From Gemmatimonadota bacterium (lineage in GTDB: Bacteria; Gemmatimonadota; Gemmatimonadetes; Gemmatimonadales; Gemmatimonadaceae), in assembly GCA_028287305.1 (NCBI GenBank), contig JAQBPX010000012.1, positions 1 to 64,000 of the forward strand: a DNA stretch of 64,000 bases, written 5' to 3'. Position 1 is the stretch's first letter. The number at the start of each line of letters is the position of its first letter. Both the position numbers and the translations under genes were made by a program. Shown one piece after another: positions 1-64,000 of this stretch. Under the pieces are notes generated by a model. It was not told where the DNA came from. It did not search any database and saw only the letters and a list, made by a program, of their open reading frames with translations.

Positions 1-441
1 AAGGCGCAGGGCGCCTTCGATGCGGACGAAGCGAAGAAGATGGAGCGGAAGGTCCGGAAGGAAGGCATGGACCTGGAGGACTTCCTCACCGCCATGCGCC
101 AGATCGAGAAGCTCGGCCCGCTGGAAGGGCTGCTCAAGATGATGCCGGGCGTCAACACGAAGATGCTGAAGCAGGTGAAGGACGCCGACCCGAAGCGGAT
201 GAAGCACATGGAGGCCATCGTGCTGTCGATGACGAAGGCCGAGCGGAAGAAGCCGGAACTGATGAACGGGTCGCGTCGGGCGCGGGTGGCCAAGGGCTGT
301 GGACGGCCGATCAGCGAGGTCAACCGCCTCCTCGAGCAGTTCCGCGAGATGCAGAAAATGATGAAGAAGGTCTCGGGCGGCGGGCAGGGCGGGGGCGGAA
401 AGATGCGGATGCCCCCGGGTATGTTTGGCGGCCTGAGGTAG
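1..441 (+). CDS. ffh: Signal recognition particle protein Ffh, C-terminal part (5' end outside window)
   Basis: This is the C-terminal M domain of Ffh (SRP54 GTPase), which binds 4.5S RNA and the signal sequence of nascent membrane proteins. The reading frame is open from base 1, so the NG GTPase domain lies upstream of the window. What is visible is the methionine-rich finger-loop region (LLKMMPGV) and the RNA-binding helix-turn-helix GSRRARVAKGCGRPISEVN, which matches the family GSR-R-RIA-GSG pattern with Cys in place of the usual Ser. A Gly-rich, Met-rich tail closes the protein. It lies directly upstream of rpsP, as in many bacteria. An internal ATG at position 40 is not the true start. 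Confidence 0.96.
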   Translation, partial: KAQGAFDADEAKKMERKVRKEGMDLEDFLTAMRQIEKLGPLEGLLKMMPGVNTKMLKQVKDADPKRMKHMEAIVLSMTKAERKKPELMNGSRRARVAKGCGRPISEVNRLLEQFREMQKMMKKVSGGGQGGGGKMRMPPGMFGGLR

Positions 442-450
442 TTAACTTCA

Positions 451-539
451 GGGAGATAGGATGATAGGAGGATAGGAGGATAGGACTGCTCAGCAGTCCC
501 GTTTTCTATCATCCTATTTTCCTATCGTCCTATCATCCC
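451..539. repeat. Long imperfect inverted repeat built from NGATAGGA octamers
   Basis: The left arm (451-482) holds four tandem octamers of the form NGATAGGA. The right arm (about 503-539) holds the complementary octamers, with about five mismatches and one single-base shift. A perfect small palindrome, GGACTGCT-C-AGCAGTCC, sits at the centre (483-499). The whole element can fold into one long hairpin in the ffh-rpsP gap and may act as a terminator or RNA-processing site. A sister copy lies at 6501-6592. The remaining 540-614 bases before rpsP show only a ribosome binding site (about 600-605). Confidence 0.85.
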
Positions 540-614
540 GCTGTTCCAGGGTGCGGTCCGGAAACGCCGGATACGCGATGAGCCCAGGTAGTTCCACTCA
601 GGAGATCTGAAAAA

Positions 615-935
615 ATGGCCGTCAAGATTCGTCTTCGCCGGGTTGGCCGCAAGAAGGCCCCCATGTACCGTATCGTCGTCGCCGACTCGAAGAGCCCGCG
701 CGACGGCAAGTTCATCGAGATTGTCGGCCAGTATCAGCCCCGCACGGGCGACAAGGCGATCAACCTCGACGCCGCCCGCGTGAACCACTGGCTCAACGTC
801 GGAGCGCAGCCCACGGACACCGTCCGCTCGCTGCTCCGCAAGGCTGGTCTCCTGAAGGAGCGCCACGAAACGCGCCTCGCCTCCAAGCTGCAGGCGAACG
901 CGGTGCCCCTCGGCGAGAAGGCCGAAGAGGCGTAA
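615..935 (+). CDS. rpsP: 30S ribosomal protein S16
   Basis: Small-subunit ribosomal protein S16, which binds 16S rRNA in the body of the 30S subunit and helps assembly. The 106-residue product begins [20 protein letters not shown], the conserved N-terminus of the family, and contains the expected [11 protein letters not shown] segment; family proteins are usually 80-110 residues. A ribosome binding site (AGGAG) lies about ten bases before the ATG. It is first in an rpsP-rimM-trmD operon with only 12 bases to rimM. The small KH-domain gene (khpA) often found between rpsP and rimM is absent. Confidence 0.98.
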
Positions 936-947
936 CGCCGCGCTGCG

Positions 948-1490
948 ATGACAACGCCCGCGTTCATCATCGTCGGGCGGGTCCGCAAGGCACACGGCAT
1001 TCGCGGCGAGGTCGTCGTGGAGGCCATCACAGATGCGCCGGACGCGGTCTTCGCGCCCGGCCGTCGTGTTTTTGCGGGTACCGCAACCGGCGACGTCTCC
1101 CCGTCGCGACAGGAGCTGCATGTACGCTCGGTGCGGCCCTTCAACGAGGGCATGCTCGTCGGCTTCGACGAGGTGCCCGAGCGGAATGCGGCCGAGCTGT
1201 GGCGCGGCCGCTACCTGTTGTTGCCCGCCGATGAGGTGCCGGCCCCGGCCGACGACGAGGTCTTCCTCCATGACCTCATCGGCATGCGCGTCGAGCTCAT
1301 TGGCGGTCAGCCCGTTGGCACCGTGGAAGAGCTGTACGACCTTCCGCAGGGGCTCGCGCTCGACGTGCGGCGCACCGAGCCGCGCGACGCCGAGACCGTG
1401 TTGCTGCTCTATGACGACCACACGATTGCGTCGGTCGACAAGGACGCCCGCGTCATCGTGGTGACGCCGCCCGAGGGGCTGCTCGAGTGA
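948..1490 (+). CDS. rimM: Ribosome maturation factor RimM
   Basis: RimM binds S19 and assists maturation of the 30S head. The 180-residue protein starts with the family signature FIIVGRVRKAHGIRGEV (N-terminal RimM barrel, about residues 6-90). It continues with the PRC-barrel domain (about 100-178), including the typical DLIGMRVELIGG and GTVEELYDLPQG segments. Length is normal. It is 12 bases after rpsP and its TGA stop overlaps the GTG start of trmD, indicating translational coupling. Confidence 0.96.
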   Translation: MTTPAFIIVGRVRKAHGIRGEVVVEAITDAPDAVFAPGRRVFAGTATGDVSPSRQELHVRSVRPFNEGMLVGFDEVPERNAAELWRGRYLLLPADEVPAPADDEVFLHDLIGMRVELIGGQPVGTVEELYDLPQGLALDVRRTEPRDAETVLLLYDDHTIASVDKDARVIVVTPPEGLLE

Positions 1491-2146
1491 TCATCAACGT
1501 CGTCACGATCTTCCCGCCGTTCTTCGAGGCGCCGCTGGCGCTGAGCATCCCTGCGCGTGCCGCGGCGGCGGGATCGGTGACGTTCAACATCGTTGACTTG
1601 CGCGACTACACGCATGACCGTCATCGCACCGTGGATGACACGCCGTATGGTGGCGGTCCCGGCATGGTGATGAAGCCCGCACCGTTCTTCGAGGCGGTGG
1701 AGGCACTCGGAGCCACCTCGCCGATCGTGTTGATGAGTGCGCGCGGCTGTCGCTTCACGCAGGCGGATGCGGTGCGATTCGCGGCCGGCGACCAACTCAC
1801 GATCCTCTGCGGGCACTACAAGGACGTCGACCAGCGCGTCGCTGACCACCTGGCAACCGAAGAGCTGTCGCTCGGCGACTTCGTGCTGAGTGGGGGCGAG
1901 CCCGCCGCGCTCGCGGTGATCGATGCCACGGTGCGACTGTTGCCCGGTGCGATGAGCGACCCCGAGAGCGCCTACGGTGATTCCTTCTGGGAGCGCGGTC
2001 TCTCGGCGCCGTCGTACACGCGGCCACCGGAGTTCCGAGGACACACCGTACCGGACATCCTGCTCAGCGGCGACCACAAAAAGATCGCGCAATGGCGGCG
2101 CGAGCAGGCCGATCGTCTCACCAATGAGCGTCGTCAATCGAGTTGA
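1487..2146 (+). CDS. trmD: tRNA (guanine-N1)-methyltransferase TrmD
   Basis: TrmD methylates G37 next to the anticodon using S-adenosylmethionine, preventing +1 frameshifting. The knotted SPOUT fold is recognised from VDDTPYGGGPGMVMKP, LCGHYKDVDQRV (cofactor loop and catalytic Asp region) and LSLGDFVLSGGEPAA, followed by PSYTRPPEFRG and LLSGDHKKI. The start is GTG, overlapping the rimM stop as GTGA. At 219 residues it is shorter than the ~245-255 usual; the missing part is at the C-terminal tail, beyond the catalytic fold. In most genomes rplS would follow directly; here 4.5 kb of unrelated genes intervene. Confidence 0.96.
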   Translation: MIINVVTIFPPFFEAPLALSIPARAAAAGSVTFNIVDLRDYTHDRHRTVDDTPYGGGPGMVMKPAPFFEAVEALGATSPIVLMSARGCRFTQADAVRFAAGDQLTILCGHYKDVDQRVADHLATEELSLGDFVLSGGEPAALAVIDATVRLLPGAMSDPESAYGDSFWERGLSAPSYTRPPEFRGHTVPDILLSGDHKKIAQWRREQADRLTNERRQSS

Positions 2147-2175
2147 CGGCATCACAAGGCAGAGGACAGAACTGC

Positions 2176-2265
2176 ATTTTACCGCAGAGGTCGCAGAGGA
2201 CGCGGAGGACTGCAACGGATCTTTTCCGATTTCCTCTGCGCTCCCCGCGACCTCTGCGGTAAAAT
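2176..2265. repeat. Inverted repeat with CGCAGAGGN tandem units
   Basis: Arms 2176-2209 and 2232-2265 pair over 34 bases: the outer 19 are perfect (ATTTTACCGCAGAGGTCGC) and the inner part has three mismatches. Each arm consists of about three ~9-nt units (CGCAGAGGT, CGCAGAGGA, CGCGGAGGA). It lies just after trmD and may terminate the rpsP-rimM-trmD transcript. Similar 'accgcagaggtcgcagagg' text is, from memory, common between genes in environmental bacteria. The rest of the 2147-2431 gap shows no gene. Confidence 0.85.
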
Positions 2266-2431
2266 CACTTTGTCCGCTCTCGTATCGCAAAGCTGTACGA
2301 CTCGGCGCCGGCATCGAGCAAAAATGAGCAAAGTGGTGACTCCCCTTTCGCTCCGACAGGTTGACAAATATTGAGCGCGGACGAAACGTAGGCGAACGTA
2401 GTTCCCTCCTCGTCTCGCCACTCGCCCACGC

Positions 2432-3394
2432 ATGCGGCCCCTAGCTCCATCATTTTCTCAAGCGCGCGCGCCGTCGCGCCATGCGATCACCGTGTCGACA
2501 CTCGGCGTGTTGGCCCTGCTTTCCATCGCGACGCCTGCCGCGGCACAGACGCTCGAGGACGCGGAGATGCTACAGCCGCGTGAGATGCACACTACCGCGA
2601 TGTTTGGGCGCGACACGTGGGATCAGTACTGGGAGGGTGCGCTCAAGCGTACAAATGGAAACATCGGCACCGTCACGACGCGCACGATCACCGGCACGGT
2701 CGCCTACGGTTTCAGCAGCAAGCTCACGGTGCTGGCGTCGCTGCCGTACATCACCACCGAAGCGAGCCAGGGCGTGCTCCACGGCGAGAGTGGACGACAG
2801 GATCTCACCGTCATGGCGAAGTATCGCGTCATCAACGCGATGATCGCGGGCCGGGCGCGCCTCAAGCTGCTGGCGGTTGGTGGCGCGGGAATCCCGACGG
2901 CTGACTACACCCCTGACTTCCTGCCCATGTCCATTGGGCTCCACAGCCGAAGCCTCACTGGGCGAGCCGCGTTGCACCTCCAGGATCGCACCGGGTGGTT
3001 CGTCGACGGATACGGGCAGCGCGTGTGGCGTTCGAACGTGACCCTCGATCGCAGCACCTACTTCACCGACGGACAGTTTGTCGCGAGCAACGAGGTCCTG
3101 ATGCCGGATGTCGCCGACTATCGCGCGACGATCGGATTCCAGAACACGCGCTGGTGCATTCCTGTCGGCCTCACCGAACAGCGCACCCTCGGCGGCGGCG
3201 ACATTCGCCGGCAGGACATGCCGTTCGTGTCCAATCGCATGGACTTCACCATGGGTCACGCCGAGGTGATGTACTTCCTTCCGCGCGTGGCGGGCCTACG
3301 GCTCGACCTTGGCGCGATGCACACCCTCCGCGGTCGCAACGTCGGCCAGTCTACCACGATCATGACGGGACTCACGTATGCGCTGCACCTCTAG
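2432..3394 (+). CDS. Secreted protein, probable outer-membrane beta-barrel
   Basis: A 320-residue protein with an N-terminal export signal: a basic, Ser-rich start, a hydrophobic run VSTLGVLALLSIATPAAA, and a likely cleavage after AAA-Q. The mature part is rich in alternating polar/hydrophobic segments and ends in an aromatic/hydrophobic strand with a leucine terminus (TGLTYALHL). This resembles phenol-degradation 'meta-pathway' type outer-membrane proteins, but no specific family motif is seen. It lies 7 bases before a haloperoxidase/PAP2-like lipoprotein on the same strand, so the two are probably co-expressed. Function unknown; the barrel assignment is an inference. Confidence 0.7.
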   Translation: MRPLAPSFSQARAPSRHAITVSTLGVLALLSIATPAAAQTLEDAEMLQPREMHTTAMFGRDTWDQYWEGALKRTNGNIGTVTTRTITGTVAYGFSSKLTVLASLPYITTEASQGVLHGESGRQDLTVMAKYRVINAMIAGRARLKLLAVGGAGIPTADYTPDFLPMSIGLHSRSLTGRAALHLQDRTGWFVDGYGQRVWRSNVTLDRSTYFTDGQFVASNEVLMPDVADYRATIGFQNTRWCIPVGLTEQRTLGGGDIRRQDMPFVSNRMDFTMGHAEVMYFLPRVAGLRLDLGAMHTLRGRNVGQSTTIMTGLTYALHL

Positions 3395-3401
3395 GCCCAC
3401 C

Positions 3402-4982
3402 ATGACCCCCCGTGCGAACGTCCATCACGCCATGAGCGCGCCACGCACCGCGGCGGTAATGGCCCTGTGTGTCGTGACCAGCCTCGCGATCACCAGTTGC
3501 GACAAGAGCATCTCCATCACGGAAGTCGGCGCACCACTGCAGCCGTCGAACGTCGACGCGGGCGCTGGAGCGTGGCGCATGATCGTGATGACTGGGCCGG
3601 ACCAAGTGGCTGTTCCCGCGCCGACTGCCGCCACGAGCGACACCTACCTGGCAGAAGTGGCGGCGGTGAAGTCGGCACAGGCGAACATGACGGACGCGCA
3701 GCGACGCGCGCTGTCGGTGTGGAGCGCAGGCGGCGTGCTGCACTGGAACGAGATCGAGCGCGGACTGGTGGCTCGGTACAACCTCCCACCGGCGCCTCGT
3801 GCCGACGGAACCTATCCCGTGCCGGACGCCGAAAATCCCTTTGGCGACCCGCAGTTTCCATTCGCCAATCCACCATACGCCTCGCGCGCCTACAGCTACG
3901 TGAGCGTGGCGCAGTACGAGGCACTCAAGGCCGCGTGGTACTGGAAGTACAAGTACAATCGCCCGTCGCCCGCGCGCGTCGACGCATCGGTCACGACCCT
4001 GGTGCCGGCGGGCGACCTTCCGGGTTATCCGTCAGAAGACGCGGTGCTCTCCGGCGTGACCGCCGAGATGCTCAAGTCGCTTTTCCCTGGCGCGCTGGAG
4101 GAGATCACGAAGGCGGCCGCGGAGCAGCGCGATGCGGCGGTCCTGTCCGGTCGGGCGACGGCGAGCGACGTCGCCGCGGGCCTGGCGCTCGGCAAGGCGG
4201 TCGCGACACTCGTGCTCGCGCGCGCGGCCAATGACGGCATGAAGGCCGCCGTCGGTACGCCGGCGCTCTGGCAGTCGCAGGCTGCCGCGGCCACGGCCCG
4301 TGGCGAGATCGCGTGGGCGAGCCAGGAGAGCCCAGCGCGACCAGGTATGCTGGCCAATTTCGGGCAGGTCAAGGCATGGACGATGACGCCCGCCGAGGTC
4401 GTCGCGGCAGAACCGCTGGCGCCGCCGTCGACGTCGTCGCAGCAGATGAAGGACGACCTCGCGGAAGTGAAGAGCACCGTGACCAACCTCACGCGCGAGC
4501 AGGAGGCCATCGCCCTCAAGTGGAACGATGGCGTCGGTACTCCTACACCGCCCGGCCACTGGAATGCGATCGCTTCCGACTACGTGCGGTCGGCGCAGAT
4601 GAGCGAGGTGCGGGCGGCGCGTGCGTTCGCCCTCCTCAACATGGCGATGCACGACGTCGCGGTCGGATGCTGGGACACGAAGTACCGCTACTACAACCCG
4701 CGACCGGCCCAACTCGATCCGTCGATCAAGACCTTCATCGGCTTGCCGAACTTCCCCTCGTATCCCTCGGGGCACTCGACGTTTTCGTCGGCTGCCGCAA
4801 CGACCCTCGGGTATCTTTTCCCGGACGGGGCGACATCCTTCAACAGCATGGCCGCCGAGGCCGGGATGTCGCGATTGTACGGCGGAATCCACTATCGCAG
4901 TGATATCACCGGGGGCAGTGAGCACGGCAAGCGCGTCGGCGCCGCAGTCGTCTCGTACGCGCGAGCGGACGGGGCGTTCTGA
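3402..4982 (+). CDS. PAP2/vanadium-haloperoxidase-like lipoprotein with duplicated core
   Basis: Member of the PAP2/vanadium-dependent haloperoxidase superfamily. The C-terminal half carries the three catalytic motifs: K-x6-RP (KYRYYNPRP), PSGH (YPSGHSTFS) and SR-x5-H-x3-D (SRLYGGIHYRSD). An N-terminal signal ends in a lipobox (AITSC), so the protein is probably a lipoprotein acting outside the cytoplasm. The first half contains a second, decayed copy of the same core: KYKYNRP, then GYPSED instead of YPSGH, and no SR/His motif. ATG 3402 was chosen because ATG 3378 lies inside the previous gene; ATG 3432 is also possible. About 526 residues. Whether it is a phosphatase or a haloperoxidase cannot be decided from sequence. 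Confidence 0.85.
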   Translation: MTPRANVHHAMSAPRTAAVMALCVVTSLAITSCDKSISITEVGAPLQPSNVDAGAGAWRMIVMTGPDQVAVPAPTAATSDTYLAEVAAVKSAQANMTDAQRRALSVWSAGGVLHWNEIERGLVARYNLPPAPRADGTYPVPDAENPFGDPQFPFANPPYASRAYSYVSVAQYEALKAAWYWKYKYNRPSPARVDASVTTLVPAGDLPGYPSEDAVLSGVTAEMLKSLFPGALEEITKAAAEQRDAAVLSGRATASDVAAGLALGKAVATLVLARAANDGMKAAVGTPALWQSQAAAATARGEIAWASQESPARPGMLANFGQVKAWTMTPAEVVAAEPLAPPSTSSQQMKDDLAEVKSTVTNLTREQEAIALKWNDGVGTPTPPGHWNAIASDYVRSAQMSEVRAARAFALLNMAMHDVAVGCWDTKYRYYNPRPAQLDPSIKTFIGLPNFPSYPSGHSTFSSAAATTLGYLFPDGATSFNSMAAEAGMSRLYGGIHYRSDITGGSEHGKRVGAAVVSYARADGAF

Positions 4983-5012
4983 TGTCGTAGTTCCTGGCGG
5001 AAGGAGGGGTTC

Positions 5013-6494
5013 ATGATCGCCGTCGAGCCCATGGCGACGGCGATCATTCTTTCCTCCTTCGGCCTGCTGCTCGGCGCCAGCGTCGCGCTGAGCCGGGCGT
5101 CCGCGAGGCTCGGGCTGCCGGTGGCGCTACTCTTCCTGCTGGTCGGCGTGCTGGCGGGCACGGAAGGCTTCGGCGGAATCCCGTTCGACGACTACGCGTT
5201 CACATTCCGCCTCGGCACGACGGCGCTGGCGCTGATCCTGTTCGATGGTGGCCTGAACACGTCGTGGACGTCGGCGCGCTCGGTGCTTGCGCCGGCTACG
5301 GTGCTCGCGACCTTCGGCGTATTGGCCACCGCGGGTCTCGTCGCGGCCGTCGCGCATGTCATCGGGCTCTCGTGGACCATGGCGCTGCTGCTCGGCGCGA
5401 TCGTGTCCTCGACCGACGCCGCCGCGGTGTTCTCCGTCCTCACGGCCACGGGCACGCGACTGCGACAGCGCGTCGGCATGACGCTGGAAGTGGAGTCGGG
5501 ACTCAATGACCCGATGGCGGTCATCCTCACGACGGCGCTCACGGCCGCGCTCGCGAGCGGCCACATGGTGAAGCCCGCCGCATTGGCGATCGCTGTTGCC
5601 CGTGAGCTGAGCGTTGGCGTCGTGTCAGGGCTGACAATCGCCTTCGTCGGGCGCTGGATGCTGCTCCGCATCCGTCTACCCGCCGCCGGCCTGTATCCGG
5701 CATTCACCCTTTCCGTCGCGTGCCTGTCCTTCGGTGTGACGACCCTCCTGCACGGGAGCGGCTTTCTCGCGGTGTACGTCACGGGGGTGGTGCTCGGGAG
5801 CGGAACGCTGCCGCATGCCGTGGGCATTCGACGCGTGCACGATGCGCTCGGCTGGTTGAGCCAGGTGCTGATGTTCCTGCTGCTCGGGTTGCTGGTCTAT
5901 CCGTCGCGCGTGTGGCAGGTGGCGCCGATCGGGGTGGGCATCGCGCTCTTTCTCGCTGTGGTGGCGCGTCCGCTGGTGACGGCTGTGTGCCTCGCGCCAT
6001 TCCGTTACCGGTGGCGCGAGGCGGCCTATGTCGGCTGGGTCGGTCTTCGCGGCGCGGTCCCGATCGTGTTGGCCACCATTCCGATCATGGCTGGCGTGGA
6101 AGGAGCCCGGCCACTGTTCGACGTGGTATTCGTGGTCGTGGTCGTGGGTGCGCTGGTGCCGGGCGCGACCGTGCCTTGGGCAACGCGCGTGCTGGGGGTG
6201 GAATCGGCTGCACCGCCTCCGCCCAAGTCGTCGGTGGAGATCGACGTGCGCGCACCGAAGGGGGACGCGCTGAACGCGTACTTCATTTCGCCGCACCTCG
6301 CGGTGTCGGGGGCTGCCCTCTCGGAGATCCCATTTCCCGCCGGGGCTGCGGTGAGCATGCTCGAGCGGGCGGGTGGGCTCATCGCGCCATCGGGGGCGAC
6401 GAGGCTGGAGCCGGGAGACTATGTGTACGTCATCGCCCCGCCGGGGCAGCGCGGGGAGGTCGAGTTGCTGTTCGGGAGGGCGGAGGAACACTGA
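5013..6494 (+). CDS. nhaP2: CPA1-type cation/proton antiporter with C-terminal TrkA_C domain (NhaP2/CvrA-like)
   Basis: A 493-residue integral membrane antiporter expected to exchange K+ or Na+ for H+. About twelve hydrophobic segments occupy residues 5-395, with the CPA1 ion-site motif VESGLNDPMAVIL and the upstream GAIVSSTDAAAVFSVL. The C-terminal ~85 residues form a soluble RCK-C (TrkA_C) domain (VSMLERAGGLIAPSGATRLE, then GDYVYVIAP), the organisation of NhaP2/CvrA. A strong ribosome binding site (GGAAGGAGG) precedes ATG 5013, deciding the start over ATG 5031. It stands last in the block inserted between trmD and rplS and is followed by a long hairpin. Confidence 0.88.
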   Translation: MIAVEPMATAIILSSFGLLLGASVALSRASARLGLPVALLFLLVGVLAGTEGFGGIPFDDYAFTFRLGTTALALILFDGGLNTSWTSARSVLAPATVLATFGVLATAGLVAAVAHVIGLSWTMALLLGAIVSSTDAAAVFSVLTATGTRLRQRVGMTLEVESGLNDPMAVILTTALTAALASGHMVKPAALAIAVARELSVGVVSGLTIAFVGRWMLLRIRLPAAGLYPAFTLSVACLSFGVTTLLHGSGFLAVYVTGVVLGSGTLPHAVGIRRVHDALGWLSQVLMFLLLGLLVYPSRVWQVAPIGVGIALFLAVVARPLVTAVCLAPFRYRWREAAYVGWVGLRGAVPIVLATIPIMAGVEGARPLFDVVFVVVVVGALVPGATVPWATRVLGVESAAPPPPKSSVEIDVRAPKGDALNAYFISPHLAVSGAALSEIPFPAGAAVSMLERAGGLIAPSGATRLEPGDYVYVIAPPGQRGEVELLFGRAEEH

Positions 6495-6500
6495 GAACTT

Positions 6501-6592
6501 GGGGGGAGGATAGGACGATAGGAGGATAGGATGAAAGGACAGCAGGAGCTCGGCTTGTCCTATCATCCTATCCTCCTATCGTCCTATCCCCC
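6501..6592. repeat. Near-perfect long hairpin built from NGATAGGA octamers
   Basis: Arms 6505-6541 and 6556-6592 pair over 37 bases with two mismatches, around a 14-base loop. Each arm is a run of four octamers of the form NGATAGGA, where N differs from unit to unit. It is the same family as the element at 451-539 and lies between the antiporter and the rplS promoter, where it could serve as a bidirectional terminator. Confidence 0.92.
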
Positions 6593-6609
6593 TGTCTCCT
6601 CCCGGCCAC

Positions 6610-6638
6610 TGGACTCCACGCACCACCCCTGCTAAGTT
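6610..6638 (+). promoter_or_regulatory. Candidate promoter of rplS
   Basis: TGGACT (6610-6615), a 17-base spacer and TAAGTT (6633-6638) form a plausible -35/-10 pair. The sequence after the -10 resembles that at efp: CTAAGTTC..AAG...CCA..TTACG occurs at both. This suggests a shared promoter type for translation genes. Confidence 0.5.
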
Positions 6639-6677
6639 CCCAAGTCTATTCCAGTTACGTCCCGAACCTGTCGTCAT

Positions 6678-7040
6678 ATGCATGTCTTCATCGAAACCCA
6701 GAAAGAGTGGCTCCGCGATCTCCCAGCGTTCCGCGCCGGTGATACCGTTCGCGTGAATGTGCGAGTGAAGGAAGGGGAGAAGGAGCGCATCCAGGCGTTC
6801 GAGGGAGTGTGCATTGCGAAGCGTGGCGTCGGCGTCAGCCAGACGTTCACCGTGCGCAAGATCTCCAACGGTGTCGGTGTCGAGCGCATCTTCCCGCTGC
6901 ACAGCCCGATGCTCGCAGAAGTCATCGTCGTGCGCCGCGGTCGTGTTCGTCGCGCCAAGCTGTACTACCTGCGCAGCCTCACGGGCAAGGCGACCCGCAT
7001 CAAGGAAATGAAGGTCCGTACTCCGCAAGCCGCGAAGTAG
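6678..7040 (+). CDS. rplS: 50S ribosomal protein L19
   Basis: Large-subunit protein L19, located at the 30S-50S interface. The 120-residue product shows the family signatures [34 protein letters not shown] and [11 protein letters not shown], with the conserved end [17 protein letters not shown]. Length is typical. It is separated from its usual partner trmD by inserted genes, has its own candidate promoter, and is followed 20 bases later by rnhB. Confidence 0.98.
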
Positions 7041-7060
7041 CTCGCGCCGGGCACCGCTGC

Positions 7061-7768
7061 ATGCGCAAATGGAGCGCAATCGAGCGCGACTTGCGCAGCA
7101 GCAAGGGCCCATTGCTCGCCGGTGTGGATGAAGTCGGACGGGGCCCGCTTGCGGGCCCCGTCGTCGCATGCGCCGTCATCATGCCCTGCGACGCAAAAGC
7201 CATCCGTGGGATCGACGATTCGAAGGCGTTGCGGGCGGGCGAGCGCGACAAGCTGGCGGCGCGGATCCGCGAGCGCTCGCTCGCCATTTCGATCGGAGCC
7301 GCGAGCGTGCGCGAAGTGGACCGCTACAACATCTACCACGCCTCGGTGCTGGCGATCCGGCGCGCAATCACGCGCCTCAAGGTGACGCCGAATCACGTCG
7401 TCATCGACGGCCTGATGATTCGTACGCTGGGCATCGAGCACACGGCCATCGTCGGCGGGGATGCGCGATGCCACTCGATTGCCTGCGCGTCGATCATCGC
7501 GAAAGTCACCCGCGACCGCCTCATGCAGGCGCTGGCCCGGCGACATCCGCACTATCACTGGGAGACCAACGTGGGGTACGGCACCCGTGACCATCACGCC
7601 GGCCTCGACTCCCATGGCCTCACGCCGCACCATCGGCGGTCGTTCGCGCCCGTGAGCCAGCTGTCGTTCGCGCTGTCCTTTGCACCGGAGGCCGAGGCAA
7701 CCGCGCTCGCTGACGCCCTCTTCGATGCGCTCGACGAAGGTTCACCCCTCGCATCGGAGCTCGCGTGA
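7061..7768 (+). CDS. rnhB: Ribonuclease HII
   Basis: RNase HII cleaves the RNA strand of RNA-DNA hybrids and removes misincorporated ribonucleotides. The acidic catalytic residues are in the expected places: LLAGVDEVGRGPLAGPVV (first Asp-Glu pair), GIDDSKAL, HVVIDG and IIAKVTRD. The product from ATG 7061 is 235 residues, close to the family norm. This start fits the family N-terminus, whereas the frame extends further upstream over rplS without coding sense. It overlaps the next gene by four bases. Confidence 0.95.
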   Translation: MRKWSAIERDLRSSKGPLLAGVDEVGRGPLAGPVVACAVIMPCDAKAIRGIDDSKALRAGERDKLAARIRERSLAISIGAASVREVDRYNIYHASVLAIRRAITRLKVTPNHVVIDGLMIRTLGIEHTAIVGGDARCHSIACASIIAKVTRDRLMQALARRHPHYHWETNVGYGTRDHHAGLDSHGLTPHHRRSFAPVSQLSFALSFAPEAEATALADALFDALDEGSPLASELA

Positions 7769-8610
7769 CGACAGAGCAGACGTCCGTCTTTCGGCCCGGC
7801 CTGTTCGATGGCCAAGTGGCGCTCATCACCGGCGGCGGCAGCGGGATTGGTCGTGGCATCGCTGACCTCCTCGCGTCGCTCGGGGCGCACGTCGTCCTGG
7901 CGAGCCGGAAGCTGGAGCGCGTGGAAGCAGCGGCGGCCGAGATCGTGGCGACGGGCGGAAAGGCGAGTGCGCGGGCGGTCGACGTGCGCGATACGAATCT
8001 CGTCCGGACCATGGTCACCGAAGTGTCGGCGTCGCTCGGTCGCATCGACCTGCTCGTCAACAATGCCGCCGGGAATTTCTACGCGCCGTCGGAGACGCTG
8101 TCCGAGAATGCGTGGAAGAGCGTGATCGAGATCGACCTCTACGGCACCTTCTTCTGTTCCCAGGCGGTGCTGCCAGTGATGAAGGCGCAGGGTGGCGGGT
8201 CGATCGTGAACATCTCGATGACGCTGCACTATCGCGGGTGGCCGTTGATGGCGCATGCGACCGCGGCCAAGGCCGGCATCGACGCGCTCACCAAGACGCT
8301 GTCGCTCGAGTGGGCGAAGTACCGGGTGCGGATGAATTCCGTGGCGCCGGGTCCCATTCCCACGGAGGGGGTGCGGAAGGCGTTCACGCCGCCGCCGTCG
8401 GCGGATGGCGTGGTCGACGTGTTTGCCATCGAGAAGGCCATGGATGGCTACGCGAAGACGATGATTCCGCTGCAGCGCTGGGGGGCGCCGGCGGACATCG
8501 CGAACATGGTGGCGTTCCTTGCTTCGCCGGGCGGCGCGTGGATCACCGGCGCGACCATGGTGGTGGACGGCGGCGAGTGGCTCGCGAAGCCGCCCGCGCC
8601 CACGCGCTGA
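7765..8610 (+). CDS. SDR-family oxidoreductase, 2,4-dienoyl-CoA reductase-like
   Basis: Short-chain dehydrogenase with the NAD(P)-binding Rossmann motif TGGGSGIGRG (residues ~17-26) and the NNAAGNF motif characteristic of 2,4-dienoyl-CoA reductases, which reduce polyunsaturated enoyl-CoA intermediates during beta-oxidation. The classical SDR YxxxK tyrosine is absent: the site reads MAHATAAKAG, with Ala four residues before the lysine and His five before it. Peroxisomal dienoyl-CoA reductases (DECR2) show the same pattern, which supports this call over a generic dehydrogenase. A C-terminal PGPIPTEG segment also matches. The GTG start overlaps the rnhB stop. 281 residues. Confidence 0.85.
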   Translation: MTTEQTSVFRPGLFDGQVALITGGGSGIGRGIADLLASLGAHVVLASRKLERVEAAAAEIVATGGKASARAVDVRDTNLVRTMVTEVSASLGRIDLLVNNAAGNFYAPSETLSENAWKSVIEIDLYGTFFCSQAVLPVMKAQGGGSIVNISMTLHYRGWPLMAHATAAKAGIDALTKTLSLEWAKYRVRMNSVAPGPIPTEGVRKAFTPPPSADGVVDVFAIEKAMDGYAKTMIPLQRWGAPADIANMVAFLASPGGAWITGATMVVDGGEWLAKPPAPTR

Positions 8611-8613
8611 GCC

Positions 8614-9441
8614 TCAGCGGCTGCGGCGCGTCCAGAGCATCAGTGTCCCGCACTGGGCGCCGGCCCCAACGAACTCCGGCGGGGTCGTCGCAGGGCCGGC
8701 GTAGAATTCCACGGCTTCGAGCGTTGCGGCGTCGTACTGGTCGAGGTTGGGGACCGCGAACCGGTTGACCGCATCGGGCGCGTAGATGCGCACGCCGTCC
8801 ACGATGACCTGCGCGAAGCAGGCGCGCGGACTCCGCGAGTCGTTTGGATCGGCGAGGGGCAGCAGGCTGATCGTCCCCATGCCACGGCCGGTCGCCACGA
8901 GGAGGGCGCCGGTGCGCGCATAGCGGATCAGCTTCGCGCCCTTGGCTTCGCGTCGCAGCAGCTCGCCCACCGACGTGCCGCGCAGCGAGTCGAGCTCGTC
9001 GCGCAGGAAGACTGTGCCTTGGGCGGTCGCGCGCCGACGAAGGATGTCTCCCAGCTGCCGATCGACCGCCGCGTTCACCTGGAGTGGATCGAGCACGACA
9101 GGCGCGTTGCGTGTGAGCTCGATATCGGCCTCGAGGCGGTGGTCGGCCTCGAGGCGGACGCGCACGCGTAGCGGGTCGAAGCCGAGCCGATGGACCACGA
9201 GGTGGTAGTCACCGGTCGGTAACCCCGACAGGAAGAACGCGCCCTTCGCGTCCGATGTCGTTGAGCGATCGAGCTCGACGAGGGTGACCGTGGCGCCGTC
9301 GAGCCGCTCGCGCGTTCCCTCGGCGAGCACGCTTCCGGCGAATGAGGCGAGCCCCGCGCTGACACTGCCTGACTGCGCCGCGGCGGGCACACCGAGGTCC
9401 AGCAGGGCCATGACGAAGTACGCCAGGGATGATCTTGGCAT
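8614..9441 (-). CDS. Secreted carboxypeptidase-regulatory plus TonB-plug domain protein, no barrel
   Basis: A 275-residue exported protein (signal peptide ending PAAAQ) with two recognisable parts. Residues ~30-115 form a carboxypeptidase-regulatory-like beta-sandwich (DGATVTLVELDRSTTSDAKG, then FFLSGLPTGDYHLVV). Residues ~120-270 form a TonB-receptor plug-like domain (CFAQVIVDGVRIYAP, then LEAVEFYAGPATTPPEF and CGTLMLWTRRSR). The 22-strand barrel that normally follows is missing: the stop comes right after the plug. It is convergent with the SDR gene (3-base gap) and divergent from the SusC homologue. It may act as a periplasmic adaptor or competitor for TonB partners; that is speculation. 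Confidence 0.8.
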   Translation of the reverse strand: MPRSSLAYFVMALLDLGVPAAAQSGSVSAGLASFAGSVLAEGTRERLDGATVTLVELDRSTTSDAKGAFFLSGLPTGDYHLVVHRLGFDPLRVRVRLEADHRLEADIELTRNAPVVLDPLQVNAAVDRQLGDILRRRATAQGTVFLRDELDSLRGTSVGELLRREAKGAKLIRYARTGALLVATGRGMGTISLLPLADPNDSRSPRACFAQVIVDGVRIYAPDAVNRFAVPNLDQYDAATLEAVEFYAGPATTPPEFVGAGAQCGTLMLWTRRSR

Positions 9442-9572
9442 GCCGAACGTTAGGCATAAATCGTCGTGAGCGAAACTTTGCGGAAATGATCGGTGTGACT
9501 GTGACCTCCCAGAGTTGGCGGGGGTGAATAGGTAGATACGCCAGCAGTGCCCGCTTCACCTGTATGAACCAT

Positions 9573-9582
9573 TGTGTACACA
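9573..9582. promoter_or_regulatory. Palindrome in the SusC upstream region
   Basis: A perfect 10-base palindrome TGTGTACACA lies 47 bases before the SusC start. It could be an operator half-site, or chance. The rest of the 9442-9628 divergent gap shows no gene and no convincing -35/-10 pair. Confidence 0.2.
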
Positions 9583-9618
9583 GCGCGTTCGTTCGCACTT
9601 CGTTAGTCCGTCTCCATT

Positions 9619-9631
9619 GGAGGAACACTTG
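9619..9631 (+). promoter_or_regulatory. Ribosome binding site deciding a TTG start
   Basis: GGAGGAAC at 9619-9626 is followed by TTG at 9629. No ATG is suitably placed: the only close one, at 9659, would cut away the basic part of the signal peptide. The Shine-Dalgarno strength and the resulting signal peptide therefore support a TTG start. Confidence 0.7.
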
Positions 9632-12600
9632 AATTACGGATCAGTCCGACGGCTTATCATGGCCATGCTCGCTTTGCCCTTGGCCCTGCCAGCGTTCGCC
9701 CAGACGGCGACCGGCGTGGTGACCGGCAAAGTCACGGATCGCAACTCCCAGCGCCCCCTCGCAAGCGTGCAGGTGCGCGTGGCGGGGAGCCCCCGCGCAG
9801 CGCTCACCGACGACGCGGGCAACTATCGTATCACGGCCGTTCCGGCCGGAACGATTCAGGTGACCGCGCAGCGCATCGGCTACGCTCCGCAGACGCGGAC
9901 CGTTTCCGTTCCGGCGAGCGGCGTGGCAACGGCAGACTTCTCCATCGTGGTTTCTGCGGCACAGCTCGACGTCTTCGTCGTGACGGCCACGGGCACGACG
10001 GAGCGGAAGCGTGAGAATGGCGCGGTGACGGCCACGATCGACAGCTCGGCAATCAACAAGGCCGCGATCAGTACGTTCGCCGACGCGCTGAGCTCGCGCG
10101 CGCCGGGCGTGGTGGTGCAGCAGGCCGCCGGCGAGACGGGCGCGGGCTCACGCGTCCGCATCCGCGGGTCCAACTCGATCTCGCTGTCGAATGAGCCGCT
10201 GCTCATCATCGACGGCGCGCGGGTGGACAACAACCCGTCGTCGTCCGCCATCGGAACCGGCGGTCAGTTGCCGTCCCGCCTGAACGACATCAATCCCGAA
10301 GAGATCGAGAACATCGAGATCATCAAGGGCCCAGCCGCAGCGGCCCTGTATGGGACCGCCGCCGCCAATGGCGTCATCCAGATCACGACCAAGAAGGGAC
10401 GCGCCGGCGCGACGCGATGGGACGTCTTCAGTGAAACGGGCAGCATCAAGGACGTCAACAACTACGAGCCGAATTTCCGCTCGTACGGCCACACGGCGGC
10501 CGGTGCGCTGGTGACGAACTGCAGCCTCTACTCGCGCACGTCGCTCGCGGCGTCGAAGTGCGTCGCGGTGGATTCGACGATCTCGAACCTGCCCCTGGCC
10601 ACCGCCGGCATGGAGAGCAATGGCGACCGCCGCATCGCCGGTGCGAGCGTGGCGGGTGGATCGGATCTCGCCACCTACTTCCTCTCGGGCGAGTACCAGA
10701 AGGAGCAGAACGTCATCCTGGTGAACAACAGCCAGCGGATGAACATCCGCACCAACGTCCGCGGCCAGCTCGCGAAGAGCCTCGACGCACAGGTGAGCAT
10801 CGGCTTCACGAACAGCGACCTTCGGCGCCCGCAGGATGACAACAACGCATTCGGCGTGGTCTCGGGCTCGCAGCTCGGCAAGGCGGCGGACTGCGGTCCG
10901 AACGGCCTGAACCTGCAGCATCCCGGCCTCTGCGGCTCGGACACGCTCAGCCGCGGCTACTACAACCCAGGCATCGATCCGAAGGCGTTCTACAACATCA
11001 ACACGCGCCAAGGCGTGCAGCGCCTGACGGGCAGCATCGCGAGCAACTGGACCCCGATCTCCTGGCTCGCCGTGAATGGCACCTTCGGCGCGGACGTCGA
11101 CAACCGCAACGACAACGAGACGATTCAACCGAACGTGCTGGCCTACAGCCAGAACACGCTCGATGGCTCGCGCGGCGTGTATCGCGCCTACGTCGCCAAC
11201 TACACGTCAAGCCTCAACGCCACGGCGACCTACGATGCCACGTCGGCACTGAAGCTCACCACCGCGATTGGATCGCAGTACACCGACATCTATTCCACGC
11301 GCACCGACGCGTTCGGCGCCAAGCTGCTCGGCGGCTCGAACTCGCTGGCCGGCACCAACGCGCGCTTCTCGGTGAGCGAGACGAGCAGCGAGGTACGCAC
11401 GCTCGGCTTCCTGGGTCGCGAGCAACTCGCGTGGCGTGATCGCATGTTCCTGACGCTCGGCATCCGTTCCGACAAGAACAGCGCCTTCGGCCAGAACTTC
11501 TCGCGCGTCTACTATCCGTCGCTGTCCGGCTCCTGGGTCATCAGCGATGAGTCGTACTTCCCGAAGGTTCGCGGCGTCACGTCGCTGCGCCTGCGTGCCG
11601 CCACGGGATCCGCGGGCCAGAACCCCGGCTACCTCGCGGCCGAACAGTACTACACGCCAGTCGCGGTGGTCGTGAACGGTGTGGACGTTCCCGGATTCAC
11701 CATCGGCGGCGCGGGCAACACCAGCCTCAAGCCGGAAAAGTCGACGGAAGTCGAGGGTGGGTTCGACCTCGGCCTCTTCAACGACCGCGTCAACCTCGAG
11801 TACACGCACTACAACAAGATCACGAAGGATGCGCTCGTCAACGTGAACCTCGCGCCGTCCCTCGGCTCGAGCGCCAACCGGTTCCAGAACCTGGGACAGG
11901 TGCGCAACTATGGCGACGAGGCCCTCCTGCGCGCGACGCTGTATGAGAGCCGCAAGGTGACATTCGACGTCACCGTCAATGGCGCGTGGACGACCAACCA
12001 TCTCGACGATCTCGGCGTTGACGCACTCGGCAATCGCATCCCGGACATCCCGGCCGGCTTCAGCAGCACGCAGATCATCAAGGCGGGCCTCCCGCTCGGC
12101 TCGTACTACCAGCGCGCGCTGACGTACAACGACATCAATGGTGATGGCCTCATCGGGTGCCCGAACGGGCGCGGCAGTGCCGACTGCGAAGTCACGGTCG
12201 CGGATTCTGCCTCGTACCAGGGCTCGCCGTTCCCGGCGGCGGAAGTGTCCTTCGCACCGTCGCTGGCGTTTGGCCACGTGATTCGCTTCACGGCCACGCT
12301 CGATCACCGCAGCGGGCAGAAGCTGTTCAACTACACGTCGAACTACCGCAATCAGCTCATCGTGAACGGGGCGCCCTCACAGACGCCGTCGGCGGCAAAC
12401 CTCGCGGCGCAGGCGGCCGCGGTGGCGACCACCCTGCCGGCACCGTACAACACCTACGCGGGCTACTTCGAGAATGCGACGTTCACGAAGCTGCGTGAAG
12501 TGGCCGTGACGTTGTCGCTGCCCGACCGCTTTGCGAGCCAACTGCATGCGGGTTCCGCCAGCCTGACCTTCGCGGGCCGGAACCTCCACACCTGGACGAA

Positions 12601-12718
12601 CTACACGGGTCTCGACCCGGAGTCGAACGCCGGTGCGCAGGCGAACTTCACAACCGCCGAGTTCCTGACTGCTCCGCAGGTGCGGTACTTCACCGCGCGC
12701 CTCGCCCTCAGCTTCTAA
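9629..12718 (+). CDS. SusC/RagA-family TonB-linked outer-membrane receptor
   Basis: TonB-dependent transporter of the SusC/RagA type, importing a nutrient across the outer membrane together with its SusD-like lipoprotein. From TTG 9629 it has a signal peptide (ending LALPAFAQ), a carboxypeptidase-regulatory domain (~residues 28-110), and a plug domain with ADALSSRAPGVVVQQAAGET, SRVRIRGSNSISLSNEPLLI, IDGARVDNNPSS and EIIKGPAAAALYGTAAANG. The beta-barrel follows to the C-terminal strand TARLALSF with terminal Phe. About 1029 residues, typical for the family. The SusD gene follows after 15 bases. No glycoside hydrolase is adjacent, so the substrate cannot be guessed. Confidence 0.93.
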   Translation: MNYGSVRRLIMAMLALPLALPAFAQTATGVVTGKVTDRNSQRPLASVQVRVAGSPRAALTDDAGNYRITAVPAGTIQVTAQRIGYAPQTRTVSVPASGVATADFSIVVSAAQLDVFVVTATGTTERKRENGAVTATIDSSAINKAAISTFADALSSRAPGVVVQQAAGETGAGSRVRIRGSNSISLSNEPLLIIDGARVDNNPSSSAIGTGGQLPSRLNDINPEEIENIEIIKGPAAAALYGTAAANGVIQITTKKGRAGATRWDVFSETGSIKDVNNYEPNFRSYGHTAAGALVTNCSLYSRTSLAASKCVAVDSTISNLPLATAGMESNGDRRIAGASVAGGSDLATYFLSGEYQKEQNVILVNNSQRMNIRTNVRGQLAKSLDAQVSIGFTNSDLRRPQDDNNAFGVVSGSQLGKAADCGPNGLNLQHPGLCGSDTLSRGYYNPGIDPKAFYNINTRQGVQRLTGSIASNWTPISWLAVNGTFGADVDNRNDNETIQPNVLAYSQNTLDGSRGVYRAYVANYTSSLNATATYDATSALKLTTAIGSQYTDIYSTRTDAFGAKLLGGSNSLAGTNARFSVSETSSEVRTLGFLGREQLAWRDRMFLTLGIRSDKNSAFGQNFSRVYYPSLSGSWVISDESYFPKVRGVTSLRLRAATGSAGQNPGYLAAEQYYTPVAVVVNGVDVPGFTIGGAGNTSLKPEKSTEVEGGFDLGLFNDRVNLEYTHYNKITKDALVNVNLAPSLGSSANRFQNLGQVRNYGDEALLRATLYESRKVTFDVTVNGAWTTNHLDDLGVDALGNRIPDIPAGFSSTQIIKAGLPLGSYYQRALTYNDINGDGLIGCPNGRGSADCEVTVADSASYQGSPFPAAEVSFAPSLAFGHVIRFTATLDHRSGQKLFNYTSNYRNQLIVNGAPSQTPSAANLAAQAAAVATTLPAPYNTYAGYFENATFTKLREVAVTLSLPDRFASQLHAGSASLTFAGRNLHTWTNYTGLDPESNAGAQANFTTAEFLTAPQVRYFTARLALSF

Positions 12719-12733
12719 CGCCGCCATCCATCA

Positions 12734-14128
12734 ATGCTCAACATACAGATGAACCGACATTACTTCGCCCGACGAGGCGCGCTCGCGCTGCTCGGCGGGT
12801 GCCTCGCGATCGGCACCGCGTGCAACCCCGACAAGCTCCTCACGGTCGGCACGCCCGACGTGGTGCTGCCCAGTGACCTCACCGGCCCCGCGGCGCTGAG
12901 CAGCGCGTACGCGGCGAGTCTCGGCGACTTCCAGGTGGCGTACGCCGGAAGCAGTGGCAGCGAGGGGCAGGTGATCTTCGCCGGCCTCCTCTCCGACGAA
13001 TACCTGAACGCCGAGACGTTCCCAACCCGCATCGAGGTCGATCGGCGCACGACCAACCCGATCAACAGCTCGATGCTGCCGATCTTCCAGAACGCCCAGC
13101 GCGCGCGCGCGACGGCCGAACTGGTGTCGAGCCGCTACGCGCAGTTCGATCCGGCCAACGCGAACCGCGCCGAGGTACAGGCGCTCGCGGCCTACATGTA
13201 CGTCCTGTTCGCGGAGAACTACTGCAACGGCGTGCCGACGAGCAAGGTGAATGACGATGGGTCGTTCGCGTACGGCGACCCACAGACCGGCGCGCAGCTG
13301 CTCACGGTGGCGCTCGCGAAGTTCGACTCCGCGATCACGGTCGCCACTGCCGCGGGCGCCAGCGGCGCGACGGCGCTCAACCTCGCGCGCATCGGCAAGG
13401 CGCGCGCGCAGCTCGACCAGAACAACTTCGCGGCGGCTGCCGCGACGGTTGCCGCGGTGCCGACGACGTTCGCGTACAACGTGCTGCACGACGAGAATAC
13501 GTCGCGCCAGTACAACGCCAACTACTCGTTCACCGTGACGTCGAAGCGCTTCAGCGTCTCGGACAAGGAAGGTGTCAACGGTATTCCGTTCGTCACGCTG
13601 AACGATCCGAGAGCGCCGGTGGTGCGCACGGCGCTGGGCTTTGATGGTGCCACGCCGTTCTATCAGCCGCTGAAGTACCAGACGCGCTCGGCGCCGACGC
13701 CGCTCGCGCTTGGCACGGAGGCGCGCCTGATCGAGGCGGAAGCAGCGCTTCGCGCTGGTGACGACGCCACCTTCCTGGCGAAATTGAATGAGGCGCGCGC
13801 GAACTCGAAGACGTACGCGGCCGGCACGGCGGTACCACCGGCGCCGCCCGCGGCGATCACGGCAGCAGCCGAGGCCGCGCTGAGCGCCACGGGCAAGCAG
13901 GACCTGCTTTTCCAGGAGCGCGCACTCGACCTGTTCCTCACGTCGCACCGCCTCGGCGACCTGCGACGCCTGATCAAGTACTACTCGCGCGGAGCAGAGA
14001 CGGTCTTCCCGACGGGCGCGTATCTCGTCGCGAAGGGTGGCTCCTACGGCACGGATGTGAACCTGCCGATTCCCTTCGAGGAAACGAACAACCCGCAGTA
14101 CAAGCAGTGCATCGACCGAGCACCCTGA
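12734..14128 (+). CDS. RagB/SusD-family nutrient-binding lipoprotein
   Basis: Partner lipoprotein of the SusC transporter, forming the lid that captures substrate at the cell surface. The signal ends in a lipobox (AIGTAC) with Cys near residue 32. The body is alpha-helical with TPR-like repeats, and the end shows the SusD-type LLFQERALDLFLTSHRLGDL and the final NLPIPFEETNNPQYKQC segment. 464 residues. ATG 12749 is an equally good start because both give a complete signal peptide. A terminator hairpin follows 21 bases after the stop. Confidence 0.9.
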   Translation: MLNIQMNRHYFARRGALALLGGCLAIGTACNPDKLLTVGTPDVVLPSDLTGPAALSSAYAASLGDFQVAYAGSSGSEGQVIFAGLLSDEYLNAETFPTRIEVDRRTTNPINSSMLPIFQNAQRARATAELVSSRYAQFDPANANRAEVQALAAYMYVLFAENYCNGVPTSKVNDDGSFAYGDPQTGAQLLTVALAKFDSAITVATAAGASGATALNLARIGKARAQLDQNNFAAAAATVAAVPTTFAYNVLHDENTSRQYNANYSFTVTSKRFSVSDKEGVNGIPFVTLNDPRAPVVRTALGFDGATPFYQPLKYQTRSAPTPLALGTEARLIEAEAALRAGDDATFLAKLNEARANSKTYAAGTAVPPAPPAAITAAAEAALSATGKQDLLFQERALDLFLTSHRLGDLRRLIKYYSRGAETVFPTGAYLVAKGGSYGTDVNLPIPFEETNNPQYKQCIDRAP

Positions 14129-14149
14129 CGTCGATGTTGCGGTAGTTCG

Positions 14150-14181
14150 ACGGGCTCGCGGCCATTCGGTCGCGAGCCCGT
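14150..14181. terminator. Hairpin terminator between convergent genes
   Basis: ACGGGCTCGCG (14150-14160) pairs perfectly with CGCGAGCCCGT (14171-14181) around a 10-base loop and is followed by TTCACATCC. It lies between the SusD gene and the convergent lipoprotein gene and can serve both strands. Confidence 0.75.
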
Positions 14182-14196
14182 TTCACATCCAGCCGC

Positions 14197-14742
14197 CTAC
14201 CGAGCCTGCGCCAGTCGGCGCGTGATGTCCACGCGGAGGTATTCCTCGAGTACGCCCCGGCTGGCGCATTCCACGAGGCTGTTACTCGTTCCGGCGTCGG
14301 ACCGGTACCGCCCGCGCACGACGGTCACGACCGTCGTTGCGCTGTCGGACACTGCTGTCAGCTGCGACTCCACGCGCGCCACGACGTGGCCCGACGAGCC
14401 GAGGTTACCGAGGCTGGTGCCACAGTCGAAGTAGTCCTGCACGGGGCGATCCCGCAGTCGCGACGGCATGCGAAAACCCTGATTGCCATACGTTCCCGCG
14501 GCGGCATCGGAGACGGTGGGGTCAATACCCAGCGCCGCATACGACGCCACGAGCGCCGGCCAAACACGGGAGAGCGGGGCGTTGATCTGCGCGCGGGCCA
14601 TTTCAGTGGCCGCCTGGCGGATTGGCGAGCCATTGTCCGAGACGATCACCCGATCCGGAGTCGTCGACGGTGACGCGGTGGCGGCGGCGCAGCCTGTGCA
14701 TGAAGCCGCCAGCACGACGAGCAGGAGGCGATCTGTCAGCAT
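14197..14742 (-). CDS. Small lipoprotein of unknown function
   Basis: A 181-residue protein beginning MLTDRLLLVVLAASCTGCAA, a short signal with two possible lipobox cysteines (AASC and CTGC). The mature part has no family I recognise. It contains two cysteines (DCGTSLGNLG, VECASRG) that could form a disulfide, and alternates beta-strand-like segments (TVVTVVRGRYRS). The start at 14742 was chosen because the open frame further upstream runs through the tRNA-Lys gene. Similar small lipoproteins are numerous in this window. Confidence 0.75.
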   Translation of the reverse strand: MLTDRLLLVVLAASCTGCAAATASPSTTPDRVIVSDNGSPIRQAATEMARAQINAPLSRVWPALVASYAALGIDPTVSDAAAGTYGNQGFRMPSRLRDRPVQDYFDCGTSLGNLGSSGHVVARVESQLTAVSDSATTVVTVVRGRYRSDAGTSNSLVECASRGVLEEYLRVDITRRLAQAR

Positions 14743-14819
14743 GAGTTCCGGTTGGTTAGCCGCTGCCGCGCGCGAACGCTGCGTTCCGGCGCACGCCGCG
14801 GGTGGAACGTATCTTGGAG

Positions 14820-14892
14820 TGACCGGAGTGGGGATCGAACCCACGACCTGAAGATTAAAAGTCTCCTGCTCTACCAACTGAGCTATCCGGTC
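14820..14892 (-). tRNA. tRNA-Lys (TTT)
   Basis: A full cloverleaf on the minus strand: acceptor GACCGGA/TCCGGTC, D arm GCTC..GAGC, anticodon stem GGAGA/TCTTC with loop CTTTTAA (anticodon TTT), and T arm GTGGG-TTCGATC-CCCAC. 73 bases with discriminator A; the CCA end is not encoded. Confidence 0.97.
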
Positions 14893-15010
14893 GGACACGC
14901 CACAACGCCGTCGCGGCAGGGTATCCAGTGCAACATAAGTGGTCAGCGAACGGCACGCGACCGACGCTGCCGCTCCCACTGCCGCCGCCAAACACGTCCA
15001 GGTGGAGAAC

Positions 15011-16300
15011 ATGAACACGTCGTCGTCGGACCGGAATGCGCTCCCTGAGCGACTCGCGGATCGCATGCGGGCCGCCCGCTCGGAGATAGTTGGCCGCTGG
15101 CTCGAGCGCATCATCGCGCGTGTGAGCATCGAGCCCCAGCGCGTGTTCCCGACGGACGAGCTCCTGAATCACGTCCCGATCCTCGTCGATGGGATTGCCG
15201 ACTTCCTGGAGCATGGCGACACCGCGAACGAAGGGACGGTGCCGCTCGACGCGAAGTCGATGGAGCTGGGGGCGCTCCGGCATGCGCAAGGGTTCGACGC
15301 ATACGAGATCCTGAAGGAGCACGAGCTGCTCGCCAACATCCTGTACAACGTCATGCGCGAGGAGCTGGCGCTCGTGGGTGACGCGAAACCTGACGAGGTC
15401 GCGTACTGCTGGCAGCGCGTGGCCGAGGTGCTCGAGCACATCCGGCAGTCGACCATGAATCACTTCCTGCGCAAATCAGCGGAACAGGTGCGGTTGCGCG
15501 AGGAACGCCTGCGGCGATTCAACCGGATGGTGTCGCACGAGCTGAAGAATCGCGTGGGCGCCATTCGCGGTGCGGCCGGGCTGCTGATGGAGCCCTGGCT
15601 CGAGCCGGCGCAGGTCACCCAGTTCAATCGCATCGTGGCGCAGAATGCGGAGGGCATGCAGCGCGTGATCGAGAATCTCGCGGCGCTGTCACGCATGGAC
15701 GGCGACACGCGCCAGCAGCGCAACGTGATGCTGCCGCAGGCGGTCGCGGAGGTCGTGCGGCAGCTGCGCGACGCAGCGACACTCAATCACGTCAACGTGC
15801 AGGTGGACGCACAGATTCCCGCGGTGGAGGTCGATGCTGCGGCGGTCGAGCTCTGCCTTGGGAACTACGTCTCCAATGCAATTAAGTACGCGGACAAGCG
15901 GAAGCCAAAGCGGTGGGTGCAGGTTACCGCGGAGCTGATCGTGTCGACGCCCGCGCGCCCCGGGGAACTGCTGGTGCGCGTGGCGGATAATGGATTGGGC
16001 GTCGACCCGCCAGCGCGGGAGCGACTGTTCGAGCAGTTCTATCGCGCCCACGGCGATACGGTCACAGGCATCGAGGGAACGGGCCTTGGCCTGAGCATCG
16101 TGCAGGAGACGGTCGCGTCGCTTGGGGGGCGCGTGTGGACGGAGTTTCCGGCGGAGGGGGGCAGTGTGTTCGGGTTTGCGCTGCCGTCGCGTCGGGAGGA
16201 GGATGCGGCCGCGGCCGGCACGAGGCGCGAATTGCCGGCTTCAATAGATCCGCGCGCTCCGTCGGCGTTGCCGGGTGAGGGCCCCGCTGGGCAGGCCTAG
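15011..16300 (+). CDS. Cytoplasmic sensor histidine kinase with RsbR-type N-terminal domain
   Basis: No membrane segment is visible, so this should be a soluble kinase. Residues ~10-165 are helical and resemble the RsbR N-terminal sensor domain (GRWLERIIARVSIEPQR, then LLNHVPILVDGIADFLE). The H-box MVSHELKNRVGAIRG places the phospho-accepting His near residue 181. It is followed by N-box LCLGNYVSNAIKYADK, G1 ADNGLGVDPPARERLFEQF and G2 GIEGTGLGLSIVQETV of a HATPase_c domain. About 429 residues. ATG 15011 has GGTGGAG upstream; a GTG 24 codons earlier is less likely. No response regulator is adjacent; efflux genes start 74 bases downstream. Which pathway it serves is unknown. Confidence 0.88.
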   Translation: MNTSSSDRNALPERLADRMRAARSEIVGRWLERIIARVSIEPQRVFPTDELLNHVPILVDGIADFLEHGDTANEGTVPLDAKSMELGALRHAQGFDAYEILKEHELLANILYNVMREELALVGDAKPDEVAYCWQRVAEVLEHIRQSTMNHFLRKSAEQVRLREERLRRFNRMVSHELKNRVGAIRGAAGLLMEPWLEPAQVTQFNRIVAQNAEGMQRVIENLAALSRMDGDTRQQRNVMLPQAVAEVVRQLRDAATLNHVNVQVDAQIPAVEVDAAAVELCLGNYVSNAIKYADKRKPKRWVQVTAELIVSTPARPGELLVRVADNGLGVDPPARERLFEQFYRAHGDTVTGIEGTGLGLSIVQETVASLGGRVWTEFPAEGGSVFGFALPSRREEDAAAAGTRRELPASIDPRAPSALPGEGPAGQA

Positions 16301-16374
16301 GACAACGGCGGAAATCGGTGGACGCGCGGCGAATCATCCAGCGGCGCGCCGCTATCATGCGTAAGAGTCACTGA

Positions 16375-17715
16375 ATGCACACGAATCGACATCTATTTTT
16401 CCGGGCGGCAGCGTTGGCCGCCCTGCTGTACATGACGCCGTGGAACCTGCTCGCGCAGGAGAGCTCAGCTGGCGCGTCGCGCGGCATGATGCCGACGGTT
16501 CGCATCGACTCCACGCTCGACCTTCCAACGGTCATTGCCCGCGCAATTGCGGTGAGTCCTGCGGTCGCCGGCGGACAGGCCGGGGTGCGCACGGCGCGCA
16601 GTGAGGGTCGCGTCGCCAACGGGGCCTACTTGCCATCGCTCACGGCGACGTCCAACGCGCTGCGCTCGGACGTCGCGACGACGCCGACCCTCGCGGGCAA
16701 CGGCGCGACGAGCTACTCGGCCGGCCTGGCCACGTCGATCGACCTGTTCACCGGCGGCCGGCGCGGCGCGGACAAGCTGCGGTCGCGCGCGGACCTCGAG
16801 GCCGCGCAGGCCGTTGACGTAAGCCAGCGCTACCAGGTCACACTGGCCGCCGAGCGTGCGTACTACGAAGCATTGCGTGGGGGCGACCTGATGACGGTGG
16901 CCGACGCGCGCGTGCTGCGGGCAGCGCAAGGCCTCAAGTACGCGCGGGATCGCGTGCGCGCGGGGACGGCCACGAAGTCGGACGACCTGCGCGCGAGCCT
17001 CGAGCTGACGACGGCTCGCCAGCAGGCGCTTGCGTCGCGCGACACGCTTCAGGCCGCGGCCTACGCATTGGGTCGGCTCGTGGGAGCTGACGGTCCGATC
17101 GGCGCCAAGCCGCCCGCCACGCTCGATCCGCGCCCGCTCTCGATGAGCGATACGGAGATCGTGCAGCTCGCGGTGAGTGCCGCGCCGACCGTGCAGGCGG
17201 CGGAGGCGTCGGCGCGCGCGACGGAAGCCGCCAACCGCTCGGCGCGCTCGCTGTACGCGCCGGACATCCGGTTGCTCGGTGGCTACAACTTCGCGAACCA
17301 GACGTCGCTGATCGGCGCGACACGGCCGGGATGGCAGCTCGGGCTTGGCACCAGCTTTCCGATCTTCAATGGCTTTCAGCGGGAAGATGCCGTGACACGT
17401 GCCGAGGCGCTGGCCGAGGTGTCGCGTGTGACGGCACTCGATGCCACGCGGCAGGTGCGCGCGGACGCATCGCGACTGCTGAGCGCCCTGCGGTTTGCGC
17501 AGGAGAACATTTCACTGGCCAGCGATGCCGTGACGGCGGCGCGCGAGGACCTGCGGGTCCAGACGGATCGCTACCGCGCCGGCATTGCAACGTCGCTTGA
17601 CCGGCTCACGTCGGAAGTCGCGGTGACGCAGGCGGAGCTGGGGCTCGTGGCGGCGCACTACAACTATCAGATCACGCGCGCAACGCTCGAGGCGCTCGTG
17701 GGGCGGTCGTTGTGA
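16375..17715 (+). CDS. TolC-family outer-membrane efflux protein (first system)
   Basis: Outer-membrane channel of a tripartite efflux pump. A signal peptide ending NLLAQ is followed by the duplicated coiled-coil/strand TolC fold (446 residues): conserved ALRSDV and GLATSIDLFTGGRRG in the first half, GLGTSFPIFNGFQREDAV in the second, and an Ala-rich helix end YNYQITRATLEALVG. It is 40 bases before an RND permease on the same strand, followed by the adaptor: order OMF-RND-MFP. Its own promoter is probably in the 16301-16374 gap, though none is obvious. Confidence 0.9.
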   Translation: MHTNRHLFFRAAALAALLYMTPWNLLAQESSAGASRGMMPTVRIDSTLDLPTVIARAIAVSPAVAGGQAGVRTARSEGRVANGAYLPSLTATSNALRSDVATTPTLAGNGATSYSAGLATSIDLFTGGRRGADKLRSRADLEAAQAVDVSQRYQVTLAAERAYYEALRGGDLMTVADARVLRAAQGLKYARDRVRAGTATKSDDLRASLELTTARQQALASRDTLQAAAYALGRLVGADGPIGAKPPATLDPRPLSMSDTEIVQLAVSAAPTVQAAEASARATEAANRSARSLYAPDIRLLGGYNFANQTSLIGATRPGWQLGLGTSFPIFNGFQREDAVTRAEALAEVSRVTALDATRQVRADASRLLSALRFAQENISLASDAVTAAREDLRVQTDRYRAGIATSLDRLTSEVAVTQAELGLVAAHYNYQITRATLEALVGRSL

Positions 17716-17754
17716 CGACCCGCCAGACACTGCAGATCGGGGAAGGCTAGCCAC

Positions 17755-20700
17755 ATGTGGCTCGTACATATCGCGCTCCGGCGTCCGTACACGTTCGTCT
17801 GCGTGGCCATCCTGATGCTGGTCTTCGGGGTCGTCGCCATCCTGCGCATGCCGATCGACATCTTTCCGACGATCAACGTGCCCGTGGTCTCCATGCTGTG
17901 GAGCTATGGCGGGTTGTCGCCAAGAGAGATGGAGCAACGCGTCGTCAGTCTCTCCGAGCGCGTCTATTCGAGCTATGTCAACGACGTCGAGCACATCGAG
18001 TCGCAGTCGTTGAACGGCCTGAGCATCATCAAGGTCTACTTCCAGCCTGACGCCGACGTGAACGCCGGCATGGCCCAGCTCACGGCCGCGTCGCAGGGTG
18101 TCACGCGACTCATGCCGCCCGGCATGACGCCGCCGTTCATGGTGCGCTTCAACGCGACCGACGTCCCGATCCTCCAGATCGGCGTGTCGAGCGCAATACG
18201 CACGGAGTCGGAACTCAACGACCTGGGGACCAACTTCATCCGCGTGCCGTTGGGCACCGTGCACGGCGCGAGCGTACTGCCCGCGTATGGCGGCGTGCCG
18301 AGGTTGATCAACATCGACATCGATCCGCAGGCGCTGTATGCGAAGGGGCTGTCCGCAGGCGATGTGAGTCGTGCGATCAATGCGCAGAACGTGATCCTGC
18401 CCGCGGGAACGGCAAAGATGGGCGACCGCGAGTACTACGTGCGGCTGAACTCCAGCCCCGACTCCGCGCGGCAGCTTGCCGACCTTCCCCTGAAGCAGGT
18501 CAATGGGGCCACGGTCACGATCGGCGACGTCGCCCAGGTGCGCGAAGGCGGCGGCGTGCAGACCAACATCGTCCGCGAGAATGGTCATCGCGGCACCTAC
18601 ATCTCGCTGCTGAAGAACGGCAAGGCCTCGACGCTCGACGTCGTGGACCGGGTCAAGAAGATGATCCCGTCGATCTCGGCGGGACTGCCGGACGACGTAA
18701 AACTCAAGCTGCTCAGCGACCAGTCGATCTACGTGCGAGCGACGATTGCGGGCGTCTTGCGCGAGGGGGTCATTGCCGCCGTGCTCACGGCGATCATGAT
18801 CCTCATCTTCCTCGGCAGCTGGCGGTCGACGATCATCGTCGCGCTGTCCATTCCGCTCAGTGTGCTGACGTCGATCATCGCGCTTTGGGCCGTCGGCGAG
18901 ACGCTGAACGTCATGACGCTCGGCGGGCTCGCGCTCGCGGTCGGCATCCTCGTCGATGATGCCACGGTGGCGATCGAGAATATCCACCGAAACCTCGAGC
19001 AGGGGAAACCACTCCGCGAGGCGATCATCGAGGGCGCGGAACAGATCGCGATTCCCGCGTTCGTCTCGACGCTCGCGATCTGCATCGTGTTCCTGCCGAT
19101 CTTCGCGTTGTCCGGACCGGCGGCCGCTCTATTCCGCCCACTCGCGCTTTCGGTGATCTTCGCGATGGCGGCGTCGTACTTCCTCTCGCGGACCCTCGTG
19201 CCGACGATGGCCGACTACATGCTGCCGGCCGAGGCGTCGCAGCACACGGGCGGCGGACACGTGCATGCGCCGGGATGGTTCGGGCGAATCGTGGCGCGCT
19301 TCGACGCGGGGTTCGAGCGCTTTCGCGACGGCTACCACGCGATGCTCGCCGGGGCGATGACGCACCGGCGCACCGTGCTCGGATCGGCGCTCGTCTTCGT
19401 GGTGCTCTCCCTGATGCTCGCGCCCGCGATCGGCGAGGACTTCTTCCCGACGGTGGACGGCGGACAGTTCCAGCTCCACGTCCGTGCACCCGCCGGTACG
19501 CGTCTCGAGGAAACGGAAGTCCTCTTCGCGAAGGTGGAACAGACGATCCGGCGCACGATTCCGGAGAGCGAGCTTTCGCTCATGCTCGACAACATCGGGC
19601 TGTCCACATTTGGCGTCGCGCTGGCGGTGGGGTCGAATGCAACGGTCGGCCCCGCGGATGGCGACATGCTCGTGCAGCTCTCGCCCGAGCACAGGGGCTC
19701 CACGTGGGATTACGTCCGCGCGCTCCGGAAGACGCTGCCCAAGGAATTCCCGGGCATCACGTTCTTCTTCCAGCCCGCGGACATGGTGAACCAGGTGCTC
19801 AACCTGGGATTGCCAGCGCCCATCGACGTGCAGGTGTCCGGGCAGAATCGCGTGGCGAATTATGAAGTGGCCCAGCGACTCGCGGCGCAGATCTCGCGCA
19901 TCCCGGGTGCCGCGGACGTTCGCGTGCAACAGGTGATGGACTCGCCGGAAATGCGCTTCACGGTCGACCGCACGAAGGCGCTGCAGATCGGCCTGTCACA
20001 GCGCGACGTGGCGAGCGACCTCCTCATCTCGTTGAGCTCGAGCGGACAGACGGCGCCGAACTTCTGGCTGAACCCGGCGAATGGCGTGCAGTACGCGGTC
20101 AGCGTGATGACGCCGCAGTACAAGATGGAGTCGCTCGATGCGCTGCGCAGCACACCCGTGGCCGTCACGGGGACGACGGTGCCGCAGCTGTTCGGCAATC
20201 TTGCGTCTTCCTCACGGGGCGTGACGCCCGCCGTCGTGAATCACTACAACATCCAGCCGGTGTTCGACGTCTATGCCAGCGCCGACCGCCGCGACCTGGG
20301 CAGTGTGGCGCGCGAGATCGACGCGATCATCGCGAAGGAAACGCCGAAGCTGCCGAGGGGATCGCAGCTCGTCATGCGCGGGCAGGTGCAGAGCATGCGC
20401 ACCTCCTTCACGGGACTGGGCTTCGGGATCATCTTCGCCATCCTGCTCGTGTACATCGTGCTGGTGGTGAACTTCCAGAGCTGGCTCGATCCGTTGATCA
20501 TCATCATGGCGCTGCCCGGCGCGCTGGCCGGCATCATCTGGATGCTGTTCGTCACGCACACGACCTTCACGGTGCCGTCGCTCATGGGCGCGATCATGGC
20601 GATGGGCGTGGCGACGGCGAACAGCGTCCTGTTGATCACCTTCGCCGACGACCAGCGCCAGGCCGGACGCAACGCAACGGAAGCCGCGATCGACGCCGGC

Positions 20701-20958
20701 TTTGCGCGTCTGCGCCCGGTGTGCATGACCGCGCTGGCCATGATCATCGGCATGCTGCCCATGGCCCTGGGACTCGGCGAGGGCGGCGAGCAGAACGCCC
20801 CGCTCGGACGCTCCGTGATCGGCGGGCTGCTCGTTGCGACGTTCTTTACGCTCGTGATCGTTCCATTGATCTACAGTGTGCTTCGTCGCGGCGACGCGCA
20901 TCGCGCCGAGCCGGCGCCGCTCGCCGAGGCCGGCAATCCACTCAGCTCCGCCGCCTGA
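17755..20958 (+). CDS. RND efflux permease with unusual TM10 (first system)
   Basis: Inner-membrane RND transporter (1067 residues) with the twelve-TM, two-porter-loop layout of the AcrB superfamily. The TM4 proton-relay motif is intact (LAVGILVDDATVAIENI, two Asp). In TM10 the position of AcrB Lys940 is Ala: MGVATANSVLLITFA aligns with the G-S-A-K-N-A motif of AcrB. This points to a subfamily with an altered proton relay rather than a dead pump, because the rest is well conserved (for example PTINVPVVSMLWSYGGLSP and GEDFFPTVDGGQFQLHV). Substrates cannot be predicted. The adaptor gene follows after 39 bases. Confidence 0.9.
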   Translation: MWLVHIALRRPYTFVCVAILMLVFGVVAILRMPIDIFPTINVPVVSMLWSYGGLSPREMEQRVVSLSERVYSSYVNDVEHIESQSLNGLSIIKVYFQPDADVNAGMAQLTAASQGVTRLMPPGMTPPFMVRFNATDVPILQIGVSSAIRTESELNDLGTNFIRVPLGTVHGASVLPAYGGVPRLINIDIDPQALYAKGLSAGDVSRAINAQNVILPAGTAKMGDREYYVRLNSSPDSARQLADLPLKQVNGATVTIGDVAQVREGGGVQTNIVRENGHRGTYISLLKNGKASTLDVVDRVKKMIPSISAGLPDDVKLKLLSDQSIYVRATIAGVLREGVIAAVLTAIMILIFLGSWRSTIIVALSIPLSVLTSIIALWAVGETLNVMTLGGLALAVGILVDDATVAIENIHRNLEQGKPLREAIIEGAEQIAIPAFVSTLAICIVFLPIFALSGPAAALFRPLALSVIFAMAASYFLSRTLVPTMADYMLPAEASQHTGGGHVHAPGWFGRIVARFDAGFERFRDGYHAMLAGAMTHRRTVLGSALVFVVLSLMLAPAIGEDFFPTVDGGQFQLHVRAPAGTRLEETEVLFAKVEQTIRRTIPESELSLMLDNIGLSTFGVALAVGSNATVGPADGDMLVQLSPEHRGSTWDYVRALRKTLPKEFPGITFFFQPADMVNQVLNLGLPAPIDVQVSGQNRVANYEVAQRLAAQISRIPGAADVRVQQVMDSPEMRFTVDRTKALQIGLSQRDVASDLLISLSSSGQTAPNFWLNPANGVQYAVSVMTPQYKMESLDALRSTPVAVTGTTVPQLFGNLASSSRGVTPAVVNHYNIQPVFDVYASADRRDLGSVAREIDAIIAKETPKLPRGSQLVMRGQVQSMRTSFTGLGFGIIFAILLVYIVLVVNFQSWLDPLIIIMALPGALAGIIWMLFVTHTTFTVPSLMGAIMAMGVATANSVLLITFADDQRQAGRNATEAAIDAGFARLRPVCMTALAMIIGMLPMALGLGEGGEQNAPLGRSVIGGLLVATFFTLVIVPLIYSVLRRGDAHRAEPAPLAEAGNPLSSAA

Positions 20959-20997
20959 ATCCGTGCAGTATTTCCCCGTCTTACCCGTGATGTCACG

Positions 20998-22314
20998 ATG
21001 AGCGCCACCAACGACAACAGACCCAGGCAGACCGGATCAGCGGAACCATCGCATCACGGCGCGGATGTCGGCTCCGCTCCTCCCGTGACGCCCATGGCCG
21101 GTCGTCGACTCGTCGTATTCGGCGCGGCGGCCGCTGCGGTGCTCGTGGTGCTGCTGATCGTGACGATGATCCCGCGGCGTTCGGTCGACCAGGAGCTCCG
21201 CGCCGAGGCGACCGCACGCGACAGCGCGCCGACCGTGCAGGTCACCACCGTACAGCGTGCGGCGTCGGGAACGGAGCTCGCCCTTCCCGGCACGATCCAG
21301 GCGCTGCACGAGTCGGCGATCTATGCGCGCGTCACCGGCTACGTGAAGCGCTGGACCGCGGACATCGGGTCCATCGTTCGCACGGGACAACTGCTCGCGG
21401 AAATCGATGCGCCCGAGCTCTCGCAGTCGGCGGATCAGGCGCAGGCGCAACTGCGTCAGACGCATGCGGCACTGGGGCTCGCGCAGGCCGACCTCGATCG
21501 GTGGAAGACGCTGGCACGAGACAGCGCCGTGACCGGCCAGGAGCTCGACCAGAAGCGCGCCGCCTTCGAGGCGGCGCAGGCCAACACCGGCGCCGCCGAC
21601 GCGAACCTCCGTCGCCTCATGCAGACGCGCGAGTGGACGCGCGTGACGGCGCCGTTCACCGGCGTGATCACCGCGCGCAATATCGATATCGGCTCGTTGA
21701 TCACGCCAGCCGGCGGCACCAGTGCGCCCGTGGGCGCGACGGGCATCGGCGGAGCGGCTGGAGCGGGGAGCATGTTCCGCATTGCGCAAACCGACACCGT
21801 GCGCCTCTACCTGACCGTGCCCGAGGGGTACGCGACCTCGATCCGCACCGGTCTCACGGCAGACGTCACGGCGCAGGGAATCCCGGGACGCGTCTTTCCG
21901 GGGCGCGTCGTGCGCACCTCGAATGCGCTCGACGCCACCTCGCGCACGCTGCTCACCGAGATCGACGTCCCCAATCGCGACTTTGCGCTGCTGCCCGGCA
22001 TGTCGGCCCAGGCGACGCTTCACTTCCCGCGCACCACGCCTCCGCTGCTCCTGCCGGCGTCCGCGCTCGTGATCCGCTCCAGCGGCGTGCAGGTGATGGT
22101 GGTCGAAAACCAACCGGGAAGCGCCTCCGCGACTATACACTTTCGGGCGGTGCGTCTCGGGCGCGACTATGGGGCGACCGTGGAGGTGGCCGACGGCCTG
22201 ATCGATGGCACGACGGTTGTACTCAACCCGAATGCCGATCTGGTCGACGGATCACGCGTCCGCGTCGTCGCGGCAACCCCGAAACCGGGATCGAGCGGCG
22301 CTGCGCCAAAGTGA
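20998..22314 (+). CDS. RND efflux periplasmic adaptor (first system)
   Basis: Membrane-fusion protein linking the RND permease to the TolC channel. It has a long polar N-terminus, one membrane anchor (~residues 35-57, VVFGAAAAAVLVVLLIVTMI), then the lipoyl/barrel-sandwich half (ALHESAIYARVTGYVKRW, then GQLLAEIDAPEL) and an alpha-hairpin (~125-190). The second lipoyl half includes TAPFTGVITARNIDIGSLI, followed by the beta-barrel and membrane-proximal domains. 438 residues. A Gly/Ala-rich insert (GATGIGGAAGAG) interrupts the second half. Third gene of the OMF-RND-MFP set. Confidence 0.9.
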   Translation: MSATNDNRPRQTGSAEPSHHGADVGSAPPVTPMAGRRLVVFGAAAAAVLVVLLIVTMIPRRSVDQELRAEATARDSAPTVQVTTVQRAASGTELALPGTIQALHESAIYARVTGYVKRWTADIGSIVRTGQLLAEIDAPELSQSADQAQAQLRQTHAALGLAQADLDRWKTLARDSAVTGQELDQKRAAFEAAQANTGAADANLRRLMQTREWTRVTAPFTGVITARNIDIGSLITPAGGTSAPVGATGIGGAAGAGSMFRIAQTDTVRLYLTVPEGYATSIRTGLTADVTAQGIPGRVFPGRVVRTSNALDATSRTLLTEIDVPNRDFALLPGMSAQATLHFPRTTPPLLLPASALVIRSSGVQVMVVENQPGSASATIHFRAVRLGRDYGATVEVADGLIDGTTVVLNPNADLVDGSRVRVVAATPKPGSSGAAPK

Positions 22315-22402
22315 TCATCTTTCAGCGGTTGCGGCCTTGGAGCCGTAACTTGTCAGCCTTTCGCGCGGCGCGCACGTCGTCGCAATCACCCAACGCCATG
22401 CG

Positions 22403-23917
22403 ATGTTCGTGACTGGGCCAAAGCTGTTCGCGCTCCTTCTTCGGCGGGACCGGGATACCTCATCCGTGTCCCGCCTGTGTCGCTTCGGACACCTCCTTGT
22501 CGCCTCCGCGATGATGGTGGGGTGTTCGCACAACCTGCCGGACATCAATGGTGTCCCCGCCGCTCCGGTGTCGCGCGCGGAGCCTTGGCGTGCGCCCGCC
22601 GGCACCGTGCCTCCCGAGCCGCGCCGCGCGACGCCGACCACGGCGGCCGACACGGGGCTCTTCAGCGGTCCCCTCGTGCTGGGGCAAGTCGTCGACATCG
22701 CGCTGCGCAACAATCCGCAGACGGCGCTCACATGGTCGCAGGCCCGCGTGGGGGCTGCCCAGTACGGAGCGGCCGCGGCGTCCTACGTCCCGACGGTCGA
22801 CGCGAGCTCGAACATCGTCCGCTCGCAGACCGCGGCGCAGCAGGACAACATCAAGCGCACCACCATTACACCAACCGCGAGCCTCTCCTACCTGCTGTTC
22901 GATTTCGGCGGACGGAGCGGCACGGTCTCGGCGGCTCGTTCCGCGGCCGTCGCGCTCGACCTCAATCACAACGCCGCCCTCCAGAACGTCGCGCTGCAGG
23001 CGCAGGCGTCCTACTTCACCTATCAGGCGCAGGTCGGATTGCTCGATGCCGCCCGCCTGACGCTTGCGGAGGCGGACACGAACCTGGTGTCGGCGCAGCA
23101 GCGCAACCGGGCGGGAGTTGCCACTATCGCGGACGTCCTCCAGGCGCGGGTGCAGGTCGCGCAGGCGCAGCTCGACCTCGAGAGCGCCCAGGGCAACGCG
23201 CAGACGTCGCGGGGTACGCTGGCAGTGGCCATGGGCCTCCCCGCGAACGCCCGGTTCGACCTCGTCGCCATCGGCGACACCATCTCCATCGACGCCACGC
23301 TGACGGGGGTCGACACGCTAATCGATCGCGCGCTGGTGCTCCGACCGGATCTCGCGGCGCTGCGCGCACAGATCCAGCAGGCGCAGGCGCAAGTGCGCGT
23401 GGCGCGGTCAGCCGAGCTGCCCTCGGTGACGCTTGGGGCCAACATCGGGAAATCGTTCTCGGACGTCTCCAACTTCCAGGGACTGAACTACAGCGTCACG
23501 CTCGGCATCCAGCTCCCGATCTTCAACCTTGCGCGCCAGTACAACGTGACGGCTGCCCAGGCTCAGGTCGACGTGGCCTCGGCGCGCGCGGACGTGTTGC
23601 GCATACAGGTCGGCCAGCAGGTGTATGCGTCGTACTACGCGCTCCAGACCGCAGCGCAGCGCGCGCGGACGTCGGACGTGCTCCTCGCGAGCGCGACGCA
23701 GTCCGAGACTGTTGCGCGGGCCCGCTATCGCGCGGGCGTTGGCACGATCGTCGATCTCGTCACGGCGCAGACAGCGCTCGCCAGCGCGCGCGCGCAGCGC
23801 GCGCAGTCCCGCTGGGTGTGGGCCAACGCCCTCGCACAACTCTCGCACGACGTCGGTGTGCTCGGCCCTCGCGGGCAGGCCGGCACCCCGCCCGATTCGG
23901 CAGGCATTCGCCGATGA
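22403..23917 (+). CDS. TolC-family outer-membrane efflux lipoprotein (second system)
   Basis: Second TolC-type channel, 504 residues, with a probable lipobox (AMMVGC, Cys about residue 41) as in NodT/OprM-type factors. The two-fold coiled-coil repeat is clear: SLSYLLFDFGGRSGTVSAAR in the first half and TLGIQLPIFNLARQYNVTAA in the second, with VATIADVLQARVQVAQAQLD and VGTIVDLVTAQTALASARAQ at the equivalent helix turns. The start could lie at GTG 22469, which would shorten the basic leader. Its stop overlaps the ATG of the next adaptor gene (ATGA), so the two are translationally coupled. Confidence 0.9.
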   Translation: MFVTGPKLFALLLRRDRDTSSVSRLCRFGHLLVASAMMVGCSHNLPDINGVPAAPVSRAEPWRAPAGTVPPEPRRATPTTAADTGLFSGPLVLGQVVDIALRNNPQTALTWSQARVGAAQYGAAAASYVPTVDASSNIVRSQTAAQQDNIKRTTITPTASLSYLLFDFGGRSGTVSAARSAAVALDLNHNAALQNVALQAQASYFTYQAQVGLLDAARLTLAEADTNLVSAQQRNRAGVATIADVLQARVQVAQAQLDLESAQGNAQTSRGTLAVAMGLPANARFDLVAIGDTISIDATLTGVDTLIDRALVLRPDLAALRAQIQQAQAQVRVARSAELPSVTLGANIGKSFSDVSNFQGLNYSVTLGIQLPIFNLARQYNVTAAQAQVDVASARADVLRIQVGQQVYASYYALQTAAQRARTSDVLLASATQSETVARARYRAGVGTIVDLVTAQTALASARAQRAQSRWVWANALAQLSHDVGVLGPRGQAGTPPDSAGIRR

Positions 23918-25443
23918 TTTCCCCACGCTCGTCACGACACGCCATGTGCACGTACCGGTCAACGCGGCGCATGCGCCTCGGCACCATCGTTCTCTTCTCG
24001 CTCCTCGCCGCATGCTCGAAGGCGGCCGCGCCCAAGGGCAGGCCCTCCGTGCCTGTGGTGGTGACTCGCGCACGCCTGATGGACGTGCCGTATACCATCG
24101 AGGCCAATGGCGTCGTCGTGCCCTTGCGGGCGGCCACCGTCGGGTCGCAGGTGGAGGGAATCATCAAGCGCGTGGCGTTCGCTGAGGGCCAGAATGTCAC
24201 CGCGGGGCAGGTGCTGTTCGAGATCGACCCGCGTCCGTATCACGGCGCATACCAGCAGGCCCTCGCCGCGCTGAACCGCGACAAGGCGAACGCAGAGAAC
24301 GCCCGTCGTGAGGCGGATCGTTATGCGGGGCTCGCGGCGCAGGATTACGTGACGAAGGAGCAGGCGGAGCAGCAGCGTGCGAACGCCGCGGCGTCGTCGG
24401 CAAACGTCGCCGGTGACGAGGCGGCGCTGGCGAACGCCAAGTTCAACCTCGACAACACCACCATTCGCGCGCCGATCTCGGGACGCACGGGCGCACTGCT
24501 CGTGAAGGAAGGCAACCTGGTGCATGCCAACGGCGCCACGCCGCTCGTCGTCATCAACCAGATCAGTCCGATCCTCGTCCGCTTCGCTATTCCGGCCACC
24601 CAGCTTCCCCTGCTGCAGCGCTACGGCGCGAACGGTGGACTGGTCGTCACGGCGACACCGAACTCCGGTTCGGAAACCGTCGATCCGGGCGCGCAGCCGC
24701 AGGTTGGCCTGAACATCGGCCGCAACGATCCCGGTGCGGCGTCCACGCAGGGGGGACCACCCGGCACGTCTCCCGCAGCAGCGGGCGGTGGTCGGAGCGG
24801 CGCGGCGCCGCCGTCGACGCAGTTGTCCAGCCTTGTCCAGGCGGAGCACGGATCGCTCTCGTTCATCGATAACGCCGTCGACACCACCACCGGTACGGTG
24901 CTGCTCAAGGCGACCTTCCCGAATCCGAACCAGCGCCTGTGGGCCGGAGAGTTCGTCGCCTCGCAGCTGAACCTCTTCGTCGAGCAGAACGCGCTCGTGG
25001 TGCCCACGCAGGCCGTCGTGACCGGGCAGTCGGGCTCGTATGTCTACGTCATCACGGACAGCGGGACCGCAACGCAGCGTCCCGTGACGGTCGAGCGCAC
25101 GGCGGGCTCCAACTCCGTCATTGCGTCGGGGCTGCGGAATGGCGAACAGGTGGTCACGGACGGCCAGTCACGCCTCACGCCGAATGCCAAGGTACAGATC
25201 ACCACACCGCAGGGCGCGACGCCCGGCGGTCGTGGTGCTGGTCGCGGCGGTCGTGGTCGGGCTGGCGCGGCAGGTGCAGCGGCCACGCCCGGCGCTGCGA
25301 CTGGCGCCGCGGGCGGAGCGGCCGGACCGTCGGGTGATGCGGCAGCCGCTCCTGCCAGCGGCACGCCAGCAGGCGGAGCGCGTGCGGGACGTGGCGGCAG
25401 GCGCGGCGCCGGCGCCGCGCCTGCCACCCCGGCACCGAGATAG
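23914..25443 (+). CDS. MdtA-like RND periplasmic adaptor lipoprotein with Gly/Arg-rich tail
   Basis: Membrane-fusion protein of the second system. From ATG 23914 (overlapping the previous stop by four bases) it has a leader ending in a lipobox (SLLAAC); ATG 23971 would also give a complete lipoprotein signal. The lipoyl halves (GSQVEGIIKRVAFAEGQNVT and NTTIRAPISGRTGALLVKEG), alpha-hairpin and barrel domains follow the MdtA pattern. A linker rich in Gly/Pro/Ala (~residues 265-300) interrupts the barrel domain. The last ~80 residues are low-complexity Gly/Ala/Arg/Pro, an uncommon tail for this family. Twenty bases separate it from the first MdtBC-like permease. Confidence 0.88.
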   Translation: MISPRSSRHAMCTYRSTRRMRLGTIVLFSLLAACSKAAAPKGRPSVPVVVTRARLMDVPYTIEANGVVVPLRAATVGSQVEGIIKRVAFAEGQNVTAGQVLFEIDPRPYHGAYQQALAALNRDKANAENARREADRYAGLAAQDYVTKEQAEQQRANAAASSANVAGDEAALANAKFNLDNTTIRAPISGRTGALLVKEGNLVHANGATPLVVINQISPILVRFAIPATQLPLLQRYGANGGLVVTATPNSGSETVDPGAQPQVGLNIGRNDPGAASTQGGPPGTSPAAAGGGRSGAAPPSTQLSSLVQAEHGSLSFIDNAVDTTTGTVLLKATFPNPNQRLWAGEFVASQLNLFVEQNALVVPTQAVVTGQSGSYVYVITDSGTATQRPVTVERTAGSNSVIASGLRNGEQVVTDGQSRLTPNAKVQITTPQGATPGGRGAGRGGRGRAGAAGAAATPGAATGAAGGAAGPSGDAAAAPASGTPAGGARAGRGGRRGAGAAPATPAPR

Positions 25444-25463
25444 CGTCGGATGGCGATCGCGAC

Positions 25464-28400
25464 ATGAACTTCACCGCGCTGTTCATCCGCCGGCCCGTGA
25501 TGACGACGCTCATCATGATCGCCATCCTGGTGTTCGGCGTGGCGTCGTACCAGAAGCTCACGGTGAGCGACCTGCCCGCGGTCGATTTTCCGACGATCAA
25601 CGTCCAGGCGAACCTGCCTGGCGCGAGTCCGGAAACCATGGCGGCCACGGTCGCGACGCCACTCGAGAAGTCGTTCTCCGCCATCGCCGGCATCGACAAC
25701 ATCACGTCGAACAGCGGCATCGGGAACACCAACATCACGCTGCAGTTTTCGCCGGACCGCAACATCGACGCGGCCGCGCAGGACGTGAACGCCGCGATCT
25801 CCGGTTCACTGGCCTACCTGCCGTCGACGATCATCCCGCCGTCGTACCGCAAGCAGAATCCCGCTGCCGCGCCCATCCTCTTCTTTGCGCTGACGTCGAG
25901 CACGCTCTCGCTCACGGCGCTGGACGAAGTCGCCGAGACGACGATCGCACAACGCCTCTCACAGATCGAGGGCGTGTCGCAGGTCAGCGTATTCGGATCG
26001 GCCAAGTATGCGGTGCGCGTGTCCCTCGACCCGGACCAGCTCACGGCGCGCGGGCTGAGCGTGAGCGACATCGCGACCGCCGTGCGCAACAACAACGTTG
26101 TGCTGCCCACCGGTGTGCTCTACGGGAAGGATCGCACGCTCACCATCCAGGCGACCGGCCAGCTCGCGAACGCAACGCAGTTCCGCACGATGGTCGTCGC
26201 CAACAGGAACGGCGCCCCGATCCACCTGGGCGACCTGGGCCAGGTCTACGACGACGTCCAGAACAACAAGAACGCGAGCTGGTATAACGGCAACCGCGCC
26301 ATCGTGCTCGCCGTCATGCGCCAGCCAGGCACCAATACCGTGGCCGTTGCCGACCGCGTGAAGGCCGAGCTGGAGGCGATCAAGCCATCGCTGCCTCCCT
26401 CGGTCGCGGTCAACCTGCGCTACGATCGCTCGGCGGGCATTCGCGACTCGGTGAACGACGTCAAGCTCTCGCTGCTCGTCGCGCTGCTCTTCGTCGTGCT
26501 GGTGATCTTCGTCTTCCTCCGCAACCTCACCGCGACGGCCATCCCCAGCCTGACGCTCCCGATGGCGATCGTCGGGACGTTCTCGGTGATGTACGCGCTC
26601 GACTTCAGTATCGACAACCTGTCGTTGATGGCGCTGACGCTCGCCGTGGGCTTCGTCGTCGACGACGCGATCGTGATGCTCGAGAACATCGTGCGCCACA
26701 TCGAGGATGGACAGACACCGCTCGAGGCCGCACTCGACGGCGCCGAGGAGGTCGGGTTCACCATCCTGTCGATGACGCTCTCGCTTGCGGCCGTGTTCAT
26801 CCCGCTCGTGTTCATGGGCGGCATCATCGGACGGCTCTTCCGCGAGTTCGCCATCACCATCGGTGCGGCCATCCTTGTGTCCGGCTTCGTGTCGCTGACA
26901 CTGACGCCGATGCTCTGTGCCCGCTTCCTCACCTCACACAAGGGCGAGACGCACGGGCGGATGTACAACCTGTTCGAGCGCGTCTTCGACAGCATCCTGC
27001 ACGCCTACGAACGATCACTCGGGTGGGCGATGCGTTTTCGTCCACTGACGTTGATCTTCTCGGTCGTGATCCTCGTCCTCACCGGTGTGCTGTTCACCGT
27101 CGTGCCAAAGGGACTGTTCCCGAGCGACGACACGGGCCTCCTCAACGCGACGACCGAGGCGGCGCAGGGAACATCATTCCCCGAGATGACGCGACTGCAG
27201 CTCCTCGTGAACGAGGCGTTGATGAAGGACACGAATGTCGCGGGCTACATGTCCTCGCTCAACGGCGGCAACCGCGGCGACTTGAACATCATCCTCAAGC
27301 CGGCTGGCCAGCGCCCGTCCGCCGACCAGATGGTGCAGATCCTCACACGACGCCTCAGCGGCATTCCGGGTATCCAGGCGTTCGTGCAGAATCCACCGAG
27401 CATCCGCATCGGCGGTCGCGGATCGAAGACACTGTATCAGTACACGCTGCAGGGACTGGACGTGCAGGCGCTCTATGCCGCCGCGACCAAGCTCGCGACC
27501 GCCATGCGCGGGTTGCCGCTGATCACCGACGTCACGAGCGACCTGCAGAACCGGAATCCGATCGTCACGGTCAAGATCCAGCGCGATCGCGCCGCGATGC
27601 TCGGCGTCACGCCACTGGCCATCATGCGCACGCTGGCCAGCGCCTTCAGCGAGCAGCAGGCGTCCACGATCTACACGCCGACGAACGAATACTGGGTGCT
27701 GCTCCAGATACGCCCTCAGGACCAGGCCGACATTTCCGCCCTGTCGAAGTTGTACATCACGAGTCGCACCGGTGCCCTCGTCCCGCTCTCCGACGTCGCC
27801 ACCTTCACGCCGGGCGTCGGTCCGCAAAGCATCGCGCATTCAGGACAGCTCGCGTCGGTGACGATCTCGTTCAACCTGCCGCCGAACGGCAATCTCGGCG
27901 CCGCGGTGGCCGCCGTCGAGAAGCTCGCGCAGCAGAACCTTCCTGCCACGATGACCGCGAACTTCTCCGGCACCGCGCAGGCGTTCCAGGATTCCCAGGC
28001 GGGACTCGGCATCCTCCTGCTCATCACCGTCTTCATCATCTATATCATCCTCGGCATCCTGTACGAGAGCTTCATCCATCCGATCACGATCCTCACGGGC
28101 CTGCCCTTTGCCGCCTTCGGGGCGCTGCTCGCGCTGTGGGTGTTCAAGCAGCAGCTCGACGTCTACGGCTACGTCGGCGTCATCATGCTCATCGGCATCG
28201 TGAAGAAGAACGCCATCATGATGATCGACTTCGCCATCGAGAAGGAGCGGGCAGGACACACGACGCCGGCCGAAGCCATCGTGCAGGCGGCGAGTGTTCG
28301 CTTTCGCCCCATCCTCATGACGACAGTGGCCGCAATCGTCGGTACGCTGCCGATCGCAATTGGCATCGGTGCGAGTGCCTCGTCCCGCCGCCCGCTCGGC

Positions 28401-28577
28401 ATCGCAGTCGTTGGCGGCCTCGCCTTCTCCCAGATCGTGACGCTCTACGTCACGCCGGTCTTCTACACGTACCTCGACGATCTCCAGTCATGGCTCGGCC
28501 GCGTCTCCGACAAGCTGCCGTGGTCCTCCAGCGACCAGCCACCTGTGGATCGCCCTTCGCTCGCCGCCGGCGACTGA
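25464..28577 (+). CDS. MdtB/MdtC-like RND permease 1 (second system)
   Basis: RND transporter of 1037 residues, close to E. coli MdtC throughout: VDFPTINVQANLPGASPETM near the N-terminus, TM4 LAVGFVVDDAIVMLENIVRH with both Asp, and TM10 LIGIVKKNAIMMIDFAIEKE with the proton-relay Lys. In MdtABC two different permeases assemble as a B2C heterotrimer; the following gene encodes a close paralogue, so the same arrangement is likely. Conserved porter-loop segments such as GILYESFIHPITILTGLPFA are also present. It is followed after 13 bases by the second permease. Confidence 0.93.
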   Translation: MNFTALFIRRPVMTTLIMIAILVFGVASYQKLTVSDLPAVDFPTINVQANLPGASPETMAATVATPLEKSFSAIAGIDNITSNSGIGNTNITLQFSPDRNIDAAAQDVNAAISGSLAYLPSTIIPPSYRKQNPAAAPILFFALTSSTLSLTALDEVAETTIAQRLSQIEGVSQVSVFGSAKYAVRVSLDPDQLTARGLSVSDIATAVRNNNVVLPTGVLYGKDRTLTIQATGQLANATQFRTMVVANRNGAPIHLGDLGQVYDDVQNNKNASWYNGNRAIVLAVMRQPGTNTVAVADRVKAELEAIKPSLPPSVAVNLRYDRSAGIRDSVNDVKLSLLVALLFVVLVIFVFLRNLTATAIPSLTLPMAIVGTFSVMYALDFSIDNLSLMALTLAVGFVVDDAIVMLENIVRHIEDGQTPLEAALDGAEEVGFTILSMTLSLAAVFIPLVFMGGIIGRLFREFAITIGAAILVSGFVSLTLTPMLCARFLTSHKGETHGRMYNLFERVFDSILHAYERSLGWAMRFRPLTLIFSVVILVLTGVLFTVVPKGLFPSDDTGLLNATTEAAQGTSFPEMTRLQLLVNEALMKDTNVAGYMSSLNGGNRGDLNIILKPAGQRPSADQMVQILTRRLSGIPGIQAFVQNPPSIRIGGRGSKTLYQYTLQGLDVQALYAAATKLATAMRGLPLITDVTSDLQNRNPIVTVKIQRDRAAMLGVTPLAIMRTLASAFSEQQASTIYTPTNEYWVLLQIRPQDQADISALSKLYITSRTGALVPLSDVATFTPGVGPQSIAHSGQLASVTISFNLPPNGNLGAAVAAVEKLAQQNLPATMTANFSGTAQAFQDSQAGLGILLLITVFIIYIILGILYESFIHPITILTGLPFAAFGALLALWVFKQQLDVYGYVGVIMLIGIVKKNAIMMIDFAIEKERAGHTTPAEAIVQAASVRFRPILMTTVAAIVGTLPIAIGIGASASSRRPLGIAVVGGLAFSQIVTLYVTPVFYTYLDDLQSWLGRVSDKLPWSSSDQPPVDRPSLAAGD

Positions 28578-28590
28578 CGCGAGCACCGAC

Positions 28591-31500
28591 ATGAACCTCA
28601 CGACTCTCTTCATCAAGCGGCCGATCATGACGACGCTCGTCATGGTCGCCATCCTGTTCTTCGGCATCGTCGCGTATCGACAACTGCCGGTCAGCGACCT
28701 GCCGAACGTCGACTTCCCGACGATCACCGTCTCGGCGGTGCTGCCTGGCGCGAGCCCGTCCACGATGGCGGCTACCGTCGCCACGCCGCTCGAGAAGCAG
28801 TTCTCCACGATCGCCGGCGTCGACAACATGACGTCGACGTCGAGCCTCGGCCTCACGCAGATCGTCATCCAGTTCTCGCTCGACCGCGACATCGACGCCG
28901 CCGCGCAGGACGTGCAGGCCGCCATCACGCAGACGTTGCGCGGCCTGCCGCAGGGCATCCTGCCGCCGTCGTACCAGAAGACCAATCCGGCGGGGGCGCC
29001 CATCCTGACGGTCGCGCTCACATCGGATCAGGTACCGCTCTCCCGCCTCGACGAGTATGCCGAGACGACGATTGCGCAGCGTCTATCGACAGTGAGTGGC
29101 GTGGCGCAGGTGCTGGTCTTCGGCGCGCAGAAGTACGCGGTCCGCGTGCAGCTCGATCCGTCGCAGCTCGCCACGCGCAACCTCGCGCTGGAAGACGTCG
29201 CCACTGCGATCTCTGCGCAGAACGTCAATTTGCCGACGGGCGTGCTCAACGGACCGCGGACGGCGCTCACCGTCCAGGCCACCGGCCAGCTCCAGTCCGC
29301 CGACGAGTTCCGCGATCTCATCGTCGCGTATCGCAACGGCGCGCCGGTGCACCTCAGCGAGATCGGGCGCGTCACGGACGACGTCCAGAACAACAAGACG
29401 GCAAGTTGGTACGGCACGTCGCGATCCATCGTGCTGGCCATCCAGCGCCAGCCGGGCACGAACACGGTGGCCGTCGCGGAGCGGGTGAAGGCGGCGCTCG
29501 AGAAGGTGCGCGGGGACATCCCGCCGTCCGTGAGCGTCTCCGTGCTCTACGACCGCTCGATCAGCATCCAGGAATCGGTGCACGACGTGACGTTCACGCT
29601 CGAGCTCACGCTCCTGCTCGTCGTCGTCGTGATCTTCCTGTTCCTGCGCAACGTCTCCGCGACGATCATCCCGAGTCTCGCGCTGCCGATGTCGATCATC
29701 GGCACGTTCTCCGTGATGTACCTGCTGCACTACAGCCTCGACAACCTGTCGCTGATGGCGCTCACGCTCGCCGTCGGCTTCGTGGTCGACGACGCGATCG
29801 TGATGCTCGAGAACATCGTCCGCCACCTGGAGATGGGAAAGCCGCGCATGCAGGCCGCGCTCGATGGCGCCTCCGAGGTCGGCTTCACCATCCTCTCGAT
29901 GACGTTCTCGCTGGCCGCGGTGTTCATCCCGATCCTCTTCATGGGCGGCATCATCGGCAAGCTGTTTCACGAGTTCGCCGTCACCATTGGCGTCGCCATC
30001 CTCGTGTCGGGCGTGGTGTCGCTCACGCTGACGCCGATGCTGTGCAGCCGCTTCCTGCGGTCGTCGCACGGCAAGCAGCAGGGCCGATTCTACGAGGCGA
30101 CCGAGCGCTTCTACGAGCGCTGGCTGAAGGGGTACGAGGACAGCCTCGCGTGGGTGATGGAGCGTCGCCGGTTGACGATGGTGTTCTCGCTCGTCATCCT
30201 CGTGCTCACGGGCGTCCTCTTCGTCATTGCGCCAAAGGGCCTGTTCCCGACGGATGATACCGGCCAGCTGCTCGCGACCACCGAGGCAGCGGAAGGCGTG
30301 TCGTTCGACGCGCTCATCGAGGCACAGCAGCGCATCGCGGCTGCGATCGCGAAGGATCCCGACGTTCGCTCCGTCACGTCGGCCATCGGCACCACCGCGG
30401 CCGCGAACCAGGGACAGCTCACCATCGACCTCAAGCCGGTCGGGGAGCGCAAACGCAGCGCGCAGGAGATCGCACAGGATCTCACGAAGGATGCCCTCGA
30501 CGTCGGCGGCATCGCGCTGTTCATCCAGAATCCGCCCGCCATCTCGATTGGCGGCCTCGCGTCGAAGAGCCTCTACCAGTACACGCTCCTCAGCGGCGAC
30601 ATCACCACGCTCAACACCGCGGCGCGCAGCCTCGAGACGCGGCTGCGCCAGTTGCCGCAGCTCGTGAACGTCACGAGTGACCTGCTCATCGAGAATCCGC
30701 AGGTCACCGTCGACATCGACCGCGAGCAGGCCGGCCAGCTTGGTGTCTCGGCGTCGGAGATCGAGAACACGCTCTACGACGCATACGGCCAGAAGCAGGT
30801 GTCCACGATCTACACGTCGACGAACAACTACTGGGTCGTGATGGAGCTTCTTCCCGAGTTCCAGCAGGACGTGGAGTCGCTTGGCAAGCTCTATGTTCGA
30901 TCGACCCAGGGCAGGGTGGTACCCTTGAGCGCGGTGGCCAGGTTCACCACTGGTGTCGGTCCCGTGACGGTCAACCATTCGGGGCAGCTGCCCGCTGTCA
31001 CCATCTCGTTCGACCTCGCGCCCGGCGTCTCACTCGGATCCGCACTCGGCGAGGTGTCAAAGGAGGCAAAGGATATCCTGCCGGCGTCGGTCGTCGGCAG
31101 CTTTGCCGGCACCGCGGAGGCCTTCCTCTCCACGCAGCAGGGACTCGTCGTCCTGCTCATCCTGGCCGTCTTCGTCATCTACGTCATCCTTGGCGTGCTG
31201 TACGAGAGCTTCATCCATCCGATCACGATTCTCTCGGGGCTTCCGTTCGCGGCCTTCGGGGCGCTCGTCACGTTGATGATCTTCCGGCTCGACCTCGACG
31301 TCTACGGCTTCGTCGGCATGATCATGCTGATCGGCATCGTGGAGAAGAACGCGATCATGATGATCGACTTCGCGCTCGACGTGCAGCGGGAGCATGCGCG
31401 CAAGCCGGCCGACGCCATCGTGGAGGCGGCGAGCGTGCGCTTCCGGCCGATCATGATGACCACCATGGCCGCCCTCATGGGAGCGCTCCCGATCGCCATC

Positions 31501-31725
31501 GGGTGGGGCGCCGGCGCGGCCAGCCGCCGGCCGCTTGGCGTGGCGGTGGTTGGGGGGCTCGCGTTCTCGCAGCTGGTCACGCTGTACGTGACCCCCGTAT
31601 TCTATACCTACCTGGACGAGTTCCAGACGTGGCTCAGGAGCCGCGGCAAGCGCCAGGCGCCTGGCGGGCAAGCACACGAGGGAACCGATGTTCCGAAGGG
31701 GGATAGCGCGCCGCACCCTGCATGA
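28591..31725 (+). CDS. MdtB/MdtC-like RND permease 2 (second system)
   Basis: Close paralogue of the preceding permease, 1044 residues. TM4 reads LAVGFVVDDAIVMLENIVRH and TM10 LIGIVEKNAIMMIDFALDVQ, so all three proton-relay residues are kept; the only change near the Lys is Glu for Lys just before it. The strong similarity, including identical stretches such as GVLYESFIHPITILSGLPFA against its neighbour, indicates a tandem duplication that has since diverged, as in mdtB/mdtC. The end of the gene overlaps the start of the FUSC gene by 38 bases. Confidence 0.93.
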   Translation: MNLTTLFIKRPIMTTLVMVAILFFGIVAYRQLPVSDLPNVDFPTITVSAVLPGASPSTMAATVATPLEKQFSTIAGVDNMTSTSSLGLTQIVIQFSLDRDIDAAAQDVQAAITQTLRGLPQGILPPSYQKTNPAGAPILTVALTSDQVPLSRLDEYAETTIAQRLSTVSGVAQVLVFGAQKYAVRVQLDPSQLATRNLALEDVATAISAQNVNLPTGVLNGPRTALTVQATGQLQSADEFRDLIVAYRNGAPVHLSEIGRVTDDVQNNKTASWYGTSRSIVLAIQRQPGTNTVAVAERVKAALEKVRGDIPPSVSVSVLYDRSISIQESVHDVTFTLELTLLLVVVVIFLFLRNVSATIIPSLALPMSIIGTFSVMYLLHYSLDNLSLMALTLAVGFVVDDAIVMLENIVRHLEMGKPRMQAALDGASEVGFTILSMTFSLAAVFIPILFMGGIIGKLFHEFAVTIGVAILVSGVVSLTLTPMLCSRFLRSSHGKQQGRFYEATERFYERWLKGYEDSLAWVMERRRLTMVFSLVILVLTGVLFVIAPKGLFPTDDTGQLLATTEAAEGVSFDALIEAQQRIAAAIAKDPDVRSVTSAIGTTAAANQGQLTIDLKPVGERKRSAQEIAQDLTKDALDVGGIALFIQNPPAISIGGLASKSLYQYTLLSGDITTLNTAARSLETRLRQLPQLVNVTSDLLIENPQVTVDIDREQAGQLGVSASEIENTLYDAYGQKQVSTIYTSTNNYWVVMELLPEFQQDVESLGKLYVRSTQGRVVPLSAVARFTTGVGPVTVNHSGQLPAVTISFDLAPGVSLGSALGEVSKEAKDILPASVVGSFAGTAEAFLSTQQGLVVLLILAVFVIYVILGVLYESFIHPITILSGLPFAAFGALVTLMIFRLDLDVYGFVGMIMLIGIVEKNAIMMIDFALDVQREHARKPADAIVEAASVRFRPIMMTTMAALMGALPIAIGWGAGAASRRPLGVAVVGGLAFSQLVTLYVTPVFYTYLDEFQTWLRSRGKRQAPGGQAHEGTDVPKGDSAPHPA

Positions 31726-33826
31726 CGTCCGCACCGCGTCGGAGCTCGCCCATGTGCGGCCGGCGTACGCGGGTGGAATTCGCGCTGCCATCGCCACCGT
31801 CACGCCGCTGCTGCTCGTGTCGGTGCTTCCCCCCGGCGCCGCGACCTGGGCCAGCCTTGCGGGACTGAACGGCGCGCTGATCGACCGCGGCGGTCCCTAT
31901 CGCCTGCGAGCGCGCACCATGGCGGCGCTCGCCGCTTCCAGCGCACTGGCCGTAATGCTCGGCTCCATCGTCGCGGGGCACCTGGTGCTCTCGGTGATCG
32001 TGACCTTCGCCGTCGCACTGGCGTGCGGGCTTGCGCGCGCCTGGATCGACGTCGGCCCCGGCTTCGGCATCACCACCCTCGTGACGTACGCGATCGCGCT
32101 CGCGATTCCCGTCACCACTGGCGAGGCGATCTACGTGCGTGGCGCCTTCATCCTGGCGGGCGGGATGTGGGCGATGATCCTGGCGATCTTCCTCTGGCCG
32201 CTGCGCCCCTATCGGCCCGTGCGCCTGCGCGTCGCCGAGTGCTATCGCGCCATCGCTCGATATGCGGAAGCTGCAGCGGTGCCGCTCGCGGACGGGGAGC
32301 CCTACGACCCGTGGCAGGCGAGGTCGTACCTCGTGGCAGTGCGCGCCGCCATCGAGGCCGCGCGCGCATCGCTCGCCCTGTCGCGGCGGGGCAGGGCGGC
32401 GGAAAGCGGGCGTGGCGAGCGGCTGCTGGTGCTGCACGAAGTCTCCGACCAGCTCTTCGCGCACGTAATCGCCCTGCTCGAGGAAGGCGACGCACCCTCC
32501 GACGCACTCTCCGACGCTCCCTCCTCCAGTGGGGCGGCCGCCGGGACGCGCCGGACGCTGGCCGCCGTGCTCACCGGCATCGCCGCAACACTGCGCGCGA
32601 TCGCCGACGCGGTGGAGTCGGAGGTGGACCTTGCCCGCATCCCCGTGGAGTGGCCGGTGGACGCGCTGCGCGCCTGCTCACGGTCGCTCGGCGAGATCGT
32701 GCAGCGCATCGCGGACTACGCGGCCACCGCCTCCGCGATCATCGCGTCGCTCAACAGCGGCGACCCCATTCCGGCGGAGCTCGGGAACATCGACGTCGCC
32801 GAGCCACCACCCGAGCCCGTGCTCTTCTCGCTCGCCGCCGTGCTGCGTCCGTCGTCGGTGGTGCTGCACCATGCGCTGCGCGTCGCGATCGTGACCACCA
32901 CGGCGGTGTTGCTTACCGGGGTGCTCCAGCTCAATCATGGCTACTGGGTCACCCTCACCGCGGTCGTCATCCTCCAGCCCTTTGCGGCCACCACGCGCCA
33001 GAAGGCGCTGCAGCGCGTGATCGGCACCATCCTCGGCGGCATGGTCGCGGCGGGGCTGAGCGCGCTCTTTCACTCGCCGATCGCCGTGCTGGTGCTGGTC
33101 GCGATCTTCACGATGCTGTGCGTGGCGCTGCTGCCACTCAACTACGGCGCCTATGCGGTGTTCGGCACCCCCGCATTCGTGCTGCTCGCCGAGGCGAGCG
33201 CCGGCGACTGGCACCTGGCGCGCCTGCGCATACTCAACACGCTGCTCGGCGGCGCGCTCGCGCTGGTCGGCGCGCAGCTGCTCTGGCCGGGCGAGGAGCG
33301 CAACCGCCTGCCGGAGCTCGCAGCGGCGGCGATCCGCGCGAATCGCGAGTTCCTGCAACGCGCCATCGCGCTGGTGGCCGATCGCGGCTCGGGTGACCTG
33401 GGCATCCTCCGCGATGCGCGCCGCGGCGTGGCGGTCGCCGCGCTCGATGCGGAGGATTCCTTCCAGCGCCTGGTGAGCGAGCACCGCGGCCCGCCGGAGT
33501 CGCTCGAGCCGATGATGGCGATCCTGGTGTACACGCGGCGGCTCGCCGGCTCGACCGCCGCGTTCGCGCTGTCGGCCACCGGCGCCACGAGGCCGAGCGA
33601 GGCATCGCTGGCGCCCTTCGCGCACGCGTCGAGCGAAGTGCTGGAGGATCTCGCGCAGTCGGTGCTCACGGGCAGCGCCCCGCGACCGTTCCCGGCCGCG
33701 GGCTCGATCCCCATGCCCGGGGCCGGGCAGGGACAGGTGGTGCACCAGCGCGTCACGCGACTCGCGCGCCAGCTCGCGCTGATGCACGACGCGGTGGATC
33801 GGTGGGTTCGGCTGCAGTCAGCCTGA
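31688..33826 (+). CDS. FUSC-family (aromatic acid exporter-like) membrane protein
   Basis: A 712-residue membrane protein of the FUSC/YccS/AaeB type, with two hydrophobic blocks of about six helices each (residues ~28-175 and ~395-520) around a cytoplasmic helical domain. The second block carries the typical NHGYWVTLTAVVILQPFAAT and RVIGTILGGMVAAGL segment. Relatives export hydroxylated aromatic acids. It overlaps the preceding RND permease by 38 bases and is the last gene of the efflux run, so it probably shares its regulation. The 3' end overlaps the convergent kinase gene by nine bases. Confidence 0.85.
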   Translation: MFRRGIARRTLHDVRTASELAHVRPAYAGGIRAAIATVTPLLLVSVLPPGAATWASLAGLNGALIDRGGPYRLRARTMAALAASSALAVMLGSIVAGHLVLSVIVTFAVALACGLARAWIDVGPGFGITTLVTYAIALAIPVTTGEAIYVRGAFILAGGMWAMILAIFLWPLRPYRPVRLRVAECYRAIARYAEAAAVPLADGEPYDPWQARSYLVAVRAAIEAARASLALSRRGRAAESGRGERLLVLHEVSDQLFAHVIALLEEGDAPSDALSDAPSSSGAAAGTRRTLAAVLTGIAATLRAIADAVESEVDLARIPVEWPVDALRACSRSLGEIVQRIADYAATASAIIASLNSGDPIPAELGNIDVAEPPPEPVLFSLAAVLRPSSVVLHHALRVAIVTTTAVLLTGVLQLNHGYWVTLTAVVILQPFAATTRQKALQRVIGTILGGMVAAGLSALFHSPIAVLVLVAIFTMLCVALLPLNYGAYAVFGTPAFVLLAEASAGDWHLARLRILNTLLGGALALVGAQLLWPGEERNRLPELAAAAIRANREFLQRAIALVADRGSGDLGILRDARRGVAVAALDAEDSFQRLVSEHRGPPESLEPMMAILVYTRRLAGSTAAFALSATGATRPSEASLAPFAHASSEVLEDLAQSVLTGSAPRPFPAAGSIPMPGAGQGQVVHQRVTRLARQLALMHDAVDRWVRLQSA

Positions 33827-35164
33827 GGCGGGGGAGGGCAGGGCCAGCCTGAACTCGGTGTGGCCGGCTCGTGACTCGACCAGCACCAGCGTGCCGTGAT
33901 GCATCTCCGCGATGCGGCGCGCGATCGCCAGGCCGAGTCCCGCGCCGCTCGTGGCGGTGGCCTCGCTGCGTGAGCGCGCGATGTCGCCGCGAAAGAAGCG
34001 CTCGAACACGTGTTCCTGCTCGCTTGCGGGAATCCCCGGGCCCGTGTCGGTCACGGTGATGGAATAGGCATGCGCGTCGCGCGCCATGGCGGCGCGCACA
34101 GCCCCGCCCCGGGGCGAGTACTTGATGGCGTTGTCGAGGAGGTTGAGCAGGAGTCGGCCCAGCAGGTCTGGGTCGCCCTGGAAGGGCGCCTCGATCACCT
34201 CACCCAGCGCGATCGACACGCCGCGCTGCTCGGCCACCGAGCGCACCGCGCGCGTCGCGCCGTGCACCAGCTCCTCCAGGTAGAGGGGCTCGGCATGCAT
34301 CACGAGATGCCCCGCGTCGGCGCGCGCGAGCAAAAAGAGGTCGTCCACCACGCGCGTCAGGCGCTGCGCGGCATCCTTCATCACGGACACCGAGGCGCGG
34401 TACTCCTCCTCGCTGCGATGCTCGCGCGAGAGCGTGACGTCGGCCTCCGTCCTCAGGATCGCGGTGGGCGTGCGCAGCTCGTGGCTGGCGTCGGCCACGA
34501 AGCGGCGCTGCTGCGCGAAGGCGAGCTCCAGCCGGTCGAGCAGCGCATTGACCACGCTCGCCAGTCGCACCAGCTCGTCGCCGCCGCCGACGGGGAGGCG
34601 CTCGTGCATGTTGGTGGCGCTGATGTCCGCGGCGCGAGCCGCCATGCTCGCCACGGGAGCGAGGCTGCGGCGCGCGAGCGCGTAGCCACTGGTGGCGGCG
34701 ACCAGCACGAGCAGCGGAATGGCGAACAGGAACATCCGGCGGATGCGGGCCAGCACGATCTCGCTGTCGCGCATGGGGTAGGCGCCCGCCACGTGATAGT
34801 CGTGGCCGCCCAGCTGGATGGTCCGCTCGATCGTGCGTACCCTGCCCGCCTCGGAGCCTGGCGCGGGCTCCGTCATCGCGACCAGGCTGCCGCCTGAGGT
34901 GGTGACGGCGATGGTCAAGTCGCGGAAGCGCACCTCCTCGATGGTGCTGCGGATCGCCTGCTCGGCGCTCAGCGTGGCGCGCCGCTCGGCCAGCAGCTCA
35001 CGCGAGAAGGCGGTGAGGGCCTCGGCAATGAACCGGTCGGTGCGCTCCTGCAGCGCGCCGGCGAAGGCGATGTACGTCACCACGGCGAGCAGGACCAGCG
35101 GCAGGCTGACGAACACCGTGTACCACAGGGTGAGCCGCGAACGCAGCGATGACGGCCAGCGCAT
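33818..35164 (-). CDS. Membrane sensor histidine kinase (OmpR-type partner)
   Basis: Classical transmembrane kinase of 448 residues. TM1 (~13-38, LTLWYTVFVSLPLVLLAVVT), a periplasmic sensor of about 110 residues, TM2 (MFLFAIPLLVLVAATSGYAL), HAMP, then HisKA with H-box RRFVADASHELRTPTAILRT. The HATPase_c domain has N-box LLNLLDNAIKYSPRGG, G1 TDTGPGIPASEQEHVFERFF and G2 SGAGLGLAIARRIAEMH. It follows its response regulator with a gap of two bases on the minus strand. The pair is convergent with the efflux operon and is a candidate regulator of it or of another envelope response; the signal is unknown. Confidence 0.93.
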   Translation of the reverse strand: MRWPSSLRSRLTLWYTVFVSLPLVLLAVVTYIAFAGALQERTDRFIAEALTAFSRELLAERRATLSAEQAIRSTIEEVRFRDLTIAVTTSGGSLVAMTEPAPGSEAGRVRTIERTIQLGGHDYHVAGAYPMRDSEIVLARIRRMFLFAIPLLVLVAATSGYALARRSLAPVASMAARAADISATNMHERLPVGGGDELVRLASVVNALLDRLELAFAQQRRFVADASHELRTPTAILRTEADVTLSREHRSEEEYRASVSVMKDAAQRLTRVVDDLFLLARADAGHLVMHAEPLYLEELVHGATRAVRSVAEQRGVSIALGEVIEAPFQGDPDLLGRLLLNLLDNAIKYSPRGGAVRAAMARDAHAYSITVTDTGPGIPASEQEHVFERFFRGDIARSRSEATATSGAGLGLAIARRIAEMHHGTLVLVESRAGHTEFRLALPSPASG

Positions 35165-35166
35165 GC

Positions 35167-35895
35167 TCAGTCGCGCGCGCGCGCTGCCTTCCCGGCCGCG
35201 GGCCGCGTGGCCGGCCGTCGCATTCGACTGGCGTCGAGCATGTACCCGCTGCCGCGCAGCGTGTTGAAGAGCGCCACCTTCTCCCCCTCGTCCACCTTGC
35301 GGCGCAGGCGACTGGCGTAGACGTCGATGATGTTGGAGTAGGAGCTCGAGCTGTCCTCCCAGACGTGCGACATCAGCTCCGCGCGCGTCACCACGCGACC
35401 GGCGTTTCGCGCCAGGTGGAGGAGGAACGCAAACTCCTTCGCGGTGAGCTCGATGTCGCGCTTGCCGCGGCGCGCGCTGCGGCGCGAGACGTCGATCACC
35501 AGGTCTCCCACCGCGAGACGCGGTGACTCCACGTCTCCCCGGCGACGGCTGATGGCGCGAAGCCGCGCGAGCAGCTCGCCGAAGTCGAACGGCTTGGTGA
35601 GGTAGTCGTCGGCCCCGGCATCGAGTCCCGTGATGCGCTGCTCCACGCCGTCCAGGGCGGTGAGCATCAGGATCGGCACCTGGATTCCTGCCTCGCGAAT
35701 GGCGCGGCAGGCGTCCAGCCCATTCGTGCCCGGGAGCAGGATGTCCAGGATGACCGCGTCGTACTCGGTGGCCAGCGCCTGCTCGAGCGCGCGCGAGCCG
35801 TCCTCGGCCTCGTCCACGGCGTACGAGGCCTCGCGCAGCCCGCGTGACACGGACGCGCGCAACTGCGGATCGTCTTCGGCGAACAGGATGCGCAT
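35167..35895 (-). CDS. OmpR/PhoB-family response regulator
   Basis: DNA-binding response regulator of 242 residues. The receiver domain (1-~118) keeps the acidic pocket (FAEDDPQ), the phospho-acceptor Asp (DAVILDILLPG), the Thr (MLTALD) and the Lys (YLTKPFDF). The C-terminal winged helix (~125-222) shows IELTAKEFAFLLHLARNAGR, TRAELMSHVWED and the end FNTLRGSGYML. It is first in a two-gene operon with the kinase. A basic tail of ~20 residues follows the DNA-binding domain. Confidence 0.95.
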   Translation of the reverse strand: MRILFAEDDPQLRASVSRGLREASYAVDEAEDGSRALEQALATEYDAVILDILLPGTNGLDACRAIREAGIQVPILMLTALDGVEQRITGLDAGADDYLTKPFDFGELLARLRAISRRRGDVESPRLAVGDLVIDVSRRSARRGKRDIELTAKEFAFLLHLARNAGRVVTRAELMSHVWEDSSSSYSNIIDVYASRLRRKVDEGEKVALFNTLRGSGYMLDASRMRRPATRPAAGKAARARD

Positions 35896-35901
35896 GCCGT
35901 G

Positions 35902-35916
35902 AACTTACAGTATCGT
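35902..35916. promoter_or_regulatory. Face-to-face candidate -10 elements in a 28-base divergent gap
   Basis: The gap between the response regulator and the thioesterase gene is only 28 bases. On the minus strand TAAGTT (35907-35902) lies seven bases before the regulator ATG. On the plus strand TATCGT (35911-35916) lies eight bases before the thioesterase ATG. Both spacings would give transcripts with little or no leader. No clear -35 element is seen on either strand. Confidence 0.4.
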
Positions 35917-35923
35917 ACGCCCC

Positions 35924-36370
35924 ATGAGCGATACCCCGCAGAGCACCACCGCCATGCAGGACTGGTACGCGAGCCTCGAGACCCGCGGCCTCTCGGATGT
36001 CCTCGGCATCGAGATCCTCGAACTCACCCCGCAGCGCGTGGTGGCCACCATGCCGGTGGATCGCCGCACCTGGCAGCCCTTCGGCATCCTGCATGGCGGC
36101 GCCTCCGTGGCGCTGGCCGAGACCGCGGCCTCACTCGGCGCCACGGCGAACCTCGACATCACGAAGTTCGTGGCGGTCGGGCAGGAGATCAACGCGAACC
36201 ACCTGCGGCCCAAGCGGTCGGGCACGGTGCGTGCGACGGCGGTGCCGGTTCACGTCGGCCGAGCCAGCCAGGTCTGGACGGTCGACATCGTCGATGAGGA
36301 GGGAAGGCGCGTGTGCGTCTCGCGCTGCACCCTGGCAGTCGTGCCGCGCGAGCGCGGCCAGGAGGGTTAG
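35924..36370 (+). CDS. PaaI/MenI-like hotdog-fold thioesterase
   Basis: A 148-residue hotdog-fold acyl-CoA thioesterase. The diagnostic segment is QPFGILHGGASVALAETAAS (HGG loop with catalytic Glu), followed by VGQEINANHLRPKRSGTVRA and the final strand VWTVDIVDEEGRRVCVSRCT, as in PaaI/YbdB/MenI-type enzymes. The substrate is not predictable. It is divergent from the two-component pair and three bases before a CopD-like gene. Confidence 0.9.
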   Translation: MSDTPQSTTAMQDWYASLETRGLSDVLGIEILELTPQRVVATMPVDRRTWQPFGILHGGASVALAETAASLGATANLDITKFVAVGQEINANHLRPKRSGTVRATAVPVHVGRASQVWTVDIVDEEGRRVCVSRCTLAVVPRERGQEG

Positions 36371-36373
36371 GGG

Positions 36374-37324
36374 ATGCAGGCGGAGGCTTGGTCCTTCGAC
36401 GCGGGCCGCTCGGCGGGGGAGCTGGCCAGCTTCATCGCGCAGATGATTCCCGCCGGCGCCATCGGCTTCCGGTACTTCGCGCTGCGCAGCGGCATGCGCC
36501 CCGGAACCACGGGCGACACCTTCCACGCGAGCGCCGCGCGGCGGGCAGCCCTGCTCGCGCTGCTGTTCACCCTCTATCGCGCCTGGGGCATCATCGGCGG
36601 GCTCCCGGCGCAGGCCGCGCGGCGCAAGCTGGATGCGATGGGCCTGCTCACGAGCGACATCGGCACGGCGCTCTCCGTGCTCTGCGTGGTGCTCGCGGTG
36701 GTGGGCTTTGCGCTCGCGTGGCGCGGCGTGCGGGCGGGATGGCCACTCGCGGCCTTCGGCGTGGTGGTGAGCCCCTTTCGCTCACTGCTCACCGGCCGCC
36801 TGGGCGGCATCGTGAATCCCGCGCACGTCCTCTTCGCCGGATTGTGGATCGGCACCCTCTTCGTGCTGGTCGTGATCGGCCTCGCGCCGCTGATGCGCGC
36901 CGAGGCGCGCGAACGGCGCGGCGCGCTGGCGGCGGACATGGTGCGCGGCTTCTCGCCGCTGGCGCTCGCGAGCGGCGGCATGGTGGTGCTGTTCGGGTTG
37001 ATAACGGCGTGGACACACCTCGGCGCGGTGGATGCGCTCTGGACCACGCCGTACGGCGTGATGCTGATCCGGAAGCTGATCTTCGTGGCGGCGGTGTTCG
37101 GGCTCGGGGCCTGGAACTGGAAGCGCCAGGGCCCAACCCTCGGCAGCGACGAAGCCGCGCGCTCGATCCGCAAGTCGTCCATCACGGAGCTCACGGTGGC
37201 GTTCGTGGTGCTGCTGCTCACGTCGGTGCTCGTGACGATGCCGGCGCCGGCGGAGAAGGGAGGGTCGCCGCCGGGTGGACCTCCGCCGGGTGGGGCTCCC
37301 GCTTCAACTGCGCCTGGCCCCTGA
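36374..37324 (+). CDS. CopD-family integral membrane protein
   Basis: A 316-residue membrane protein with about eight hydrophobic segments. The second half matches the CopD copper-resistance domain: NPAHVLFAGLWIGTLFVLVV, then SPLALASGGMVVLFGLITAW and TPYGVMLIRKLIFVAAVFGL with NWKR. CopD proteins are linked to copper uptake or to cytochrome-oxidase copper supply. The tail is Pro/Gly-rich (PPGGPPPGGAPAS). No copper chaperone gene is adjacent, so the metal role is an inference from the family. Confidence 0.8.
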   Translation: MQAEAWSFDAGRSAGELASFIAQMIPAGAIGFRYFALRSGMRPGTTGDTFHASAARRAALLALLFTLYRAWGIIGGLPAQAARRKLDAMGLLTSDIGTALSVLCVVLAVVGFALAWRGVRAGWPLAAFGVVVSPFRSLLTGRLGGIVNPAHVLFAGLWIGTLFVLVVIGLAPLMRAEARERRGALAADMVRGFSPLALASGGMVVLFGLITAWTHLGAVDALWTTPYGVMLIRKLIFVAAVFGLGAWNWKRQGPTLGSDEAARSIRKSSITELTVAFVVLLLTSVLVTMPAPAEKGGSPPGGPPPGGAPASTAPGP

Positions 37325-37332
37325 GCAGTTAC

Positions 37333-37457
37333 GGAAGTCTGTGGTCTGTAGCATGAGCAGCGACATGGTATGCGGGCGCTTCCTTCGGGAGCGCCCGCTT
37401 CGTCATCAGTTCGTAGTTGGAATCGTGGTGCCACAGACCACAGACCACAGACCTCCC
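37333..37457. repeat. Inverted repeat of GTCTGTG heptamers around a terminator
   Basis: The left arm (about 37336-37353) carries two GTCTGTG/A units. The right arm (about 37428-37453) carries three complementary units (CACAGAC), 16 of 18 bases pairing in the best register. A GC-rich terminator hairpin sits between the arms. The element fills the gap between the CopD-like gene and the convergent secreted-protein gene; no coding sense is seen in 37325-37474. Confidence 0.75.
37372..37407 (+). terminator. GC-rich hairpin with CTTCGG loop and TTCGTCATC tail
   Basis: GCGGGCGCTTC (37372-37382) pairs with GAGCGCCCGC (37389-37398), one wobble pair, closed by a stable C-TTCG-G loop. The tail is TTCGTCATC. 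It should end the thioesterase/CopD transcript. Confidence 0.8.
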
Positions 37458-37474
37458 CGAGCGCCATTACGAGG

Positions 37475-39133
37475 CTACCGAACTATCTCGACATCGCGGA
37501 AAGCCTCCGCGGCCGCACCGTTCCCGGAACTCACCACGAGCTTCAGTCGATACCGCCCGGAAGGCAGCGACCCCAGGTCCACCGAGACCGCCCGCGGCAC
37601 CTCTCCCCCCGCCCTCACCGGCCGGTCCGTCCACCGGATCGAGAGCGTCGGCGCCACTCTCGCCAGGTGCAGCCGCTCCTTCACCTTCCGCAGCGCCCCG
37701 ACCTCGATCGGCTCGACCGTCAGCGCAACTGCCAGCTCCTCGCCGCCAGCGCTCACGCCGTACGTCTCCCAGAACAGCCCGACCTTCGTCACGCGCACCA
37801 GTCGCGCACTCGGCAGCGCTGCCGCCACCGCGTCGTCGAGCGTGCGCACCTCGGCGCCCTCTCGCGCTGCGAACAGCAGCATGCTCGACACGCCCAGCCG
37901 CCCCGGTGCCAGCCAGTTGGGCGCAACCACCTCGCGCACGCGCGCGAAACCAGCGCTGTCCTCGCGTGACAGCTCGACGGACACCAGCTGCGCGGCGGCG
38001 GGCGACGTCATGCTCATCACGCCGCTCCACCTCGCGCTGGCGACGTGCGTGCGGCGCACCATCTCCGGACTCGGCGACAGCGCCAGCACGCCGCGCACCG
38101 CGGCGGACCCGGCGATCGTATCCGCCAGCGCGTACGCCGCCACCACGCGCATCGAGTCGCCGCGCCGGAAGGCCGACAGCTGCGCATCCATCTCGCGGAA
38201 CTGGCGCGCGTACGGCGGCGCGTAGCGCGCCCGGGCGCCCACGCCACGCGCATGCACGTCGTCGCGCGCTCCAGTCACCAGTCTCTCCGGCGCGCTGTCC
38301 ACCGGAAGCCACGCGTAGCTCGGCGCATGATCGTGCCCGATCACAGGCGGCTCCGAGAGTGCGCCCGGGCCCGCGATCGTGCGCGAGTACCACGCCGGCA
38401 CGCCATACCGCACCATCAACTCGCGGAGGTCCGCGCCGAACTGCACGCCGTGCGGCGTCGCGGTGCCATCCCAGAGCAGCATCAGCGTGCGCCGCGCGAA
38501 GTACTCCGTACGCAGGTCGTTGCCGTCATGACCCATCGCAGGGGTCGCGCGCCACCACGCGTACGCCGCGATCCTCGCGCGCGTCGCGCAGTCACTGGCC
38601 TTCCAGCGCGCGCGCAGTGCGCCGTCGAGCAACGGCTCGATGTCGTTCCATGCGCACCGCTGCTTCTCCGACATCTGGGCCAGCGCGCGCGCGAACGCCG
38701 AGTCCCCCCCACCCCATCGCTGCGCTGAATGCAGTGCCAGGCCTTCCAGCGCCGCGCATGTCCATCCACCGCGGCATTCCCTCGCAGCCGCCACCGCGCT
38801 GTCCAGCCAGCCCCCGTCGATCAGGTAACGCACGCGCTGCCCGCTCAGCCATTCGTCGCCCGGCTTGGCGCGAAGCGCCTGCGCCAGCTCGCCGAGCAGC
38901 CGCTCACGGGCGCGCGCGACACGCGGTGACTCGGGCACGGCTGGGTCCGGCACGGTGTCGGCCCAGTAGCAGAACCGGCCGATGCGCGCGTCGCACTCGC
39001 CATCCCGCCCCCCGCGCACCGGTAGCCAGGCGCGTCGCTCCTCCTCGAACCGGCGCTGCGCGACGCGCGCCTGCGCTCCCGACCGGGCGGCCGAGACCGC
39101 CAGCAGCAGGAGCGCGAGGGCAGGGAATCGCAT
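37475..39133 (-). CDS. Secreted protein of unknown function
   Basis: A 552-residue protein with a signal peptide MRFPALALLLLAVSAARSGA. I do not recognise its family. The first half has paired cysteines (DARIGRFCYW, ECRGGWTCAALEG, KQRCAWNDIEPLL) and helical repeats. The segment FGADLRELMVRYGVPAWYSR is vaguely like the 'RYG-P' element of GWxTD-domain proteins, but this is weak. The last ~100 residues look like a beta-sandwich (SGRYRLKLVVSSGNG). ATG 39133 was chosen because the upstream TTG (39199) has no ribosome binding site and would bury the signal peptide. It is convergent with the CopD-like gene. Confidence 0.75.
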   Translation of the reverse strand: MRFPALALLLLAVSAARSGAQARVAQRRFEEERRAWLPVRGGRDGECDARIGRFCYWADTVPDPAVPESPRVARARERLLGELAQALRAKPGDEWLSGQRVRYLIDGGWLDSAVAAARECRGGWTCAALEGLALHSAQRWGGGDSAFARALAQMSEKQRCAWNDIEPLLDGALRARWKASDCATRARIAAYAWWRATPAMGHDGNDLRTEYFARRTLMLLWDGTATPHGVQFGADLRELMVRYGVPAWYSRTIAGPGALSEPPVIGHDHAPSYAWLPVDSAPERLVTGARDDVHARGVGARARYAPPYARQFREMDAQLSAFRRGDSMRVVAAYALADTIAGSAAVRGVLALSPSPEMVRRTHVASARWSGVMSMTSPAAAQLVSVELSREDSAGFARVREVVAPNWLAPGRLGVSSMLLFAAREGAEVRTLDDAVAAALPSARLVRVTKVGLFWETYGVSAGGEELAVALTVEPIEVGALRKVKERLHLARVAPTLSIRWTDRPVRAGGEVPRAVSVDLGSLPSGRYRLKLVVSSGNGAAAEAFRDVEIVR

Positions 39134-39235
39134 AAAAAACACGGTGGATCCAGCTTTTTCGGGCGCGGCACGCGGCGTGCCGAAGTCGACGGCAGGCAAT
39201 CAGGCGCTGACCGTAGGCTAATCGGAGGACGGACC

Positions 39236-39574
39236 ATGGAAGAAGTACCCTGGCGCGACTCGCTCGAGGACGACGTGCACCCGGCGCGCGAGCCCGAGCG
39301 TGAGCGCGTGCGCGACGACCTCGATGCCCGGCTGGCCGAACGGGGCGTGACGACCGATGGAACGGAGAGCGACGACATGCTCGCCACGCTCATGGACGAG
39401 GTCGAGCAGTTCGAGTCGGCCGTGGCCCGCCTGGGCGGTGACTCATTCGTGAACACGCCCGACAGCTCGCAGCCCGAGAACGCCCGCTTCGTGATCCCGG
39501 CTCGGCTCGCCGACGAGCGCGTGGAGGGTTACGTCGCCCGGATCCGGGAGGCTACGGAGGCACTGGGCTGGTAG
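39236..39574 (+). CDS. Small acidic hypothetical protein
   Basis: A 112-residue, strongly charged protein with no recognised domain. It has a good ribosome binding site (GGAGGACGG) before the ATG. The first 45 residues are rich in Asp/Glu/Arg (EREVRDD-type composition), followed by a helix (MLATLMDEVEQFESAVARLG) and a C-terminal segment (FVIPARLADERVEGYVARIR). No signal peptide or membrane segment, so probably cytoplasmic. Codon use is normal for the region, which supports a real gene. Confidence 0.7.
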   Translation: MEEVPWRDSLEDDVHPAREPERERVRDDLDARLAERGVTTDGTESDDMLATLMDEVEQFESAVARLGGDSFVNTPDSSQPENARFVIPARLADERVEGYVARIREATEALGW

Positions 39575-39666
39575 CGCGCCGGTAAGGGCAGGGCGCTCGT
39601 TGCGGCTGGTGGTACCGCGCGATACACTCCGCGCGTTCCCACCAGTTGCCCCTTTTCGAGGCCCGA

Positions 39667-42600
39667 ATGCGCACTTCCCCGCGCGCAGTACTCTCCCTGT
39701 TGCTCCTCGCGCCGGCGCTCGCCGTCGCCCAGCGCCCTGCTCCCTCCGCACCGCTCGCGCCACTTGCGCACGTGGACAGCGTGCAGCTGGCCGGCCTGCA
39801 GTGGCGCAACATCGGGCCGAACCGCGGTGGTCGTTCGCTCGCCGCGTCGGGCAGCCCCTCGCGCCCCATGGAGTACTATTTCGGCGCGGTGGGCGGCGGC
39901 GTCTGGAAGTCCACCGACGCTGGGCTCAACTGGGCACCGGTCTCCGACGGAAAGGTCAACAGCTCCTCCGTGGGCGCCCTCGCGGTGGCCGAGTCGAATC
40001 CCGACATCGTCTACATTGGCATGGGCGAGACCGAGATTCGCGGCAACATCATGCAGGGCGACGGCGTGTACAAGACGACCGACGCCGGCAAGACGTGGAC
40101 GCACTGCGGACTCGAGCAGACGCAGGCGATCGCGCGCATTCGCGTCGACAAGTCCAACCCCGACCTGGTCTACGTCGCCGCGCTCGGCCATCCGTATTCG
40201 CCGAACGCCGAGCGCGGCATCTTCAAGTCCACCGATGGATGCAAGTCGTGGAAGAAGGTGCTCTTCAAGGATGACTCGACGGGCGCCATCGACATCTCGG
40301 TGGATCGCACCAACCCCAACGTGATCTTCGCGTCGCTCTGGCGCGCCGGCCGCACGCCGTGGAGCATGTGGAGCGGCGGTCCCGGATCGGACCTCTACAA
40401 GAGCACCGACGCCGGCGAGACGTGGAGCGTGATCACGCGCAACCCGGGGCTGCCCTCGGGTATCATCGGCAAGATCGGCGTGAGCGTGTCACCGGTGGAC
40501 GGCAACCGCGTCTTCGCGCTGGTCGAGAACGAGAACGGGGGACTGTTCCGCTCCGATGACGCAGGCGCCACGTGGACGAAGGTCAACGTGGAACGGAAGC
40601 TCAGGCAAAGGGCGTTCTATTACACGCGCGTGTACGCGGATCCGCAGGACAAGGAGCGCGTGTACGTGGAGAACGTGCAGTTCTGGCGCTCCGACGACGG
40701 CGGCAAGGCGTTCCGCGAGGTGAATGTGCCGCATGGGGACAACCACGACCTGTGGATCGCGCCGAACGACAACAAGCGAGTGATCGTCGCCAACGATGAA
40801 GGCGGCACGGTGAGCGCGAACGATGGCGCAACCTGGACCGACTTCGACTTCCCCACGGCGCAGTCGTACCACGTGACGCTCACGAACGAGGTGATGTACC
40901 ACGTCTGCGGCGCGCAGCAGGACGAATCGACGTTCTGCGTGCCCGCCTACCAGCAGGATCCGCGCGCCGACGCGACCTTCGCGTACGACGTGGGCGGCGG
41001 TGAGAGTGGCTACATCGCCAACGACCCGAAGAACCCGAACATCTTCTACGCCGGCAGCCAGGGCGCCCTGCTCACGCGCTACGATCGCAGCAACGGCACC
41101 GCGCGCGACGTGCAGGTCTATCCGCGCTTCTTCTCCGGCGAGCCCTCGTCGGCGCTCAAGGAGCGCTGGCAGTGGACGTACCCCATCGTGTTCTCGCCGG
41201 TGGACCCCAAGCGCCTCTACACCAGCTCGCAGCACCTCTGGCTCACCACCAACGAGGGGCGCAGCTGGACGAAGATTTCCCCTGACCTCACGAAGGCGGA
41301 CCCGAAGACGCTGGGTCCCACGGGTGGTCCGATCACCAAGGACATGAACGGGCCCGAGATCTACGCGACGATCTACACGGTCGCGCCTTCCTACCACGAC
41401 GTGAATACCATCTGGACCGGGTCGGACGATGGCCTGGTGCACATCACGCGTGACGGCGGCAAGAGCTGGACGAACATCACGCCGAAGGACCTGCCGCCCT
41501 TCAGCCGCGTGAGCCTGATCGACGCCTCGCGCCACAAGGCCGGCACGGCCTATCTCGCCGCGAAGCGCTACCAGCTCGACGATCGCTCGCCGTACATCTA
41601 TCGCACAAACGACTTCGGGAAGAGCTGGACGAAGATCGTGTCCGGCATTCCCGCCGATGACTACGTGCATGCCGTGCGGGAGGACGTGAAGCGCGCCGGG
41701 CTGCTGTTCGCCGGCACCGAGCACGGCGTCTATGTCTCGTTCGACGATGGTGCGCACTGGAACTCGCTCGCGCGCAACCTGCCGAACACGCAGGTCTCCG
41801 ACATCGCCGTGCACGATCGCGACCTCGTCATCGCGACGCACGGGCGCTCGATGTACGTGATGGACAACATCGCGCCGCTCCGGCAGGTCACGCCGGCCAC
41901 CATTGCGGCGCCGCTGCACGTCTACGCGCCGCGCGAGGCGCGGCGCGGGCTCGATCCGCTCACCGTGTACTACACGCTGCGCGACTCGGTGGACACGCTC
42001 AAGGTCGAGATCCTCGACCCGGCAGGGAAGGTGGTCCGCACCTTCACCGGCGCGCCGCAGCCGCGCGCTGCCGCGGGCGCCGACGGGTCGGCGAACGACT
42101 TCCGCCGCGGCGGTGGCGAGCCAAGGCCGTCGCGCAATCGCGGGCTCAATCGCTTCGTGTGGGACGGCCGCTATCCCGGCTCCACTGTATTCGAGGGGAT
42201 GATCATGTGGAGCGCGAACCCCGGGACGGGGCCGTCGGCCCCTCCCGGGAGCTATGTGGTTCGTGTCAGCGCGGCGGGACAATCCATGACGCAACCGTTC
42301 GTGGTGCAGCGCGACCCGCGCGTGAGCGACGTGACCGACGCCGACCTCAAGGCCCAGTTCGACCTGGCGATCAAGGTGCGCGACAAGGTGACCGCGGCGA
42401 ACGAGGCAGTGATCCAGGCGCGCAAGCTGCGGACGGGCGTGCAGGAGCGCGCAAAGTCACTCGGCGGCGACATCGCAGCGGCCGCAGTGCCCGTGTCGGA
42501 TTCGCTCACGGCGCTGGAGCGTGACGTCTACCAGACGCAGAGCAGCGCGAACCAGGACCTGCTCAACTTCCCCATCAAGATCAACAATCGCCTCGCATCG

Positions 42601-42780
42601 CTGGAGCGAAGCATCCTCACCGGTGATGCGCGCCCCACCGCCGGCGCCTACCAGGTCTACGATGAGCTCTCGGCCGAGCTGCAGCTGCAGCTGCTGCGGC
42701 TCAAGCGGATCATCAACGGCGACGTGGCGAGCTTCAACCGCCTGGTGCAGGCGAAGGGAGGGGCGCCGCTCGTTCCGTGA
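39667..42780 (+). CDS. Secreted BNR/Asp-box repeat protein (VPS10/sortilin-like beta-propeller)
   Basis: An exported ~1037-residue protein (signal ending PALAVAQ). Eleven or so Asp-box/BNR motifs (S/T-x-D-x-G-x-T/S-W) run through residues ~75-730: KSTDAGLNWAP, KTTDAGKTWTH, KSTDGCKSWKK, KSTDAGETWS, RSDDAGATWTK, TTNEGRSWTK, TRDGGKSWTN, RTNDFGKSWTK and others. Such motifs define multi-bladed propellers of the sialidase/sortilin type. A C-terminal beta-sandwich and a helical tail follow (~740-1037). No catalytic sialidase residues are evident. Large proteins of this kind are typical of Gemmatimonadota and Bacteroidota; their substrates are unknown. ATG 39667 gives the signal peptide. Confidence 0.88.
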   Translation: MRTSPRAVLSLLLLAPALAVAQRPAPSAPLAPLAHVDSVQLAGLQWRNIGPNRGGRSLAASGSPSRPMEYYFGAVGGGVWKSTDAGLNWAPVSDGKVNSSSVGALAVAESNPDIVYIGMGETEIRGNIMQGDGVYKTTDAGKTWTHCGLEQTQAIARIRVDKSNPDLVYVAALGHPYSPNAERGIFKSTDGCKSWKKVLFKDDSTGAIDISVDRTNPNVIFASLWRAGRTPWSMWSGGPGSDLYKSTDAGETWSVITRNPGLPSGIIGKIGVSVSPVDGNRVFALVENENGGLFRSDDAGATWTKVNVERKLRQRAFYYTRVYADPQDKERVYVENVQFWRSDDGGKAFREVNVPHGDNHDLWIAPNDNKRVIVANDEGGTVSANDGATWTDFDFPTAQSYHVTLTNEVMYHVCGAQQDESTFCVPAYQQDPRADATFAYDVGGGESGYIANDPKNPNIFYAGSQGALLTRYDRSNGTARDVQVYPRFFSGEPSSALKERWQWTYPIVFSPVDPKRLYTSSQHLWLTTNEGRSWTKISPDLTKADPKTLGPTGGPITKDMNGPEIYATIYTVAPSYHDVNTIWTGSDDGLVHITRDGGKSWTNITPKDLPPFSRVSLIDASRHKAGTAYLAAKRYQLDDRSPYIYRTNDFGKSWTKIVSGIPADDYVHAVREDVKRAGLLFAGTEHGVYVSFDDGAHWNSLARNLPNTQVSDIAVHDRDLVIATHGRSMYVMDNIAPLRQVTPATIAAPLHVYAPREARRGLDPLTVYYTLRDSVDTLKVEILDPAGKVVRTFTGAPQPRAAAGADGSANDFRRGGGEPRPSRNRGLNRFVWDGRYPGSTVFEGMIMWSANPGTGPSAPPGSYVVRVSAAGQSMTQPFVVQRDPRVSDVTDADLKAQFDLAIKVRDKVTAANEAVIQARKLRTGVQERAKSLGGDIAAAAVPVSDSLTALERDVYQTQSSANQDLLNFPIKINNRLASLERSILTGDARPTAGAYQVYDELSAELQLQLLRLKRIINGDVASFNRLVQAKGGAPLVP

Positions 42781-42828
42781 ACTGCAGGCCCGTGGGCCCG
42801 TAGGCCCGTAGGCTCGAGCACCGACAAG

Positions 42829-42851
42829 GAAGCGCTCCGCGCTTCGTCATC
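42829..42851 (+). terminator. Short hairpin with TTCGTCATC tail
   Basis: GAAGCGC (42829-42835) pairs with GCGCTTC (42839-42845) around TCC; the 3' side continues into GTCATCGG. It lies inside the larger inverted repeat and probably ends the BNR-protein transcript. Confidence 0.55.
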
Positions 42852-42882
42852 GGTCAACAGTTCACATGGAACCAATGACAAA

Positions 42883-42918
42883 GGCGGGCGCCCACAGGCG
42901 CCCGCCTTCGTCGTCATT
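42883..42918 (+). terminator. GC-rich hairpin with TTCGTCGTCATT tail
   Basis: GGCGGGCGCC (42883-42892) pairs perfectly with GGCGCCCGCC (42897-42906) around CACA, followed by TTCGTCGTCATTG. This is a second terminator in the same gap. It is symmetrical, so it may also stop minus-strand transcription coming from the small gene at 42974-43093. Confidence 0.7.
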
Positions 42919-42973
42919 GCTCGAGCCCACGGGCCCACGGGCCTACAGGCCTGTCGTTTTCTCGACCGTCAGG

Positions 42974-43093
42974 CTAGAAAAAAAACCACCACAGCACCCC
43001 CATCTCCACCGTCGCCATCACGATTCCAAACACGATCGCCCGCCTCATGTCGCGCTGGCCCTTCCGCTCCGCCTCCCGCAACTCGTCATCCAT
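42974..43093 (-). CDS. Candidate 39-residue single-pass membrane protein
   Basis: A short open frame on the minus strand, divergent from the hybrid kinase with 18 bases between starts. The predicted peptide has a charged N-terminus (MDDELREAERKGQRDMRRA) followed by one hydrophobic segment of about 20 residues (IVFGIVMATVEMGVLWWFFF), ending at the stop. The charge pattern and uninterrupted helix look like a genuine small membrane protein, and third codon positions are mostly G/C as in neighbours until the Phe-rich end. No clear ribosome binding site is seen. It may act with the adjacent kinase, but that is only proximity. Confidence 0.5.
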   Translation of the reverse strand: MDDELREAERKGQRDMRRAIVFGIVMATVEMGVLWWFFF

Positions 43094-43111
43094 CACGATA
43101 TTGTGGGGCAC

Positions 43112-45352
43112 ATGCCCCTCTCCGTCCAGCGCAAGGTCCTCTTCGGCTTCGCCACCGCGCTCCTGATCCTCGCGGTGATCGGCGGCGCCTCGTGGCGCAG
43201 CCTCCGCTCCGCCTCGCGCAGCAGCGACTGGGTCGCCCACACCCACGAGGTGCTCGAGAGCCTCGCGGCGGTGCAGGGCAACGTCACCGACGCCGAGTCC
43301 GGCGAGCGTGCCTACCTCCTCACCGGCGACCGCGCCTTCCTCTCCGCCACGCGACTCGCCGGTCCCGCCCTCGACACGCGCCTCGCGCACATCGAGGAGA
43401 TCGTCACCGACAATCCGTCCCAGGCGCTCCGCGCCCGCGCGCTCCGCCAGCTCGTCCACGCGCACCTCGACAGCCTCCTCGCCACCGCCGCGCTCCACGA
43501 CCGCGATCCCGCGCTCGCCTCGGCCCAGGTGCGCGCCGGCAACGGCCGGCGCGGCGACCAGCTGCGCGCGAGCATCTCGCGCATGATCGCCATCGAGCAC
43601 GGATTGCTCGAGGAGCGCAAGGAGACGCAGGCCTCCGACATCCGCATGGCGATGATCGTCATCGGCTTCGGCTTCTTCGTCGCCGCGCTCATCGCCCTGC
43701 TCGCCACCGTCACGGTCGGCCGCGACATGCGCGAGCAGGATCGCCTCGAGCGCGAGTTGCGCGCCACCCTCGACCACGTGCGCGAGGCCGACCGCGCCAA
43801 GAGCGACTTCCTCGCCCGCATGAGTCACGAGCTGCGCACGCCGCTCAACAGCGTGATCGGCTTTGCGAACATCCTGCTCAAGCGCCGCGAGGGCCTCACC
43901 GAGAGGGACGCCGGCTTCGTCGAGCGTATCCGCGCCAACGGCACCTACCTGCTCGACCTGATCAACGACATCCTGGACCTCTCGAAGGTGGAGTCCGGGC
44001 GAATGGACCTGCTCAGCGAGAACGTGGACGTCGCCGCCCTGGTGCGCGACATCCTCGCCCAGTTCGGCGGGCGCCTCCACGAAGGCGTGCGCATCGAGAC
44101 CGACGTCCCCGCCGGGCTCCTCCCCCTCCGCACCGACGCGGCCAAGCTCAAGCAGATCGTCCTCAACCTCGTCGCCAACGCCGCCAAGTTCACCGAGCGC
44201 GGGCGGGTGCACGTCCGCGTGATTGCCGACCCCGAGTCGCACGCGGTGCTGCGCATCGACGTCGCCGACTCGGGGGTGGGGATCCCGGCCGATCGCATTC
44301 GCGCGGTGTTCCAGGCCTTCGAGCAGGCCGAGATGTCCACGGCGCGCCGCTTCGGCGGCACGGGACTGGGCCTCACCATCGCGCGGTCGCTCGCCGATCG
44401 CCTCGGCTTCCGCCTCACGGTCGCGAGCACCGCCGGCGTGGGCTCGACGTTCAGCATCCTGACCGCGCCGCACGCCGTGGCGCTCGTGCAGCACGAGGCG
44501 GTCACCGCGCGCGACGCCGCCGGCGAGGCCACCCGCGACGCGGCCGCCACCGCGCGCAGCGACCCGCCCGGCCCGCCCGCGCCTCCGTCCGTGTCGGGCG
44601 ACGATCCCGACGGGCCACTCGTGCTCGTGGTGGACGACAGCGCCGACGCGCGCTTCCTGCTCACGCAGTACCTGGTGGAGGACGGCTGCCGCGTGATCAA
44701 CGCCTCGAGCGGGGAGGAGGCGCTGCAACTCGCGCTCGACCTCGCGCCGGAGCTGATCACGCTCGACCTCATGATGCCCGGCATGGACGGCATCGAGGTA
44801 CTGCGCCGGCTCAAGTCGCACCCCACCTCGGCGCGCATCCCGGTGATCGTCATCTCGATCGTCGGATCCGAGCAGGACGGAGGCATCCTCGGCGCAGTGG
44901 ACGTGGTGGACAAGCCGATCGACCGCGAGGAGCTCGCGGCCGCCGTGCGGCGCAACCTCGCGCGCGAGGGCGCCCGCGTCCTCATCGTGGAGGACACCAC
45001 CGATTCACGGGAGGTGATTCGCTCCTACCTCAGCGACTTCCCCAACATCGAGCTGCGCACCGTGGCCAGTGGGCGCGAGGCCCTCGCGCTGCTCGAGGCC
45101 TTCCACCCCGACCTGCTGCTGCTCGACCTGCTGATGCCCGAGATGGACGGCGCCACCTTCCTCGCGCACCTTCGCGCCGACCGACGCTTCGAGCACGTGC
45201 CCGTGATCATCGTCACGGGCAAGGACCTTGCACCCACTGAGCGTCGCGCGCTCGAGCGGGAGGCGCTCGCCGTGCTCGCCAAGGGGGCAGACATGGGTGG
45301 ACAGCTGCAGCGGATGGTCCGGGCGCTGCTGCGCCAGCGCAACACGGCGTGA
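43112..45352 (+). CDS. Hybrid sensor histidine kinase (CHASE3-like, HisKA, HATPase, two receivers)
   Basis: A 746-residue hybrid kinase. TM1 (~9-27), an extracytoplasmic CHASE3-like domain with GERAYLLTGDRAFLSATR, TM2 (~180-203), a coiled coil, HisKA with H-box FLARMSHELRTPLNSVIGFA, and HATPase_c (IVLNLVANAAKFTERG, DSGVGIPADRIRAVFQAFEQ, GGTGLGLTIARSLADRLG). Two receiver domains follow: REC1 (~500-615; VVDDSADARF, phospho-Asp in LITLDLMMPGMDG, Lys in VVDKPID) and REC2 (~620-740; IVEDTTDSRE, Asp in LLLLDLLMPEMDG, Lys in VLAKGAD). ATG 43112 is chosen because the upstream extension reads through the terminator region. The next gene overlaps by four bases. Confidence 0.92.
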   Translation: MPLSVQRKVLFGFATALLILAVIGGASWRSLRSASRSSDWVAHTHEVLESLAAVQGNVTDAESGERAYLLTGDRAFLSATRLAGPALDTRLAHIEEIVTDNPSQALRARALRQLVHAHLDSLLATAALHDRDPALASAQVRAGNGRRGDQLRASISRMIAIEHGLLEERKETQASDIRMAMIVIGFGFFVAALIALLATVTVGRDMREQDRLERELRATLDHVREADRAKSDFLARMSHELRTPLNSVIGFANILLKRREGLTERDAGFVERIRANGTYLLDLINDILDLSKVESGRMDLLSENVDVAALVRDILAQFGGRLHEGVRIETDVPAGLLPLRTDAAKLKQIVLNLVANAAKFTERGRVHVRVIADPESHAVLRIDVADSGVGIPADRIRAVFQAFEQAEMSTARRFGGTGLGLTIARSLADRLGFRLTVASTAGVGSTFSILTAPHAVALVQHEAVTARDAAGEATRDAAATARSDPPGPPAPPSVSGDDPDGPLVLVVDDSADARFLLTQYLVEDGCRVINASSGEEALQLALDLAPELITLDLMMPGMDGIEVLRRLKSHPTSARIPVIVISIVGSEQDGGILGAVDVVDKPIDREELAAAVRRNLAREGARVLIVEDTTDSREVIRSYLSDFPNIELRTVASGREALALLEAFHPDLLLLDLLMPEMDGATFLAHLRADRRFEHVPVIIVTGKDLAPTERRALEREALAVLAKGADMGGQLQRMVRALLRQRNTA

Positions 45353-46629
45353 GCACGCGCCTCGCGGCTTCGCGAGCCCGCGCTGCGTGTCTCGCTGCCG
45401 CCTGCGTCGCGCTCGCGCTGTTCACGCTGCAGGCATGCACCAGCGAGCTCGCGCCGCCGAGCGCGTATGTGGTCACCCTCGACGAGATCGGCTCCTCCGG
45501 CTGGCGCGACGTGAGCGTCGGCCGCGAGTTCACCTGCGCCCTCGACGTGGACGCGCGCGCATGGTGCTGGGGCCGCAACGCCGAGGGGCAGCTGGGCCAC
45601 CCCGCTGCCAGGGACTCCACCTGCGGCACGGAGCTCAATGCATTTCCCTGCGCGCGCCGCCCGGTGCCCGTGGAAACCACCCTCCGATTTCGCACACTGT
45701 CCACCGGTGCCACGCACGCCTGCGGCATCACGGTGAACGCCGCACTCGTCTGCTGGGGCTCCAACGGGAGCGGCCAGTTGGGCGCCACGGGCTTCCAGAA
45801 GGCCGAGCTGCCGATCACCATCGCGCTGCCCATCAGCGCCGTGAGCGCCGGCGCCACGCACACCTGCGCGCTCACCCTTTCCTCCGTGCTGCTCTGCTTC
45901 GGCAGCAACTCGCGCGGTGAGCTGGGCGACGGAACGGTCACGCCGAGCGCGACGCCCGTCTTCGTGCGCCTCGCCACCTCCTTCATCGCGGTCTCCGCGG
46001 GCGAGCAGCGCACCTGCGCGCTCGCCTCGCGCGGCACGGCCTTCTGCTGGGGCGCCATCTGGACGGAGCGACAGCAGGACTTCGAGTTCACGCGATCCGC
46101 CCTCCTGCCCGAGGAGGTACCGGGCGGCAACGTCTTCACCTCCATCTCCGTCTCCACGTACACCACCTGCGCGCGTGACGCCGGCTCCGCGCTCTGGTGC
46201 TGGGAGGCCAATCCTTATGGAGAGCTCGGCGACGGTACCACGGAGGGGAAGCGAGCGCCCACGCGGGTCGCGTCGCAGGAGCCATTCACCGGCGTGTCTG
46301 CGGGGGTGATCCAGACCTGCGCAGGTTCGAGCTCGGGCGGCGCCTTCTGCTGGGGAAGCGACGCCTTCGGCCAGCTCGGCGTGTTCGGCAATGCGCTCGG
46401 CGAGCGCTGCGGACCGCAGGAGATCGCCTGTGCCACGCGTCCCCTGCGCATTCCTGGTCGCGCGCAATTCACCCAGGCCAGCACCGGGCTGGGCAACCAC
46501 GCCTGCGCCATCACGAGTCGGTCGAACCTGTTCTGCTGGGGGCTGGGAAGCTCGGGACAGCGGGGCGATGGTCGCTCGGCCGACGTGATTGCAGTGCCCA
46601 CTCAGGTGGTCCGGCCAGCACCTTTGTGA
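45349..46629 (+). CDS. RCC1-repeat lipoprotein with seven Cys-x9-Cys blades
   Basis: A 426-residue exported lipoprotein (lipobox TLQAC) consisting of seven RCC1-type propeller blades. Every blade carries two cysteines with exactly nine residues between them: CALDVDARAWC, CGITVNAALVC, CALTLSSVLLC, CALASRGTAFC, CARDAGSALWC, CAGSSSGGAFC, CAITSRSNLFC, usually followed by WGxN/S. Blades 1 and 6 have an extra cysteine-bearing loop (CGTELNAFPCARRP, CGPQEIACATRP). It looks like a disulfide-stapled seven-bladed propeller outside the cytoplasm, perhaps for protein binding as in BLIP-II. Its GTG start overlaps the hybrid kinase stop, suggesting co-expression. Confidence 0.88.
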   Translation: MSTRLAASRARAACLAAACVALALFTLQACTSELAPPSAYVVTLDEIGSSGWRDVSVGREFTCALDVDARAWCWGRNAEGQLGHPAARDSTCGTELNAFPCARRPVPVETTLRFRTLSTGATHACGITVNAALVCWGSNGSGQLGATGFQKAELPITIALPISAVSAGATHTCALTLSSVLLCFGSNSRGELGDGTVTPSATPVFVRLATSFIAVSAGEQRTCALASRGTAFCWGAIWTERQQDFEFTRSALLPEEVPGGNVFTSISVSTYTTCARDAGSALWCWEANPYGELGDGTTEGKRAPTRVASQEPFTGVSAGVIQTCAGSSSGGAFCWGSDAFGQLGVFGNALGERCGPQEIACATRPLRIPGRAQFTQASTGLGNHACAITSRSNLFCWGLGSSGQRGDGRSADVIAVPTQVVRPAPL

Positions 46630-46756
46630 TAAGGGTGACCTCCGTCACTGCCGGGCCCTGCCGCTGCTGCTAAATCAGCCGGGCAGAGGAAGTTCAGGTC
46701 TCCAATGACGCTTCGCACCCGGGGCGTCGGGCATAATGGCCGAAGCGGCGCGCGAA

Positions 46757-46785
46757 TTGACTATTTCGCAAAGTTGTCATTATCG
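46757..46785 (+). promoter_or_regulatory. Candidate promoter of the first GspE-like gene
   Basis: TTGACT (46757-46762), a 17-base spacer and TTATCG (46780-46785) lie in an AT-richer stretch about 130 bases before the ATPase start. The gap 46630-46912 otherwise contains no gene. The -10 match is only moderate. Confidence 0.4.
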
Positions 46786-46912
46786 GTACACTGTGTCTTA
46801 CCGGAACCACCCATCGTGAAGTTTACCCCCTCGTTCTGAGGACACTTCTCGGGTGGCAACGCAAACCGTGGTGCGCACCGACGACGGTCGCACGCGAGAC
46901 AGGAGCGGAACC

Positions 46913-48985
46913 ATGCATTGGCTTGCACGAGCGGCAGCACGCGCACAGCTCAGGGGCTTCGAGTCCCTCAGTGTCCAGACCGACGTCCCCCTGGCTGAAG
47001 CCTGGGAGCTGACGTCTCGCACGTTGGGAATGAGTCCTCGTGAGCTCGCCGAGAAGCTCGCTCCCGCCTTCGGCCTCGGCGCCGCGAACCTCGAGCTCGC
47101 TGAGCCCCGCGCCCTCGTCCTCCTCCCCGAACGGCTCGCCCGCAAGTACTCGGCGTTCCCGCTTCGTGAGGATGACCGACACCTGGTGGTGGCCACCGCC
47201 GACCCGACCAACCTCGAAGTCGAGCACGCCATTGGCTTCGCCTCCGGACGTCGTCCGGTGCTCGAGCTCGCGTGCCCTGCCGACATCGACGAAGCCCTCT
47301 TCTCCGGCTATTCCGCCGACAAGGCCATGGAGACGCTGCTGAACAGCGTCGACAACAACGTGGCCGACGCCGTGCGCATCATGGAGGAGCTGGCCCCCGA
47401 GGTCGTCGACCAGAAGGAGGTCGAGACCGGCCCCGTCGTGAAGCTCACGAGCCTCATCCTCCGCGACGCGGTGGTGCAGGGCGCGAGCGACATCCACATC
47501 GAGCCCGGCCCCAAGGGCGGTGCCGTCCGCTTCCGTATCGACGGCGTGATGCGCCAGCACATGCATCTGCCGATGCCCGCGCTGAACCGCATCGTGTCGC
47601 GCCTCAAGGTGATGGGCAAGCTCGACATCGCCAATCGCATGGCCCCGCAGGATGGCCGCGCGAAGATCAACGTGGACGGTCGCCCCGTGGACCTCCGCCT
47701 CTCCACCGTGCCCACGCGCGATGCCGAGAAGGCCGTGATCCGCCTGCTGCGCCCCGAGAACGCGAAGCGGCTGGAGGAGATCGGCGTCACGCCGCGCGAA
47801 CTCGCGCGCTTCCGCCAGCTCATGGCCTGCCGCGACGGCATCGTGATCGTCACCGGGCCCACGGGCAGCGGCAAGACGACCACCCTGTACTCCGCCATCA
47901 AGGAGATCGCGACCGGCGACGTGAACGTCATGACGGTCGAGGATCCGGTCGAGTACGAGCTGGGCGGCATCACGCAGATCCAGGTGGACCCGAAGCGCGG
48001 CGTCACCTTCGCCAACTCGCTGCGCGCGCTGCTGCGCCAGGATCCCGACGTCATCTTCGTCGGAGAAATCCGCGACGCCGAGACGGCCCAGATCGCGGCG
48101 CAGGCCGCCATGACGGGTCACCTCGTGCTGGCCACGCTGCACACGAATGACGCGATGAGCGCCGTCACGCGCCTCGTGGACCTCGGCCTCGATCGCGCCA
48201 CGATCGCGGCCACGCTGCGGGGCATCGTCGCCCAGCGCCTGATTCGCAAGGTGTGCTCGGACTGCGCGCAGCCGCTCATCGGCTCGCTCACCGAGGAAGA
48301 GGAGCGCCTCTCCAAGAACTACGGCGTGCTGCCCCTCTCGCGCGCCGTCGGCTGCAAGCGCTGCGCGAACACCGGCTTCCGCGGCCGCCTGCCGCTGGCC
48401 GAGGTCGCGATCATCACGCCGATCCTGGCCGACCAGATCGCCGCCGGCGCGACCACGCTGGCGCTCACGCGCTCGGCGATCACGAACGGCATGGCCTCCC
48501 TGCGTGACGTCGCCATCGCGCGCGTCCGCCGCGGCGAGACCACGCTGGGTGAAGTGGAGCGCGTGCTGGGCGACGCGCTCGAGGATGCCGAGGTGTCCGA
48601 CGGTCCGCCGTCGATCCTCATCATCAACCACGACGCCACGTGGCGCCGCATGGCCCGCGCGACGCTCGAGGCGGGTGGCTTCCGCGTCACCGAGGCGCTG
48701 GATGGCGCCGAGGCGCTGAAGATGATCCAGGCCGGCAAGCAGTTCTCGCTGATGTTCACCGACGTCCCGCTCGACGGCGTGCTCGACGCGCCGACGCTCG
48801 GCCGCGTGGGTGCGCTGTCGCCGAGCACCACGGCGCCGATCGTGCCGATGATGCCCGACCTGCTGGAGCGCCAGCCGGTGTCGGCGGAGCAGGCACAGTT
48901 GCCCATGCAGATGTCGCGTCCGATGGCCGACTGGACCCGCTTCACCGCGAACGTCCAGGCAGGACTCAAGAAGGACCAGCATTAA
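46913..48985 (+). CDS. GspE/PilB-family secretion ATPase with degenerate C-terminal receiver domain
   Basis: A 690-residue type II secretion/type IV pilus assembly ATPase. An N-terminal T2SSE_N-like domain (~25-130) precedes the motor: Walker A GPTGSGKTTTLYSAI, Asp box VEDPVEY, Walker B DVIFVGEIRD, His box GHLVLATLHTNDAMS, and the zinc tetracysteine (CSDC...CKRC). After ~565 residues a receiver-like domain follows (SILIINHDATWRR...LMFTDVPLDG). It keeps the phospho-Asp position but has Asn-His in place of the acidic pair, lacks the Lys, and ends early. ATG 46913 matches the start of the paralogue downstream (both begin MHWL) and has AGGAG before it; GTG 46853 is less likely. Confidence 0.9.
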   Translation: MHWLARAAARAQLRGFESLSVQTDVPLAEAWELTSRTLGMSPRELAEKLAPAFGLGAANLELAEPRALVLLPERLARKYSAFPLREDDRHLVVATADPTNLEVEHAIGFASGRRPVLELACPADIDEALFSGYSADKAMETLLNSVDNNVADAVRIMEELAPEVVDQKEVETGPVVKLTSLILRDAVVQGASDIHIEPGPKGGAVRFRIDGVMRQHMHLPMPALNRIVSRLKVMGKLDIANRMAPQDGRAKINVDGRPVDLRLSTVPTRDAEKAVIRLLRPENAKRLEEIGVTPRELARFRQLMACRDGIVIVTGPTGSGKTTTLYSAIKEIATGDVNVMTVEDPVEYELGGITQIQVDPKRGVTFANSLRALLRQDPDVIFVGEIRDAETAQIAAQAAMTGHLVLATLHTNDAMSAVTRLVDLGLDRATIAATLRGIVAQRLIRKVCSDCAQPLIGSLTEEEERLSKNYGVLPLSRAVGCKRCANTGFRGRLPLAEVAIITPILADQIAAGATTLALTRSAITNGMASLRDVAIARVRRGETTLGEVERVLGDALEDAEVSDGPPSILIINHDATWRRMARATLEAGGFRVTEALDGAEALKMIQAGKQFSLMFTDVPLDGVLDAPTLGRVGALSPSTTAPIVPMMPDLLERQPVSAEQAQLPMQMSRPMADWTRFTANVQAGLKKDQH

Positions 48986-49306
48986 CTGACGGGGCTTCGG
49001 TAACAGCGAGGCTTGAGGCTTCGGGCTGGGGCTGCAGTCCTCGGGCTGAGGTAACTACGGCGTGGGGCCGCGGGCCCTGCAGTCGTCCTGAGCGAAGCGA
49101 GGGACCTGCCGTTGTAAAATCAAAGCTCCATGCGCCGACCGGGCGCATGGAGCTTTCTCATTCATACTCGCCATCCGCGCTCGTCCGCCCCGCCAACGGC
49201 GGTCCGTTCAATCCGAGGCATGCTGTTGACCGGCGCGACGGACCCAGCGTCACGCGCCGTCTCACTTTGCGCCGCACCGCGCCAGTCGCCTATCTTCACC
49301 GGCATC
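48986..49306. other. Non-coding gap between the two GspE-like genes
   Basis: No gene is seen. It holds short reiterated text (GAGGCTTGAGGCTTCGGGCT at about 49010), a copy of the widespread CCTGAGCGAAGCGAGGGACCT intergenic motif (about 49087-49107), and a strong hairpin at 49122-49156. The motif is recognised from memory as common in soil bacteria. Confidence 0.6.
49122..49156 (+). terminator. Perfect 15-bp hairpin
   Basis: AAAGCTCCATGCGCC (49122-49136) pairs perfectly with GGCGCATGGAGCTTT (49142-49156) around GACCG. The tail is CTCATTC. It separates the two ATPase genes into different transcription units. Confidence 0.75.
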
Positions 49307-51424
49307 ATGCACTGGCTGCTCATGGCTGCGCGCCGAGCCGGAATCCCTGGCGCCGACCTGCTCTCGATCCTGCCGAACACCCCGCTCAAGCAGGCGTGGA
49401 TCCAGGTCGAGGCGGCCAGCAAGCTCGAGACGGGCGAACTGGTCGAGCGACTCGCCACCGTGCTGCGCGTGCATCCCGCGCTCGTCGATCGCGCCGAGAA
49501 CAAGGCGCTCAAGCTCGTCCCCGAAAAGCTCGCGCGACGCTTCAGCGTGTTCCCCATGCGCGAGGACGATCGCAACCTCGTGGTCGCGACGGCCGACCCC
49601 AACAACCTCGATGCCGAGCAGGCGCTCTCCTTCGCATCCGGCCGCAACGTGGTGTTCGCGCTCGCGACGCCCTCGCAGATCGAGGATCGCATCGCCGGCG
49701 CCTACTCGCCCGACCTGGCGGTGGAGTCGCTCCTGCTGCGCATGGACGCGCAGCTCGCCGACGCGGTCGAGATCGTGGACGACAGCGCCCCGGAGCAGCT
49801 GCAGGCCGCCGAGCTGGAAAGCACGCCGGTGGTGCGCATCACGAACCTGGTGCTGCGCGAGGGCATCACCCAGGGCGCGAGCGACATCCACATCGAGCCG
49901 GGCATGGAAGGCGGCGTGGTCCGCTTCCGCATCGACGGCGTGATGCGCCAGCACATGCACCTGCCCATGCAGGCGCTCAATCGCATCGTGTCGCGCATCA
50001 AGGTGCTGACCAAGCTCGACATCGCCGACCGCCTGCGCCCGCAGGACGGCCGCACGCGCGTGGTGGTGGAGGGGAAGGCGTACGACCTGCGCATCTCGAC
50101 CATACCCACGCGCGACGCCGAGAAGGCGGTGATCCGCATCCTGCGCACCGACGGCGCGAAGACGCTTGCCGCGAGTGGCCTGCCCGCCACCGAGCTCGCG
50201 CGGCTGCGCCAGCTGCTCGGCATGCGCGACGGCATCGTGGCCGTCACGGGACCCACCGGCAGCGGCAAGACGACCACGCTCTACGCCGCGATCCGCGAGC
50301 TCGCGACCGGCGACGTGAACGTCATGACGGTGGAAGACCCGGTCGAGTACCAGCTCGCGGGTATCACGCAGATGCAGATCGACACGAAACGCAACGTGAC
50401 GTTCGCCTCGGCGCTCCGCGCGATCCTCCGGCAGGACCCCGACGTCATCTTCGTCGGCGAGATTCGCGACGACGAGACCGCGACCATCGCCGTGCAGGCC
50501 GCCATGACGGGTCACCTGGTGCTCGCCACGCTGCACACGAACGATTCGCTGGCGGTCGTTCCGCGCCTCGTCGACCTCGGCCTCGATCGCGCGACCATCG
50601 CGGCTGCGTTGCGCGGCGCGGTCGCGCAGCGGCTCATCCGCCGGCTCTGCGCCGAGTGCGCCGTGGCCGCCGAGGAGCCGCTCACGCCCGAGGAGCAGCG
50701 ACTCGCCAACGCATATCGCGTGCGCCCCAAGCTGCGCGCCGTCGGCTGCGCCAAGTGCGGCATGACCGGCTTCCGCGGGCGCGTGGCGGTGGCCGAGGTG
50801 GCGGTGATCACGCCCGCCATGGTGGAGCAGATCGCCGGCGAGGCCACCGTGGCGCAGCTGCGCAAGTCGGCGATCGCGGCCGGCATGCGCCCCATGCTCG
50901 AGGTCGCGCTCGATCGCGTGCGCGACGGCACCACCACGCTGGCCGAGGTGGAGCGGGTGATCGGCGAGGCGACCGCCGAGGGCACGCCCGAGACGCCGAT
51001 GTCCGTTCCCATCGTGCCGGCGTCCGAGGCGAGTGGAGAGCGCGGCCCGACGCGCATCCTGGTGGTGGACGACGACCCCGTCGCCCGTCGCCTCGCGAGC
51101 GCGGTGCTCGAGCTCAGTGGCTACACGGTGGAGACCGCCGCAGACGTCGCCGAGACGGAGCAGCGCCTCAGCCGCGGCGAGCCATATGACCTCATCATCA
51201 CCGACCTCGAGATGCCGGGGGGCGGCGGGCAGGTATTGCTCGCGAAGCTGCGCTCCAAGGTCTCCACGGCCGGCATCCCGGTCATCGTGCTCACCGGCGC
51301 CGCCGCCGACGAGACGGAGACCGTGCTGATCGAGGCCGGTGCCGACGACTACATTCGGAAGCCACTCGACCCGCCGCGCTTTCTCGCACGCGTCAAGGCG
51401 ACGCTGCGCCGCGCCGGTCTCTGA
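49307..51424 (+). CDS. GspE/PilB-family secretion ATPase with intact C-terminal receiver domain
   Basis: Paralogue of the preceding ATPase, 705 residues, with the same order: T2SSE_N-like domain, Walker A GPTGSGKTTTLYAAI, Asp box VEDPVEY, Walker B DVIFVGEIRD, His box GHLVLATLHTNDS and zinc tetracysteine (CAEC...CAKC). The C-terminal receiver (~585-705) is complete: acidic pocket VVDDDPVARR, phospho-Asp in LIITDLEMPGGGG, Thr in IVLTGAAADE and Lys in YIRKPLDPPRF. This suggests the motor or its assembly is controlled by phosphorylation. ATG 49307 matches the paralogue's N-terminus; the longer frame would start inside the terminator. HPt and receiver genes follow closely. Confidence 0.9.
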   Translation: MHWLLMAARRAGIPGADLLSILPNTPLKQAWIQVEAASKLETGELVERLATVLRVHPALVDRAENKALKLVPEKLARRFSVFPMREDDRNLVVATADPNNLDAEQALSFASGRNVVFALATPSQIEDRIAGAYSPDLAVESLLLRMDAQLADAVEIVDDSAPEQLQAAELESTPVVRITNLVLREGITQGASDIHIEPGMEGGVVRFRIDGVMRQHMHLPMQALNRIVSRIKVLTKLDIADRLRPQDGRTRVVVEGKAYDLRISTIPTRDAEKAVIRILRTDGAKTLAASGLPATELARLRQLLGMRDGIVAVTGPTGSGKTTTLYAAIRELATGDVNVMTVEDPVEYQLAGITQMQIDTKRNVTFASALRAILRQDPDVIFVGEIRDDETATIAVQAAMTGHLVLATLHTNDSLAVVPRLVDLGLDRATIAAALRGAVAQRLIRRLCAECAVAAEEPLTPEEQRLANAYRVRPKLRAVGCAKCGMTGFRGRVAVAEVAVITPAMVEQIAGEATVAQLRKSAIAAGMRPMLEVALDRVRDGTTTLAEVERVIGEATAEGTPETPMSVPIVPASEASGERGPTRILVVDDDPVARRLASAVLELSGYTVETAADVAETEQRLSRGEPYDLIITDLEMPGGGGQVLLAKLRSKVSTAGIPVIVLTGAAADETETVLIEAGADDYIRKPLDPPRFLARVKATLRRAGL

Positions 51425-51429
51425 CCCCC

Positions 51430-51798
51430 ATGTCCATGCCGAACGAGACCGAGATCGACGCCGCCGCCATCGAGCGCCTCCAGCGCTTCGGGGGCGGCAA
51501 GCTGCTGCGTGAGATGATCGCGCTGTTCATCGAGCATGCGCCCACGCGCGTGCAGGCGGCCCGCGCAGGAATGGATGCGGGCGACGCCGATGCCGTGCGC
51601 ATGGCGCTGCACTCGCTCAAGTCGAGCGCGGCCCAGCTGGGCGCGATGACACTGCAGGACGCCTGCGCGCGCGGCGAGGAGCTCGCGCGCGCCGGCTCGT
51701 TGACCGAGCTTCCCGCGGTCGTCGCGGAAGTGGAGCAGGAAAGCCCGCGCGTGCTCGCGCGGCTCGACGCCATTCGCCAGGAGAGTGCCGCCTCATGA
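51430..51798 (+). CDS. HPt (histidine phosphotransfer) domain protein
   Basis: A 122-residue single-domain phosphotransfer protein. The helical bundle carries the phospho-His motif MALHSLKSSAAQLGAMTLQD (His about residue 61, followed by the usual Lys and Ser-Ser). It starts five bases after the receiver-ATPase gene and overlaps the next receiver gene by four bases (ATGA). It can pass phosphoryl groups between a hybrid kinase and receivers; the hybrid kinase at 43112-45352 and the ATPase receiver are the nearest candidates, an inference from position. Confidence 0.93.
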   Translation: MSMPNETEIDAAAIERLQRFGGGKLLREMIALFIEHAPTRVQAARAGMDAGDADAVRMALHSLKSSAAQLGAMTLQDACARGEELARAGSLTELPAVVAEVEQESPRVLARLDAIRQESAAS

Positions 51799-52160
51799 AG
51801 ACCCTCGCAGTCGTGGAAGACAACGCCGACAACCGGCTGCTCCTCCAGGCGATCCTCGACGACCAGTACACGCTGGTCGAGTACGACAATGGCATCGATG
51901 CGCTGGCCGGCCTGTCGTCGAACAAGCCCGACCTGGTGTTGCTCGACATCTCGCTTCCCGGGATGGACGGCAACGAGATCCTCGTGCGCATCCGCGCCGA
52001 CGATCACCTCAAGGACCTGCCGGTGATTGCGCTCACCGCGCATGCGATGGCCGGCGATCGCGAGAAGTACCTCGCCGCGGGGTTCAACGACTACATCACC
52101 AAGCCGATCGTCGACGAGTCGCTCCTGCTCAGCGCCATCAGGCGCGGGCTGGGAGAGTAG
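51795..52160 (+). CDS. Single-domain response regulator (CheY/DivK-like)
   Basis: A 121-residue free-standing receiver with no output domain. All catalytic residues are present: VVEDNADNR, phospho-Asp in LVLLDISLPGMDG, Thr in IALTAHAM and Lys in YITKPIVDE. It overlaps the HPt gene by four bases and ends the ATPase-HPt-receiver operon; a terminator follows. It could serve as an intermediate carrier or phosphate sink in a phosphorelay. Confidence 0.94.
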   Translation: MKTLAVVEDNADNRLLLQAILDDQYTLVEYDNGIDALAGLSSNKPDLVLLDISLPGMDGNEILVRIRADDHLKDLPVIALTAHAMAGDREKYLAAGFNDYITKPIVDESLLLSAIRRGLGE

Positions 52161-52208
52161 TAGAGGGCTTTGGGCTTTCGGCTTTGGACTTTGGGTACGC
52201 AAAGGAAG

Positions 52209-52243
52209 AACGGCCCCTCCTGCGGAGGGGCCGTTTCGTCATT
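52209..52243 (+). terminator. GC-rich hairpin with TTCGTCATT tail
   Basis: AACGGCCCCTCC (52209-52220) pairs perfectly with GGAGGGGCCGTT (52224-52235) around TGC, followed by TCGTCATTGG. It ends the ATPase-HPt-receiver transcript. Confidence 0.85.
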
Positions 52244-52269
52244 GGGAACGCAGTTGCTGACAGCCGTCT

Positions 52270-52380
52270 CTACCGAGCCAGTCCCGGAGCCCCCGAAACA
52301 TGCGCAGCGCAGGCAAGGAACATCCCCGTGGTGAACGCGAGGATCGCGCGCTGAAGGAAAAGCTTCTTGTCGAATGTCAT
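52270..52380 (-). CDS. Candidate 36-residue hydrophobic small protein
   Basis: A short minus-strand frame between the arms of the GGGCTTT inverted repeat. The peptide starts MTFDKKLFLQRAILAFTTGM and continues FLACAAHVSGAPGLAR, a basic start followed by a hydrophobic stretch. No Shine-Dalgarno sequence is visible, and it may be a chance open frame in a non-coding gap. It is recorded because the gap is otherwise empty and the peptide has membrane-protein character. Confidence 0.3.
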   Translation of the reverse strand: MTFDKKLFLQRAILAFTTGMFLACAAHVSGAPGLAR

Positions 52381-52510
52381 GCCAACTGCGTTGCAATGTA
52401 GGCGGGAACTGACGTGCTCAGTCTCTATTACCCAGACGAACACCCGCCAGTTCCCGTCACCCGCAGGAAGCAGTTGCCAAAGCCCAAAGCCCAAAGCCCC
52501 AAACGCAGCC

Positions 52511-55126
52511 CTAGCTTTCCCTCAAAGCTTCCATAGGAGTGCTCGCGAAAACCTCGCGACTGGTCAACAGCCCGATCACCGCCGAGAGCGTCATCATCGC
52601 CACCGCCACCACCGCTGCGGGCACGAGCGCCGGCGTGAATGGCGTGTCGAATACCCAGTGCATCAGCGCCCACGCGCCGCCTATCGAAAGCCCGACGCCC
52701 GCCAGCGCGCCCAGCGCACCGAGCAGCACGTACTCCGACAGCAGTATCCGCCCGATGTGACGTCGCGTTGCGCCGAGGACCTTCAGCAGCACGCCCTCGC
52801 GCAGCCGCGCTCGCCGCGTGGCACTCACCGCGCTGAACAGCACCGGGATCCCCAGCGTCAGGCTAAGGATCGCCATGAAGCGCACCGCCACCGTCACCTT
52901 GCCGAGCACGCTCTTCACGGTCTGCTGCACGCTCGTGAGGTCGAGGCTCGACACGTTCGGGAACTTCTGCACCACCGCGCGCTGCGCGAGCGCCACGGCG
53001 CGCGCGCCGGGGATATTCGCCAGGAACACGAACTGCTTCGGCGCGTGCGCGAGCGCCCGCGTCTGGAACACCACGAAGAAGTTGGGCTCGAAGCGCGCCC
53101 AGTTCACCTCGCGCGTGCTCGTGATGCGCGTCGGCACGCGCACGCCCTGGATGTCCCACGTCATCGAGTCGCCCACCACCACGCCGAGCTCACTCGCCAG
53201 GTCCTTCTCCACCGAAATCTGGGCGACGCCGCCGCTGTCGCTCGCCGTCCAGAACTTTCCGCTGGTCACCACCTCGCTGCCCACCGGCGTGTCGCGATAC
53301 GTGGACCGGAACTCGCGGCGCAGCGCCCATGGCGAGCGTCGCCCGCTCTGCGCGCCCGGCTTGCCCCGCTGCGGCAACTCTGCTCCAGAGTCCGGCGCAC
53401 TTGGCGCCAGTCCGCGCTCGCGCGCGCGCCCCGCGAGCATGGTGCTCACCAGCACGCCGTTGATCGAGTAGATGCGCATCGGGATGATCGGCACCTGCTG
53501 CGTCACCTGCACGCCGGGCAGCCCTCGCAGCAGCGAGTCCACTCCCGGCGCCTGCTTCTCCTGCACGTCCAGGAACACGGCGTTCGCCTGCGACTGCTCG
53601 AGCTTGATGTCGAACTGCTTCAGCAGGTTCTTCTGCACTTGGTAGAGGGTGCTCATCAGGAACACGCCGAAGCCGAGCGCCAGGATCACCGACCGCGTCT
53701 GGTTGCCCGGGCGGTGCAGCGCCGCGAGGCCCTGCCGCAGCACGAATGGCCAGCTCGGACGCACCACGCGCCGCGCCGCCCACGTGAGGAATGCCGCGGT
53801 GAGCCAGAGCACCCCGAGCGCGACGGCGATGCCGCCGCTGTAGGCGAAGCCACGCTGCGCGTTGTCGGCGCGCGAGAGGCCGAGTATGAGCACACTCGCC
53901 GCAATGCCGAGCGACACGATCAGCGAGGCTGGATCGCGACGCGCGCGTCGCATGACCTCCGCGTCGTTCTCGCGTCGCAGCGCCTGCAGCGGGCTCACGA
54001 GCCGCAGCGCGAGCAGCGGACGCAGCGCGAACGCGAGCGACACCCAGATCCCGATCGCCAGTCCGGTGAGCACCGCCGAGGGCACCACGCGGACGTCGAT
54101 GTCCACGGGCAGGAAGTCCTTGAGCACGCGCGGCAGCGAGAGCTGGATCGCGACGCCTAACATCGCGCCTACGCCCGCACCGATCAGCCCCATCGCGATC
54201 GCCTGCAGCACGTAGATCGTCAGCACCTGCCGGCTGGTGGCTCCCACGCACCGCAGGATCGCCACCACGTCGATCTTCCGCATCACGAACGCATGCACGC
54301 CGCTCGCCACGCCGATGCCGCCGAGCAGCAGCGCCACCAGCCCCACCACGCCGAGGAAGTCACGCATCTGCGTGATCGCCTGCGTCATGTCCATCTCGTT
54401 CTCGGTCACCGTGCGCAGCCGCACGCGATCGCTGCTCAGCCGCGGATTGAAGCGTCCCGCGAACCGCGCCGGCGAGAGCGTCGCCGGGAGCTTGATCAGC
54501 GCCTCGTACTCGGCGCGGCTCCCGAACACGAGCAGCCCCGTCTCGTCGAGGTACTTCTCTGGAATGAACACGCGCGGGCCGATGGCGGCCGAGATGCCTG
54601 CGTCGCCGGGCACGCTCTCGATCGTGCCCGTGATCAGGAAGCGCCCGGTGCCGAGCGACAGCGTGTCACCGATGTGCGCGTCGAGCGACACCAGCACTGC
54701 AGGGTCCACCACCGCGCGGCGATCGCCCTGGATGTCGGCGTAGGCCGACGCGGGCTTCGTCTCCACCGTGCCGTACCACGGATAGCCCGCGCTCACCGCG
54801 CGCACCTGCACCAGGCGCGTGCCGCTCGTGCGCGGCACCAGCGCCATGGAGCTGAAGCTCACCTGGCGAGACACGGGGATGCCGCTCGAGTTCAGCGAAT
54901 CGAGCAGCGCCGTCGGCTTCGGCTGGAACTTCTCGCGCGAGCGGAGGGATACGTCGCCCCCCAGCAGTGCGCGCGCCTGCTCGTGCACGCCCCGCGTGAG
55001 GTTCTCGGCGAAGGAGTCGATGGCCACCAGCGCGGCCACGCCGAAGAGGATGGCCGACATGTAGAGCAGCAGCCGGCGCCGCGCGGTGCGCGACTCGCGC
55101 CAGGCGAGCGAGAGGAGCTGGTTCAT
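52511..55126 (-). CDS. ybbP: ABC transporter permease, FtsX/YbbP-like
   Basis: An 871-residue permease with two FtsX-type halves: an N-terminal TM (~19-40), a large extracytoplasmic MacB-like domain, three TMs around ~270-390 (LLLGGIGVASGVHAFVMRKI, then GATSRQVLTIYVLQAIAMGL), further TMs around 420-500, a second periplasmic domain, and a final FtsX triplet (~745-865, VLLKVLGATRRHIGRILLSE). This matches E. coli YbbP. It overlaps the ATPase gene by four bases. The complex is thought to act in envelope lipid or lipoprotein handling, but its substrate is not settled. Confidence 0.9.
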   Translation of the reverse strand: MNQLLSLAWRESRTARRRLLLYMSAILFGVAALVAIDSFAENLTRGVHEQARALLGGDVSLRSREKFQPKPTALLDSLNSSGIPVSRQVSFSSMALVPRTSGTRLVQVRAVSAGYPWYGTVETKPASAYADIQGDRRAVVDPAVLVSLDAHIGDTLSLGTGRFLITGTIESVPGDAGISAAIGPRVFIPEKYLDETGLLVFGSRAEYEALIKLPATLSPARFAGRFNPRLSSDRVRLRTVTENEMDMTQAITQMRDFLGVVGLVALLLGGIGVASGVHAFVMRKIDVVAILRCVGATSRQVLTIYVLQAIAMGLIGAGVGAMLGVAIQLSLPRVLKDFLPVDIDVRVVPSAVLTGLAIGIWVSLAFALRPLLALRLVSPLQALRRENDAEVMRRARRDPASLIVSLGIAASVLILGLSRADNAQRGFAYSGGIAVALGVLWLTAAFLTWAARRVVRPSWPFVLRQGLAALHRPGNQTRSVILALGFGVFLMSTLYQVQKNLLKQFDIKLEQSQANAVFLDVQEKQAPGVDSLLRGLPGVQVTQQVPIIPMRIYSINGVLVSTMLAGRARERGLAPSAPDSGAELPQRGKPGAQSGRRSPWALRREFRSTYRDTPVGSEVVTSGKFWTASDSGGVAQISVEKDLASELGVVVGDSMTWDIQGVRVPTRITSTREVNWARFEPNFFVVFQTRALAHAPKQFVFLANIPGARAVALAQRAVVQKFPNVSSLDLTSVQQTVKSVLGKVTVAVRFMAILSLTLGIPVLFSAVSATRRARLREGVLLKVLGATRRHIGRILLSEYVLLGALGALAGVGLSIGGAWALMHWVFDTPFTPALVPAAVVAVAMMTLSAVIGLLTSREVFASTPMEALRES

Positions 55127-55797
55127 GCGGTGAGCCGGTCCTCGATCACCGCGCCGTCGGCCAGGCGGATCACGCGCTGGGTGCGCGCCGCCAGGGCGAG
55201 GTCGTGCGTGACGAGCACCACCGTGGAGCCCGACTCGCGATTGAGCTGCTCCAGCAACTCGACGATGCGCGAACCCGTGTCGCTGTCCAGATTTCCGGTG
55301 GGCTCATCGGCGAAGAGGATGCGCGGGTCGTTCGAGAAGGCCCGCGCGATGGCGACGCGCTGCTGCTCGCCGCCGGAGAGCTGGGTGGGGAAGTGGTGGC
55401 CGCGGTCCTTGAGCCCCACGCGCGCGAGCAGCTCGCGCGCGCGCTCGTCGGCTCCCTTGTCGCCGCGCAGCTCGAGTGGCACCTGCACGTTCTCCTGCGC
55501 CGTGAGGGTCGGGATCAGTTGAAAGCTCTGGAACACGAAGCCCACTTTCTCACCGCGCAGCCGCGCACGCTGGTCCTCGTCGAGCTTCGACAGGTCAGCG
55601 CCGTCGAGCACCACTCGGCCGCGGCTCGCCTCGTCCAGTCCGGCGAGGAGGCCGAGCAGGGTGGTCTTGCCGCTGCCCGATGGACCGACGATGGCGACGA
55701 AGGCGCCCTGGTCGATGGTGAACGACACGTCCTTCAGCACGGCGAGCGTGCGGTCGCCACTCCTGTATTCCTTCGTCAAACTTTCGGCGGTCAGCAT
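55123..55797 (-). CDS. ybbA: ABC transporter ATP-binding protein, YbbA/LolD-like
   Basis: A 224-residue ATPase with Walker A IVGPSGSGKTTLL, Q-loop FVFQSFQLIPTLTA, signature LSGGEQQRVAIARA, Walker B ILFADEPTGNLD and the switch His (LVTHDLAL). MacB/LolD-type subfamily features are clear. It energises the adjacent FtsX-like permease, with which it overlaps by four bases. Its start codon overlaps that of the divergent esterase gene by two bases, as described under findings. Confidence 0.95.
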   Translation of the reverse strand: MLTAESLTKEYRSGDRTLAVLKDVSFTIDQGAFVAIVGPSGSGKTTLLGLLAGLDEASRGRVVLDGADLSKLDEDQRARLRGEKVGFVFQSFQLIPTLTAQENVQVPLELRGDKGADERARELLARVGLKDRGHHFPTQLSGGEQQRVAIARAFSNDPRILFADEPTGNLDSDTGSRIVELLEQLNRESGSTVVLVTHDLALAARTQRVIRLADGAVIEDRLTA

Positions 55798-56503
55798 GGA
55801 TCAGCGTAAGGGAATGTTCTCGGTGGTGGTGCTCGCGGGCGTGGTGCTCACCGCGGCGTGTGGGAAAGATCAGCAGGGGAGCAGCGCGGCGCACCTTCCG
55901 GCCGCTCGTGGCGACTCGGTTGCGCCCGCGGTGGCGGCGTCGAAGGCCGGTCGACGCAACATCGTGTTCGCAGGAACCAGCCTCACGGCGGGGCTCGGGC
56001 TGCCGCCGGATAGCGCCTATCCGCAGCTGCTGCAGCCCGTGCTGGACTCCGCCGGGCTGAACTACGACGTGATCAACGCCGGCGTGAGCGGAGAGACGTC
56101 AGCGGACCTGGTGGGGCGCCTGGACTGGCTGCTGCAGCAGCCCTTCGACGCGATCGTGGTGGAGACCGGCGCGAACGACGGGCTGCGGGGGATCGACGTG
56201 GCCGAGGCCCGGAAGAACATCGATGCGGCGCTGGGCCGCCTTCGCCAGGCTCGCCCCGGCGCGCAGCTGTTCGTCGTCCAGATGGAGGCCCCGCCGAACC
56301 TGGGACCGGCCTACACCCGGGCCTTTCACTCGATGTTCGGGGAGCTGGCCGCGAAGCATGGAGCGACCCTGCTCCCGTTTTTGCTGGAGGGAGTGGCCGG
56401 GAAGCGGGAGCTGAACCAGGGGGACGGGATCCATCCGAACATGCGTGGGGAGCGCATCGTGGCTTCCCACCTGTGGGCCGCCCTGAAGGGTTCCCTCAAG
56501 TGA
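55796..56503 (+). CDS. tesA: SGNH/GDSL-type esterase (TesA-like) lipoprotein
   Basis: A 235-residue SGNH hydrolase related to TesA (acyl-CoA thioesterase I / lysophospholipase / arylesterase). The blocks are: block I IVFAGTSLTAGLGLPP (nucleophile Ser; the usual Asp of 'GDSL' is Thr), block II VINAGVSGETSADL, block III VETGANDGLRG and block V GDGIHPNMRG with the catalytic Asp-His. The leader ends in a lipobox (LTAAC), so it is probably a lipoprotein. ATG 55796 gives a basic n-region (MDQRKG); ATG 55814 is a possible alternative. Divergent from ybbA as in E. coli. Confidence 0.88.
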   Translation: MDQRKGMFSVVVLAGVVLTAACGKDQQGSSAAHLPAARGDSVAPAVAASKAGRRNIVFAGTSLTAGLGLPPDSAYPQLLQPVLDSAGLNYDVINAGVSGETSADLVGRLDWLLQQPFDAIVVETGANDGLRGIDVAEARKNIDAALGRLRQARPGAQLFVVQMEAPPNLGPAYTRAFHSMFGELAAKHGATLLPFLLEGVAGKRELNQGDGIHPNMRGERIVASHLWAALKGSLK

Positions 56504-56515
56504 GGCCGCGAGGCC

Positions 56516-56544
56516 TTGACCCCGCTGGGAACCATACCTAAGTT
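56516..56544 (+). promoter_or_regulatory. Promoter of efp
   Basis: TTGACC (56516-56521), a 17-base spacer and TAAGTT (56539-56544) form a good -35/-10 pair 45 bases before the efp start. The -10 and following bases resemble the rplS promoter. Confidence 0.65.
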
Positions 56545-56588
56545 CAAAGGCTGTCCCACTTTACGAACCTTCACGCAGGCAGTCGCTC

Positions 56589-57152
56589 ATGGCTATTCCG
56601 GCCACCCAGATCCGCCGCGGCATGGTGATCGTGTTCGAAGGCGAGCCGTATCGCGTCATCGAGTTCCGTCACCACACGCCGGGCAACCTGCGCGCGATGG
56701 TGCAGGCGAAGCTCAAGAGCCTGCGCACCGGCACGGGCTTCGAGCACCGCTTTCGCGCGGCCGACTCCATCGAGCCGGCGTCCATGGAGACGCACGAGCT
56801 GGAGTACATGTACGACGCCGCGGGCACGTACCACTTCATGAACATCGCGAATTACGACCAGCTCGAGATGGACGAGGAGACGCTGGGCGACAACGCGCCG
56901 TGGATGCAGCCGGGGATGAAGATCCAGGCCGAGTACTACGACGGGCGACCGGTGGGCATCCGCCTGCCGAACTCGATGATCCTCGAAGTGGTGGAGACGA
57001 GCCCGGTGATGAAGACGGCCACGAAGAACGCCTCGGCCAAGCCGGCGAAGCTGGAGAACGGGGTCACGATCAACGTGCCGGAGTTCGTGGCGACGGGCGA
57101 CAAGGTGAAGGTGAATCCGAGCACCGGCGAGTATCAGGAGCGGGCGAAGTAA
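56589..57152 (+). CDS. efp: Elongation factor P
   Basis: EF-P relieves ribosome stalling at consecutive prolines. The 187-residue protein has the three barrel domains: KOW-like N-terminus (IRRGMVIVFEGEPYRVIEF), central domain (DQLEMDEETLGDNAPWMQPG) and the C-terminal OB domain ending VPEFVATGDKVKVNPSTGEY. The loop that enters the peptidyl-transferase centre reads HHTPGNLRAMVQAKLK. The position of the modified Lys34 in E. coli is Asn here, with Arg two residues later, so the usual lysylation cannot occur at that site. No epmA/earP-type modification gene is in the window. Confidence 0.97.
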   Translation: MAIPATQIRRGMVIVFEGEPYRVIEFRHHTPGNLRAMVQAKLKSLRTGTGFEHRFRAADSIEPASMETHELEYMYDAAGTYHFMNIANYDQLEMDEETLGDNAPWMQPGMKIQAEYYDGRPVGIRLPNSMILEVVETSPVMKTATKNASAKPAKLENGVTINVPEFVATGDKVKVNPSTGEYQERAK

Positions 57153-57240
57153 GGTTGAAACCGGGGGCAGGGGCGATTAGCTTTCGCGTCTCTGCGTCGG
57201 TAACGAGGTGGAGCGACGCGCGAGTAATCGCGCCCGCCAT

Positions 57241-57315
57241 GGTGACTGTAGCTCAATTGGTTAGAGCACCGGTCTGTGGCACCGGGGGTTGCGGGTTCAA
57301 TCCCCGTCAGTCACC
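57241..57315 (+). tRNA. tRNA-His (GTG)
   Basis: Acceptor GTGACTG/CAGTCAC with an encoded extra 5' G (57241) opposite discriminator C, the tRNA-His identity pair. Anticodon stem CCGGT/ACCGG, loop CTGTGGC (GTG). First of seven tRNA genes following efp; CCA is not encoded. Confidence 0.97.
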
Positions 57316-57330
57316 CTAACCAGGCGGTCT

Positions 57331-57403
57331 AGGTCCGTAGCTCAATTGGTAGAGCACCGGTCTCCAAAACCGGCGGTTGGGGGTTCGATTCCCTCCGGGC
57401 CTG
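57331..57403 (+). tRNA. tRNA-Trp (CCA)
   Basis: Acceptor AGGTCCG/CGGGCCT, anticodon stem CCGGT/ACCGG with loop CTCCAAA (CCA), T arm GGGGG-TTCGATT-CCCTC. 15 bases after tRNA-His, so probably on one transcript. Confidence 0.97.
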
Positions 57404-57476
57404 TCACGCCGAACGAAGCGTTGGTTCAGCGGCTGTTTGACAATCGAAAGTGACGTTGTACGCAGGAATATCCGTT

Positions 57477-57549
57477 GGCGGTATCGTCTAGGGGACTAGG
57501 ACACGGCCCTCTCAAGGCTGGAACACGGGTTCGAATCCCGTTACCGCTA
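57477..57549 (+). tRNA. tRNA-Glu (CTC)
   Basis: Acceptor GGCGGTA/TACCGCT, anticodon stem CGGCC/GGCTG with loop CTCTCAA (CTC), T arm ACGGG-TTCGAAT-CCCGT. A TTGACA at 57437-57442 with TACGCA 16 bases later may be its own promoter. Confidence 0.95.
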
Positions 57550-57567
57550 TGTCAAAGGAAGCATCGT

Positions 57568-57639
57568 GGCTCGTTCGTCTATCGGTTAGGACGGCACCCT
57601 TTCACGGTGCAGAGACGGGTTCGACTCCCGTACGGGCTA
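57568..57639 (+). tRNA. tRNA-Glu (TTC)
   Basis: Acceptor GGCTCGT/ACGGGCT, anticodon stem GCACC/GGTGC with loop CTTTCAC (TTC), T arm ACGGG-TTCGACT-CCCGT. Second Glu isoacceptor, 18 bases after the first. Confidence 0.96.
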
Positions 57640-57705
57640 TCCCCATCTCGTTACGGGATCTCTCGCCGCTCGCCGGAACGCAGTTCGCTGTACGCAGTGT
57701 TGCAT

Positions 57706-57779
57706 GGGGCCGTAGCTCAGCTGGTTAGAGCACTCGACTGTCACTCGAGAGGTCGCGGGTTCGAACCCCGTCGGCCCCG
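57706..57779 (+). tRNA. tRNA-Asp (GTC)
   Basis: Acceptor GGGGCCG/CGGCCCC, anticodon stem CTCGA/TCGAG with loop CTGTCAC (GTC), T arm GCGGG-TTCGAAC-CCCGT, discriminator G. Confidence 0.97.
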
Positions 57780-57811
57780 CTGGATTTTGCAGTACGCACC
57801 AAACGTGTGTT

Positions 57812-57893
57812 GCCCTGGTGGTGAAATTGGTAGACACGCCATCTTGAGGGGGTGGTGCCGCAAGGCGTCGCGGTTCGAGTCCGCGTCAGGGCA
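57812..57893 (+). tRNA. tRNA-Leu (GAG)
   Basis: Class II tRNA: acceptor GCCCTGG/TCAGGGC, anticodon stem CCATC/GGTGG with loop TTGAGGG (GAG), long variable arm (TGCCGCAAGGCGT), T arm GCGG-TTCGAGT-CCGC, discriminator A. Confidence 0.96.
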
Positions 57894-57921
57894 TGGAGAT
57901 TCAATGGCGTTCCCTCAACGC

Positions 57922-57993
57922 GCCACAGTAGCTCAGGGGTAGAGCACTCGATTCGTAATCGAGCGGTCGTGGGTTCAATTCCCACCTGTGGCT
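57922..57993 (+). tRNA. tRNA-Thr (CGT)
   Basis: Acceptor GCCACAG/CTGTGGC, anticodon stem CTCGA/TCGAG with loop TTCGTAA (CGT), T arm GTGGG-TTCAATT-CCCAC, discriminator T. Last gene of the cluster; a terminator follows 77 bases later. Confidence 0.97.
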
Positions 57994-58049
57994 CTTTCGT
58001 TCGATGTGCGAGTCATCGGTCAACGTCACCTTCGGTTGCGCACGACAAG

Positions 58050-58070
58050 TGCACCACAACTGCACCACAA
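58050..58070 (+). repeat. Direct repeat TGCACCACAA x2
   Basis: Two perfect copies of TGCACCACAA (58050-58059 and 58061-58070), separated by one base, between tRNA-Thr and the terminator. It could be a remnant of a tRNA-linked integration site, but no integrase is present. Confidence 0.5.
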
Positions 58071-58096
58071 GCGGCCACCCCTTCGGGGGTGGCCGC
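58071..58096 (+). terminator. tRNA-cluster terminator
   Basis: GCGGCCACCCC (58071-58081) pairs perfectly with GGGGTGGCCGC (58086-58096) around a TTCG loop, followed by TCGCGTTTTCG. Confidence 0.9.
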
Positions 58097-58137
58097 TCGC
58101 GTTTTCGGGCTGTCCTTCACTGGAGGAATTCGGGAAA

Positions 58138-58557
58138 ATGCTAGCACGAAATTGCCTCGGCCTCGCTCTCCTCGGCGCCGCGCTCGCCTGCGGCGCCTCG
58201 GCGACGACCGCCGCCACGGTTCCCACCACGCTCAGCGCCGGCGAGTACACGCTCACGACCATCAACGGCAAGGCGCTGCCACTCGTGGTCGAGTCCACCA
58301 GCGATGCCTCCGGGAAGGTGGTCTCCTCCCGCACGATCACCGGCGGCTCGCTCACCCTGGCCCCCGGCGGCCAGAGCACGCGCGTCACGGCGAACACCTA
58401 CTTCAGCAGCGTGTTGCCGAGCAATGGGTCGAGTGACAACGTCGAGCATGGCAACTGGTCGGAGACGCTCATCGTCGAGCCCAGCGGCACCACGAAGGTC
58501 ACCTTTGTCAGCAGCAGCACGATCGCGCTCAGCGGCTACGCGTACACCAGGAAGTAG
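58138..58557 (+). CDS. Small lipoprotein of unknown function (paralogue of next gene)
   Basis: A 139-residue exported protein; leader MLARNCLGLALLGAALAC ends in a lipobox (ALAC). The start is fixed by GGAGGA about ten bases before ATG 58138; the longer frame begins within tRNA-Thr. The mature part is all-beta and shares the pattern Y-x-L-x-x-I/V-N-G-x-x-L-P...TGG-x-L-T with the convergent gene at 58563-58967 (here YTLTTINGKALPLVV and ITGGSLTLAPGG). No known family is recognised; a lipocalin-like barrel is possible. Confidence 0.75.
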   Translation: MLARNCLGLALLGAALACGASATTAATVPTTLSAGEYTLTTINGKALPLVVESTSDASGKVVSSRTITGGSLTLAPGGQSTRVTANTYFSSVLPSNGSSDNVEHGNWSETLIVEPSGTTKVTFVSSSTIALSGYAYTRK

Positions 58558-58562
58558 CGCGC

Positions 58563-58967
58563 TCACTTCACGAACTTCATCACGAGCCCTTCGTCCGACA
58601 GCGTCACCGCGTTGCCGGAGTGCGAGCCGGGCACGGTGGAGCCCTGTGCCGTGAACGCCATCGCGCCGCTCACGTCGTCGTGCGTGTAGGTCCCGCGCAC
58701 GGTGTCGGCTTCCGTAGTCACCTGCCCCTGGAAGCGCGAGCTCATCGAGACGGCGAAGAGGAAGCTCCGGTCCTCGTTGATCGTGAGTGCGCCACCGGTC
58801 AGCTGGATGGTGGCGAGGTCGTCCTGGTAGATCACCGCCGGCAGCCCGCCGCCATTCACCTGCTGCAGCAGGTACCGTCCGGTGTACTGCGCCTTGGCGG
58901 GCGCGGTGGAGTCGCTGCACGCGGCGAGCGTGAGCGCGGCAATGGCCGTGAAGAGGAAGCGCGCCAT
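58563..58967 (-). CDS. Small lipoprotein of unknown function
   Basis: A 134-residue lipoprotein (lipobox TLAAC) convergent with the previous gene across only five bases. Core pattern GRYLLQQVNGGGLPAVIYQD and LTGGALTINEDRSF parallels its neighbour, suggesting a small beta-barrel family. Its ribosome binding site (AGGAGGA) overlaps the TAG stop of the upstream gene at 58980, so the two minus-strand genes are translationally coupled. Confidence 0.75.
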   Translation of the reverse strand: MARFLFTAIAALTLAACSDSTAPAKAQYTGRYLLQQVNGGGLPAVIYQDDLATIQLTGGALTINEDRSFLFAVSMSSRFQGQVTTEADTVRGTYTHDDVSGAMAFTAQGSTVPGSHSGNAVTLSDEGLVMKFVK

Positions 58968-58979
58968 GGTCCGATCCTC

Positions 58980-59516
58980 CTAGTGATGGACGTTGAAGCC
59001 GGTCATGATGCTGATGCGCGTGCCGAGGCGGCCGGGCACCACTGCCAGGTTGAAGGGCACGTTGATCGCGCCGAACTTCTGCGTCACGCCTGCCGTGAGG
59101 ACCATCCCCACGCCGGCGGGCGATGCGTTCGGGCCCACGCCCAGCTCCATGTTGCCCGGGGTGCGGATGCCCACGATCCAGCTGAGGCTCGGGATGAACA
59201 GTCCCTGGTCCATGCCGCCCACCAGCACCACCCACTCGTTCACCGCGGTCGGTCCGCCCTCGAACGACATGAACTGCCGCTCGAACTGCCAGCCGAACTG
59301 CGTGATCGCCTGCGGCTTGGAGTGCAGGTTGAACACCTTCTGGATGGTGTCGGGCAGGGAGCCGCCCAGGAACGTCATGCCGAAGCGCGGGCCGGAGCGA
59401 TTGACCTCCACCACGCGGTCGCTGGCCGGGAGCTGCGCACGGGCAGCGTGGGGGAGCACGAAAGCGGTGGCCGCGATCGCGGCCGCGAGCAGGGTGCGGC
59501 GGGAGTTGGTGCGCAT
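58980..59516 (-). CDS. Secreted protein of unknown function
   Basis: A 178-residue protein with a clear signal peptide (RRTLLAAAIAATAFVLPHAA, cleavage near ARAQ). The mature part is Gly- and aromatic-rich with strand-like segments (RFGMTFLGGSLPDTIQKVF, FNLAVVPGRLGTRISIMTG), consistent with a small outer-membrane barrel, but no family is recognised. First gene of a two-gene operon with the lipoprotein downstream. Confidence 0.7.
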   Translation of the reverse strand: MRTNSRRTLLAAAIAATAFVLPHAARAQLPASDRVVEVNRSGPRFGMTFLGGSLPDTIQKVFNLHSKPQAITQFGWQFERQFMSFEGGPTAVNEWVVLVGGMDQGLFIPSLSWIVGIRTPGNMELGVGPNASPAGVGMVLTAGVTQKFGAINVPFNLAVVPGRLGTRISIMTGFNVHH

Positions 59517-59604
59517 GGGAGCCTCGCAGGAGGGAGTCTGTCGTCTGTCGCGGGAGGGCGACGAGACAGGCTACCGGTGGCGGCGAGGGCCGAGGATACG
59601 CGGC

Positions 59605-59639
59605 ATGACGTAGGGGCGGGGCGAAGATGACGTAGGGGC
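59605..59639 (+). repeat. Direct repeat ATGACGTAGGGGC x2, 22-base period
   Basis: Two perfect 13-base copies (59605-59617 and 59627-59639) lie immediately upstream of the tRNA-Gly promoter. A 22-base period is about two helical turns, so a protein could bind both on one face. Confidence 0.7.
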
Positions 59640-59647
59640 CGCATTCA

Positions 59648-59676
59648 TTGCCGAGTCCCGGGCGGGGTCCTATATT
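59648..59676 (+). promoter_or_regulatory. Promoter of tRNA-Gly
   Basis: TTGCCG (59648-59653), a 17-base spacer and TATATT (59671-59676) place the transcript start within a few bases of the tRNA 5' end at 59686. Confidence 0.75.
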
Positions 59677-59685
59677 GCTCCTCGT

Positions 59686-59757
<72 letters not shown>

Positions 59758-59785
59758 CCTTTTCAGATCGCTTCATTGGCACTCG

Positions 59786-59826
59786 AGAGGCCCGCGTCCA
59801 CTATGTGGAGGCGGGCCTCTTTGTCG
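59786..59826 (+). terminator. tRNA-Gly terminator
   Basis: AGAGGCCCGCGTCCAC (59786-59801) pairs with GTGGAGGCGGGCCTCT (59805-59820), 15 of 16 bases, followed by TTGTCGTAC. The rest of the 59758-59933 gap has no gene. Confidence 0.85.
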
Positions 59827-59933
59827 TACTCCCGGCCGCTTCTCGCCTATTGCCGGAAGCGTCACGGAGATGTCCCTTCGTTGGGAAGGAAGTCATTCCC
59901 GAAAGAAGGAACACCTTCTCTGGATCCCAGAGT

Positions 59934-60596
59934 ATGCGTCCCACCGCATCAAGTGCACTGTACCACCCCCTCGACGAGATGCTCGGCTCCCCGGCGCTGG
60001 TGCGGGTAGTCCGGACACTCGCTGGCCACGGTGCGGGCCTCGGTGTCTCGGAGATCGCGCGCAGGGCACGACTAGCCCTCCCAAGCACTCGGGCTGCGCT
60101 CCGCCGCCTTCTGGATGCAGGGATGGTGACCGGTGTCGGGGCAGGGAGGAGCATGGTCTGCACGCTCAGGTCGGAGCATCCCCTGGCCGGGGCCCTCATA
60201 GCCCTCTTCGCGGCTGAACGCGACCAGGCCGACGCCGTACTTGATGCGATCCGGACCGCCGCAGCGGACCTTCGGCCGGCGCCTCTGGCGGTGTGGTTGT
60301 ACGGAAGCGTTGCCCGCGGCGAGGACATGCCGACGAGCGACGTGGACATTGCCATCGTCACAGCCCGCGAGCAGCCCTCGGCGCAGGCCGATGCACTTCG
60401 CGAAGCGATCGCTGATCTGCTGCCCTCGCGCGAGCACCGAGTGTCCGTCATTGCGTTCGCACCGGCCGACGTGCGCCGGCTCGCGGCTGGCGGCTCGGAG
60501 ATCTGGAGCGAACTCCTGCGGGATGCCGCGGTGCTTGCTGGCGACGACCCGGTCGGGGTCCTGGAACATGTGACAGCCGGGCAGGCGAGCGGGTGA
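59934..60596 (+). CDS. HTH-fused minimal nucleotidyltransferase (MNT antitoxin-like)
   Basis: A 220-residue protein. Residues ~15-85 form a winged-helix DNA-binding domain (LGVSEIARRARLALPSTRAA). Residues ~100-205 form a minimal nucleotidyltransferase with the catalytic GS-x10-DxD motif (GSVARGEDMPTSDVDIAIV). MntA-type antitoxins with this motif adenylylate HEPN toxins. The next gene overlaps its stop and encodes a HEPN-like protein, which supports a toxin-antitoxin pair. The start at ATG 59934 is chosen because the longer frame runs through tRNA-Gly. The HTH fusion suggests autoregulation. Location just after a tRNA gene hints at acquisition by transfer. Confidence 0.8.
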   Translation: MRPTASSALYHPLDEMLGSPALVRVVRTLAGHGAGLGVSEIARRARLALPSTRAALRRLLDAGMVTGVGAGRSMVCTLRSEHPLAGALIALFAAERDQADAVLDAIRTAAADLRPAPLAVWLYGSVARGEDMPTSDVDIAIVTAREQPSAQADALREAIADLLPSREHRVSVIAFAPADVRRLAAGGSEIWSELLRDAAVLAGDDPVGVLEHVTAGQASG

Positions 60597-61018
60597 TGGT
60601 GACGCGCGGCACCTGGAGCACAGTGAAGGATCGCAGCGAATGGACGGGCCGACGCGACGCTGGCCGCGCCAACCTCAAGACCGCGCGCAACGCCCTGCTC
60701 GTCGCCGACGAAGGCGGCGACGGACGGCTCATCGTGCAGGGCGCTATTCTTTGCTCCATCGCCTACGGCGACGCTCTGACCATCAAGGTTGCTGGCATCC
60801 GCAACGGCATCGACCACCAGCGACTTCCGGACACCCTGCGGCACGCGCTCGGCAACCGGGTGGCTCAAGCGGAGCTCACGCGACTCGGGCGCCTTTTGAA
60901 ACGGAAAGACGACTCGGCCTATGGACACCGGGCGCTCTCGCTGAATGACGCGCGCACCGCAGTGGCGCAGGCGGAGGCGTTCGCTACGTGGGCCGAAGCA
61001 GAGCTGGTGAGAGGTTGA
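60596..61018 (+). CDS. HEPN-like protein, probable partner of the nucleotidyltransferase
   Basis: A 140-residue helical protein starting at ATG 60596 (TGATG overlap with the previous stop; GTG 60593 is an alternative). The C-terminal helices LLKRKDDSAYGHRALSLNDA and AVAQAEAFATWAEAEL resemble HEPN-domain ends, but the canonical ribonuclease motif R-x4-6-H is not cleanly met: the Arg-His spacing in RKDDSAYGH is seven. It may therefore be a variant or inactive HEPN. The assignment rests on the size, the helical pattern and the overlapping MNT gene. Confidence 0.6.
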   Translation: MVTRGTWSTVKDRSEWTGRRDAGRANLKTARNALLVADEGGDGRLIVQGAILCSIAYGDALTIKVAGIRNGIDHQRLPDTLRHALGNRVAQAELTRLGRLLKRKDDSAYGHRALSLNDARTAVAQAEAFATWAEAELVRG

Positions 61019-61062
61019 TCGCCCGTTTCGTTAATTCAGGGATGCGTTGCGCGTGAGCGGCG

Positions 61063-62079
61063 TTAGCGCCAGCCCAGCGCAGGCGCCACGTGCGTGAGGA
61101 TCGACTCGATCACGTGCACGTTGTAGTCGACGCCGAGCGTGTTCGGCACGGTCAGGAGCAGGGTATCGGCTTCGGCGATGGCCTCGTCCCCTCTCAGCTG
61201 TTCGATCAGTTCCTCCGGCTCGGCGGCATAGGAGCGACCGAACACCGCGCGCATGTTGTCGATCACGCCGATCTGGTCGCTGCTCTCGTCCCGTCCGAAG
61301 TACGCGCGGTCGCGGTCATTCATCAGCGCGAAGATCGATCGCGAGACGGAGACGCGCGGCTCGCGCGCGTGCCCGGCCTCGATCCACGCCTGGCGGAACA
61401 CGCGAATCTGGCGTGCCTGCTGCACGTGAAAGGGCTCGCCGGATTCGTCCGCCTTGAGCGTGGAGCTCTGGAGGTTCATTCCGTGCTTCGCGGCCCACGT
61501 CGCCGTGGCGTTGGACGCCGAACCCCACCAGATCCTCTCGCGCAGCCCCGGTGAGTGCGGCTCCAGCCGGAGCAACCCCGGTGGATTCGGAAACATCGGC
61601 CGCGGGTTGGGCCGTGCGAACCCCTCCCCGCGCAGCAGCTCGAGAAAGGCCTCTGCATGACTGCGGCCCAGGTCTGCGTCCGTTCCGCCATCGGGCGGCG
61701 CGTACCCGAAGTGCCGCCATCCCTCGACGACCTGCTCGGGTGAGCCGCGGCTGATCCCGAGCTGGAGCCGTCCGTTGCTGATCAGGTCGGCCGCGCCCGC
61801 ATCCTCGAGCATGTAGTGCGGATTCTCGTAACGCATGTCGATGACGCCGGTGCCGATCTCGATGCGCTTCGTCCTCGCGCCGATCGCTGCGAGCAGCGGA
61901 AAGGGTGACGAGAGTTGCTGGGCGAAGTGATGCACGCGAAAGTATGCCCCGTCCGCGCCCAGCTCCTCGGCTGCCACGGCGAGCTCGATGGATTGCTGCA
62001 GGACGTCGCGCGCCGACCGCACCAGGGAGTGGTGCGACGCGTTCCAGTGACCGAACGAGAGGAAGCCGATTCTCTTCAT
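61063..62079 (-). CDS. LLM-class flavin-dependent oxidoreductase
   Basis: Luciferase-like monooxygenase family TIM barrel, 338 residues, using reduced flavin. Family features are the N-terminal IGFLSFGHWNA, GADGAYFRVHHFAQQLSSPF, IEIGTGVIDMRYENPHYMLE and NGRLQLGISRGSPEQVV segments. The physiological substrate is unknown. It is divergent from a flavin reductase-like gene at 62235, which could supply reduced FMN; this pairing is common for two-component flavin enzymes but is inferred here from position only. Confidence 0.9.
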   Translation of the reverse strand: MKRIGFLSFGHWNASHHSLVRSARDVLQQSIELAVAAEELGADGAYFRVHHFAQQLSSPFPLLAAIGARTKRIEIGTGVIDMRYENPHYMLEDAGAADLISNGRLQLGISRGSPEQVVEGWRHFGYAPPDGGTDADLGRSHAEAFLELLRGEGFARPNPRPMFPNPPGLLRLEPHSPGLRERIWWGSASNATATWAAKHGMNLQSSTLKADESGEPFHVQQARQIRVFRQAWIEAGHAREPRVSVSRSIFALMNDRDRAYFGRDESSDQIGVIDNMRAVFGRSYAAEPEELIEQLRGDEAIAEADTLLLTVPNTLGVDYNVHVIESILTHVAPALGWR

Positions 62080-62234
62080 GGGCAGCGTGTCCGCAATGTC
62101 GGGGCCGGGTAGGCGGGGGTGCTACATCCCACGCAGGCGAGATCGCACGGCGGAAAGGGCATCGTCCTTGCTGCCCGAGTCCTTCCGCCACGCCTCGCAC
62201 AGAACGTTACACTCGCCATCAGCCCGGGACACAC

Positions 62235-62834
62235 GTGACCACCTTCACGGTTGGGTACTTCGTCGGCAGCCTCGCCAGGGCGTCGATCAACCGGAAGCTC
62301 GCGGTCGCGCTCGCGCGCCTCGCGCCGCCCGGGCTGGAGCTGCGCGAGATTCCCATCGGCGACCTGCCGCTCTACTCCTACGACTACGACGCCGCCTACC
62401 CACCGGCTGGCAAGGCACTCAAGGACGCGATCGCCTCGGTGGACGCCGTCCTCTTCGTGACGCCCGAGTACAACCGGTCGATCCCCGGCGCCCTGAAGAA
62501 TGCGATCGACTGGGCCAGCCGCCCGCGGGGCACGAACTCGTTCGCGCGCAAGCCATCCGCCATGATCGGTGCATCGCCGGGCAAGATCGGAACGGCCGTC
62601 GGGCAGCAGCACCTCCGGAGCATCCTCGGATTCTGCAACTCCCCGCAGTTCAACGCCATCGAGGCGTACATCGAATTCACGCCCGGCCTCATCAACGACG
62701 AGGGCGACGTCACCGTCGACTCCACGCGCGAGTTCCTCGCGAACTACATGAAGGAGTTTCACGGCTACATCACGCGCGTCTATACGGCCCTCCCGCGCAC
62801 GAGCGGCGCGACCGGCATGGGCGCTACCCCATGA
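62235..62834 (+). CDS. NAD(P)H-dependent FMN reductase (flavodoxin-fold, ChrR/azoreductase-like)
   Basis: A 199-residue flavodoxin-fold reductase. The phosphate-binding loop is GYFVGSLARASINRKLA, and the flavin-contact motif is VTPEYNRSIPGALKNAIDWA, as in ChrR/NfsB-unrelated FMN_red proteins that reduce quinones, chromate or azo dyes. GTG 62235 is chosen as start because the longer frame upstream overlaps the LLM gene start region and has no matching residues. A weak GGGAC precedes it. Its stop overlaps the next start (ATGA). Divergent from the LLM oxidoreductase. Confidence 0.88.
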   Translation: MTTFTVGYFVGSLARASINRKLAVALARLAPPGLELREIPIGDLPLYSYDYDAAYPPAGKALKDAIASVDAVLFVTPEYNRSIPGALKNAIDWASRPRGTNSFARKPSAMIGASPGKIGTAVGQQHLRSILGFCNSPQFNAIEAYIEFTPGLINDEGDVTVDSTREFLANYMKEFHGYITRVYTALPRTSGATGMGATP

Positions 62835-63331
62835 GCGAACTCACCGGCGCGCACCTGCACCTCCTCGTGAATCACGTCCCCATCATCGGCGCGTTCTTCG
62901 CGCTCGCGCTCCTTGTCGCGTCGTACTTCTGGTCGCCCGACGTCCTTCGGCGCACGGCCTGCGCCGTCCTCATCGCGACGGCCCTCTCTGCCTGGGCGTC
63001 CGACCTCAGCGGTGACTCCGCTGCTGGAGCGCTGCGCGGCATGCCCGGAGTTCGCCGCGATGACATCCGCGCGCATGAACAGGTGGCCGGCACCGCGCTG
63101 TTGGTCGGGGGACTGCTGGGCGTCCTGGCGCTTGCGGCACTGGTTCGCTGGCGACGGAACCCGATTCCCGCGCGGGCAGCGCACGCGATGACGCTCGCCA
63201 CCGTGGTAGTGGGCGCCCTGATGGCCTATGTCGGCCTCCTCGGCGGCCGCATTCGGCACACCGAGGTGCGGCCAGGGGCCGGCATCACCGACGCCATGAC
63301 GGTGGAGCCGCCCCGCACGAGGGCGCGATGA
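62831..63331 (+). CDS. Small four-helix membrane protein
   Basis: A 166-residue protein with four hydrophobic segments (about 18-37, 42-62, 93-113, 128-148). The N-terminal HLHLLVNHVPIIGAFFALAL, with its His-x-His and 'NHxPI' pattern, is like DUF2231-type membrane proteins, some of which may bind haem through such histidines. It overlaps the FMN reductase gene by four bases, so it may be an electron-transfer partner; that is inferred. Confidence 0.7.
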   Translation: MSELTGAHLHLLVNHVPIIGAFFALALLVASYFWSPDVLRRTACAVLIATALSAWASDLSGDSAAGALRGMPGVRRDDIRAHEQVAGTALLVGGLLGVLALAALVRWRRNPIPARAAHAMTLATVVVGALMAYVGLLGGRIRHTEVRPGAGITDAMTVEPPRTRAR

Positions 63332-63342
63332 AAGGGTGACGG

Positions 63343-64000
63343 CTATCGCCCTGCTTCAGGGCGGCCGTGCTCCCTCACATAGGTCTCGATCCCGTCGAGC
63401 ACCCGCTGCAGCCCGAAGTCGAACGACTCCTCCATCGAGCGCGACTGCCCGTCGGACGGCGCGGTGAGCAGGGAAGCGAAGGCGGTGAACCGCGGGTCCC
63501 CCACCGCCCGGCCGAGGTCGGCACCCACCGCCGCGACCCACTGCTGGTCCGGCATGCCGCGCGCGCGCGAGCGCGCGAGCGAGATGGACGTATCCGATGC
63601 GCCGCGCGTGTATCCATCCACGATGCTGATCATCTGGCCCACGTCGGAGGGTGACAGTCCGGTGCGAACCAGTGGCCGCGCGAGCGCCTCCAGCCAGCTG
63701 AGCCAGTTCGGCCCGTGCGGCGCCGCCACGAACGGCAGCTCCGCCAGCCACGGTCGCGCGCAGAGCATCCCGCGCATCGCGTGCGCCCACTGCGTCACCT
63801 CGGCGCGCCACCCGGCGCGCGTCTCGGGGGGCCGCGGCGGAAGGCCGCGGCCGGCGTCCACGATCGCGTCGTAGAGCGCCTCCTTGTTGGGGAAGTAGCG
63901 ATAGATCGCCATCGTCGTGAAGCCGAGCCTTGCGGACACGGCGTGCATGGTCACCGCGCCCAGGCCATCCGCATCGGCGATCTCGATCGCCGCCTTCACC
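63343..64000 (-). CDS. TetR-family transcriptional regulator (5' end outside window)
   Basis: The frame runs off the right edge. The N-terminal HTH of TetR proteins is mostly present (EIADADGLGAVTMHAVSARL, then GFTTMAIYRYFPNKEALYDA), lacking only the first ~10-15 residues. The C-terminal ligand domain of ~150 residues (FVAAPHGPNWLSWLEALARP) resembles TetR_C-type drug-sensing domains. It is convergent with the small membrane protein gene (11-base gap). GTG at 63999 may be an internal Val rather than the start. Confidence 0.9.
   Translation of the reverse strand, partial: VKAAIEIADADGLGAVTMHAVSARLGFTTMAIYRYFPNKEALYDAIVDAGRGLPPRPPETRAGWRAEVTQWAHAMRGMLCARPWLAELPFVAAPHGPNWLSWLEALARPLVRTGLSPSDVGQMISIVDGYTRGASDTSISLARSRARGMPDQQWVAAVGADLGRAVGDPRFTAFASLLTAPSDGQSRSMEESFDFGLQRVLDGIETYVREHGRPEAGR

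Follow-up and report, generated by a model that had tools for sequence, protein, structure and literature searches.

Can the ATPase of a pilus or secretion motor itself be the end point of a phosphorelay? The question is raised by a group of genes in the window, the whole 64,000-nucleotide stretch of Gemmatimonadota DNA analyzed here. The controls known for pilus and secretion motors are c-di-GMP and separate motor-binding REC proteins. The first-pass annotation instead described two adjacent GspE/PilB-type ATPases, each with a C-terminal receiver, and proposed that a phosphorelay is wired to the motor. All of the genes that it named were found on the + strand where it had placed them, within a six-gene cassette that runs kinase, RCC1 lipoprotein, ATP1, ATP2, HPt and REC (Table 1).

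Table 1 Features of the cassette, in window coordinates
Feature	Coordinates	Strand	Basis
Hybrid histidine kinase, CHASE3-HisKA-HATPase_c-REC-REC	42866..45352	+	Pfam; HisKA His is residue 321
RCC1-repeat protein, lipobox-like N-terminus (LQAC)	45349..46629	+	Pfam; lipobox read by eye
ATP1: MshEN C-lobe, GspE/PilB-type ATPase, pseudo-REC	46913..48985 (ATG 46913)	+	Pfam, motifs
ATP2: MshEN C-lobe, GspE/PilB-type ATPase, flexible linker, intact receiver	49307..51424	+	Pfam, motifs, model
Single-domain HPt, phospho-acceptor His61	51430..51798	+	Pfam 54 bits
Single-domain REC, phospho-residues all intact	51795..52160	+	Pfam 91 bits

The cassette contains, in one gene group, every part of a multistep HK-REC-HPt-REC relay: a HisKA-HATPase-REC kinase, an HPt with its histidine and a terminal REC. 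The kinase, whose true start is possibly 43103 or 43112, has the two receivers attributed to it and ends 1.56 kb before the ATG of ATP1, close to the 1.6 kb first estimated. This gap is filled by the RCC1 gene, which shares 4 bp with the kinase gene and encodes a lipoprotein that could be a secreted partner or a ligand sensor. The HPt and free REC had been annotated as following in overlapping genes, with the phospho-histidine of the HPt near residue 61; the histidine is indeed residue 61, and the HPt and REC genes overlap by 4 bp, whereas the HPt gene itself begins 5 bp past ATP2. Gaps of ~280 bp between RCC1 and ATP1 and ~320 bp between ATP1 and ATP2 mean that two or more transcription units are possible; scans for promoters and terminators returned nothing above chance. 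The most likely start of ATP2 is 49307, inside a longest open reading frame that opens at 49130: the alignments with homologues begin at residue 60 of that frame, and with this start both ATPases begin MHWL. Convergent on the cassette are ABC permease and ATPase genes (52511-55797, - strand), the permease keeping its position in L045, L076 and L078, and seven tRNA genes are clustered at 57242-57994 (His, Trp, Glu, Glu, Asp, Leu, Thr).

Both ATPases have the Pfam score, motifs and fold of the GspE/PilB superfamily. ATP1 matched T2SSE (PF00437) at 411.6 bits and MshEN (PF05157) at 54 bits, ATP2 matched them at 383.4 and 63 bits, and Walker A, Walker B, the His box and the four cysteines of two CxxC pairs were intact in each. 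The AlphaFold model of ATP2 (mean pLDDT 85) showed an MshEN-like region at the N-terminus, then the ATPase, a disordered linker (residues 555-578) and a complete receiver, and its Foldseek matches were GspE and PilB, with GspE at rank 1. By curated tests, however, the proteins are neither PilB nor GspE: ATP1 and ATP2 scored 470.5 and 449.1 bits against the PilB equivalog TIGR02538 (cut-off 675.65), which the host genome's own PilB1 passes at 686.7 bits, and 493.8 and 481.8 bits, the best NCBIfam score for both, against the GspE equivalog TIGR02533 (cut-off 630.25). Compared with PilB of type IVa pili (5TSG, 5ZFR, 3JC8), the ATPase core is ~41-42% identical in structure alignment and all catalytic motifs and the MshEN C-lobe are present, but ATP1 and ATP2 bear a C-terminal receiver and lie outside any pil operon. 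They differ from GspE of type II secretion (4PHT, 4KSR) likewise in the receiver, and no gsp genes were found nearby. Since neither protein passes a curated PilB or GspE cut-off, a role as pilus motor is argued from homology and context. As members of the superfamily, they most likely work like PilB or GspE under direct phosphorelay control.

The two receivers proved to be unequal. That of ATP2 (Response_reg, 88 bits) has the acidic pair, phospho-Asp, Thr/Ser and Lys, the complete set with which it had been credited. In contrast, the C-terminal domain of ATP1 scored 27.8 bits, under the Pfam cut-off of 30.2, and reads NHDMR at CheY positions 12/13/57/87/109, which is not the residue set of a receiver. 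The ATP1 model had fair confidence for the first half of the receiver only, the second half being unfolded. The ATP1 domain is thus a decayed half-domain, or pseudo-REC, and the tandem has functionally one receiver rather than the two described. The closest orthologues of ATP1, the cassette ATPases of genus g6 (L076, L078), also have decayed receivers (D57 to E). Across the family the phospho-residues are intact in 64 of 70 ATPase-REC receivers.

The ATPase-REC architecture is not peculiar to this genome. Of 298 genomes drawn from the phylum, at least 45, by a hand count among the matches listed, hold a protein whose alignment to ATP2 extends into the receiver, and most of the less similar matches that were fetched also bear a receiver. 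Full-length ATPase-RECs occur outside the phylum in Desulfobacteraceae, another Desulfobacterales bacterium, a deltaproteobacterial MAG and an Omnitrophota MAG, so that the database check first suggested for such architectures returned them from across the phylum, Desulfobacterota and Omnitrophota. A tree of 79 ATPase cores resolved three well-supported phylum clades: W, the window's clade (40 rows including L084); E, adjoining EPSP synthase, cytidylate kinase and S1-domain genes; and N, adjoining NUDIX genes. ATP1 is sister to the g6 cassette ATPase (support 100/100) and ATP2 branches outside this group, and the tandem is therefore not a very recent duplication. A 47%-identity group thought to be without REC was rejected as such, as most of its fetched members are ATPase-RECs with a NUDIX gene behind them. 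Clade N loci mostly have a free NUDIX gene directly 3' of the ATPase-REC gene, and ATPase-NUDIX fusions occur at C4:89421-91634 (L042:8422-10635, P0001; 422 and 67 bits) and in L196; a Nudix hydrolase is thereby connected with a motor of pilus type. In family f5 (L053, L054, L055, L073, L178, L182) the ATPase-REC gene is directly upstream of secD, followed by secF wherever the contig extends that far.

Binding of c-di-GMP by MshEN domains involves two 24-residue motifs (PMC5013675), and we scanned for a relaxed form of this motif. The PF05157 match in ATP1 and ATP2 covers the C-terminal lobe of MshEN. The motif was absent from both proteins and from all 69 members of clades W, E and N, whereas two copies were found in the host's PilB1 and in four of the five ATPase-RECs from outside the phylum. 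NF053729 likewise matched PilB1 and did not match ATP1. As far as sequence can show, the motif's absence from all 69 members against two copies in PilB1 argues that the phylum's three clades lost c-di-GMP binding, while the outside relatives appear to keep both inputs. The first-pass view that this system is distinct from the MshEN route therefore survives for the c-di-GMP motif and fails for the domain, as the MshEN lobe itself is present in both ATPases. An association of REC with MshEN in other proteins is reported in the same article (PMC5013675).

We compared the surroundings of 36 clade W loci with those of 168 control genes from the same contigs. At 26 of the 36 loci and 11 of the 168 controls, a gene for a kinase, receiver, HPt or GGDEF protein lay on the same strand within 1 kb, and an HPt domain was nearby at 17 and 2, respectively (Fisher p ~2e-16 and 5e-13, with related genomes not fully independent). 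A free REC is present in 9/10 clade E loci and in none of 17 clade N loci. The arrangements recur in several forms. As in the window, the HPt gene is directly 3' of the ATPase gene in L045, L047, L067, L076 and L078, and in each of these an orthologue of the free REC adjoins it (82% identity in L045). An HPt lies just 5' of the ATPase gene in L048 and L049, a REC-GGDEF gene overlaps the ATPase gene by 4 bp in six loci (L050, L055, L073, L074, L176, L181), and Desulfobacterota loci L086 and L087 have the order HPt, REC-GGDEF, ATPase-REC. The two g6 loci have kinase homologues in identical gene order, with the RCC1 gene again between kinase and ATPase, and keep the whole series kinase, RCC1, ATPase, HPt, REC and convergent ABC permease around a single receiver-decayed ATPase. 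In eight further loci (L046, L056, L058, L077, L079, L177, L183, L084) a fused HK-REC-REC-HPt kinase overlaps or touches the ATPase gene; by the domain-fusion argument, the window's separate HK-REC-REC and HPt would therefore form one relay. Together, the conserved partners, fused kinases and 64 of 70 intact receivers lend strong comparative support to the proposal of a phosphorelay predicted to act on a GspE/PilB-type motor.

What the motor would assemble was sought in the rest of the host genome and in relatives. No prepilin, platform gene or prepilin peptidase was found on the window's contig (C8), in agreement with the first-pass annotation, although relatives do have prepilins adjoining the ATPase and the host has a candidate pair on contig C4. 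The genome has one PilC-type T2SSF gene (C4:673.7-674.7 kb), one prepilin peptidase, several extension-type ATPases and 11 N-termini that score as prepilin-like above the curated cut-off; two more T2SSF matches, side by side on contig C24, are probably a Tad pair. In 12 related genomes, 2-4 GspE/PilB-type ATPases accompany mostly one PilC-type gene. Two distinct pilB genes are cut by the ends of contigs C1 and C4, the second followed by pilT and pilC, and are probably a tandem pair split by assembly. With 81% DNA identity over 798 bases, PilB1 and the C4-end ATPase are two PilBs and not, as first considered, the halves of a single gene.

Most clade W loci have no platform or pilin gene alongside. 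A prepilin is nevertheless directly beside ATPase-REC members in families f2 and f5 and in Desulfobacterota. It is directly upstream in L057 and L205 of clade W, and lies 3' together with a bitopic protein in L087 and L088. Clade E loci L066 and L187 have the order ATPase-REC, REC, bitopic protein, prepilin, and L065 is alike without a called free REC. The clade E and clade W prepilins align along their length (alignment A1), and the bitopic proteins have in common a TM segment and a periplasmic part that resembles a pilin (alignment A2). Profiles built from these alignments found one adjacent pair in the host genome, at C4:6644-7626 with a 4 bp overlap, which answers the suggestion that pilin genes be located elsewhere. 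The bitopic protein occurred in 25/40 genomes with a clade W or E ATPase-REC (18/33 without the profile-building genomes) and in 1/40 with PilB only; by genus the figures were 18/29 and 1/20, and the counts are not independent of phylogeny. The idea that it is exclusive to clades W and E was weakened by its presence in 10/30 genomes chosen for clade N. Co-occurrence thus connects the ATPase-REC group with a filament but does not point to one clade as its driver. The pair is unlinked to the window's cassette, and the bitopic protein, given its presence in those clade N genomes, may belong to another motor.

We considered whether the cluster could be a chance pile-up of unrelated genes. Two-component genes are common, lying within 1 kb of 6.5% of control genes, but gene order and overlaps recur across many genera and outside the phylum, and with the enrichments given above this reading is refuted at the level of association and carries practically no weight. 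A different concern is that the ATPase receiver serves mainly as a localization or dimerization tag, with the free REC as output of the relay and catalysis not directly regulated. The flexible linker in the ATP2 model and the free REC that accompanies HPt in the window's subclade would fit this, as would the g6 loci, which retain HPt and free REC although the relay there cannot end on the ATPase, the cassette's only ATPase having a decayed receiver. There is also the precedent of the cyanobacterial PATAN-REC protein PixE, which binds PilB1 and redirects movement (PMC7690835); the parallel is that a protein with a receiver acts on a PilB motor, but PixE is separate from that motor, whereas the REC here is within the ATPase polypeptide. 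However, most ATPase receivers keep the five phospho-residues, and in L046, L056, L177 and L183 no free REC touches the ATPase gene, leaving the ATPase receiver as the obvious target in cis. We regard the tag as unlikely, if a serious contender.

It could also be that the ATPase-REC is no longer a filament motor and that its hexamer, unconnected with PilC and pilins, is an ATP-driven signalling output that, for example, remodels or sequesters another protein. Retention of Walker A and B, His box and tetracysteine motifs speaks against such a change of role, as do the prepilins beside f2, f5 and Desulfobacterota members and the co-occurrence with a pilin-like bitopic protein. What makes it conceivable is the absence of platform and pilin genes beside most clade W loci, the several ATPases per single PilC-type platform, the tie and even fusion of clade N to NUDIX, and the position of these ATPases outside the curated PilB and GspE families. 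On balance we consider this quite improbable.

We favor, with a probability of roughly 60%, the interpretation that ATP2 is an extension ATPase of the PilB/GspE kind, gated by the phosphorelay and using the general pilus platform jointly with other ATPases. We infer a phosphotransfer route from the membrane CHASE3 hybrid kinase through its own REC(s) to His61 of HPt and on to the ATP2 receiver, phosphorylation of which would set ATPase activity or platform docking. The free REC may compete for phosphate as a sink or provide a second output, and ATP1, a paralogue, may be an uncontrolled partner, mixing into hexamers or constitutive. The ATP2 motor would share the single PilC-type platform of the cell with the housekeeping PilBs and would assemble a dedicated prepilin, probably with the C4 prepilin and bitopic pair as its substrate. 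In these clades the receiver would replace c-di-GMP control, whereas the ordinary PilB, PilB1, keeps the MshEN motif. More tentatively, and at a little short of even odds, we propose a widespread family of type IV filament motors whose extension ATPase doubles as the last response regulator of a His-Asp phosphorelay. In such motors the receiver would take the place of MshEN-based c-di-GMP control, and a dedicated prepilin/bitopic pair would be assembled with a borrowed PilC platform.

We found no description of a PilB or GspE with a C-terminal receiver in the open-access literature, nor of the fusion as a standard pilus motor, the case in which the first-pass annotation expected its proposal to fall. 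MshE, PilB and GspE under c-di-GMP control share the MshEN region with the proteins described here but not the loss of its motif. In the Pil-Chp system of Pseudomonas type IV pili, separate REC proteins (PilG/PilH) steer extension under a CheA-type kinase; here a HisKA hybrid kinase and HPt relay is paired with a REC on the motor itself. With the receiver in the motor's own chain and the relay genes adjacent, phosphorylation control would be directly measurable with purified proteins, and the family is a large natural set for defining the role of the C-terminal domain, which is intact, decayed or replaced by NUDIX. The findings suggest that several differently regulated extension ATPases may serve one platform, and that phosphorylation may act in cells as a direct switch on a surface-filament motor.
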